DNA from: Flavobacteriales bacterium
GTDB taxonomy: Bacteria > Bacteroidota > Bacteroidia > NS11-12g > UBA955
Length of the DNA: 37,196 bases
Reading direction: 5' to 3'
Assembly: GCA_947457565.1 (NCBI GenBank)
Contig: CANGWH010000014.1
Location: forward strand, 1-37,196
In this document: in pieces, positions 1 to 37,196 of the stretch
Layout of the letters: each line of letters starts with the position of its first letter
How positions within the stretch are numbered: the first letter of the stretch is position 1
Notes under the pieces: generated by a model
Told to the model about the DNA's origin: nothing
The model's input: only the letters and a program-made list of their open reading frames with translations
Database searches by the model: none
Program-made: the position numbers and the translations under genes

Positions 1-1
1 A

Positions 2-61
2 GAAATCGATGGGGACAAGGATGTTATTGTTTGTATTACGATTCATAAGCAACGTTGTTAA
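2..61 (+). CDS. possible C-terminal end of an unidentified gene (partial)
   Basis: Only the last 19 codons and a TAA stop lie in the window. The reading frame gives an alternating charged and beta-branched tail (EIDGDKDVIVCITIHKQRC) that looks like a terminal beta strand of a real protein, and it ends 48 nt before the convergent stop of hemW. The overlapping frame from base 9 to 200 runs antisense into hemW and looks less like protein. I do not recognise the family. The evidence is composition and position only, so this is a weak call. Confidence 0.35.
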   Translation, partial: EIDGDKDVIVCITIHKQRC

Positions 62-109
62 ATCTATGGCGAAGTTACGGAGAATTTTTTCGATTATTTA
101 TGATGGATG

Positions 110-1267
110 TCAGTCTTCTACAGCTAACATTAAATCGGCTGTAATGGCATCGGCAAATAATCTTCCGCTTCCTGATAGAAATAAATGGGAATTCGTCTGA
201 CAGATATGGCCATTAAATAGCCATTTTTCGAGCGCTTTTTTCGAGTCCATTAACCACTGCTTCCAAACAATATCGTCCACTATTTCTGCAAGTTTATTAA
301 TTTCAACGCCCTGTTCTAATCGCAGTTGAGTCATAAGTATTTCATTGAAATTATTAATGGCTGTTAGTTCTTCTTCTTCGTAGTGCAACGAAGAATTTTC
401 CGTTGAAATAAGTTTAGTGTAAAGAGCATTATTGGCGATATTCCATCGGCGTTTTTTGCCGTTGAATCCGTGAGCACCTGGCCCAATTCCCCAATACGAA
501 TGTCCTTGCCAATAGCGTTGATTGTGTTTGGCCTTGGAGGAATCGGTCCTGCTCAAATTGCTGATTTCGTAATGACACCAATTATTTTCGATTGCCCATT
601 CGGTGAGTATGATAAATTGTTGACTACCGTGGTCATCGCAAATTAGGCTATTGTTAGATTGATGTTGTAATTTAAATAATGCCGTTTTTTCTTCTACTGT
701 GAGTGCGTAACACGATAAATGGTGTATGCCCGATTCCTGCACCCATCGAAGTTCGTCTCTCCAATTTTCGTTAGATTTTAAATGAGACCCATAAATTAAA
801 TCTACGCTCAGATCAAATCCGCCTTGCGATAAAATCGATTCAACAGATTTTCTACTTTGTAGAGCATCGTGGGCCCTATTCATCCAACGAAGTTCCTTGT
901 CATTTAAGGATTGTAGTCCTAAGCTAATTCGATTTATACCAATACGACGCCATTCGGCTAAATTTTGCTGTGTTATATCTTCGGGATTGGCTTCTAGCGT
1001 TATTTCAGCATCGGCGATTACATTCTTTGTTGTTACAATTTCATCGATAAGTTTTTCCAACAATTTGTAGGGGAGCACAGAGGGGGTCCCACCGCCAAAA
1101 TACATGGATTCAACGGTGTTATCTGCAATAAATAATTGCTGTTGATTCCAATCTAAGATCATTGCCTCCACCATGGTTTCAAACCCTGATAAACGGGTAG
1201 AAAAGTGAAAATTGCAATAGGTGCAGGCTTTTCTACAATAAGGAATATGAAAGTAAACGGAGGCCAT
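110..1267 (-). CDS. hemW: radical SAM heme chaperone HemW
   Basis: HemW is a radical SAM protein related to coproporphyrinogen dehydrogenase (HemN) that binds heme and is thought to deliver it to respiratory proteins; it acts in the cytoplasm or at the inner membrane. Residues 11, 15 and 18 form the CxxxCxxC cluster-binding motif (YCRKACTYCNF), with Phe at 20 where HemN has a fourth Cys, which favours HemW over HemN. Further marks are GGGTP near residue 59, a GLQS motif and the NQRYW..YWGIGPGAHG stretch in the C-terminal half. The frame is open 48 codons further upstream, but the family begins about 10 residues before the first Cys, so the ATG at 1267 is chosen, giving 385 aa as usual for the family. 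It is divergent from DUF4271-hemD, a heme gene pair, which fits a shared heme theme. Confidence 0.9.
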   Translation of the reverse strand: MASVYFHIPYCRKACTYCNFHFSTRLSGFETMVEAMILDWNQQQLFIADNTVESMYFGGGTPSVLPYKLLEKLIDEIVTTKNVIADAEITLEANPEDITQQNLAEWRRIGINRISLGLQSLNDKELRWMNRAHDALQSRKSVESILSQGGFDLSVDLIYGSHLKSNENWRDELRWVQESGIHHLSCYALTVEEKTALFKLQHQSNNSLICDDHGSQQFIILTEWAIENNWCHYEISNLSRTDSSKAKHNQRYWQGHSYWGIGPGAHGFNGKKRRWNIANNALYTKLISTENSSLHYEEEELTAINNFNEILMTQLRLEQGVEINKLAEIVDDIVWKQWLMDSKKALEKWLFNGHICQTNSHLFLSGSGRLFADAITADLMLAVED

Positions 1268-1274
1268 TGCGCAA

Positions 1275-1287
1275 ATTTCAATGAAAT
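1275..1287. promoter_or_regulatory. short palindrome between hemW and DUF4271
   Basis: ATTTCAATGAAAT is a perfect 6-1-6 inverted repeat 8 nt upstream of the hemW start and in front of the divergent DUF4271 gene. A candidate plus-strand -7 box, TATTTTTG, lies at 1294-1301. The palindrome could be an operator, but one this short in AT-rich DNA can arise by chance. Confidence 0.2.
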
Positions 1288-1397
1288 GATGGGTATTTTT
1301 GCAGTAAATGTTATTTTCGTTACCGCAATTATTCCCAGTTGTGTTCCTGTGGTTTATTCCACGAGAAAGGGCTATGGGATTGGATGCTGGTAGAACA

Positions 1398-2537
1398 ATG
1401 GAACAAAACATTCATAGGTATTGCGGGGTTTCCAAGATTTTTTTGTTGGTACTTGCATTTGGGATTACGGCCGCCTATCCATCCCTTTTAGGGTCTAGTT
1501 ACACAGTGTCTACGAATAAGGCAATCAACATGCCTCTTCAATCTAGAACCAGCGGCAGGATTGAAAACAGTAATCCAAGCGTTGCTGTAGCCAGCGCAAG
1601 GGCTGATTGGGATACCGTTAGAGCCTATCGGAATAGTGCTCCTAGTAATGAATTATGGTTGCCTACCGTTTACTTGCCAAAGCAATGGAACGATAGTTTG
1701 GCCGATTTTTGGGTAGATAGCCTTCGCAAGCGATGGGCGTATGAACGAGCCGTGACGTTGAGGGATTCTTGTTCCAAAATTCCTGATTCCACGCACTATT
1801 TTTATGATTCAGCAGGTGTGAAGTTTAACGCCTTTATTATTAGGCCTTTAAAAGATCCGTTCGATCCGTTTTCCAATACATTATACATCCGAAGAGGTCA
1901 GGCGAAATTTTGGTTTGTTGGGGTTTCTCTCGTTTTTTTATTATTGTTTTTTTATTACCGATCGGCATTTGTGAAACAATTTGAATTGCGAATTAAGGGT
2001 GTGTTTTCATCGTACTATTTTGATGAAATGATGAACGATAGAAGTTTTGAATATCAAGGGGGGAGTGTTGTTGTGTTGCTTATGGGGAATTTGGTGTTTT
2101 CTATGGGTGTGATGCTGTATTTGCGATTTGGTGGCTTTTTAGCATTAAATGTTGGTTGGTTTTACTGGGTGGTTTTTGGCTCAGTTATGCTTGGGGTAAC
2201 GGTGCTTCAATTGCTTCAATTGTTGTTTGCCTATGCGTTAAATATGACCGAGACGGTGCGCCGGCAAAATCAGCGACAGTTAAATACAAACTTTGTACTT
2301 GCGTTGGGATTTTTACCAATATTCGTTTTTGTTTATTATAATTCCAATGTATTACGATCAATCGATATCCCCTCGTTGGTGTCTTTCATGCTAATTATAT
2401 GGATTGTAGCGCGGTCTATATTAAGTTTTGTGGGATTATCGAAAGACAGGCAACTTGATTTTACCGCATTTTTGTATTTTTGCACTTTGGAAGTATTGCC
2501 ATACGCGTTATTTTTTAGCTTGTTATCAAAAACATAA
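1398..2537 (+). CDS. DUF4271 family integral membrane protein
   Basis: This is a Bacteroidota membrane protein of unknown function. From the chosen ATG at 1398 it has 379 residues: an N-terminal hydrophobic segment (IFLLVLAFGITAAYP) that may be a signal peptide, a hydrophilic extracytoplasmic region of about 130 residues, and then several transmembrane segments from about residue 170 (FWFVGVSLVFLLLFFYY onward) to the C-terminus, the layout of DUF4271 proteins. The frame is open to 1308, and an ATG at 1374 is an alternative start; 1398 was preferred because the hydrophobic segment then begins about a dozen residues in. It lies 3 nt before hemD, an arrangement recurrent in Bacteroidota, so the two are probably co-transcribed. 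The family call comes from size, topology and this neighbourhood rather than from a catalytic motif. Confidence 0.75.
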   Translation: MEQNIHRYCGVSKIFLLVLAFGITAAYPSLLGSSYTVSTNKAINMPLQSRTSGRIENSNPSVAVASARADWDTVRAYRNSAPSNELWLPTVYLPKQWNDSLADFWVDSLRKRWAYERAVTLRDSCSKIPDSTHYFYDSAGVKFNAFIIRPLKDPFDPFSNTLYIRRGQAKFWFVGVSLVFLLLFFYYRSAFVKQFELRIKGVFSSYYFDEMMNDRSFEYQGGSVVVLLMGNLVFSMGVMLYLRFGGFLALNVGWFYWVVFGSVMLGVTVLQLLQLLFAYALNMTETVRRQNQRQLNTNFVLALGFLPIFVFVYYNSNVLRSIDIPSLVSFMLIIWIVARSILSFVGLSKDRQLDFTAFLYFCTLEVLPYALFFSLLSKT

Positions 2538-2540
2538 ACC

Positions 2541-3308
2541 ATGTCTTCAACGGAAAGAGAACTTAAAGTAAAAAGCATTTTAATCACTCAGCCTCAACCC
2601 GAAGCTGGTAAAAACATCTACGAAGACTTTTCAAAAAAGTACAAGCTGAAGATAGATTTTAGATCGTTTATCCAGATTGAGCCGATGGCACCAAGGGATA
2701 TTCGCAAACAAAAAGTCAATTTTTTGGATTTTACAGCGATAATTTTCAATTCTAAAAATGCGGTGGATTATTTCTTTGGATTGGCCAACGAAATGAAGGT
2801 AGAAATGCCGCCCGAAACAAAATATTTTTCTATCAATGAAAGCGTTTCCAATTACGTCCAAAAGTATATCGTACCTCGTAAGCGTAAAATGTATCATGGG
2901 AAAGGCACAGAAGCTGATTTTTTAACCCTATTTAAGAATCATTCGGGGGAGAAATTCCTATTTCCTTGTTCGGATATACGCAAGCCCTCTATTCCTGATC
3001 ATTTTGCAAAATTGGGCTATAGTTTTACCGAATGCATCATCTACAATACGGTCAGTGCAGACTTGAGCGATTTGGCCGATGTGTTTTACGATATTTTGGT
3101 GTTTTTCTCACCGGCAGATATAAAATCTTTGTACGATAACTTCCCTAGTTTTATTCAAAATAATACGCGAATTGCAGCATTTGGTTCCAGTACGCAACTT
3201 GCTATCGATGAACATAACTTGATTTTGGATATTGCTGCGCCTGCACCTGGTATTCCTTCCATGTTATCGGCGTTAGAAGCCTATGTTGGTAAGGTGAACA
3301 AAGGTTAA
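2541..3308 (+). CDS. hemD: uroporphyrinogen-III synthase
   Basis: HemD closes and inverts ring D of hydroxymethylbilane to give uroporphyrinogen III, the branch point of heme, siroheme and cobalamin synthesis, in the cytoplasm. The 255-residue protein has the two-domain pattern of the family: an early ILITQPQPE strand, FLDFTAIIFNSKNAVDYFF (the conserved 'thinks it sees a substrate-side Ser/Asn' loop), and a later DILVFFSPADIKSLYDNF that matches the family's second half, then IAAFGSSTQLAIDEH. HemD is poorly conserved in sequence, so the position directly after DUF4271 strengthens the call. It begins 3 nt after the preceding stop. Its stop codon overlaps the stop of the convergent methyltransferase in the tetranucleotide TTAA at 3305-3308. 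Confidence 0.85.
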   Translation: MSSTERELKVKSILITQPQPEAGKNIYEDFSKKYKLKIDFRSFIQIEPMAPRDIRKQKVNFLDFTAIIFNSKNAVDYFFGLANEMKVEMPPETKYFSINESVSNYVQKYIVPRKRKMYHGKGTEADFLTLFKNHSGEKFLFPCSDIRKPSIPDHFAKLGYSFTECIIYNTVSADLSDLADVFYDILVFFSPADIKSLYDNFPSFIQNNTRIAAFGSSTQLAIDEHNLILDIAAPAPGIPSMLSALEAYVGKVNKG

Positions 3309-4675
3309 ATTGTTCCTACAAAAAGGGTGAAGCCGGATTCATCTTTATAAATAAAACCATGTCGCTCATGGTTTTCTATAGTTCCTAATTGTTTCACAAG
3401 GTCCAATGTTTTTATTCCGCAATTTCTAGCGGTAATGGTGATTTTCAATTGATTATTCTCCTTTAATTTTCTACCTATTTCTCTTAAACTTCCTGAGAAA
3501 ATAGTTTCAATTATTAATGTCCTGCCCAACCATCGTGGCGGCATAAAATCGGTTAAAAAAAAAGAATAATTTCCTAAAGTTTGGACGCTGGCGATCGATG
3601 CAAAATTCCGATTTAATCCCAATGCAAATAGACCTGCATGTGGCTCAAAGATAAATTGGGGTGGGGACGTGTTTATTGAAATATTGGAGTTATTCGTGAT
3701 TGCAGGCATTGAAGTTTCTGGTGCTTTTTTGAGCTTGGTATCCATGGATTCCCATAGAGAAGAGAAGGTTTCAACGGTAGTTTCACTTATCCAAACCATT
3801 TGTTTGTTGATGGATCCATGAATATCTAAATTTTGAATTCCCGGGAGAACTACCAATATTTCTTTTACTTCTTTACCGGAACAAACGGAGAATGCTTGAA
3901 TAGAAACTCCTATTTGGGTTTGAAACCAATGAACATCCACCATCGGACTTAATTTTATTAACCAATAATTGGCCCGTTTCCTGTAGTTGTGGTATAATTC
4001 GAAAATATTGGGACTGTATAGATTTACATCGGCGATTATTCTGTTTGCTGGATTTAGATTGGTAGTAGTGGGCCTCCTATCTGGATCAATATAAATAATA
4101 TCAACCGAGGATTCTCGTTGCCATTGGGTCCAATTTTCCATGGCCCATTCTGCGGTTTGGGTATATCGGGCAATGTTATCCTGGATCCCTAATCGATGAA
4201 AATTCAAACAACTCCAAAAATTCAACGAATCATTGGGGTCGAAACTGTCTACTTTACAGCCGGAATTACCCCAAGCCCAATCGTCTACGCCCAAGCCACC
4301 CGTTAAGGAAACCAAGGTTTTCGCTGGGAATTGTTTCGCTTTCCATTGGGCAATAAATTCACCGCTAGCTTGCTCTAAGGGTACCCCAAAGCCGATGCCT
4401 TTGGATTGATAGAATGACGGAAGCTTCTTTTTAAACTTTTCTATTTGATTTAAAAAGGTTTTCATCGGAATATACCATTCCCCCCAAAGGGTTCGAAGGG
4501 TATTATCAAAGGCGGGAAGCTTTTTCCCAGGATGTTTTTGTGTAATTTTTTGCTGATTTTTGCTGATTTTAGTGGCTTCATCGACAGAATTGACCGATTT
4601 AACGTACACTTCATCTATTACGGGCAATAAGTTGGCTAGATTTTTGTTTTCTTTGTAATCGAATTTGTACATCAT
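3305..4675 (-). CDS. THUMP-like class I SAM-dependent methyltransferase
   Basis: This is a Bacteroidota family of predicted RNA methyltransferases, with a Rossmann methyltransferase domain and a C-terminal THUMP-like domain; the substrate is not established here. Residues 123-132 (SLTGGLGVDD) are the SAM-binding motif I, and 195-201 (YIDPDRR) is the catalytic-type motif IV of this family. ILVVLPG and the HAGLFALGLNRNF region belong to the C-terminal half. The frame is open upstream, but the extra residues lie antisense to a small lipoprotein gene. The tandem ATGs at 4675 and 4672 are favoured because a perfect TACCTTTG -7 box sits on the minus strand at 4684-4691, just upstream. Length is 456 aa. 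The start shares CATG with the divergent lipoprotein gene, and the stop shares TTAA with hemD. Confidence 0.8.
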   Translation of the reverse strand: MMYKFDYKENKNLANLLPVIDEVYVKSVNSVDEATKISKNQQKITQKHPGKKLPAFDNTLRTLWGEWYIPMKTFLNQIEKFKKKLPSFYQSKGIGFGVPLEQASGEFIAQWKAKQFPAKTLVSLTGGLGVDDWAWGNSGCKVDSFDPNDSLNFWSCLNFHRLGIQDNIARYTQTAEWAMENWTQWQRESSVDIIYIDPDRRPTTTNLNPANRIIADVNLYSPNIFELYHNYRKRANYWLIKLSPMVDVHWFQTQIGVSIQAFSVCSGKEVKEILVVLPGIQNLDIHGSINKQMVWISETTVETFSSLWESMDTKLKKAPETSMPAITNNSNISINTSPPQFIFEPHAGLFALGLNRNFASIASVQTLGNYSFFLTDFMPPRWLGRTLIIETIFSGSLREIGRKLKENNQLKITITARNCGIKTLDLVKQLGTIENHERHGFIYKDESGFTLFVGTI

Positions 4676-4805
4676 GAAAACTGCAAAGGTATTAACACTT
4701 CTCATTGTTTTGGCAGCGGTAGTTAGCAGCTGTGGAGCTCGTAAGCAAGATCGTTGTCCATCCGTAGGGAAAAACACCGGTACTGCTCAGCAAATCCATG
4801 GATAA
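4674..4805 (+). CDS. small lipoprotein, 43 residues
   Basis: This gene is too short to be caught by ordinary length cut-offs. It encodes MKTAKVLTLLIVLAAVVSSC followed by 23 polar residues. A lysine-containing n-region, an 11-residue hydrophobic core and a VSSC lipobox give a clear type II signal peptide cleaved before Cys20, so the mature lipoprotein is only about 24 residues. A second Cys at 28 follows the R-K-Q-D-R stretch. Its last codons overlap the ATG of ytxJ by 8 nt, implying translational coupling and one operon with ytxJ and the thioesterase. The ATG at 4674 overlaps the divergent methyltransferase start. The lipobox and the coupling make it likely to be real; its function is unknown. 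Confidence 0.75.
   Translation: MKTAKVLTLLIVLAAVVSSCGARKQDRCPSVGKNTGTAQQIHG
4684..4691 (-). promoter_or_regulatory. -7 box of the methyltransferase promoter
   Basis: The minus strand reads TACCTTTG, an exact match to the Bacteroidota TAnnTTTG -7 element, ending 8 nt before the ATG at 4675. It lies inside the coding sequence of the divergent lipoprotein gene, so the two genes have interleaved control regions. No clear TTG -33 element was found about 19 nt upstream. Confidence 0.5.
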
Positions 4806-5136
4806 TCGCTGGAAAATTTTAACCGAAACCGAGCAATTAAAACAAATTGTTTCGGATTCTCACCAACGTCCTCAAGTACTGTTTAAACACAGTACCCGTT
4901 GCTCTATTAGTACGATGGCTTTAAACCGATTGAAGAATTTTTCGGAAGAATTTTTTAATAATGCCGATTTTTATTATTTGGATTTAATTGCCTATCGAAA
5001 TATTTCCAATGCAATTGCTGAAGAACTGCATGTATTTCACGAATCTCCTCAAGTTATTTTGTTGAAAGACGGTGAGGCTATATATGATGCATCACACATG
5101 GAGATTTCAACCGATAGTATTTTAGCCGAGTTATAA
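4798..5136 (+). CDS. ytxJ: bacillithiol system redox-active protein YtxJ
   Basis: YtxJ is a monothiol bacilliredoxin-like protein with a thioredoxin fold, implicated in removing bacillithiol from S-bacillithiolated proteins in the cytoplasm. The 112-residue protein shows the family signature KHSTRCSIS with the single active Cys at 35, preceded by a PQVLFKHS strand and followed by an ESPQVILLKDG strand that carries the cis-Pro of the thioredoxin fold, and the late SH...ISTDSI. Length matches the family. It starts 8 nt before the end of the lipoprotein gene and is followed after 2 nt by the thioesterase gene. Its presence implies that the host makes bacillithiol; no biosynthesis gene is in this window. 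Confidence 0.88.
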   Translation: MDNRWKILTETEQLKQIVSDSHQRPQVLFKHSTRCSISTMALNRLKNFSEEFFNNADFYYLDLIAYRNISNAIAEELHVFHESPQVILLKDGEAIYDASHMEISTDSILAEL

Positions 5137-5138
5137 GA

Positions 5139-5537
5139 ATGCGAATAACTCGCAGCATTGGGGACGTGATTGAGCTATCTAAAACGGTAGAAGAAACGGA
5201 TTTAGCTACCTTTGAAACGGGTACTGTTCATCCATTTTACGGCACATTTGCCTTGGGAAGAGATGTAGAATGGGTGTGCAGACAATTTGTTCTCGAGATG
5301 AAAGACCAAGACGAGGAAGGGATCGGTACTTTTTTAAATATCACCCATAAATCACCCGCAATGTTGGGTCAAATCGTTAGAATCGAGGCTGTTTTGGATG
5401 CATTGGAGGGAAATTCGTTAGATTGTTCATTCAAAGTTTGGGTTGGAGACCGATTGGTAGCTGAAGGAACCCAAGGACAGAAGATTTTGAAAAAAGAAAA
5501 GATTGAGCGAATTAAACAGCAGTTGTTATCCTCATAA
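5139..5537 (+). CDS. hotdog-fold thioesterase, FlK-like
   Basis: The 132-residue protein has the single-domain hotdog pattern of the FlK (fluoroacetyl-CoA thioesterase)-like family: a beta strand ending in HPFYGTFAL, the helix entry GRDVEWVCRQFVL with a Glu at the position of the family's catalytic Glu, the strand GTFLNITHKSPAMLGQ with a His at the catalytic His position, and the last strands FKVWVGDRLVAEGTQGQKIL. Such enzymes hydrolyse acyl-CoA or acyl-carrier thioesters in the cytoplasm. The substrate cannot be read from sequence, and fluoroacetyl-CoA is not implied. It follows ytxJ by 2 nt and is the last gene of the operon. A weak stem-loop (AATGGT 5583-5588 with ACCATT 5597-5602) follows. 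Confidence 0.75.
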   Translation: MRITRSIGDVIELSKTVEETDLATFETGTVHPFYGTFALGRDVEWVCRQFVLEMKDQDEEGIGTFLNITHKSPAMLGQIVRIEAVLDALEGNSLDCSFKVWVGDRLVAEGTQGQKILKKEKIERIKQQLLSS

Positions 5538-5705
5538 TCAAACAATAAAGGGCTCTCAACGGTTTAGTTTTGCTGGTAATTCAATGGTCTGTTACAACCA
5601 TTAAGAATTCTCGCATTTGTAAAAAGCATGCAACTCGAATTCCCACAGTTGTAATAATTGCAAATCTCGCTATATGAATTTTCTCTGTAAACAATTATTT
5701 GGTTG

Positions 5706-5713
5706 TACCTTTG
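5706..5713 (+). promoter_or_regulatory. -7 box upstream of smpB
   Basis: TACCTTTG matches TAnnTTTG. An imperfect -33 element, TCTG, is at 5684-5687, 18 nt upstream. Transcription would begin near 5720, at the edge of the GGAGG site, giving a leader of only about 15 nt. Confidence 0.45.
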
Positions 5714-5719
5714 TGTTTT

Positions 5720-5724
5720 GGAGG
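5720..5724 (+). promoter_or_regulatory. Shine-Dalgarno site deciding the smpB start
   Basis: GGAGG lies 10 nt before the GTG at 5735. A strong Shine-Dalgarno motif is unusual for this phylum and for this window, and it supports the GTG over the upstream in-frame TTG at 5699. Confidence 0.55.
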
Positions 5725-5734
5725 AATTGTTCTA

Positions 5735-6199
5735 GTGAGCGCGAAGAAAACCCATAAAAAAGTAGAAATTGTAAATCGTAAAGCCGGTTTTAACTTCCAT
5801 ATCGAACAACGATATGAGGCGGGTATTACATTAATGGGGGGTGAGGTTAAATCGATCCGCGATAATAATGTAAACATGGGCGATGCGTACTGTTTGTACG
5901 AAAATGGGGAATTGTGGTTGAAGAATATGCATATTTCGGAGTTTAAACAGTCCTCATACAATAAACATGAGCCGTTACGTACTCGGAAATTATTATTAAA
6001 TCGACAAGAATTAGCCAAGATAGAGGCGAAAATCAAGACTAAGGGATATGCGGTATTCCCAATTCGATTATACGAGAATGATCGGGGATTTTTGAAATTA
6101 GAGATAGGATTGGGGCAAGGTAAGAAGACCTATGATAAACGGGAAGATTTGAAGGAGAAGGATATCAAAAAAGATCTGGAGCGCATGCGATTACGTTAA
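5735..6199 (+). CDS. smpB: SsrA-binding protein SmpB
   Basis: SmpB binds tmRNA and brings it to stalled ribosomes for trans-translation. The 154-residue protein carries the conserved run KTHKKVEIVNRKAGFNFHIE, then YEAGITLMGGEVKSIRDNNVNMGDAYC, the YNKHEPLRTRKLLLNRQEL segment and the C-terminal basic tail GKKTYDKREDLKEKDIKKDLERMRLR, which enters the ribosomal decoding centre. The start is GTG at 5735, because homologues begin a few residues before the KxHK motif and a GGAGG site precedes it; a TTG at 5699 would add 12 unrelated residues and lie upstream of the -7 box. It is a single gene, convergent with menD, with stops 22 nt apart. The tmRNA gene is not in the window. Confidence 0.95.
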   Translation: MSAKKTHKKVEIVNRKAGFNFHIEQRYEAGITLMGGEVKSIRDNNVNMGDAYCLYENGELWLKNMHISEFKQSSYNKHEPLRTRKLLLNRQELAKIEAKIKTKGYAVFPIRLYENDRGFLKLEIGLGQGKKTYDKREDLKEKDIKKDLERMRLR

Positions 6200-6221
6200 T
6201 CCTGTGGGGTTTCTTGCTTGC

Positions 6222-7850
6222 TTATATCAATTCAATTATACCCGTAGGGAATTGTAGTGTTTGGTGTACGGAATTATTATAATCGTTAATGGGAAATTGG
6301 GAGAAAGGCAGCTTGTAAAGGCTTGCTAAATGAGAGAAATTAATCGATTTAGGAGTATGTATAAAGGGTTTAAGCGGCGGATATTGATTGGGACCTGAAA
6401 TCCAATCGAAAATTCTACCTCCTTGGTTATTGATGATTATTACAGTTAAATTGGAGGGGAAATCAACCCAAAAGGCATTGGAATCGTAGATAGAGGAAAC
6501 GTCTCCAACAATAGCAAAAACCTGTTTGTTCGGATTTGCATAGGCGGATCCTACGGCGGTGCTTATGGATCCGTCTATTCCGCTTACTCCCCGGTTTGCA
6601 TAGAGGGGAGCAGGAGTGGGAGAACTCCAAGAGGCATAGCGAATGGGCATAGAATTGCCCATTTGTACTATATGTTGTTCGCAATCTAAGCGATTAAGAA
6701 ATTCTTGTGTCCATCGCAGTTCCTGAGAAAAAGGAGGGGGTAAATCATCCGCGGCCAAAGATTGTTGTGCAATGAAGTTTTCCCATTTAGTATTGAATTC
6801 TTGGCAATTTTCTTTCCAATCACTGCCTTTTTCTAAGGCAATGAAAATAGTTTCCAACAGATCTGATTCAAATCCTTTCCAATGCAAGGGTTGGGTTTGA
6901 AAAGGATCGCCCACTTCTCCATGAATTCCTAAATGCAGGTGGGCCGGTTTCCATTCGCTGAGTTTTTGTTTGATCGACTTAGATAATACCGTGGTGCCTA
7001 AAGTGATAATAAGATCGGGTTTTAAGTCATCGGGGATGTTTCGTTTTAGCAAGCCCCAGTCCCAGTTTTTTAGACCGTACGTAGCCTGGTGGCTGCAAAC
7101 GTCGGCGAAAATGGGTAGGGTTTGTTGGAGTTTGTTGAGCACCTCCGAAAGCGAATTACTGGGTGCTGAATGTCCAATTATTAACGCAATTTTTGGCGTT
7201 GACACCGATAATTGGGAGAATAGTTCGCTAAGTTTTTCTAGGGTTGCAGCAGTGTGATTTTCAAATTCCATAAATACGAACGGAGGAACTGCTGGTGTTG
7301 TTGATGGGATCTTAGATATTCCTTCGTAAATGGGTTCTTCTAAAGCAATGTTGATATGAACTGGCCCGGGAACAGGCTGCATGCTGGATTGGACAACCTG
7401 GTACACTTGAGTTGCGCAATCGGTATAGTGAAAGCTTCTGGCATTCAGATGAAGCGAATTCCGAGAGTAAGAACCAAAAATTCCAGGTTGACGTATTGTT
7501 TGACCGTCCCACTGATCAATAAGGTATTCCGGTCTATCTGCCGATACAATAAGCAGCGGAATACGTTGGTAATAGGCTTCGCAAACCGCAGAAAATGCGT
7601 TGACTAATGCGGTTCCTGATGTGCATAGGAACGCTGCTGGATATCGTTGTGATTGTGCAATGCCTAAAGCAATAAAAGCCGCGGAGCGTTCATCTGGGGC
7701 ACTGTGCAGAGTAAAGGAGCCATTCCTCAACAAAGCCGCTACAATGGGCGCATTTCTGGAGCCGGGAGAAACCACCCAATGCAAAATTCCAGATTCCGCC
7801 CACAATTGAGCAAGGAAATCAAGATTGATGGATAATTTGGGCTGTTCCAT
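6222..7850 (-). CDS. menD: 2-succinyl-5-enolpyruvyl-6-hydroxy-3-cyclohexene-1-carboxylate synthase
   Basis: MenD is the thiamine diphosphate enzyme that condenses isochorismate with 2-oxoglutarate, committing it to menaquinone, the respiratory quinone of this phylum. Residues 28-35 read SPGSRNAP, the isochorismate-binding loop, and Glu54 in APDERSA is the catalytic Glu that activates ThDP. LCTSGTALVNAFSAVCEA and LLIVSADRPEYLID follow. GVSGIDGSISTAVGSA and the VGD (448-450) to NNQGG (474-478) stretch form the Mg-ThDP-binding motif. At 542 aa it is close to the usual size, and the frame is intact. It lies 63 nt downstream of the MBL hydrolase on the same strand and is probably co-transcribed. 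The ATG at 7850 gives the normal N-terminus. Confidence 0.95.
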   Translation of the reverse strand: MEQPKLSINLDFLAQLWAESGILHWVVSPGSRNAPIVAALLRNGSFTLHSAPDERSAAFIALGIAQSQRYPAAFLCTSGTALVNAFSAVCEAYYQRIPLLIVSADRPEYLIDQWDGQTIRQPGIFGSYSRNSLHLNARSFHYTDCATQVYQVVQSSMQPVPGPVHINIALEEPIYEGISKIPSTTPAVPPFVFMEFENHTAATLEKLSELFSQLSVSTPKIALIIGHSAPSNSLSEVLNKLQQTLPIFADVCSHQATYGLKNWDWGLLKRNIPDDLKPDLIITLGTTVLSKSIKQKLSEWKPAHLHLGIHGEVGDPFQTQPLHWKGFESDLLETIFIALEKGSDWKENCQEFNTKWENFIAQQSLAADDLPPPFSQELRWTQEFLNRLDCEQHIVQMGNSMPIRYASWSSPTPAPLYANRGVSGIDGSISTAVGSAYANPNKQVFAIVGDVSSIYDSNAFWVDFPSNLTVIIINNQGGRIFDWISGPNQYPPLKPFIHTPKSINFSHLASLYKLPFSQFPINDYNNSVHQTLQFPTGIIELI

Positions 7851-7913
7851 AAATTGAAATAATCGATGATTTGGTTTCTATTTGACTTTGAGAATCTCTA
7901 TTTGGAAGAATCT

Positions 7914-8552
7914 CTAATTAAAAAAAGGATTGGTATTTTTCTCGATACCTACTGAAGTTTGGTTCCCATGACCCGAAAACAAGGTGTAATCATCGGGCAA
8001 GGTGAAAATTTCACTGTGTATTTTCTCAATCAACTGCTGATGGTTTCCACCGGGTAAGTCGGTTCTTCCAATACTCCCCTGAAATATGGTATCTCCAACC
8101 ACGGCAAATTTATTGGTGTGATTGATGAAAATCACATGACCTGGCGCATGTCCGGGAACATATCTAACCTCAAATATATCTTTACCTACGGCGATTGTAT
8201 CACCTCCATTTAAAAAATGATCCGGTTGGGGTGATGGAGTGTAGGCTAGGTTCCATAAAGCGGCCATGGTTTCGGATCGGTCTATCATCTTTACGTCGTC
8301 TTGATGTAAGTAATAAGGAATTTGATAGATTTGTTTTACCCACCAGTTCCCGAAAATATGGTCGATATGCGCATGGGTGCCTAGTAAGGCCATGGGTGAA
8401 AGATTATTTTCGGTAATAAACGATTGAATTTGGGTATGTTCGCTGGAATCATACATGCCCGCGTCAATAATTACGCATTCCAAACTTTCTTCACACCAAG
8501 CTATATAGGTGTTTTCGCCCAAAGGATTAAAGGTGAAACAGTGCAGTTTCAT
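7914..8552 (-). CDS. metallo-beta-lactamase-fold hydrolase, glyoxalase II-like
   Basis: The 212-residue protein has all metal ligands of the glyoxalase II-like branch of the MBL superfamily: THAHIDH at residues 59-65, GHAPGH at 134-139, VVGDTIFQGSIGRTDLPGG at 151-169 and the last His in SGHG at 193-196. The GRTDLPGG motif is characteristic of the short YcbL-type proteins that lack the C-terminal glutathione-binding domain of GloB, so a thioester hydrolase is likely and the substrate open. The N-terminus FNPLGENTYIAWCE is typical of the family. It heads an operon with menD. A minus-strand TAATTTTG box at 8569-8576 lies 16 nt upstream of the ATG. A large inverted repeat at 8605-8631 separates it from the divergent GyrI-like gene. 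Confidence 0.85.
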   Translation of the reverse strand: MKLHCFTFNPLGENTYIAWCEESLECVIIDAGMYDSSEHTQIQSFITENNLSPMALLGTHAHIDHIFGNWWVKQIYQIPYYLHQDDVKMIDRSETMAALWNLAYTPSPQPDHFLNGGDTIAVGKDIFEVRYVPGHAPGHVIFINHTNKFAVVGDTIFQGSIGRTDLPGGNHQQLIEKIHSEIFTLPDDYTLFSGHGNQTSVGIEKNTNPFFN

Positions 8553-8568
8553 TGTTTATTAGTGGTTA

Positions 8569-8576
8569 CAAAATTA
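8569..8576 (-). promoter_or_regulatory. -7 box of the MBL-menD promoter
   Basis: The minus strand reads TAATTTTG, matching TAnnTTTG, 16 nt upstream of the ATG at 8552. No convincing -33 element was seen. Confidence 0.4.
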
Positions 8577-8604
8577 CCGCATTTGATTCTTTTCATCGAT
8601 TTAA

Positions 8605-8631
8605 TATACAATAAATATCATTTATTGTATA
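8605..8631. promoter_or_regulatory. 27-bp inverted repeat, candidate operator
   Basis: Two perfect 11-bp arms, TATACAATAAA at 8605-8615 and TTTATTGTATA at 8621-8631, flank the 5-nt spacer TATCA. The site lies between the divergent MBL hydrolase and GyrI-like genes, 24 nt upstream of the latter. There is no T-run in either direction, so an operator for a dimeric regulator fits better than a terminator. Confidence 0.5.
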
Positions 8632-8639
8632 AAGCCGAT

Positions 8640-8647
8640 TAAATTTG
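8640..8647 (+). promoter_or_regulatory. -7 box upstream of the GyrI-like gene
   Basis: TAAATTTG matches TAnnTTTG and ends 7 nt before the ATG at 8655, implying a very short or absent leader. The right arm of the inverted repeat ends 8 nt before this box, where a bound protein would block RNA polymerase. Confidence 0.4.
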
Positions 8648-8654
8648 AAATGCT

Positions 8655-9236
8655 ATGCTTAAAAAAATCGCTCTAGTTTTTGGTGTAATCTTAATCTTAT
8701 TGTTGGGAGTTTTAGCCTTTAATGGCGCATTTCAATCCACAACAGTGGTTCAAGGTTCTGAAGGAGGTTATCGATTAATGGGGGTGTATCATCGTGGGCC
8801 TTATGAGAAAATAGGTGAGGCATTTGGCATTGTTGGTGAGGCGGCTAGAAAATTGGGGTGGAAAGACAGCACAACCCGGGAAATGGTATCTTCGGATAGA
8901 CTAACGGTAGGTGTTTATTTTGATGATCCAAGCAGTAAACCCAAGGATTCCTTATTAAGTTTTGCCGCCGTTCAGATTTTTAATTCGGCCGATAGTTTAG
9001 CCTTTTTACAACGGGTGAAAGATGCTAAGTACTTTGAGATTCCAAAAGGGGATGCCCTAATTTGCGATCAAAAAACCTCGGGTATGATTTCCATGATTAT
9101 AGCCGCGATACGAGCCTATCCTGCTTTGGGAAGTTTTGCAGAGAAAAATGCGCCTAAAGAACCCATTACTCATGTTTTTGAAGTGTATCATCCGGGCAGA
9201 ACTCGATTTGTGATGTTGTCGGAGGCCATCGATTAG
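8655..9236 (+). CDS. membrane-anchored GyrI-like small-molecule-binding protein
   Basis: Residues 4-22 form one hydrophobic segment (KIALVFGVILILLLGVLAF), a signal anchor or uncleaved signal. The remaining 170 residues are a GyrI-like/AraC effector-binding domain: YRLMGVYHRGPYEKIGEAFGIV matches the hallmark HxGPY strand and helix, and LTVGVYFDDPSSKPKDSLLSFAAVQIF matches the second repeat (G-I-x-Y-D-x-P). Such domains bind small ligands, and here the domain would sit outside the cytoplasmic membrane. No DNA-binding domain is present. It is a single gene behind a -7 box and an inverted repeat. An ATG at 8651 is out of frame. Ligand and role are unknown. Confidence 0.75.
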   Translation: MLKKIALVFGVILILLLGVLAFNGAFQSTTVVQGSEGGYRLMGVYHRGPYEKIGEAFGIVGEAARKLGWKDSTTREMVSSDRLTVGVYFDDPSSKPKDSLLSFAAVQIFNSADSLAFLQRVKDAKYFEIPKGDALICDQKTSGMISMIIAAIRAYPALGSFAEKNAPKEPITHVFEVYHPGRTRFVMLSEAID

Positions 9237-9253
9237 TATAACCAACGTTTATT

Positions 9254-9311
9254 CCAAAGAAAAAGGCTACCTCCCAAAGAAAAAAAAGCTACCTCTTAAT
9301 CAGAGATAGCC
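9254..9311 (-). terminator. intrinsic terminator of lpd with a duplicated 3' arm
   Basis: On the minus strand AGAGATAGC (plus 9302-9310) supplies a 5' arm GCTATCTCT that pairs, with one G-U, with AGAGGTAGC (plus 9288-9296), followed by a run of eight T. The 3' arm and its T-run are repeated immediately downstream (plus 9254-9274), so GAGGTAGCC followed by TTTTT can form an alternative stem with the same 5' arm. It probably ends lpd transcripts. Confidence 0.75.
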
Positions 9312-9335
9312 TTCTTTATTGTTTGAAAGATTAGA

Positions 9336-10721
9336 TTATAAGTGTATACACTCGCCGTAAGCTTGTGCAACGGCTTCCATCACTGCTTCGCTCATGGTTG
9401 GGTGTGGGTGAATACTCTTTAAAATTTCGTGTCCGGTGGTTTCTAAGTTACGAGCAACAACGGCTTCGATAATCATATCGGTTACGCCTTCGCCAACCAT
9501 ATGACAACCAAGCCACTCTCCGTATTTCTTATCGAAAATAACCTTTACGAAACCATCTTTATGTCCGCCGGCCGAAGCTTTTCCACTGGCACTGAATGGG
9601 AATTTACCCACAACAATGTCGTATCCTTTTTCTTTGGCTTGTGTTTCGGTGTAACCTACACTTGCAACCTCGGGGTGTGTATAGGTACAACCTGGGATGT
9701 TACCATAGTTCAAAGGTTCTGGGTGGTGTCCGCAAATTGCTTCAACGCAGATGATCCCCTCGGCACTAGCAACGTGCGCTAATGCAGGTCCTGGTACGAT
9801 ATCACCGATAGCATAAACGCCAGGGGCAGAAGTTTGGTAGAACTCATCCACTACAACTTTACCTTTATCGGTTTTGATGCCCATTTCTTCCAATCCTAAG
9901 TTTTCCAAATTGGTTTGAACGCCGGCAGCACTCAAAACGATATCGGTTTCAAACTGTTGTTCGCCCGATTTTGTTTTTACGGTTACGTGACAACGATCGC
10001 CTTTAACTTCTACTTTCTCCACAGAACTTTCGGTTAAGATATCGATACCACGTTTTTTATAATTCATGGCCATGGCCTTGCTTACTTCCTCGTCTTCGAT
10101 GGGAAGAATACGGTTCATGAATTCAACAATAGTTACTTTCGTGCCAATACTGCTGTAGAAATAAGCGAATTCCATTCCGATAGCACCAGAACCGATGATA
10201 AGCATTTCCTTCGGCTGTTTTGGCAATACCATAGCCTCACGGTACCCAATTACGTGTTTGCCATCGATTTTGATATTTGGCAATTCACGACTTCTAGCGC
10301 CGGTAGCAAGGATGATATGATCGGCTTCCACGGTGGATGCACCTGCTTCACCTGTTACCGCAATTTTGCCTTTACCGGCTAATTTTGCAGAACCCTTTAT
10401 AACTTCAATTTTGTTTTTCTTCATCAAAAAGGCAATACCCTTGCTCATTCCATCGGCAACGCCGCGAGAACGTTTTACCATTCCATCGAAATCGGCTTTG
10501 AATTCGCCAACTTGAATACCATAGTCTGCAGCATGGTTGATGTAGTCGAAAACCTGAGCGCTTTTTAACAACGCTTTGGTTGGTATACAGCCCCAATTTA
10601 GGCAAACACCGCCTAAATCAGCTTTTTCAATGATGGCAACTTTTTTGCCCAATTGAGAGGCACGGATTGCGGCTACATAGCCACCAGGTCCACTGCCAAT
10701 TACAACGATATCGAATTTCAT
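9336..10721 (-). CDS. lpd: dihydrolipoyl dehydrogenase (E3)
   Basis: This FAD enzyme reoxidises dihydrolipoamide of the pyruvate, 2-oxoglutarate or branched-chain dehydrogenase complexes and of the glycine cleavage system, making NADH. The N-terminal FAD motif is GSGPGGY at residues 9-15. The redox disulfide is Cys40-Cys45 in GGVCLNWGCIPTKALL. A second Rossmann motif (IGSGAIGMEFAYFYSSIG) binds NAD, GVYAIGD is the second FAD contact, and HPHPTMSEA near residues 438-446 gives the catalytic His-Glu pair. At 461 aa it is of normal length. It stands alone, without E1 or E2 genes beside it, which is common for a shared E3. A variant minus-strand box, TATCTTCG, lies at 10747-10754, and a strong terminator follows the stop. 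Confidence 0.96.
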   Translation of the reverse strand: MKFDIVVIGSGPGGYVAAIRASQLGKKVAIIEKADLGGVCLNWGCIPTKALLKSAQVFDYINHAADYGIQVGEFKADFDGMVKRSRGVADGMSKGIAFLMKKNKIEVIKGSAKLAGKGKIAVTGEAGASTVEADHIILATGARSRELPNIKIDGKHVIGYREAMVLPKQPKEMLIIGSGAIGMEFAYFYSSIGTKVTIVEFMNRILPIEDEEVSKAMAMNYKKRGIDILTESSVEKVEVKGDRCHVTVKTKSGEQQFETDIVLSAAGVQTNLENLGLEEMGIKTDKGKVVVDEFYQTSAPGVYAIGDIVPGPALAHVASAEGIICVEAICGHHPEPLNYGNIPGCTYTHPEVASVGYTETQAKEKGYDIVVGKFPFSASGKASAGGHKDGFVKVIFDKKYGEWLGCHMVGEGVTDMIIEAVVARNLETTGHEILKSIHPHPTMSEAVMEAVAQAYGECIHL

Positions 10722-10770
10722 GTTTTTTTGTTCAATAATTGTGATGCGAAGATAGGAAGTTTCTATGGAA

Positions 10771-12354
10771 TTATACCTTAAACTCTGAGGTGGTGTGGAA
10801 GGTTAAATCCGGATATTTATCCTCGGCCATCTTTAATATAAATGCGGTTTCGGCTAAGAATACCGGGTTTTTATCTTTGTCGTAGGCAATATTATTCTGC
10901 CGATATTTCATAAAGTCTTTTAAATCGGCCTCCGAACCACTAATCCAACAAGCTTTGTGAATAGATCGAGGTTCAAATCTACACTTTGCTCCGTATTCGT
11001 GTTCTAAGCGATACTGCAATACTTCAAACTGTAGTTCTCCTACGGTTCCCACGAATTTCCGATTACCTAGCTCCTGTACAAACAGACTGGCAAGACCTTC
11101 GTCGGTTAATTGTTCAATTCCCTTTTCTAACTGCTTACTTTTCATCGGATCCGTATTGATTAGTTCCTTGAAAATTTCGGGCGAAAAAGAGGGGATCCCT
11201 TTGAACATGAACGCTTCTCCTTCGGTCAGGGTGTCGCCAATTTTAAAGTTTCCTGTATCGTACAAACCTACTACATCGCCTGGGTAAGCATCGTCCATTA
11301 CCTCTTTAGATTGAGCCATGAACATATAGGGATTAGCGAATTTGAACTGTTTATCTAAACGAATGTGTTTAAAGTTTTTATTCCGTTCAAATTTTCCACT
11401 ACATACCCGCAAAAAGGCAATTCTATCACGATGGCGTGGATCCAAATTGGCATGTATTTTAAAAATAAATCCACTAAATTTGGTTTCAGTGGGCTCTACC
11501 ATCCGTGTACTGGTTGCACGTGGTTTAGGATTGGGTGCAATTTCGATGAAGGTGTCCAGCATTTCTTGAATGCCGAAATTATTCAAGGCGGAGCCAAAAA
11601 AAACGGGTGCGATGTTTCCCGTTAAGTAATCGTTTTTATCTAAATCTCCGTAAACACCATCAATTAATTCTACGTCTTCACGCAGTTTAGCTACATCTTT
11701 TGAAGGAAGTAAAGAGTCTAATTGATTGTCTGCTAAACCTTCAATCTTTATAACGTCATCGGTCAATTTGGTTTTGGTGGACTCAAACAAATTTAACGAT
11801 TGTGTAGGCAATAAATAAACGCCTTTGAAATCTCGGCCTCCGTTGATGGGCCAACTCATGGGGTGCACGCCAATATTTAGTTTACCTTCTAATTCTTCCA
11901 ATAAATCGAAGGGGTCTTTGCCGTCGCGGTCCATTTTGTTTACGAAAATAATCACGGGAGTATCGCGCATCCGGCAAACCTCCATGAGTCGTTCCGTTTG
12001 TTCCTCAACCCCTTTTACGCAATCAACTACTAGGATTACACTATCTACAGCGGTTAATGTACGGTAGGTGTCTTCGGCGAAATCTTTGTGTCCCGGAGTA
12101 TCTAAGATATTAACCATTTTGCCTCTGTAACCAAAGGTCATTACAGAGGTTGCTACCGAAATGCCTCGTTGTTTTTCGATTTCCATGAAATCCGAGGTAG
12201 TAGCTTTGTTGATTTTATTGCTTTTAACGGCACCCGCTGTTTGAATCTGTCCGCCAAAGAGCAGGAATTTCTCGGTTAGGGTTGTTTTACCCGCGTCTGG
12301 GTGAGCGATAATTGCGAACGTTTTGCGTTTTGAAATTTCGGTTTCGTATGCCAT
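10771..12354 (-). CDS. prfC: peptide chain release factor 3
   Basis: RF3 is a translational GTPase that recycles RF1 and RF2 from terminating ribosomes. The 527-residue protein has G1 AHPDAGKTT at residues 18-26, an [10 protein letters not shown] switch I region, G3 DTPGH at 85-89 and G4 NKMD at 139-142. RF3-specific sequence includes [31 protein letters not shown] and the C-terminal [25 protein letters not shown]. The ATG at 12354 gives the expected start ([16 protein letters not shown]). A perfect TACCTTTG box on the minus strand at 12367-12374 lies 12 nt upstream. It is separated from lpd by 49 nt on the same strand, so read-through is possible, though lpd has its own candidate box. Confidence 0.96.
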
Positions 12355-12366
12355 AAATCAGCAGTG

Positions 12367-12374
12367 CAAAGGTA
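12367..12374 (-). promoter_or_regulatory. -7 box upstream of prfC
   Basis: The minus strand reads TACCTTTG, an exact TAnnTTTG match, ending 12 nt before the prfC ATG. The 250 nt from here to 12604 are very AT-rich, carry no gene, and contain a 14-bp palindrome (TAATTATATAATTA, 12433-12446) of uncertain meaning. Confidence 0.5.
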
Positions 12375-12591
12375 GGGTTAAAAAATTGATGGCCGATTGG
12401 GTATTAAATCTATCATAAAATGTGTTAATAATTAATTATATAATTAGATAAAGTACATTTTTTTATATTTTTTGTGTATTTAATTTAAATTACAATCGAT
12501 TATAAAAATTAATGGTAAAGTAATCGTAGGATTATTTATATTATTGTAGCAATTGAGTATTTGTTTCATGGTATTTTGGATAGAATTTCGT

Positions 12592-12599
12592 TAATTTTG
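12592..12599 (+). promoter_or_regulatory. -7 box upstream of the propeller protein
   Basis: TAATTTTG matches TAnnTTTG and ends 5 nt before the ATG at 12605, so the transcript would be leaderless or nearly so. A TTTTG is at 12574-12578, too close for the usual -33 spacing. Confidence 0.4.
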
Positions 12600-12604
12600 T
12601 AATT

Positions 12605-14749
12605 ATGGTAAAGAAAATACTTTTAATTATTTTTCTGAACGCAGTTATTAGTTTTAATGGGTTGATAGCTCAAACTTGGACTTCGTGGTACGGGAATGGA
12701 TCAACCGCAATTACTTCGGCGGCAACGGATTCTTCGGGTAATTTTTGGTTTGGAACCATGGGCGATGGATTGTTGGTGAAAAAAGGATCAACATGGATCA
12801 ATTATAATCAGTACAATTCGGAATTAGCTTCTAATTCTGTAAAGTCGGTAGCCGTAGCTTCGGATGGAAGTATATGGGCGGCAACGGATTCGGGATTGTG
12901 TCATTCCAAAGGAAGTGGATGGGAAGTATTCACTGATAAAAATAGCAGTTTTGAAGATATTGCAATAGAAAAAGTAGCTGTTGGAAAAAATGGAGAGATT
13001 TGGGCGATTCAATGGCCCGGTGTACATCGGTACAAAAATGGAACTTGGACGCAGTATACAGAAGCTACCCATTCGGGGTACTATAATGATTATCCAATAA
13101 CTTTGGGTATAGATAATAATGGGGTTTGTTGGGCCGGTGGCTATGGGTACGAAATGTGGAGTTTTGATGGGACTTCTTGGACTACTCGTAAAAATTTGGG
13201 ATTAGATACGGTAGAATATGTAGAGATTTATTCAATTGCATTTGATAAAAATAACGTTCTACACGTTGGCACCCTGGATCATGGTGTATATAAAGTAAAA
13301 TTGGATTCAACCATTCAATACCTCGGCGGTGATATGGGATTTTATCTCAACCAAGTAAATGATTTGATGTTTACAAACGATGGTAAACTTTGGATAGCCG
13401 GTGAAGGAGGAGGAATTGCTATATATGATGGGGTGAATTTCAGCAATCAAACACCTAGCCAAGGTTTGGGCTCTGATCGAGTGGCCTGTCTTACTGGAAA
13501 CGCTTCGGCGATTGCCGCGGTAAATTCAGAAGCAGGAGTTTCTGTTTTCACGGCAGGTACATGGGAGTATTATGATCCAAACAAAATTGGATTATTTACC
13601 GCTTCAGGGATATATTCTATGTCGTTGGATAAATCAAATAATGTATGGATGGGTGGCAATGCTGAAATTGCAAAATACGATGGTGCTAATTGGACGGTTT
13701 ATCGATCGAATGGTACAGGTGTGCCGAACGACGTTGTTACTGCAATTAAATTTGATTCGAAAAATAAAGTTTGGATTTCTTCGTACCGTGGTGTGGCAGA
13801 ATTTGATCAAACTGCCAATTCTTGGATAAACTATGATATTGCTACCGCGGGCTTGCCTTCGGATTATATTTACGATATGGATATTGATACCAAGGATATT
13901 GTTTGGTTGGCTACCGATAGCGGGTTGGTGAAGTTCGATGGAATGACGGTTGTTAATTATAATAAAGCGTCAGGTAGATTGATTGTGGATCAAGTTTCTA
14001 CGGTTTTTGTTGATAAAAACGACAAAGTTTGGGCCGGCACCTGGGGTGGAGGATTGGTGTCGTTTGACGGAACAAACTGGTCGAAAATCACCCAGTCATC
14101 TACGGGTTGGGCTTCGGATTACATTACTTCTTTATCGGCCGATAAGAATGGGAATTTGTGGGTAGGAACGTACGGTGGGTATGCGGTGTTTGATGGTGCG
14201 ACATGGACTACTGTTTCTTCTAGCAGTTTGCCCAATAAGGCTGAATATATTGTGGATGTAAGCTTTGATATTAATAATGATCCATGGATTTCTACGGATT
14301 TAGGGGTTGTTCATAAGCTGCCTACTGGCGATATTTTGTATGTGTCCCCCAGTAAACCGTTGGCTGATAATTTTACGTATCAGACGTTGAGCCAGGGTAA
14401 AGATGTTTGGTTTGCATGCAATAGGGTTCTCAGTAGATTAACCGATGCTGTTACGTTAAGACCCGCGGCAGTGGCTGAAATAGAAGCTATTCAATTGTCA
14501 ATAAGTCCCAATCCAATAAAAGACGGTAATGATTTGTTGCTGGGCATACATGGAATGGATTATGGTAAAAATTTGGAAATTCAAATCGTGGATGTTCACG
14601 GCAAAATTGTGAAAAATATAAAAATCCAAGGCAACGATTTTGAAACTAACGAGTCTATTTCAATAAGTACAAATAACCTTTCGCCTGGGATATATACCGT
14701 GTCTATAAATGGTATTTCTTCGGGAAATAAGTTTTTGGTTATTCGTTAA
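12605..14749 (+). CDS. secreted beta-propeller protein with type IX secretion tail
   Basis: The 714-residue protein begins with a signal peptide (KKILLIIFLNAVISFNGLIAQ, cleaved near residue 22). Residues 25 to about 620 hold a series of propeller blades of the two-component-regulator-propeller type. Each pairs a strand such as KNGEIWAI, NNGVCWAGG, NDKVWAGT or NGNLWVGT with the recurrent (Y/F)DG-(T/A)-(N/S)W, as in SFDGTSWTT, KYDGANWTVY, SFDGTNWSKI and VFDGATWTTV. Residues 631-714 (SISPNP... then GIYTVSINGISSGNKFLVIR) are a type A T9SS sorting domain, so the protein is exported and probably attached to or released from the surface. No kinase or other enzyme domain is fused, so sensing is not implied. 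A strong terminator follows. Confidence 0.88.
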   Translation: MVKKILLIIFLNAVISFNGLIAQTWTSWYGNGSTAITSAATDSSGNFWFGTMGDGLLVKKGSTWINYNQYNSELASNSVKSVAVASDGSIWAATDSGLCHSKGSGWEVFTDKNSSFEDIAIEKVAVGKNGEIWAIQWPGVHRYKNGTWTQYTEATHSGYYNDYPITLGIDNNGVCWAGGYGYEMWSFDGTSWTTRKNLGLDTVEYVEIYSIAFDKNNVLHVGTLDHGVYKVKLDSTIQYLGGDMGFYLNQVNDLMFTNDGKLWIAGEGGGIAIYDGVNFSNQTPSQGLGSDRVACLTGNASAIAAVNSEAGVSVFTAGTWEYYDPNKIGLFTASGIYSMSLDKSNNVWMGGNAEIAKYDGANWTVYRSNGTGVPNDVVTAIKFDSKNKVWISSYRGVAEFDQTANSWINYDIATAGLPSDYIYDMDIDTKDIVWLATDSGLVKFDGMTVVNYNKASGRLIVDQVSTVFVDKNDKVWAGTWGGGLVSFDGTNWSKITQSSTGWASDYITSLSADKNGNLWVGTYGGYAVFDGATWTTVSSSSLPNKAEYIVDVSFDINNDPWISTDLGVVHKLPTGDILYVSPSKPLADNFTYQTLSQGKDVWFACNRVLSRLTDAVTLRPAAVAEIEAIQLSISPNPIKDGNDLLLGIHGMDYGKNLEIQIVDVHGKIVKNIKIQGNDFETNESISISTNNLSPGIYTVSINGISSGNKFLVIR

Positions 14750-14769
14750 TCTTAATTTAACTGTGTAAT

Positions 14770-14800
14770 AAAAAGGCTGCCAAGTGCAGCCTTTTTGTTT
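14770..14800 (+). terminator. intrinsic terminator after the propeller gene
   Basis: AAAAAGGCTGC (14770-14780) and GCAGCCTTTTT (14786-14796) form a perfect 11-bp stem with loop CAAGT, followed by GTTT. It is nearly symmetrical, but only the plus-strand gene ends here. Confidence 0.92.
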
Positions 14801-14890
14801 TATAGAACAATATTATTTACATCGAATTAACATATATGTAGGGGAAATATGGGATTTTATCGCGAAATTCGCGGACTTTTTAGCCTCAAC

Positions 14891-16705
14891 ATGTCATTAG
14901 CACTAAGAAACATTGCCATCATCGCTCACGTTGACCACGGAAAAACAACCTTGGTAGACAAAATGCTCTATCAATCCCGATTATTTCGTGAAAACCAGGA
15001 AATGGGAGAACTTATCCTGGACAGTAACGACTTAGAACGCGAGCGCGGAATTACCATTTTGGCGAAGAACGTAAGTGTTCAGTGGAAAGGTGTGAAAATT
15101 AATATTATTGATACTCCAGGTCACGCAGATTTTGGTGGAGAGGTGGAGCGTGTGTTGAATATGGCAGACGGTGTTATCCTTTTGGTGGATGCATTTGAAG
15201 GGCCTATGCCTCAAACGCGTTTTGTTTTACAGAAGGCATTGTCGTTGGGTAAAAAGCCGATTGTAGTTATTAATAAAGTAGATAAGCCTAATTGCGATCC
15301 GGATAAAACCCATGACGAAATTTTTGATTTGTTTTTCAACTTAGGTGCCAACGAGGAGCAACTTGATTTTACTACTGTTTACGGTTCAGGTAAGCAAGGT
15401 TGGTTTGGCCCTGAGTGGAATAAACCCACCGAAGATATTACCTTCTTAATGGATACCATTGTGGATGTAATTCCTTCGCCTGTAATTGAAGAAGGAACTG
15501 TTCAAATGCAGGTAACCAGTTTGGATTATTCTTCGTACACAGGTCGTATAGCTATTGGAAGATTAAAGCGAGGCAATATTCGTGAAAACATGCAAGTGAG
15601 TTTGGTTAAGCGAGATGGTAAGGTGGAGAAGCATAAAATTAAGGAACTGTATGTCTTTAGTGGCTTAGGTAAAATAAAAGTGACTGAAGTCTACGCCGGC
15701 GATATTTGCGCGGTAACTGGATTGGATAATTTTGAAATCGGGGATACTGTTTCTGATATTGAAAATCCAGAAGCTTTACCAGCGTTGAAGATTGATGAGC
15801 CAACAATGAGCATGTTGTTTGCAATCAATAACTCGCCTTTTTTTGGTAAAGAAGGTAAATTTGTTACATCTCAGAAGGTGCGTGAGCGCTTGATGAAAGA
15901 GATGGAAAAGAATCTAGCCTTGCGTGTTGAAGAAACCGGTAGTGCCGATCAGTTTTTGGTTTACGGTAGAGGCGTTATGCACTTGGGTGTATTGGTTGAA
16001 ACCATGCGTAGAGAGGGGTATGAATTGCAAGTAGGTCAGCCACGCGTAATTCTGAAAGAGATAGACGGTAAAAAATGTGAACCAGTAGAAGTATTAACGG
16101 TAGATGTTCCCGAACACCATAGCGGTAAGGTAATTGAACAGGTAAGTCAGAGAAAAGGAGAAATGCTTTCGATGATGCCAAAGGGCGATATGGTACGATT
16201 AGAATTTGAAGTACCATCTCGTGGTTTGATCGGATTACGAAATAATCTTTTAACGGCTACTCAAGGGGAAGCAATCTTGGCTCATCGTTTTAAAGATTAT
16301 GAGCCTTGGAAAGGAACCATGCCAACGCGTATTAATGGGGTGTTGATATCTAAAGATAAGGGATCAGCCACTGGATATTCCATGGATAAGTTGCAAGATA
16401 GAGGTGGGTTCTTTATTCATCCAGGCGCTGAGGTATATACAGGCCAAATTATTGGTGAGCATATTAAGCCCGGAGATTTGGTAGTTAATTTATGCACGGC
16501 TAAACAGTTAACAAACTTCCGTGCTGCGGGTAAAGACGATAACTCAATGCTTGCGCCTCCGCGTGAATTTACCTTGGAAGAAGCCATGGAATACATACAG
16601 GAAGACGAATACGTAGAGGTAACACCCGTGAATATTCGATTACGTAAGATTTTATTGGACGAAAACGAGCGTAAAAGAGCTTCCAATAAATCAGCTGCAG
16701 TTTAA
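14891..16705 (+). CDS. typA: ribosome-associated translational GTPase TypA/BipA
   Basis: BipA binds the ribosome like EF-G and helps 50S assembly and growth under stress or cold. The 604-residue form starts at the ATG at 14891 (MSLALRNIAIIAHVDHGKTT). G1 is at residues 12-20, switch I is ERGITILAKN, G3 DTPGH is at 74-78 and G4 NKVD at 128-131. Domain II and the EF-G-like domains III and V follow, with VLTVDVPEHHSGKVIEQVSQRKGEM and the BipA-specific C-terminal region RGGFFIHPGAEVYTGQIIGEH. The frame is open back to an ATG at 14849 with a GGGGA upstream, adding 14 residues not typical of the family. That leader holds an inverted repeat, CGCGAAATTCGCG at 14861-14873, which may instead be a 5' leader hairpin. 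Confidence 0.95.
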   Translation: MSLALRNIAIIAHVDHGKTTLVDKMLYQSRLFRENQEMGELILDSNDLERERGITILAKNVSVQWKGVKINIIDTPGHADFGGEVERVLNMADGVILLVDAFEGPMPQTRFVLQKALSLGKKPIVVINKVDKPNCDPDKTHDEIFDLFFNLGANEEQLDFTTVYGSGKQGWFGPEWNKPTEDITFLMDTIVDVIPSPVIEEGTVQMQVTSLDYSSYTGRIAIGRLKRGNIRENMQVSLVKRDGKVEKHKIKELYVFSGLGKIKVTEVYAGDICAVTGLDNFEIGDTVSDIENPEALPALKIDEPTMSMLFAINNSPFFGKEGKFVTSQKVRERLMKEMEKNLALRVEETGSADQFLVYGRGVMHLGVLVETMRREGYELQVGQPRVILKEIDGKKCEPVEVLTVDVPEHHSGKVIEQVSQRKGEMLSMMPKGDMVRLEFEVPSRGLIGLRNNLLTATQGEAILAHRFKDYEPWKGTMPTRINGVLISKDKGSATGYSMDKLQDRGGFFIHPGAEVYTGQIIGEHIKPGDLVVNLCTAKQLTNFRAAGKDDNSMLAPPREFTLEEAMEYIQEDEYVEVTPVNIRLRKILLDENERKRASNKSAAV

Positions 16706-16734
16706 TTCACTTGCCATTTATTGTTAGGGTTGTA

Positions 16735-16751
16735 TGGTGTACTATACACCA
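16735..16751. repeat. 17-bp inverted repeat after typA
   Basis: TGGTGTA (16735-16741) and TACACCA (16745-16751) form perfect 7-bp arms around CTA. No T-run follows, so it is either a weak terminator or a protein-binding site in front of the DUF3078 gene, 93 nt upstream of its start. Confidence 0.35.
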
Positions 16752-16843
16752 ATAATACTGCCTCAATTTAACTAGTATTTTCAACAGATATTTGCAGAAA
16801 TATTGGGTTGATGTCACCACTGTATTCAACATATAGAATCATA

Positions 16844-17842
16844 ATGGGTAAGATAGCCTGTTGTGTATGTTGTTGCATGTATTGGTTAGGTGTTTCTTCT
16901 AGTCCTTTAATTGCAAAGGCTCCTCTTTTTTCGTCCTATTCCTTATCCTCAAATCCAGGAAAAAGTCCGTATCACAGAGATTCCAACGCTCGGCGAATCC
17001 TCACGTACGGAGCTGATTTTGGAGCTAACTTCTCGGTTGCTCAAGCTTCACCCAATTGGAGCTCCGGGGCATCAAATAATTACAACGGTAATGGTTTCCT
17101 TTCGGCATTCGCCCAAATAAAAAGAACACATACAAGTTTTGATAATGTATTTAAAATTAACGTGGGTGGAATACGCTCTAGACAGATTGATAATAATCAG
17201 ATTCGATATTATATCACAAAAAAGAACTTAGATAACATCTTTTTAGATAGTAAGTTTGGTCATGTATTCCCACAAAACAACCAGCTTTCTGCCTACGGTG
17301 GTTTAAATTTTCAAACCCAATTACTCAACGGGTATAAGTATGTGAGAAATTCCCAGGGAAGGGAAGAGGGGTTGCTAAATTCTTCGTTTTTAAGCCAAGG
17401 CGTATCGCAATTAGCGGTGGGTTTAGAATTTAAACCAAGCACGCGTTTTTTTGTTCGTATGGGTTATTTTACCCTTAAACAAACCTATGTACTTAATCAA
17501 GATTTGTATACTATAAGGAATGAAGAAGTCATTGCTCGTGTTGCCAAAGGGTCTTTCATCAATAACCAGTTAGGGGTTCAGACTCAGCTGGGTTTGGTAA
17601 AGGAATTTGGGCCCTCCAACATGTATAAAATGAAATTTAACTACTTAGGGTTTGCCCCATATTATGCCGACGAGGCTGTATTGGACAGTAGAATTGATTT
17701 TAACTTCGTTGCCAAATTGAGTAAATACATAAATGTAAATTACACATTAATTGCAATTTTCGATAAAGATTTAGTGAAGCCAGGAGCCAGTGCATGGCAA
17801 AATAGCTGGGTTTTTGGATTGGGGTATTTCCATCAACTTTAA
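16844..17842 (+). CDS. DUF3078 family outer-membrane beta-barrel protein
   Basis: The 332-residue protein begins with a Cys-rich hydrophobic signal region (KIACCVCCCMYWLGVSSSPL). The DUF3078 signature follows: FGANFSVAQASPNWSSGASNNYNGNGFLSAFAQIKRTHTSFDNVFKIN matches the family's NFSQ...NW..GG.NS...N..F......WDN pattern. Alternating beta strands continue to the end (FNYLGFAPYYADEAVLDSRIDFNFVAKLSKYINVNYTLIAIFD), finishing in an aromatic GLGYFHQL, as expected for an outer-membrane barrel. Function is unknown. The ATG at 16844 was chosen because the signal peptide then starts at residue 3; the ATGs at 16808 and 16811 would add about 12 residues before it. It is convergent with the glycosyltransferase, with stops about 33 nt apart. 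Confidence 0.8.
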   Translation: MGKIACCVCCCMYWLGVSSSPLIAKAPLFSSYSLSSNPGKSPYHRDSNARRILTYGADFGANFSVAQASPNWSSGASNNYNGNGFLSAFAQIKRTHTSFDNVFKINVGGIRSRQIDNNQIRYYITKKNLDNIFLDSKFGHVFPQNNQLSAYGGLNFQTQLLNGYKYVRNSQGREEGLLNSSFLSQGVSQLAVGLEFKPSTRFFVRMGYFTLKQTYVLNQDLYTIRNEEVIARVAKGSFINNQLGVQTQLGLVKEFGPSNMYKMKFNYLGFAPYYADEAVLDSRIDFNFVAKLSKYINVNYTLIAIFDKDLVKPGASAWQNSWVFGLGYFHQL

Positions 17843-17875
17843 TGCAGTTGAGTGTTGTTGAACCATGTTGACATG

Positions 17876-19009
17876 CTAACTGTTGATTGGTTGCTGTAAC
17901 AAGTTTAAAATTTTAGCTGCACTGGATTCGTTGTTAAATTGTTGATCCAAAACAGTCCACCGTTTAGTTATATCATCTTCGGTAAATGGAATGTCAAATT
18001 GTTGTTGTATCAATTCTGCAATTTCTGTAGGATGGTCACTGATTCGGCAAAGAGTATCTAACCCCGTTTCCTCTACCATCGGCCCATTAGTTACAATGTG
18101 TCTGCCACGGTATAGTGCGTTTAATAGTTTTAATTTAATTCCCGTAGATTGAAACGTTACAAGCACATTTACTTGTGCATTTTGTACCAAATTAAATATT
18201 TCATCGGCCGATAAATTGGCTCTTAAACTTCCATGGGATAGCGCCGACATTGCTTTTTGAAGGGACAGAGAAGGGTGGCTACCTGCTATAATGCATGGCA
18301 TTGATAACATTGGAAATACCTCGGTGGCTAAGAAGCGTGCCGCACGATCATTTTCTGGTATTCCTAAATTGCCATGGTACAAAACATAATTTCCATTGCC
18401 TTTAAGCGATACTACTTCTGCATTGCTATGAAATGCGGGTACATAGGTGGTTTTACCATAGGTTCTTTGAAAATAGGCGTGCTCCATTGGGGATATAGAT
18501 AAAATTGCCGAAGCGGCAGAGAGAATCGATTCATATCGTTCTAATCGTTTTGCCTCTAGATAGAAAAACGACTTTTTCCAACTGCGTAATTCTGCGTCTC
18601 CAAGCGCTTTGTAATAGTTGTGTTCGATATTGTGAGCGCGAACTAATTTAATCCGGTGTTGCAATTTTGGATGATTCAAATAGGCGGTTGTATGCAATCC
18701 TTCAAAGAGAATGGGGTGATTGTCTTGCATTAATCGATGCAATAAAGCTTTACTCTGTCGAGTAATAACCACATACGGTTCTTTACCCCAAAATGGATTT
18801 ACCAATCTCCGACGAAAATAATAATGGGTTTCAACCGTAATTTGATTAAGTTCTGGGGCTGGTTTTTTGCCTTTGTAAAGAAATACATGCAGAATTACCT
18901 TAACACCTAAGGCATGTAAACTTCTGATTTTATGATAAATATCGGTGGCTCCTCCATAATCAGGGGGGTAGGGTAAATCAAAGGCGATTAAATGCAAAAA
19001 TTGGCTCAA
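17876..19009 (-). CDS. glycosyltransferase (GT-B type), surface polysaccharide or glycan
   Basis: The 377-residue protein matches a Bacteroidota glycosyltransferase family that opens with a DLPYPPDYGGATD motif and a long first Rossmann domain (IYHKIRSLHALGVKVILHVF). KLVRAHNIEHNYY, SILSISPMEHAYF and a second-domain nucleotide-sugar region (YVLYHGNLGIPENDRAARFL... IIAGSHPS) are the GT-B landmarks, with VLVTFQSTGIKLKLLNALYRGRHIVTNGPMVEETGL as the donor-binding E-containing segment. No signal or membrane segment is seen, so it would act at the cytoplasmic face. It is the last gene of a minus operon recQ-GT-GT, 34 nt after the second glycosyltransferase gene. Donor and acceptor cannot be inferred. 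Confidence 0.8.
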   Translation of the reverse strand: MSQFLHLIAFDLPYPPDYGGATDIYHKIRSLHALGVKVILHVFLYKGKKPAPELNQITVETHYYFRRRLVNPFWGKEPYVVITRQSKALLHRLMQDNHPILFEGLHTTAYLNHPKLQHRIKLVRAHNIEHNYYKALGDAELRSWKKSFFYLEAKRLERYESILSAASAILSISPMEHAYFQRTYGKTTYVPAFHSNAEVVSLKGNGNYVLYHGNLGIPENDRAARFLATEVFPMLSMPCIIAGSHPSLSLQKAMSALSHGSLRANLSADEIFNLVQNAQVNVLVTFQSTGIKLKLLNALYRGRHIVTNGPMVEETGLDTLCRISDHPTEIAELIQQQFDIPFTEDDITKRWTVLDQQFNNESSAAKILNLLQQPINS

Positions 19010-19043
19010 AATTTTAATTGTTGAAGTTTGCGAAAATATAGAA

Positions 19044-20168
19044 TTATATCACGGGAAGGTACGATTGATAGAGGTTAATTAAGTGCTGCTTTTCAGCGTT
19101 CCAATGCCAAATTGCGCCTGCTTTAATGCAGTTTTGTTTAAGTTGTTGGTAGAGAATGCTGTTTTCTTGCAGCGTTTGAATTGCTTGGATTATCTGATTT
19201 GTTTCTGCTTCGCAAGTAATGCCAGTTTGAAATTCTTGCAATAAATGTAAATACTCAGGGAATGGGTTAATTAGTGAAGGTAGCTGATCCTGTGCATAAT
19301 CGAAAAATTTATTGTTTAGCGATAAAAAATAACTTAAGCCAGCATTTTCAGATACATTTATGCCAAGCCATGCATACTGGGCAATTGCGGGTAATTGTTG
19401 CGGGAGAATATAACCGGTGAAGTAGACGTTTTTTAAGTTTAAATCAAGGCATTGTTGTTTGAGTTTATCGGCGATATCTCCATGGCCTACTAACACAAGA
19501 GGGATCGACAAGGATGGCAACGCATTAATAAGGATTTCTAAACCTCTGCCTTCATTTAGCGCGCCTTGATACAATAAAAACGGTTGAGTTTTTAATGCTA
19601 TCGGAAGTTGTACTGGCCAAAAATCAGGCTTTGATGTGCGGGGCAAGGGCATGTTGCGGATTACATATACCGGGCGGTTGTATTGTTGTTGAAAGTATTT
19701 TGCAAGGGCATTCCCAACGGTGTATGCAACATGCGTTTTGCTAAAAACCCATTTTTCCACTGTTTGCCAAATCTTTTGTATATGCGGTCTTCGTGCAACC
19801 TCTGGAACATGTGGAAATAATTCGTGAGCATCAAAAAAATGGGTCTTGCCCCGCAATCTGCTTATTATAACTCCTGGAACTGCAGTATCTAAATCAATGC
19901 TGCAAATAGCGTCGAACCGCTGCAATAATAAATATAGGAATAGTCTGAAATTATATTCAATGTAAAACAGTTTTCCTGATTCGAAAATTAGCGTTAACCG
20001 TTTTTGTAAAAAGGGCTGATTAACTATTTTTTTGGAATTCCTTAATTGCCTGCCAACAAGTTGAACCAAATACCCGGCCTCTGTTAGGGTAGTGCAAATG
20101 CGTATCATTCGCTGATCATGAACCAAGTCGTTGGTAACCGTAAATATTATTTTGGGTTGCTTGTTCAT
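19044..20168 (-). CDS. glycosyltransferase family 4-like
   Basis: The 374-residue protein belongs to the Bacteroidota GT4-like family recognised by an N-terminal NDLVHDQRMIRICTTLTEAGY, then DAICSIDLDTAVPGVIISRLRGKTHFFDAHELFPHVPEV, a linker VAYTVGNALAKYFQQQY and the second Rossmann domain LLYQGALNEGRGLEILINALPSL...LVGHGD. The segment GINVSENAGLSYFLSLNNKFFDYAQDQLPSLINPFPEY is typical of this group and carries the donor-phosphate contact. Its start codon overlaps the recQ stop as ATGA at 20165-20168, so it is translationally coupled to recQ. Its neighbour downstream is a second glycosyltransferase from a different subfamily. The donor sugar is unknown. Confidence 0.82.
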   Translation of the reverse strand: MNKQPKIIFTVTNDLVHDQRMIRICTTLTEAGYLVQLVGRQLRNSKKIVNQPFLQKRLTLIFESGKLFYIEYNFRLFLYLLLQRFDAICSIDLDTAVPGVIISRLRGKTHFFDAHELFPHVPEVARRPHIQKIWQTVEKWVFSKTHVAYTVGNALAKYFQQQYNRPVYVIRNMPLPRTSKPDFWPVQLPIALKTQPFLLYQGALNEGRGLEILINALPSLSIPLVLVGHGDIADKLKQQCLDLNLKNVYFTGYILPQQLPAIAQYAWLGINVSENAGLSYFLSLNNKFFDYAQDQLPSLINPFPEYLHLLQEFQTGITCEAETNQIIQAIQTLQENSILYQQLKQNCIKAGAIWHWNAEKQHLINLYQSYLPVI

Positions 20169-22066
20169 GGATTTTTCGAGGGGTAGGTTGGTATTAGTAC
20201 GTTATTTTCTTGAGCGATTGTGCCTTCATCGAGTAGGTTTCGAACAATATTCGTACAATTATTTTGTAATTCGGTTGGTATTCGAAGCAGTAAATTTTCC
20301 AAGGTTATTGGCTTTGCTATAATCTGTTGCACAATCCATTGTTCGTTGTAAAGATCTTTATTATTTCGATTCTTTCTTTTACAAACATCGCACTTGCCAC
20401 AACCGGAATAGGTGTTTTGTCCCGAAAAATATTGCTGCCAAAATACAGATCGGCAGTTTTCAAACGTGGCATATTCCTTTAATCGTTGTAGCGATTGTAC
20501 ACGCAAGTCAAACAATTGCTTTAATGGAGCGTCATTAATGCTCGGGTACATAGATCGTCCTCCTTTAAATAGTATTTTCGGCAAGTCTGTTTGGGGCCAA
20601 TAATTGATAAGTCTCAATTGCTGCATATGAGCTAACTGTCTGCGAACTTCAATTTCTGGCAATCGCAACCGCTTGGCCATAGCAATTTCGTTAATTACCG
20701 TTGGAAATTCAAAAATGCCACCGTGTTGTCTAAGTAGAATGTCTACGGTATTGGAAAGAACAGTATGTTGAATTCTAACTTCGTATACTTCCTGGTAGGG
20801 TGCAATAAACTGAATTCTAGACGGCATGAACCCTGATTCTAATAGTTGGATTTGCGAACAAACCTCTAGTGCTTTTAACCCGATACTAACATTTCGAAGC
20901 GAAATATTGTATTTAGTGGCAATCGTTGCCGGTGAAAAGGGGATAGCATCTAACTGGCCTTGGCCTGGACTTAATTGTAGGGTATTAGCAGTGGCATGGT
21001 AGATTCGTTCCAATTCTATTTTACTGGGATGTTGTTCTTTCAATTGCTGTTCGATTTCAACCCAGTCTGAGGCTTGATGCAGTAAAACACAATAACTCTC
21101 ACCCCCATCTCTACCTGCCCTGCCTGCTTCTTGGTAATAGTCTTCGGGATTTTTCGGCGGTCGAGTATGTAGTACCAATCGAACATCCGGTTTATCTACA
21201 CCCATCCCGAAGGCATTGGTGCAACACATCACGGGAAATTTGCCTTGCATCCATAGGCTTTGTCGTTTGGATCGTTCTTCGGATGATAACCCCGCATGAT
21301 AATAGGTTGCGCCTATTCCGTGTGAATGTAGAAATCTCGCATTTTCTTCGGTTTCTTTTCTAGAAGAAGAAAAGATCAACGAGCAACCTTTCGTTCTTTG
21401 TAGTAATCGCAGGAGATAACCACTTTTATTTTCTGTATTTACAGCATAAAAGTTCAAATTGGGGCGATGGAATTCACCCCTGAAAACAAAGGGTTTTTTT
21501 AATTCAAGTTGGTGAATGATATCGTCTTGTATCCACTGCGGAGCACTGGCCGTAAAAGCAGCTATAATTGCATTGGGAATCAAGGGTTTAACGTCCTTTA
21601 TCTGTCGATAAGACGGCCTAAAATCTTGTCCCCACATCGAAATACAATGCGCTTCATCCACTACTAGAAGTTTGATTGGTAGATTGGGTAGATATTCGCG
21701 GAAATTTGTGGTTTCTAATCGTTCTGGAGAAATATAAATTAATTGATAATGGCCTTGTAACGCATTTTCCATCATTTGTTTAACCTCTTGGCTGTTGTAG
21801 CCAGAATGAATGGCAGCTGCTTGAATCCCTCTTTTTTTAAGACCTTCTACTTGGTCTTTCATCAGTGCAATTAAAGGCGATATTACTAAAGTTAGTCCGC
21901 CCAATACTAAGGCAGGAACTTGGAAGCAGATACTTTTACCCCCCCCAGTGGGCAACAATGCTAAGGTAGATTTACCTTGTAATATCTGTTCAATTACCGG
22001 TTTCTGATCGGGCCTAAAATCGGAGTAGCCCCAATGTTTTTTTAGTATTTCAACGGCAACTTCCAC
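20165..22066 (-). CDS. recQ: RecQ family ATP-dependent DNA helicase, short form
   Basis: This 3'-5' DNA helicase of recombination and repair has Walker A TGGGKS at residues 40-45, DEAHCISMWGQDFRPSY with the DEAH box at 137-140 and the aromatic-rich loop, motif V-VI FGMGVDKPDVRLVLHTRPPKNPEDYYQEAGRAGRDG, and the RecQ-C-terminal zinc site Cys538, Cys556, Cys559 and Cys562. At 633 aa it ends after the winged-helix region; the C-terminal HRDC domain of longer RecQ proteins is missing, as in the short paralogues common in Bacteroidota. It is the first gene of an operon with two glycosyltransferases, an odd partnership. A second, full-length RecQ elsewhere in the genome is likely but not seen here. 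Confidence 0.93.
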   Translation of the reverse strand: MEVAVEILKKHWGYSDFRPDQKPVIEQILQGKSTLALLPTGGGKSICFQVPALVLGGLTLVISPLIALMKDQVEGLKKRGIQAAAIHSGYNSQEVKQMMENALQGHYQLIYISPERLETTNFREYLPNLPIKLLVVDEAHCISMWGQDFRPSYRQIKDVKPLIPNAIIAAFTASAPQWIQDDIIHQLELKKPFVFRGEFHRPNLNFYAVNTENKSGYLLRLLQRTKGCSLIFSSSRKETEENARFLHSHGIGATYYHAGLSSEERSKRQSLWMQGKFPVMCCTNAFGMGVDKPDVRLVLHTRPPKNPEDYYQEAGRAGRDGGESYCVLLHQASDWVEIEQQLKEQHPSKIELERIYHATANTLQLSPGQGQLDAIPFSPATIATKYNISLRNVSIGLKALEVCSQIQLLESGFMPSRIQFIAPYQEVYEVRIQHTVLSNTVDILLRQHGGIFEFPTVINEIAMAKRLRLPEIEVRRQLAHMQQLRLINYWPQTDLPKILFKGGRSMYPSINDAPLKQLFDLRVQSLQRLKEYATFENCRSVFWQQYFSGQNTYSGCGKCDVCKRKNRNNKDLYNEQWIVQQIIAKPITLENLLLRIPTELQNNCTNIVRNLLDEGTIAQENNVLIPTYPSKNP

Positions 22067-22100
22067 TAGTTTCTAAATAACCTCTAACGAGCAGGGGGGC

Positions 22101-23099
22101 TTAAGAATTGGTAACTTCCTCGCGAAAGGCTTGGACTGTTTGGTGAATCGACTTAAAGAATTGATTACGTTGTTTTTCTGCTACTTTGCTTAGGAGGGTA
22201 CTTTTCGACATTATAATATTCAACCAAGATTCGGTAGTTTCATTAAAAAAACGATTATTACTTCGGGCAAAGTTGAATGTATTGTAGCTAATATAACTGG
22301 CCTGGTGGCTATCGGAACGAAGAAAAACGGTGTTGTTCCCAATCATCAAGTCGCTTGCATATAAGTCGTAAGGCGTATCCATGAATTGATTGTTTACGGG
22401 GTTGTATTTTTTGCCTTCTTCTGCCTGTTTAGCCGCCATTTTTAATATCCCGTCGCAATCGGCTAGAATTTCTAATACCGTTTCTTTTTCTTGGAAGAAA
22501 CCGGCTTCCCAATAAAAACGAATTTGCTGCAATGTACTTTTTAGTGTGTCTTCGTTCCATATTTCTGTAGTTGGAATGCTCATAAACATTTCTCGAACTT
22601 TAGGGACGGCCTCCATCCATGCATCGGGAAGTTGAGTTTCTTCAACTTTTCTGCCTTGTAGGGCTACAGAGTTTAACAAGCTTTTGTTCCAATAGACCAT
22701 TTTGAAACGGGCTAATTTGGCAAAAAAGAAATGATAAAACACGGGTAAGTCCTCGGCAGCGTAGATCAACTTGTGGTTGGGGAACTTCATCATCCATAAT
22801 AAATCACCGGACAACACGCGTAAGTAATTGGAGAAACTCTCTGGATCGGGCGTTAATTTATTGATTCTAAACGCTACCATATCCGAATTTATCTCCGCCA
22901 GTGCTTCTAACGGGATGTTATAATGGATGCATATGGCATAAGTTTCGGCTAGGGTTAAGTCTGTTTCGCCTCGTAATCTTCTGTAAATGCTGTCTAGGCT
23001 AACTTTTAGCAGCTCACTTAATTCTTCCGCTAGATTAATATGCGCTGGGGCTGTCCGTTTTAACAGCTCAATAAAATGGTTTTGAACTTGCTTTGACAT
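22101..23099 (-). CDS. helix-turn-helix transcriptional regulator with unknown C-terminal domain
   Basis: Residues 22-50 of the 332-residue protein (INLAEELSELLKVSLDSIYRRLRGETDLTL) form an Xre/BetR-like helix-turn-helix with a clear second recognition helix; LAETYAICIHYNIPLEAL completes the domain. The remaining 260 residues are mostly helical, without a recognisable enzyme motif, and could be a ligand-binding or dimerisation domain seen in other Bacteroidota regulators of this size. The start is ATG at 23099; the longer frame would need a TTG at 23138 and add 13 basic or aromatic residues. A perfect 10-bp palindrome TTTTGCAAAA at 23131-23140 lies 32 nt upstream and could be an autoregulatory site. 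It lies 34 nt downstream of nothing transcribed on the same strand except lolD, beyond the candidate ncRNA. Target genes are unknown. Confidence 0.75.
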   Translation of the reverse strand: MSKQVQNHFIELLKRTAPAHINLAEELSELLKVSLDSIYRRLRGETDLTLAETYAICIHYNIPLEALAEINSDMVAFRINKLTPDPESFSNYLRVLSGDLLWMMKFPNHKLIYAAEDLPVFYHFFFAKLARFKMVYWNKSLLNSVALQGRKVEETQLPDAWMEAVPKVREMFMSIPTTEIWNEDTLKSTLQQIRFYWEAGFFQEKETVLEILADCDGILKMAAKQAEEGKKYNPVNNQFMDTPYDLYASDLMIGNNTVFLRSDSHQASYISYNTFNFARSNNRFFNETTESWLNIIMSKSTLLSKVAEKQRNQFFKSIHQTVQAFREEVTNS

Positions 23100-23130
23100 T
23101 TTGCGATTTTCCGTAAAGCTAAAAAAAATC

Positions 23131-23140
23131 TTTTGCAAAA
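23131..23140. promoter_or_regulatory. palindrome in the HTH gene promoter
   Basis: TTTTGCAAAA is a perfect 10-bp palindrome between the HTH regulator start (23099) and the candidate ncRNA. Its position suits an operator acting on either transcript, but its short AT-rich arms make chance plausible. Confidence 0.25.
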
Positions 23141-23174
23141 ATCACAAATGGCAATAATTTTTTGTAATTTTAGT

Positions 23175-23385
23175 AGATATAAGTTGCTTAAATTCTAATT
23201 GAATCAGAGTTAGTTGCATTTATTACTAATGCGAACTAGACCGTGGATTAATGTCCGTAATGCCCTTTGATTCGCAGCGATAATCTTTGTGAGGTTCCAA
23301 TGGATTGGAGCCTATTGGAATAAGTTTCTAACACTTTAAAATTAGAATTAGCCGCTTCTTGGAAACAGGGAGCGGTTTTGTTTAA
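23175..23385 (+). ncRNA. candidate structured non-coding RNA with its own terminator
   Basis: The 319 nt between the HTH gene start (23099) and the lolD stop (23419) hold no ORF but contain ordered secondary structure. Hairpin 1 is TAGTTGCATT (23211-23220) with AATGCGAACTA (23228-23238), ten pairs and one bulged G. Hairpin 2 is GGTTCCAA (23293-23300) with TTGGAGCC (23305-23312), eight pairs. AATTCTAATT (23191-23200) pairs perfectly with AATTAGAATT (23340-23349), closing both hairpins into one domain. CCGCTTC (23352-23358) with GGAGCGG (23369-23375) followed by TTTTGTTT is an intrinsic terminator. Hairpin 2 and the terminator each contain one G-U pair that would be a C-A mismatch on the minus strand, so the RNA is most likely plus-strand. 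A weak box TAATTTTA is at 23165-23172. Size and closed shape recall 6S RNA, but I cannot assign a family. Ends are approximate. Confidence 0.45.
23352..23383 (+). terminator. terminator of the candidate ncRNA
   Basis: A seven-pair stem, CCGCTTC with GGAGCGG (one G-U), is followed by TTTTGTTT. No plus-strand protein gene ends upstream of it, which implies an unannotated plus-strand transcript. On the minus strand the stem has a C-A mismatch and no good T-run, so it is not the lolD terminator. Confidence 0.55.
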
Positions 23386-23418
23386 TAAAGCAGTTGAATT
23401 TTTAAGTTATTTCGGCAA

Positions 23419-24066
23419 TTATACTTGTCCATCTTTTATGGTGTAAACATGGTCTGCCATATTGGCTAATGCCTGATTATGAGTTACAAGAATAAAGGTT
23501 TGATTTAGGTCTTTGCGGAGTTGTTCAAACAGCAATTGCACTTGATGAGCATTGTGTGAGTCTAGATTTCCAGTTGGCTCATCGGCAAAGACAACCTTGG
23601 GATTATGGAACAAGGCTCTTGCAATGGCTACTCTTTGTTGTTCGCCTCCGGATAATTTATTGGGAGGGTGATTGATTCTATCGGCCAATCCCATATAATC
23701 TAAGAGTTCAAGCCCGCGATTTTCTGCAGTTTTTTTAGGTATTCCAGCAATTAGGCCGGGTAAGATGGCATTTTCTAGGGCACTAAATTCGGGTAATAAT
23801 TGATGGGACTGGAAAACAAATCCAATCTGTTTATTTCTAAAAGCAGAAAGTTCTTTTTTGCTCAAAGAAAAGACATCCGTGTTGTTAATTCTTACTGTCC
23901 CTGAATCAGGCTTGTCTAAGGTCCCTAAAATTTGTAATAACGTACTTTTCCCAGCGCCACTAGCCCCAATAATTGCAGCAATTTCGCCGGGTTTTACGGC
24001 GAGGCTTACCCCTTTAAGCACTTCAATTGAGCCATATCGTTTCTTTACATTATCGCAGAAAACCAT
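23419..24066 (-). CDS. lolD: lipoprotein-releasing ABC transporter ATPase, LolD-like
   Basis: This is the ATPase subunit of the LolCDE-type complex, which extracts outer-membrane lipoproteins from the inner membrane. The 215-residue protein has Walker A GASGAGKST at residues 34-42, Q-loop Gln86 in GFVFQSHQLLPEF, signature LSGGEQQR at 138-145, Walker B with VVFADEPTGNLD at 158-169 and an H-loop in ILVTHN. FQSHQLLPEFSALENAILPGL and ADEPTGNLDS are typical of LolD and close relatives (FtsE, MacB), so a MacB-type exporter ATPase remains possible. The start is ATG at 24066; the 12 residues upstream need a TTG and are not family-like. No permease gene is adjacent. It is divergent from sucC. Confidence 0.82.
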   Translation of the reverse strand: MVFCDNVKKRYGSIEVLKGVSLAVKPGEIAAIIGASGAGKSTLLQILGTLDKPDSGTVRINNTDVFSLSKKELSAFRNKQIGFVFQSHQLLPEFSALENAILPGLIAGIPKKTAENRGLELLDYMGLADRINHPPNKLSGGEQQRVAIARALFHNPKVVFADEPTGNLDSHNAHQVQLLFEQLRKDLNQTFILVTHNQALANMADHVYTIKDGQV

Positions 24067-24109
24067 GATGAAATCATTTAATAAACGCTGAAATTGCCTC
24101 AAAGTTAGT

Positions 24110-24117
24110 TATTTTCG
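24110..24117 (+). promoter_or_regulatory. variant -7 box upstream of sucC
   Basis: TATTTTCG differs from TAnnTTTG at one position (C for T) and lies 32 nt before the sucC ATG, in the gap between the divergent lolD and sucC. The same variant, TATCTTCG, precedes lpd on the minus strand at 10747-10754. Confidence 0.3.
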
Positions 24118-24149
24118 CACCGCAATTAGCATTTGTATCCAATAACATC

Positions 24150-25364
24150 ATGAATATTCACGAGTACCAAGCCAAAGAAATCCTAAAGAAATATGGCGTT
24201 GCCGTTCAAGGAGGATTTGTAGCTGAAACCCAAGAACAAGCCATCGAGGCAGCACAAAAAGTTAAGGAAGAATTCCAAAGCGATTGGTGTGTAGTTAAAG
24301 CACAAATCCACGCTGGAGGTAGAGGTAAAGGTAAAATTCAAGGTACTGAGCAACGCGGTGTTCAGGTAGCGAAGAATCCTGAAATGGCTGGCGAAATTGC
24401 TAAAAATATGCTAGGAGGAACCTTGGTTACTATCCAAACGGGAGCAGCTGGTAAATTGGTGAACAAAGTATTGGTGGCACAAGACGTATTTTATCCCGGA
24501 GCTTCGGAGCCAAAAGAGTATTACATGAGTGTGTTGTTAGACCGTACTAAAAAGCAAAATGTAATTATTTACACTACCGAGGGCGGAATGGATATCGAAG
24601 AGGTTGCGGAAACACATCCTGAAAAAATCCACAGAGAATGGGTAAGTCCAACTACAGGTTTACAACCATTCCAAGCACGTAAAATAGCGTTCAATTTAGG
24701 GCTAGAAGGAAAAGCCTTCAAAGAAATGGTTGCATTTGTATCGGCTTTATACCGCGCCTACGAAGAGACCGATAGTGCGATGTTTGAAATTAACCCTGTG
24801 TTAAAAACTTCAGATGATAGAATTATCGCCGTTGATGCGAAAGTGAATTTGGATGATAATGCCTTGTATCGTCATAAAGATTTCTTAGAATTGCGCGACT
24901 TAGCGGAAGAAGATCCAACCGAAGTAGAGGCGGGTAAATACAATTTGAATTATGTTAAATTAGATGGCAATGTGGGTTGTATGGTAAACGGTGCGGGGTT
25001 AGCGATGGCCACTATGGATATCATTAAATTGAGTGGCGGAGAGCCTGCCAACTTTTTAGATGTTGGGGGAACTGCCAATGCGGAAACAGTGGAAGCAGGT
25101 TTCCGAATTATTATGAGTGATCCAAACGTTAAGGCAATTTTGATTAATATCTTTGGTGGTATTGTTCGATGCGATCGTGTTGCTAACGGTGTAGTTGAAG
25201 CGTACAAAAAAATTGGGGATGTAAAAATTCCAATTATCGTCCGTTTGCAAGGGACCAATGCCGAAGAAGCTAAACGTATCATTGATGAAAGTGGTCTGAA
25301 AGTTTATTCTGCAATTGCTTTGGCTGAAGCCGCTTCCTTGGTGGAACAGGTGTTAAAAGCCTAA
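24150..25364 (+). CDS. sucC: succinyl-CoA ligase (ADP-forming) subunit beta
   Basis: SucC, with SucD, converts succinyl-CoA to succinate with substrate-level phosphorylation in the TCA cycle. The 404-residue protein begins MNIHEYQAKEILKKYGV, the invariant start of the family. The N-terminal ATP-grasp domain shows VVKAQIHAGGRGKGK and EYYMSVLLDR, followed by AMFEINPVLKT and DAKVNLDDNALYRH with the metal ligands. The C-terminal CoA-ligase domain contains NGAGLAMATMDIIKLSGGEPANFLDVGG and NIFGGIVRCDRVANGV, the phosphate-binding loop facing the phosphohistidine of SucD. Length is normal for the phylum. sucD is not beside it; the next gene encodes a TPR protein. Confidence 0.96.
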   Translation: MNIHEYQAKEILKKYGVAVQGGFVAETQEQAIEAAQKVKEEFQSDWCVVKAQIHAGGRGKGKIQGTEQRGVQVAKNPEMAGEIAKNMLGGTLVTIQTGAAGKLVNKVLVAQDVFYPGASEPKEYYMSVLLDRTKKQNVIIYTTEGGMDIEEVAETHPEKIHREWVSPTTGLQPFQARKIAFNLGLEGKAFKEMVAFVSALYRAYEETDSAMFEINPVLKTSDDRIIAVDAKVNLDDNALYRHKDFLELRDLAEEDPTEVEAGKYNLNYVKLDGNVGCMVNGAGLAMATMDIIKLSGGEPANFLDVGGTANAETVEAGFRIIMSDPNVKAILINIFGGIVRCDRVANGVVEAYKKIGDVKIPIIVRLQGTNAEEAKRIIDESGLKVYSAIALAEAASLVEQVLKA

Positions 25365-25392
25365 GTAAATAGTAGTACTGCACAATTCATCG

Positions 25393-25413
25393 TACACCGG
25401 CAATAGCGGTGTA
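25393..25413. repeat. stem-loop between sucC and the TPR gene
   Basis: TACACCG (25393-25399) and CGGTGTA (25407-25413) form a perfect 7-bp stem with a 7-nt loop. No T-run follows. It may be a weak terminator or processing site after sucC, or an operator for the TPR gene. The outer TACACC/GGTGTA arms resemble the repeat after typA at 16735-16751 with arm order reversed. Confidence 0.35.
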
Positions 25414-25445
25414 TAAGCCTACAATATTCCGGTCGCCATTCCGTT

Positions 25446-25453
25446 TACCTTTG
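25446..25453 (+). promoter_or_regulatory. -7 box upstream of the TPR gene
   Basis: TACCTTTG is an exact TAnnTTTG match ending 4 nt before the ATG at 25458. If used, transcription would start at or just inside the start codon, giving a leaderless mRNA. Confidence 0.45.
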
Positions 25454-25457
25454 AAGT

Positions 25458-28400
25458 ATGAGATTGGTGATTTGTGCCTTTTTGGCAGCGCTTGTGTCTT
25501 CTGTTTCAGCTCAGGATGGGCCGATTAACAGCTTTCCCGATGTTTATTTTCAGCGTGGGTCAGAATTGTATCGAGAGGGCAGGTTTAATGCCGCCGCCGT
25601 ACAGTTTAAGTCCTATTTAGATGCTGTTGGTAAAGGGTCGATGAACGTTGAAGAGGCTAGTTACTTCTACAGCATGAGCAAGTTGATGGCGATGCATTCC
25701 GATGGGGTGCTTGTGGTGCAGGACTTTTTAGAAAATCACCCTGGCTCGCTGCGTGCCGATGAGGCGAACTTGGCTATGGGCGATTTTTACTATAAAAAAT
25801 CCAAGCATTCGTTAGCGCTCCGCTATTATCGAAATGTAGAGCTTAAATCATTGGATGCATCCCAACGTAATCAGTTTAGCTATCGCAAAGGAAGTTGTGA
25901 GGTGATACTTAAACGCTACAAGGAAGCCATGCAGACCTTGGAAAGCGTTGCTAATACTCCCGGAGAATACAGGAATTCCGCATGCTATTACCATGGCTAT
26001 TCTGCGTTGATGATGGGCGATATGGAAGCTGCGGTAAAATCGTTTGAACGTATTAAAGATCAAGGATTTGACAATGTTCGATTTTACTTGGCCCAGGTGT
26101 ATTACAAACAGGGTAATTATGATTATGCTATCGCCGAATTAGAAAAGACCAATAAAAAAGTTCCCAAGAATCAAGTAGAATGGTTGCGGGGTAAGTGTTA
26201 TTACCAAAAAACGAATTACGAAAAAGCAGCGGAAGCATTTCGATTGGCCAACCTTACGCCGGATACATTGCAGCTTTCTGAGCAGTATGAAATAGGATAC
26301 TCATTGTATAAAACAGGCGATTTTACGGGCTGTTTACCTTGGTTGAAATCGGTAGCTGCAACCAATGATTCGATTGCGCAAATTGCAAGCTTTCAATTGG
26401 GGAATGCTCAATTTAGGTTGAAAAATAATCGGGAAGCGATGAATGCGTATGCCGAAGCTTTTCGGTCTGGATACAACATGGAAATAGCAGAATTGGCGTT
26501 GTTTAATCAAGCGAAAATTGCCATAAGTAATGGCGAAGGGAATGCCATAGCATTGCTGGATAAATTTGTTAAACTCTTTCCTAAATCCACAAATGCAAAA
26601 GAAGCTACCAAGTTAAAAGCACGCATGTTGATAAATACCGATAGTTACCGCGAAGCAGTGGCATTATTGGACGGGTTGGATGAATTGGACGCTCAAACGG
26701 AAGAAGTTTATCAAAAGGTTACCTTGGCTCGTGGGATGGAATTATATAAAAATAGGAATTATAATGGTGCCATTGACTTGTTCCGTAAATGCCAAACAAA
26801 ACGAATTAAGCCAGAATTATCGGCCGAAGCAATCTTTTGGGAAGCAGAGGCATTAATGCAATTATCCATGGTGGCCGATGCGGAGCGCAAGTATCAACAA
26901 TTTATTGATGCTCCCGGATCCTCGAAAACAGAAGAATTGCCCTATGCATATTATGGGTTGGGTTACATCCAGTTTAATAAGAAATCCTACGGAGATGCCT
27001 CCATTTATTTCAATAAATTTACCGGCCAAGCAGCCAATAATGGCAGATACGAAGAACGGTTGGTGCACGATGCCTTCTTAAGAAATGGCGATTGTAATTT
27101 TATGACTAAACAGCTAAACGAAGCGGTTAAATCGTATGCGTATGTTTCAGGGAAAAAGGGGGCAGATGCGGATTATGCGTTGTATCAAAGCGGATTAATT
27201 TATGGTCTATTAGAGAAATCAGAAGACAAGATAGCCGCAATGAAACGATTGATTAGTGATTACCCCAATTCACGATTTATCTTAGATGCCTACGACGAAT
27301 GTGCTTCGGTATTAATGATTATTGGTAGGAATGCGGAAGCAATCACATACTACAACGGTATATTAACCAATTTTCCCAACAGTCCTAAGGCTACCAAAGC
27401 CTATTCTGCCATGGGCCGATTGTATTACAACGAGAAGAAATACGATCAATCCATCGAAATGTATACGCAATTATATGATCGCTTTGTAGGTACTACAGAG
27501 GCTCAAGTTGCCAATGATATGGTTCGCAGAATTTATAGTGAAATTGGTAGAGCTAGCGATTATGTTAAGTGGGCAAAACCCCGGGGAGGTATAACCGATA
27601 ATGCGCAAGACAGTTTATACTACGAAGCGGCTTATAGCGCCTATGAAAAGGACGATTATAAGCTTGCTAATGGAGCATTTGACGTGTATTTACAAAATTA
27701 TCCCAAAGGGGTCTTTTTTATACCCGCAAACTATTATAAGGCTCAAGTCTGCGAAGAATTAAAGCAAACCAATGACGCTATTAAATATTATGGGATTGTG
27801 GCGTTGGCCAATAGCGGCGATATGAAAGAAGATGCAGCTTTGGCCGTTTTACGACTGAGTGGTAAAGATGCCTCGTGCGACCAGATATTGCCGTATGTGG
27901 AAGTTTTGGAGGCATTAACTAAGAGTAAGGACATGCGTCATAACTGCTGGAAATCCATGATGTACTGTTACGTAAAGGGCAAGCAACAAGACAAGCTCGT
28001 ATTGATAGCTTCTAAGGTAATGTTAGATCCTACAACTCCCGCGGAAATGCGCACCGAATCACAGTTGATTTTGGTTAAATCCAATATACAAGCGGGGAAA
28101 ACAGACTCTTCTTTAGTACAATTAAAAACAATTTATAGCAAGGATAATAATCGATTTGCTGCCGAAGCAAAATATTTAGAAGCAGAATTATTGTTTACAA
28201 CCGATAGCTTGGAGGCCTGTAAAAATTCATGTTATGCGATATTGGATGAATTTAATGGGTATGATTTGTGGGTAGGGAAGGCCTTGATTTTATTGGGCGA
28301 TGCCTTTAAAAAAGAAGGAGATTTATTAAATGCAAAAGCAACCTGGAACGGTGTAATAGAAAATTTTGAAATGCCGGAATTAGTAAACGAGGCAAAGTTA

Positions 28401-28472
28401 AAATTAAAAGAATTGGAAACATCAACAACCGGGTCTGGAGGTATTACTCCCCCAAAACCTGAGCAGAAATAA
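25458..28472 (+). CDS. large exported tetratricopeptide-repeat protein
   Basis: The 1004-residue protein starts with a signal peptide (LVICAFLAALVSSVSA, cleaved about residue 18 before QDG) and consists almost wholly of TPR units. Clear repeats include GSELYREGRFNAAAVQFKSYLDA, AQVYYKQGNYDYAIAELEKTNKKVP, YGLGYIQFNKKSYGDASIYFNKFTG, YSAMGRLYYNEKKYDQSIEMYTQLYDRF and YYEAAYSAYEKDDYKLANGAFDVYLQNYPKG. The arrangement resembles YbgF/BamD-like periplasmic scaffolds but is far longer; in Bacteroidota such TPR proteins are thought to act as periplasmic scaffolds. The C-terminus is a short Gly/Pro-rich tail (GSGGITPPKPEQK). No enzyme motif is seen. It lies 93 nt after sucC and is convergent with the histidine-kinase operon, with stops only 6 nt apart. 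Partners are unknown. Confidence 0.85.
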   Translation: MRLVICAFLAALVSSVSAQDGPINSFPDVYFQRGSELYREGRFNAAAVQFKSYLDAVGKGSMNVEEASYFYSMSKLMAMHSDGVLVVQDFLENHPGSLRADEANLAMGDFYYKKSKHSLALRYYRNVELKSLDASQRNQFSYRKGSCEVILKRYKEAMQTLESVANTPGEYRNSACYYHGYSALMMGDMEAAVKSFERIKDQGFDNVRFYLAQVYYKQGNYDYAIAELEKTNKKVPKNQVEWLRGKCYYQKTNYEKAAEAFRLANLTPDTLQLSEQYEIGYSLYKTGDFTGCLPWLKSVAATNDSIAQIASFQLGNAQFRLKNNREAMNAYAEAFRSGYNMEIAELALFNQAKIAISNGEGNAIALLDKFVKLFPKSTNAKEATKLKARMLINTDSYREAVALLDGLDELDAQTEEVYQKVTLARGMELYKNRNYNGAIDLFRKCQTKRIKPELSAEAIFWEAEALMQLSMVADAERKYQQFIDAPGSSKTEELPYAYYGLGYIQFNKKSYGDASIYFNKFTGQAANNGRYEERLVHDAFLRNGDCNFMTKQLNEAVKSYAYVSGKKGADADYALYQSGLIYGLLEKSEDKIAAMKRLISDYPNSRFILDAYDECASVLMIIGRNAEAITYYNGILTNFPNSPKATKAYSAMGRLYYNEKKYDQSIEMYTQLYDRFVGTTEAQVANDMVRRIYSEIGRASDYVKWAKPRGGITDNAQDSLYYEAAYSAYEKDDYKLANGAFDVYLQNYPKGVFFIPANYYKAQVCEELKQTNDAIKYYGIVALANSGDMKEDAALAVLRLSGKDASCDQILPYVEVLEALTKSKDMRHNCWKSMMYCYVKGKQQDKLVLIASKVMLDPTTPAEMRTESQLILVKSNIQAGKTDSSLVQLKTIYSKDNNRFAAEAKYLEAELLFTTDSLEACKNSCYAILDEFNGYDLWVGKALILLGDAFKKEGDLLNAKATWNGVIENFEMPELVNEAKLKLKELETSTTGSGGITPPKPEQK

Positions 28473-28478
28473 AGTAGT

Positions 28479-30290
28479 TTATAAGATGGGGGTAATTGGA
28501 ATTTCGATTAACCAATTTACCCCATTCCCTGGATTCGAAGAAATAGCGATTCTACCCTGCAATAGCTGAACCCGTGATTCCACCGATAAAATGCCTAACC
28601 CTGTTTGAATTGATTCCGTTTTATATCCCACCCCATTATCTTCCATCTCAATAAGATATAAATTTTCACGTTCAAATAAATGCAAATCGATGCGTTTAGC
28701 AAAACTATGTTTTAGTGTGTTTTGGATAAATTCTTGGATTATTCGAACTATATGTCGTTTTTGAATCTCTGAAGGTTCTGTTCCCCAATCGTAAAACTTA
28801 TAATGGATTTCTAGGTGTGTTGTTTGTACAACATGATTGATTTCACGTTGGATAACTTCTTTAAACCCTAACGCATCGAGCCAAGGAGAATACAGAGAAT
28901 AAGCGGTAGCTCTAATTTCCTCGCCGATGGAAGCAATTTCTTTTCCTGCTTTTACGGATTCAATACTATTGGAAGTAAGTAACATCGATAAAATTGAAAT
29001 TCGATTTAACGATGTATCGTGCAGGTCCATGGCTATTCTTTTTCTTTCCTCTTCTACAGAATTAGCATGAATTACTTGAGATTTTGTTTGTAATAATAAG
29101 TTTTCTTTTAATAATTTATTATTACTAGCTATGGTTTCATTCATGCGCCAGCCGATCAAAATACCAAATGAAATAAGTTCTAATATGGGTAGAAAACCCG
29201 TGTATGTATACAATTCTAAGAAATCGATTACAGAAGGCCCAGATTCAAACCATATGAGTAATGAAGTTAAAAATAATTGTAAAGCAAAGCAGATTGCAAT
29301 TATAAGGGGTTTTTGCCAAGATTTTAACGCATAAATAATGATAACAACAGCCGCTGTGATTATACCAGCAATACTAATTATGGATGTAATAAGTATCCAT
29401 GGGGTTACATTTTCCCAAAAATAATCCGTGAATGTGCGTTCAAAAATAAATAGACCTATGCAAATGGAAATTAGCGTATAAAGCAGTTTTTTTATGTTTT
29501 TTGAAGATTTGTTCTCATCCAAAAATTCGATGGTTAACAATGCGAATATCAATGGAATGATAGCCGATGTGAACGCTCTTAAGGTACTGTTAATTAGTGC
29601 GTTTTCAGGGTAAAACCAGTATCTAAAATAACCTAAACTAATTGAAAAATATAGGATTTGAAGTGCCGTCCACAATGCGTAATAATAAAAGATATTTTGC
29701 TTCAAATAAAATCCAAGAACCAACGAGAGAAGAAGAAGAAAAAAACAAAAGCCGGCAAAAATGCCATTCACAAGCAATTGTCTACCTTTTTTATGCTGGA
29801 ACTTTGTAATAGGATTGAGATAGATCAATCGATGTTGGTACCTGCCTTTTTGAATATATTTTATTAAAAAATAATGAAATCCAGTATCCAAAAAAAGATG
29901 AAGAAACGGACTTTGTAGGCCGCCAATTTGTTTGGAAACGGGAACATGATCTCCGCCAAATAAGATTCTTTTTACTTTATTGTTTTTGTCAACTTGAAAT
30001 ATTTCAATAGTATCAATATTGGAATTGGGTATTTCCAGCGTATAGTTGGCAGATGCTGAAATATGGGTAGCAGCATAAATCCAAACTTCACCATCAATAA
30101 TTCCATTAAATTGGGTAGTTGAAGTTCTGAGGTCCGATAAAATATTTTCGGGCGATTGCTTATTATTAAAATGGGCTGAACTAATTAATTGGAGCTCATT
30201 TTTATGATAATCTAGGGTTCCACTGTATACAGGAGCAAAACCCAACAATGCACCGAACGCAATGGCGATATTTTTAATTGTACGAATCAA
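28479..30290 (-). CDS. 7TM-DISM sensor histidine kinase (HK1, last gene of the cassette)
   Basis: The 603-residue protein has an N-terminal signal segment, an extracytoplasmic 7TMR-DISMED2-like beta domain (about residues 30-165) and a bundle of about seven transmembrane helices between roughly 172 and 382. A short coiled linker is followed by a HisKA_3 dimerisation domain with phospho-acceptor His424 (RIAMDLHDTSLNRISIL) and a HATPase domain with N-box Asn524, G1 DNGVG at 551-555 and G2 GLGI at 564-567. All catalytic motifs are intact, so it should be an active NarL-class kinase. It overlaps the upstream response-regulator gene by 17 nt. The extracytoplasmic domain is of the type that often binds carbohydrates or other ligands, but its ligand is unknown. 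The partner is most likely the adjacent regulator. Confidence 0.88.
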   Translation of the reverse strand: MIRTIKNIAIAFGALLGFAPVYSGTLDYHKNELQLISSAHFNNKQSPENILSDLRTSTTQFNGIIDGEVWIYAATHISASANYTLEIPNSNIDTIEIFQVDKNNKVKRILFGGDHVPVSKQIGGLQSPFLHLFLDTGFHYFLIKYIQKGRYQHRLIYLNPITKFQHKKGRQLLVNGIFAGFCFFLLLLSLVLGFYLKQNIFYYYALWTALQILYFSISLGYFRYWFYPENALINSTLRAFTSAIIPLIFALLTIEFLDENKSSKNIKKLLYTLISICIGLFIFERTFTDYFWENVTPWILITSIISIAGIITAAVVIIIYALKSWQKPLIIAICFALQLFLTSLLIWFESGPSVIDFLELYTYTGFLPILELISFGILIGWRMNETIASNNKLLKENLLLQTKSQVIHANSVEEERKRIAMDLHDTSLNRISILSMLLTSNSIESVKAGKEIASIGEEIRATAYSLYSPWLDALGFKEVIQREINHVVQTTHLEIHYKFYDWGTEPSEIQKRHIVRIIQEFIQNTLKHSFAKRIDLHLFERENLYLIEMEDNGVGYKTESIQTGLGILSVESRVQLLQGRIAISSNPGNGVNWLIEIPITPIL

Positions 30291-30948
30291 AATTATCGTT
30301 GGCGTTTAACGGTAGAAAATCTTTGTTTGCGAAGTACCACGCTAACAGTTCAGTGGCACTATTAAATTTTAATTTTCGATATATATTCTTCTTATGGGTC
30401 TCAACCGTGAACGTAGAGATATTTAAACACTCAGCGATTTTTTTAGAGCTATGACCTTGAGTAATTAATTGAATGATGTCCTTCTCTCGTTGTGTTAGTA
30501 AGGCTATTCCAGAACGTTTAATTTCAGTTTGGATGTTTGAGGGAATTGTTAAGGAGGAATTTAATTTTGGGAATTTAATAGCTTGAATAAATTCTTCTCC
30601 AGTAATCGATTTTGAAATACAACCCGTGGCTCCCGAATGCAATGCTTTCGAAACCATATAATCATCCATATACGATGTGATGATAAATATATTTGGGTTG
30701 TAGTTAGTGGGTGTTTGTTCTTTTATTTTGGGGATTAAATCAAATCCAATTTCATTTTTTAAATGGGCATCGATTAAAATCACATCGGGATGATGGAGTT
30801 GAATAGCTTGGAGTAAATCCGCTCCATTTTGAACAATAGTTTGAATTTCAAATCCTTTGATTGGTAAAAGAATAGCAGAAAGCCCTTCAAGTACTAAGGG
30901 ATGGTCATCGCAAATGATCGTTTTTAAAAGAGCTTTTTGTGTATTCAT
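30274..30948 (-). CDS. NarL/LuxR-type response regulator (RR1)
   Basis: The 224-residue protein has a receiver domain with acidic pocket Asp14-Asp15, phospho-acceptor Asp60 (VILIDAHL), Thr91 and Lys113 (ISKS). A LuxR-type HTH follows from about residue 150 (LTQREKDIIQLITQGHSSKKIAECLNISTFTVETHKKNIYRKL). All phosphorylation residues are present. Its start overlaps the stop of HK2 as ATGA (30945-30948), and its end overlaps HK1 by 17 nt, so both flanking kinases are translationally coupled to it. The natural partner is one of these kinases; the gene order (third in an RR-HK-RR-HK series) pairs it with HK1. Its C-terminus after the HTH is extended by about 20 polar residues. Confidence 0.92.
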   Translation of the reverse strand: MNTQKALLKTIICDDHPLVLEGLSAILLPIKGFEIQTIVQNGADLLQAIQLHHPDVILIDAHLKNEIGFDLIPKIKEQTPTNYNPNIFIITSYMDDYMVSKALHSGATGCISKSITGEEFIQAIKFPKLNSSLTIPSNIQTEIKRSGIALLTQREKDIIQLITQGHSSKKIAECLNISTFTVETHKKNIYRKLKFNSATELLAWYFANKDFLPLNANDNFDSYN

Positions 30949-32804
30949 GGGTTATCGGGGAATTTAATGACTAATTGAATGTAGGTGCCTTTATTTGGGG
31001 TTGAATTTACCATTAATTGAGCGTTGATGAATTTCGCTCTAACATTCATGTGTTTTAATCCCAATCCGGATGTACTGTTTTCGGGTTGGAAACCGATGCC
31101 ATCATCTTCTATTCCAATAAAAAAATGTTCGTCTAATTCAGAAAATTGAATAAATACGTTACTCGCTTTTCCATGTTTCATAGCATTGCCAACGGCTTCT
31201 TGTATTATCCTGAAAATATGCAATAATAAATTCCCTTTGATTTTATCGAGTGCAGAAGAACTATCAACATGTATTTTAATGCCCGATTTGTTTTGAAGAT
31301 GCAACGCCCATTCTCTTAGGGTGTCTTCAAAATTTTCGCTTTCATTTAGCGGAGAAAGTGCGTGGGATAGGTATCGTACATCTTGTGTAATCTCATTTAA
31401 ATCTTGGGTGATTTCACTATCACATACTTTCTTGTTTCTAACTTGTTGTAATAAAATTGCTAATTTATTGGCCACAAAATCGTGGAGCTCTAAGGAAATT
31501 CTGCTTCGTTCGCTACTTACTGTTTTCTTTTCAATATCGAACAGTTCGGCTTGCAAATTTTGGATTTTAATAATGGCTTTATTGTGCGCAACAATGGTGT
31601 CTCGAATATTAAATGCAATGGAAATAGTAAACAAGAATATTTCAGCGGAACTACCTCCATATAAGATCAGCACTAGATATTTACGTTCAATTTGGATGAG
31701 CCCTAGACTATTGCCAATAAAGGATAAGATACTACTAAATAATATAATGAAAACCGCGATAAATATGGCAGATTTTTGTGGGTGTTTTTTAAATGATGCG
31801 ATTGCATAAATTAATAAACTAAAGATTGCACTTATCCAGATGAAATTCAGAAGAATAACAATTTGTCCTCTGTATTTCAACGAGAAATCAATAAACGTTA
31901 ATCCAATAACGGTTAATCCAATGATGGTGCCTACAGCGGCATTGAGTAATTTATTAAGAATAACAAGATGTTTATCGGTATCCAAAAATCGTTTAGTAAA
32001 TAGGATTAACATAATGATCGATAAAACTTCAGATTCCACCATATAAATCCCATTGAGACCAGGTTTTTCTGGGTGGATATAATGAAAAGTAAAACCAGCA
32101 CCCGAGGCTAAAACATTAGCAAATCCTAATAGCCATCCAGTATAATATAAATACTGCAAGTCTTTTATCATGATAAATAACAGTAAGGCAAAAACCATGT
32201 AAATGATAACACTGCCGAAGTACATCCCATGCAACAAAGAATTGCTATCATTGTATTCGATATAGCTATTTTTTTCCCATAATCGAAGGCCAATATTCAT
32301 GTAAGAACCATGTCGGTCTAATTGCAATAAAAACGAACATGTAGAATCTTTTTTTAGTTGCAGCGGGATTAAAAAATCACGATGAAGCAGAGGTCTTTTC
32401 TTAAAAGGAAAGGTATCGCCAGTAGCATGTAATAATGTTATTCCAGCGGGTGATATTTCATACAAACGAATTATATCCCAACTTGGATTATCAATTTCTA
32501 ATAAAATGGGATCAGAAGATTTTTTATTTACTATTGAGAAATTAACCCAAGCGGAGGGTTGATTATAGCCAATATGAAGGTTTACAGCACTGCTATTAGG
32601 TATTTTGCCTTTGTTTTTTAGTTGTTCGAATGCTATAATTGGATCGTTAGTAGTGGATGTGTACCATCGAAATTTCGAAATGGGTATTGGTTTTTCTTTG
32701 AAGTTATTTTCTAAAATTATGGGAGACTGGCACCAAGCAATGGAATGTAGAACAGTAAAAAACAAGAAAGCAGTAATTTTAAACCAATTCGTGTTCTTTT
32801 GCAT
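30945..32804 (-). CDS. 7TM-DISM sensor histidine kinase (HK2, second gene of the cassette)
   Basis: The 619-residue kinase has the same plan as HK1. A signal peptide (FLFFTVLHSIAWC) precedes an extracytoplasmic beta domain to about residue 175 (7TMR-DISMED2-like). Seven predicted transmembrane helices follow between about 190 and 400. The coiled linker runs into HisKA_3 with His441 (RISLELHDFVANKLAIL), then N-box Asn540, G1 DDGIG at 567-571 and G2 GLGL at 580-583. The two kinases share architecture but their sequences are well diverged, so this is an old duplication or independent recruitment rather than a recent tandem copy. Its start overlaps the end of RR2 by 26 nt and its stop overlaps RR1 as ATGA. 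Ligand unknown. Confidence 0.88.
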   Translation of the reverse strand: MQKNTNWFKITAFLFFTVLHSIAWCQSPIILENNFKEKPIPISKFRWYTSTTNDPIIAFEQLKNKGKIPNSSAVNLHIGYNQPSAWVNFSIVNKKSSDPILLEIDNPSWDIIRLYEISPAGITLLHATGDTFPFKKRPLLHRDFLIPLQLKKDSTCSFLLQLDRHGSYMNIGLRLWEKNSYIEYNDSNSLLHGMYFGSVIIYMVFALLLFIMIKDLQYLYYTGWLLGFANVLASGAGFTFHYIHPEKPGLNGIYMVESEVLSIIMLILFTKRFLDTDKHLVILNKLLNAAVGTIIGLTVIGLTFIDFSLKYRGQIVILLNFIWISAIFSLLIYAIASFKKHPQKSAIFIAVFIILFSSILSFIGNSLGLIQIERKYLVLILYGGSSAEIFLFTISIAFNIRDTIVAHNKAIIKIQNLQAELFDIEKKTVSSERSRISLELHDFVANKLAILLQQVRNKKVCDSEITQDLNEITQDVRYLSHALSPLNESENFEDTLREWALHLQNKSGIKIHVDSSSALDKIKGNLLLHIFRIIQEAVGNAMKHGKASNVFIQFSELDEHFFIGIEDDGIGFQPENSTSGLGLKHMNVRAKFINAQLMVNSTPNKGTYIQLVIKFPDNP

Positions 32805-33408
32805 AATGCAATAATTGTAAAACAGTTTGAATATTTAATTTTTTGAAAATATTTTTCTTATGAGTTTCTAATGTGTAATAACTGGTACTCAATGTTTTTG
32901 CAATTTCAACGCTAGACTTTCCCGAAATTAAATGCGGTATGAGTTCAATTTCCCGCGGAGTTAAGGGTAAAACGGAAATTTTATTGTTGTCGTAATCGTT
33001 TAGTAAACCCTCTAAATCGGCACTAACAAAGAAACTATTGGGTGGAGAAGTAGCTTTTTTTATGGCCTGTTCAAATTCTAAGGATGTAATGAATTTTGTT
33101 ACAAAACCTACAATGCCAAGGTTTCGTGCTTTTAAAATATTATTTAATTTACCTGTAGCGCTGATCACCAAAACGGGAACTTTAGTTAGTAGTTTTATCT
33201 TGTTTTGATATACATCAAATCCATTTAAATCGCCCAAGTGAATGTCTAAAATTACTATATCGTACCTACATTCTTTAAGTTTTAATTCTAAGTCCTCGCC
33301 ACCGTTACTCATTCCTGACCACATAAGAAACTCGCTTTGGTCAATAAACGATTTATAGCCTTCCGTTATTATCGGTTGATCTTCAATACAAAAAATGCGA
33401 ATTGCCAT
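32779..33408 (-). CDS. NarL/LuxR-type response regulator (RR2, first gene of the cassette)
   Basis: The 209-residue protein has a receiver with Glu9-Asp10, phospho-acceptor Asp55 (IVILDIHLGD), a Ser/Thr in VISATGK and Lys105 (FVTKF). The LuxR-type HTH (LTPREIELIPHLISGKSSVEIAKTLSTSYYTLETHKKNIFKKL) starts at about residue 149. It is the promoter-proximal gene of the cassette and overlaps HK2 by 26 nt. The ATG at 33408 is the only reasonable start (MAIRIFCIEDQ). Forty-five nt upstream lies a perfect 16-bp palindrome with 7-2-7 half-site geometry, as used by NarL-type regulators, so autoregulation is plausible. Confidence 0.92.
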   Translation of the reverse strand: MAIRIFCIEDQPIITEGYKSFIDQSEFLMWSGMSNGGEDLELKLKECRYDIVILDIHLGDLNGFDVYQNKIKLLTKVPVLVISATGKLNNILKARNLGIVGFVTKFITSLEFEQAIKKATSPPNSFFVSADLEGLLNDYDNNKISVLPLTPREIELIPHLISGKSSVEIAKTLSTSYYTLETHKKNIFKKLNIQTVLQLLHYAKEHELV

Positions 33409-33452
33409 AATAGGTATGGTTCAAATAAACAACATTTATCGGCGCTTCGCTC

Positions 33453-33468
33453 TACCAAATATTTGGTA
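33453..33468. promoter_or_regulatory. 16-bp perfect palindrome upstream of RR2
   Basis: TACCAAATATTTGGTA is a perfect palindrome, read as 7-bp half-sites TACCAAA and TTTGGTA around TA. It is 45 nt upstream of the first gene of the RR-HK-RR-HK operon. The TAC...GTA ends and 7-2-7 spacing resemble NarL-type sites, though the inner bases differ from the enterobacterial NarL consensus. Confidence 0.5.
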
Positions 33469-33491
33469 TAATTGAAATTGTACATAAAAAG

Positions 33492-33518
33492 AAAGCCCCG
33501 TTTCCGGGGCTTTTTATC
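33492..33518 (-). terminator. bidirectional intrinsic terminator
   Basis: AAAGCCCCG (33492-33500) and CGGGGCTTT (33505-33513) form a perfect 9-bp stem around TTTC, with T-runs on both strands. It ends the minus-strand coiled-coil gene, whose stop lies about 126 nt upstream at 33639. The 125 nt in between contain no ORF. Confidence 0.9.
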
Positions 33519-33638
33519 TACTTGAAATAGTATGCTTTATGAGGTAAATAACCTGTAACTAGAATTTTATGAGTCTCATTATTTTTTGGTATTTCAACCA
33601 TAACGAGAATCAAAAGATTACAAGTTCGGAACTAAACG

Positions 33639-34544
33639 TTATTTTAAATCAAGAACGGAAGATCCCATTTTATAACCTTCAGAATAGATTTCAATGGTGT
33701 ATTTACCAGTTTTTAAACTATTATTAGGTTTCCAAATACTTGGTTCCACCGCTTTGGTTTCGTTTTCGAAAGTGGTGATTACTTTGTATGTGTATTTCGA
33801 CGATTTACCTTCGAAATCAAACGTGCTTTCACCGGCCGGACCTATATACGTAGTTCCCTCTGGACCAGTAATTTTCACATAGATGGTTTTTTGACCTGCA
33901 TCGGCAACATTATTTTCGGTGATATTAAAACTGATTCTAAAAGCTTCTACATCTTTGGCGCGTAATGTTCCGGTTTCTTTGCCGGATAACCATTTTTTCT
34001 TCAAAGTTTCAACTTTCAACGCACTAGCTTGTAATCTGCTTGCAAGGCTCTTTAGTTTACTCTTTTCAGTACTCAAGGTTTGAACTTCTTTATTGAGCTC
34101 TGAGTTATTGCTTTTGAGTGTAGAGTTTTCCCGAGTTAATTCTTGGTTTTTTAATTCCAATTCCACCAATTTAGCATTAAGTTCGGTTAGCTTGTTGTTC
34201 AAATCAGAAATAGTAGACTGACTGCTGGCCTTATTGGATTTGATTTCAGCAACTAATTTTGCGATTTCTTGTTTACGACGAATCAAATCTTGGCTCATGG
34301 ATTTGTTCTGACCTGCTAATGCTACTGAATCGCGATGGTACTGTTCAATTAATAAATTAGCTTGGGTTAAAGCCTCTTCTTTTCCTTTTAACTTGTTCTC
34401 AACTTCTGTCTTGGCTGCTACGGTGGTGGATAATTCACCTTTGGTGTTTCGTAGCATAAAAAACATTACCACTACAATTAGTAATAAAATGGCAATAAGT
34501 GTGTACAACAGCGGTTTGTTGTTTTTTTCCTCTCGGTTTTGCAT
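33639..34544 (-). CDS. membrane-anchored coiled-coil protein with C-terminal beta domain
   Basis: This 301-residue protein is not assigned to a characterised family. Residues 11-31 form one transmembrane helix after a short basic/acidic N-terminus, so the bulk probably faces the periplasm. Residues of about 33-190 are a long coiled coil, rich in Leu, Lys and Glu heptads (NKLTELNAKLVELELKNQELTRENSTLKS). From about 195 to the end is a beta-rich domain (FRISFNITENNVADAGQKTIYVKITGPEGTTYIGP...KTGKYTIEIYSEGYKMGSSVLDLK) that looks like an immunoglobulin-like sandwich. Homologues in Bacteroidota are often labelled SMC-like because of the coil, which is misleading. A minus-strand TAATTTTG box lies at 34595-34602. 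The gene is alone, divergent from rfbC. Function unknown. Confidence 0.7.
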   Translation of the reverse strand: MQNREEKNNKPLLYTLIAILLLIVVVMFFMLRNTKGELSTTVAAKTEVENKLKGKEEALTQANLLIEQYHRDSVALAGQNKSMSQDLIRRKQEIAKLVAEIKSNKASSQSTISDLNNKLTELNAKLVELELKNQELTRENSTLKSNNSELNKEVQTLSTEKSKLKSLASRLQASALKVETLKKKWLSGKETGTLRAKDVEAFRISFNITENNVADAGQKTIYVKITGPEGTTYIGPAGESTFDFEGKSSKYTYKVITTFENETKAVEPSIWKPNNSLKTGKYTIEIYSEGYKMGSSVLDLK

Positions 34545-34624
34545 GGGATGTTAATTATTTGGTTGCAATTAAAGTATTTATTCCTTGTCTAACACAAAAT
34601 TATGGTTGTGTTTTGTGTTTAGTT

Positions 34625-35182
34625 ATGCAAATAACGGAATTATTGCCTAATTTATTGCTCATTCAACCTAAGGTGTTCGAGGATCACCGAGGGCATTTTT
34701 TTGAGAGTTATCGACAAGACGCATTGGAGAACCACGGAGTAAATCTATCGTTTGTTCAAGACAATCAGAGTTTATCCAATAAAGGGATATTGCGCGGATT
34801 GCACTATCAAGAAGCTCCTTATGATCAAGGTAAACTGGTTCGGGTTATTACAGGTTCTGTTTTAGATGTAGCTGTTGACATACGGAAAAACTCGCCCACT
34901 TATGGAGAGCATGTGGCGCGTATACTCAGTGCAGAGAACAAAGACATGATGTATATACCGCCAGGATTTGCCCATGGATTTGTGACGCTACAAGACCAAA
35001 CTATCTTTCTGTACAAGTGCACTAATTATTATCATCCGAAGTCTGAAGGTGGCATCAAATGGGATTCAAAAACCTTAAATATTGATTGGAAATTAGCCGA
35101 ATTTGGGATTGATCATCCTACATTAAGTGCAAAAGATTTAGTGCTCCCAGAATTCGATGGATTTGCATCCCCATTCGATTAA
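34625..35182 (+). CDS. rfbC: dTDP-4-dehydrorhamnose 3,5-epimerase
   Basis: RfbC (RmlC) epimerises C3 and C5 of dTDP-4-keto-6-deoxyglucose in dTDP-L-rhamnose synthesis. The cupin of 185 residues has HFFESYR, FVQDNQSLSNKGILRGLHYQ with catalytic His60, GKLVRVITGSVLDVAVDIRKNSPTYG, IPPGFAHGF and YKCTNYYHP. The frame is open upstream to 34499, but those residues are Cys-rich, not family-like, and run into the divergent gene. The ATG at 34625 (MQITELLPNLLLIQPKVF) gives the usual length. A near-match box, TATGGTTG, is at 34601-34608. The other rhamnose genes (rfbA, rfbB, rfbD) are not here; the gene is followed after 23 nt by the MazG-like gene and may be co-transcribed. Confidence 0.93.
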   Translation: MQITELLPNLLLIQPKVFEDHRGHFFESYRQDALENHGVNLSFVQDNQSLSNKGILRGLHYQEAPYDQGKLVRVITGSVLDVAVDIRKNSPTYGEHVARILSAENKDMMYIPPGFAHGFVTLQDQTIFLYKCTNYYHPKSEGGIKWDSKTLNIDWKLAEFGIDHPTLSAKDLVLPEFDGFASPFD

Positions 35183-35205
35183 ATTACAACACCCGCATAG
35201 GTCCT

Positions 35206-35574
35206 ATGTTGCCCAATAATTCAAACGATACCTCCACGAGCATTTTATCTATTGCCGAAGCCCAACAATTGGTAGACGATTGGATAAAAACCATTGGGGT
35301 TCGATATTTTTCGGAATTGACGAACTTGGCTATTTTAACCGAAGAAGTAGGTGAGTTGGCGAGAATAATAAGTCGAAAATTTGGCGATCAATCGTTTAAA
35401 CCAGGAGAAAATCCGGAGGCATTGTCTGAGGAGATGGCCGACGTGTTGTGGGTATTAATTTGTTTGGCTAATCAAACAGGGGTTGATTTAACGGAGGCAT
35501 TTAATAAAAATATTGAGAAAAAAACTGCACGAGATAAAGATCGACATAAAAACAATCCCAAGTTATCGTTGTAA
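35206..35574 (+). CDS. MazG-like nucleotide pyrophosphohydrolase
   Basis: The 122-residue all-helical protein matches the single-domain MazG/dCTPase superfamily. The EExxE...EExxD metal site appears as LTEEVGELARIISRKFGDQ (Glu46, Glu47, Glu50) and LSEEMADVLWVLICLANQTGVDL (Glu75, Glu76, Asp79). Such enzymes hydrolyse non-canonical or excess NTPs to NMP and pyrophosphate; the preferred nucleotide is not readable. The C-terminal KKTARDKDRHK basic tail is common in this group. The start at 35206 follows the rfbC stop by 23 nt. The gap of 24 nt to fni carries a -7 box, so fni may have its own promoter as well. Confidence 0.85.
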   Translation: MLPNNSNDTSTSILSIAEAQQLVDDWIKTIGVRYFSELTNLAILTEEVGELARIISRKFGDQSFKPGENPEALSEEMADVLWVLICLANQTGVDLTEAFNKNIEKKTARDKDRHKNNPKLSL

Positions 35575-35582
35575 TTTTATGG

Positions 35583-35590
35583 TAACTTTG
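35583..35590 (+). promoter_or_regulatory. -7 box upstream of fni
   Basis: TAACTTTG matches TAnnTTTG and lies 8 nt before the TTG start codon at 35599. It suggests a separate promoter for the mevalonate-pathway genes with an extremely short leader. Confidence 0.45.
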
Positions 35591-35598
35591 AACCTGTA

Positions 35599-36600
35599 TT
35601 GAGCAACCAAGATTCCAGTTCCCGAAAATTAGACCACATTGAGTTGGCGTTTCAGTCGCAATTATTGCACAGCGATTCTCGTTTTTATTACGAACCTTTG
35701 TTGAGCGCCCATCCTTCCGATAATTTGCCGCCTGTTGATTTAGCCGGCAGAACGATGAAGGCACCCATTTGGATAAGTAGCATGACGGGAGGGGCTGAAA
35801 AGGCAGCAAAAATCAATCAATTATTGGCTGAAGTGGCTGCGGAATTTGGGTTAGGTATGGGGTTAGGTTCTTGCAGGCCAGTATTGGAAGGAACTCCCTT
35901 TGCTGAGGATTTTAAAGTTAGAAAATACATCGAAAATCAGCCGTTATTTGCAAATTTAGGAATCGCCCAAATCGAAGAACTAATTGCAGTTGGTAAATTA
36001 GATTTACTAAACAGAATGGTGGGTGATTTAGAGGCCGATGGGTTAATTATTCACGTAAATCCGATGCAGGAATGGTGCCAACCCGAAGGGGATAGGTTCA
36101 ATTATACATCGTTAGAAACCATTAAACGTGTATTGGATGTATTGAAATCGGCGGTAATTGTAAAAGAAGTAGGACAGGGATTTGGTCCAGCATCCTTGGC
36201 AGCATTAGCAGAATTGCCGTTAGAAGCCTTGGATTATGGAGCCTTCGGAGGTACTAATTTTTCAAAGTTGGAGAATTTACGAAGGGATGAATTAGAACAA
36301 GAGTGGTTAGCTCCGTTACAATTTGTGGGGCATTCTGCGGCAGAAATGACGCAGTGGATCAATGAAATTATTGAACACAAACCGCACGGATTTAATTGCA
36401 AACATGTTATTGTTTCTGGTGGAATATCTAATTTTTTGGATGGGTATTATCATCTGAGAAAACTATCTATCCCCGCAGTGTATGCACAAGCATCACCGTT
36501 TCTGAAGATGGCATTGCTAGGGGAGGAAAAGTTGCACAATTTTGTCAAAAATCAAATAGAAGGTTTGAAAATGGCTTATGCATTTTTAACCGTAAAATAA
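35599..36600 (+). CDS. fni: type 2 isopentenyl-diphosphate delta-isomerase
   Basis: Fni interconverts isopentenyl and dimethylallyl diphosphate using FMN and NAD(P)H as cofactors, at the end of the mevalonate pathway. Family landmarks are RKLDHIELAF at the N-terminus, ISSMTGGAEKAAKINQLLAEVAAEFGLGMGLGS (FMN-binding), PLFANLGIAQI, HVNPMQEWCQPEGDRFN, VIVKEVGQGFG, the glycine-rich DYGAFGGTNFSKLE and VIVSGGISNFLDGYYHLRKL. The 333 residues are within the usual range. The only in-frame start that keeps the N-terminus is TTG at 35599; no ATG lies in the open stretch back to the stop at 35572, and the first internal Met is 53 codons in. HMG-CoA reductase follows after 2 nt. Confidence 0.94.
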   Translation: MSNQDSSSRKLDHIELAFQSQLLHSDSRFYYEPLLSAHPSDNLPPVDLAGRTMKAPIWISSMTGGAEKAAKINQLLAEVAAEFGLGMGLGSCRPVLEGTPFAEDFKVRKYIENQPLFANLGIAQIEELIAVGKLDLLNRMVGDLEADGLIIHVNPMQEWCQPEGDRFNYTSLETIKRVLDVLKSAVIVKEVGQGFGPASLAALAELPLEALDYGAFGGTNFSKLENLRRDELEQEWLAPLQFVGHSAAEMTQWINEIIEHKPHGFNCKHVIVSGGISNFLDGYYHLRKLSIPAVYAQASPFLKMALLGEEKLHNFVKNQIEGLKMAYAFLTVK

Positions 36601-36602
36601 TC

Positions 36603-37196
36603 ATGAAAAATCCCGTTAAAGGTTTCAGTAAATTGAGTAAATCGGCCAAAATTGAATGGTTATTGGCAAATTATACCAACGATTCAACGGCGTCGTATGA
36701 AATGTTATCTGGCTATTGGCACAATCAGCTTGAAGTTCAGAAGTTGCACGATGAATTTATAGAGAATACTGTAAGTAACTTCTTTATGCCGTTTGGCGTT
36801 GCTCCCAATTTTTTAATTAATAACGAGATGTTTGCGATACCCATGGCTATTGAAGAAAGTAGTGTGGTAGCAGCAGCATCAAAAGCAGCAAATTTTTGGC
36901 TGGATCGCGGAGGTTTTAATGCCCAAGTTATCAGCACAGTTAAAATTGGGCATGTTCATTTTATTTGGGAGGGCAGTGAGGTTGAATCATTGACTAGAGT
37001 TTTTGAATCCAATAAGTTTAAATTTGTTGAAAATGCCGCGGATATAACCAAAAACATGGTGGCCAGAGGCGGCGGGATTTTAGATATTACGCTAAAGGAC
37101 AAAAGTGATTTAGAGCCGGGATATTATCAATTAGAAGCGCGCTTTGAAACCTGTGATTCCATGGGTGCTAATTTTATTAATTCTTGTTTGGAATCA
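36603..37196 (+). CDS. hydroxymethylglutaryl-CoA reductase (3' end cut by window)
   Basis: HMG-CoA reductase reduces HMG-CoA to mevalonate, the committed step of the mevalonate route. The 198 codons present are open to the window edge and begin 2 nt after fni. Evidence is the ENTVSNFFMPFGVAPNFLINNEMFAIPMAIEESSVVAAASKAA stretch, which matches the family's EN..G....P.GVA...LING....IPM..EE.SVVAAAS.AA substrate loop with the catalytic Glu in MAIEES; the MVARGGG turn; and ETCDSMGANFINSCLES, equivalent to the DAMGAN dinucleotide-binding motif. With fni this marks a bacterial mevalonate operon; kinase and decarboxylase genes may continue beyond the window. Class I or II cannot be settled from this part, though bacterial context favours class II. 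Confidence 0.93.
   Translation, partial: MKNPVKGFSKLSKSAKIEWLLANYTNDSTASYEMLSGYWHNQLEVQKLHDEFIENTVSNFFMPFGVAPNFLINNEMFAIPMAIEESSVVAAASKAANFWLDRGGFNAQVISTVKIGHVHFIWEGSEVESLTRVFESNKFKFVENAADITKNMVARGGGILDITLKDKSDLEPGYYQLEARFETCDSMGANFINSCLES

Follow-up and report, generated by a model that had tools for sequence, protein, structure and literature searches.

In Bacteroidota, intergenic small RNAs (sRNAs) have been mapped as independent short transcripts in F. psychrophilum (PMC9723704) and B. thetaiotaomicron (PMC7366714). The -7 promoter box of the phylum has the consensus TAnnTTTG, reported to occupy positions -12 to -5 (PMC9723704) and also given in a second work (PMC7366714). Here, we analysed the gap between two minus-strand genes in a 37,196-nt stretch of Flavobacteriales DNA (hereafter, the window), and compared it with the homologous region of relatives. 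Our preferred reading, held with moderate confidence, is that the gap constitutes the promoter-terminator remnant of a lost regulator target, from which an untranslated plus-strand RNA of about 91 nt is most likely transcribed, controlled by the adjoining HTH-type regulator. The features of the locus are as follows:

22104..23099, minus strand: gene of the HTH-type regulator (332 aa), a conserved neighbour
23101..23117, plus strand: TTGCGATTTTCCGTAAA, likely operator beside the regulator start codon, 17 of 17 bases identical in 8 of 8 aligned genomes
23118..23293, plus strand: ancestral control region of the HTH gene and the lost gene, from the colinear alignment with 7 relatives; contains hairpin 1 and the 5' arm of the long-range helix
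23255..23260, plus strand: CCGTAA, half of the promoter-proximal operator, with conserved spacing to TTTG
23282..23289, plus strand: AATCTTTG, -7 promoter box, aligned to the -7 box of the divergent gene of relatives
23294..23321, plus strand: hairpin with loop AUUGGAGC (23304-23311), common to the congener, from folding
23294..23384, plus strand: predicted short transcript of about 91 nt, its start from the position of the -7 box and its end from the terminator
23350..23384, plus strand: intrinsic terminator (hairpin 23350-23377 and T-rich tail), probably that of the lost gene
23419..24066, minus strand: gene of a LolD-like ABC transporter ATPase, convergent with the predicted plus-strand transcript

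Flanking genes and the TolB_N-type gene of relatives

The gap is bounded by the ATG of the HTH gene at 23099, with a TTG-extended reading frame up to 23138, and by the stop of the lolD-like gene at 23419, and no open reading frame of at least 60 aa was found in it. The HTH label comes from visual inspection of the N-terminal sequence, and the 332-aa protein found no match in Pfam or NCBIfam; its orthologues are present in 59 of 70 genomes of the family, and it is the probable regulator of the adjoining control region. The lolD-like product matched TIGR02211 (LolD_lipo_ex) with an E value of 4e-75, under the curated cut-off of the model, and a lolD scan of genome contigs returned no close relative.

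Relatives in genera g4, g5 and others display the order HTH(-)/gene(+)/lolD(-)/sucC(+), in which the intervening plus-strand gene of about 368 aa, whose product matches TolB_N (E 1e-5), is divergent from HTH and convergent on lolD. This TolB_N-type gene was found in 33 of the 70 family genomes; the other 37 lacked a match to it (L119:1564-2667 and relatives), some of these genomes being incomplete. It is absent from both the genome studied here and that of G001, the one other species of the genus compared, in which HTH adjoins lolD across a gap of 320-400 bp. We searched the gap for a coding remnant of the gene and recognised none. In other relatives (G005, G063, G068 and others), HTH and lolD are separated by a compact gap of no more than 95-114 bp, and G062 still has the promoter of the gene with an apparent remnant of its start; from these differing gaps, more than one loss of the gene appears to have occurred in the family. 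Separately, G078 carries the gene in pieces, with an in-frame stop. Across the family, the gene thus appears repeatedly lost or broken, and within the present genus its loss was presumably a single event.

The ancestral arrangement would accordingly be a pair, namely an HTH gene divergent from a TolB_N-type gene which is in turn convergent with lolD. Loss of the gene body in this genus would have left the promoter (an operator half-site and the -7 box) and a terminator about 60 nt apart. Consistent with this, the 3' end of the G066 gene and its terminator find a counterpart in the downstream part of the gap (z 3.4; 1 of 300 shuffles as good), a similarity that was clear for G066 only and weak or absent in the four other relatives tested. 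The terminator therefore probably belonged to the lost gene.

Control region, promoter box and extent of the transcript

The preliminary description had named the control of the HTH regulator as one possible role of the gap, and the alignment with relatives supports such a link. In an unguided alignment of eight sequences (A1; the window and seven relatives), positions 23100-23293 of the window aligned to the control region between HTH and the TolB_N-type gene with one gap column over about 190 nt, located in the window row after the start of the 17-bp site. Outside the motifs, the window was identical to each of the seven relatives in 62 to 73 of 163 columns, against means of 43-46 and maxima of 57-62 in shifted registers, the true register being higher for all seven. 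The 17-bp site beside the start codon, which the HTH protein would bind, has further copies in the genomes of relatives, above a reversed-pattern control.

Within this region, the arrangement CCGTAA-N25-TTTG (23255-23289) recurs with the same 25-nt spacing, as CCGTAR-N25-TTTG with small motif changes, in G062, G064, G065, G066 and G069, and with 26 nt between a CCGTAA-type motif and TTTG in G001 and G059. The pattern TCCGTA-N26-TTTG is found once in the window and was not produced by any of 5000 shuffles. The window has a degenerate version (GATT) of TGCG, the other half of the promoter-proximal operator, possibly a sign of decay.

As to the wider distribution of such sites, TTGCGNNNNNCCGTAAA was present in 5 to 12 copies per genome in the four g5 genomes searched (G062, G065, G066 and G005), with 0 to 2 for the reversed-pattern control. 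Only two copies were found in the present genome and one in G001, and since these are fewer than in g5, the regulon of the HTH regulator may have shrunk in this genus. The second copy in the present genome (G000 contig 7, 49084-49100; L165) stands directly before a gene resembling those of EamA-type membrane transporters and is followed by a -7-like box, TACCTTTG.

The TTTG of the -7 box lies at 23286-23289, and its last G, together with the reported positions -12 to -5, places the predicted transcription start near 23294. The short RNA would thus have its own promoter, given the -7 box and the operator spacing conserved with relatives. The remaining promoter would drive an untranslated RNA from about 23294 to about 23384, consisting of a 5' hairpin and the terminator hairpin, and the HTH protein would control that promoter. 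Gene absence, synteny, the colinear promoter alignment, the promoter motif spacing and the terminator are established directly; transcription of the short RNA and its control by the HTH protein are inferred.

This start bears on the proposal that the gap encodes a structured RNA of about 200 nt, 6S-like or regulatory, closed by a long-range helix. The hairpins, the perfect 10-bp pairing of AATTCTAATT (23191-23200) with AATTAGAATT (23340-23349), the plus-strand terminator and the gene-free gap were all found where the preliminary description had placed them, and the preference for the plus strand held as well: the 12-bp terminator hairpin has -18.8 kcal/mol on the plus strand versus -7.4 kcal/mol on the minus strand, and the fold of 23185-23385 (-63.7 kcal/mol) gave plus-strand z values of -4.9 and -5.7 in two runs, versus about -2 on the minus strand. 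The plus-strand score was still -4.0 without the terminator, which speaks for a large structured RNA. Against it, the -7 box falls inside such a transcript, and an RNA starting near 23294 would include neither hairpin 1 nor the 5' arm of the long-range helix, both probably upstream promoter DNA. Of 2000 dinucleotide-shuffled versions of the gap, 294 (about 15%) also contained a perfect 10-bp inverted repeat, and the whole window has 15 such pairs; the pairing taken alone is therefore weak evidence. Moreover, the upstream control DNA is unstructured in the congener and in g5 genomes (z +0.6 to -0.9, versus -2.2 in the window), and upstream of 23190 no promoter of recognisable type was seen by eye. 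We consider an RNA of this size and architecture very unlikely. An unannotated plus-strand transcript ending at its own terminator is supported, with an expected length of about 91 nt and without the helix enclosing the hairpins, as the -7 box lies inside the larger RNA proposed. More generally, where an intergenic gap scores as strongly folded, the signal can combine promoter DNA with a real transcript that is shorter.

When 620 windows of 165 nt were scanned at even spacing and ranked, only roughly, with 40 shuffles each, the two over the gap came about 10th and 14th. Around 14641-14805 and 33361-33645, both strands fold as strongly as the gap (z about -4 to -4.5), which suggests inverted repeats there.

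The predicted short RNA in two species

The fold of 23294-23383 gave a z value of -4.5, much of it due to the terminator; without the terminator (23294-23349), it was -2.3. At its 5' end, the shared-loop hairpin 23294-23321 competes with hairpin 2 of the preliminary description (23293-23312). The former dominates for starts from 23294 to 23296, with a pairing probability of about 0.9, and the latter wins in the window if transcription starts at 23293 or earlier. The loop UUGGAGC includes GGAG, a Shine-Dalgarno-like core.

The short RNA might further be a functional, genus-specific sRNA, one that has co-opted the inherited promoter-terminator pair and whose structure and loop UUGGAGC are kept by selection. 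This constitutes an extension of the preferred reading, so that the probabilities of the two overlap, and we regard it as possible, though rather doubtful. The comparison with the congener provides its evidence. The 3' part of the congener gap resembles that of the window (p 0.005), either half alone being not significant, and TCCGTA, TTTG and a plus-strand terminator are all retained there in corresponding positions, despite an identity of about 43% over the region as a whole. Folded separately, each of the two predicted RNAs forms a hairpin with the loop [A/U]UUGGAGC, as well as a second hairpin and the terminator; the loop is thus the same on a changed stem. A hand count of the first stem that allows one bulge in G001 gives four pairs with both-sided and two with one-sided changes; by strict columns, helix 1 has two both-sided and two one-sided changes, and helix 2 has one both-sided change. 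Out of 4000 flank shuffles, only 28 to 82 equalled the congener hairpin, the number varying with arm length. For the whole structure, alignment A3 of the two sequences had 79.6% of cells paired versus 33-59% in slid registers, a level that 59 of 500 shuffles also reached. The compensatory changes are thus no more than suggestive of a conserved structure, and two sequences are insufficient to prove selection on the hairpin. The extra 50 nt or so at the 5' end of the congener transcript, the competing hairpin for any start at or before 23293, and the confinement of the RNA to this genus among the genomes searched also weigh against function. The further step, by which the protein target of the regulator was replaced in situ by an sRNA gene with its loop under selection, so that the HTH protein now acts through RNA, we consider unlikely.

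Conversely, the promoter and terminator may be mere relics from which no transcript is made. The degenerate TGCG half-site would fit such decay, as would the complete loss of both gene and promoter in other relatives. The core spacing, the -7 box and the strong terminator, however, persist in both species amid heavy divergence elsewhere, and a silent scar of this kind seems to us an improbable outcome. If the RNA is dead, the locus is an ordinary gene-loss scar; under the preferred reading of a transcribed remnant, it offers a concrete candidate for sRNA origin by gene loss, with the ancestral state readable in sister genera. For sRNAs derived from lost genes, the titles and abstracts listed in literature searches yielded no direct precedent.

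Homologue searches and comparison with known systems

The gap matched no Rfam family at gathering scores, and a local Rfam search of 23050-23500 (E up to 10) returned only sub-threshold chance matches, with no 6S family among them; GibS and BTnc060 were rejected, as they scored far under their cut-offs. The preliminary description had offered 6S RNA as a possible identity and proposed 6S and tmRNA models as a check. The 6S covariance model RF00013 matched nothing in this genome but did match in 5 of 14 control genomes; this result, with the lack of an Rfam match and the unstructured upstream half of the congener region, argues against 6S. RF01685 matched neither this genome nor any control genome and was thus uninformative, and no tRNA or tmRNA was detected. 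A search of 38 relatives and of 108 genomes of the order for DNA homologues of the gap gave short matches only, and the two from the order-wide search (L163 and L003) were discarded, both lying within coding sequence. A covariance model of the short RNA (R1) gave high scores for the two genus members only among the 108 genomes of the order, where no homologue was found outside the genus; six further R1 matches were inspected and look like terminators of other genes, without the shared loop.

With 6S RNA (RF00013, RF01685), the locus shares only the size of about 200 nt initially assumed for it. It differs in the absence of a covariance-model match and in a predicted transcript of about 91 nt that has a terminator hairpin and lacks a long closing stem: 6S has such a stem round an open central bubble within one RNA of about 180-200 nt, and here the -7 box at 23282-23289 comes downstream of the closing arm 23191-23200. 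The resemblance to the intergenic sRNAs of Bacteroidota is closer, as the predicted RNA would likewise be short and non-coding, with its own sigma-A-type -7 box and intrinsic terminator; unlike those RNAs, it is known from sequence alone, has no Rfam sequence homologue and occupies the site of a lost gene. Finally, the locus shares with divergent regulator-target promoters a conserved operator-like site beside the regulator start codon and another preceding the divergent -7 box, as well as, by alignment A1 and its register test, homology with the control region of relatives still having the target gene; it differs from them in that the gene body is gone, and only the promoter and the terminator are left.
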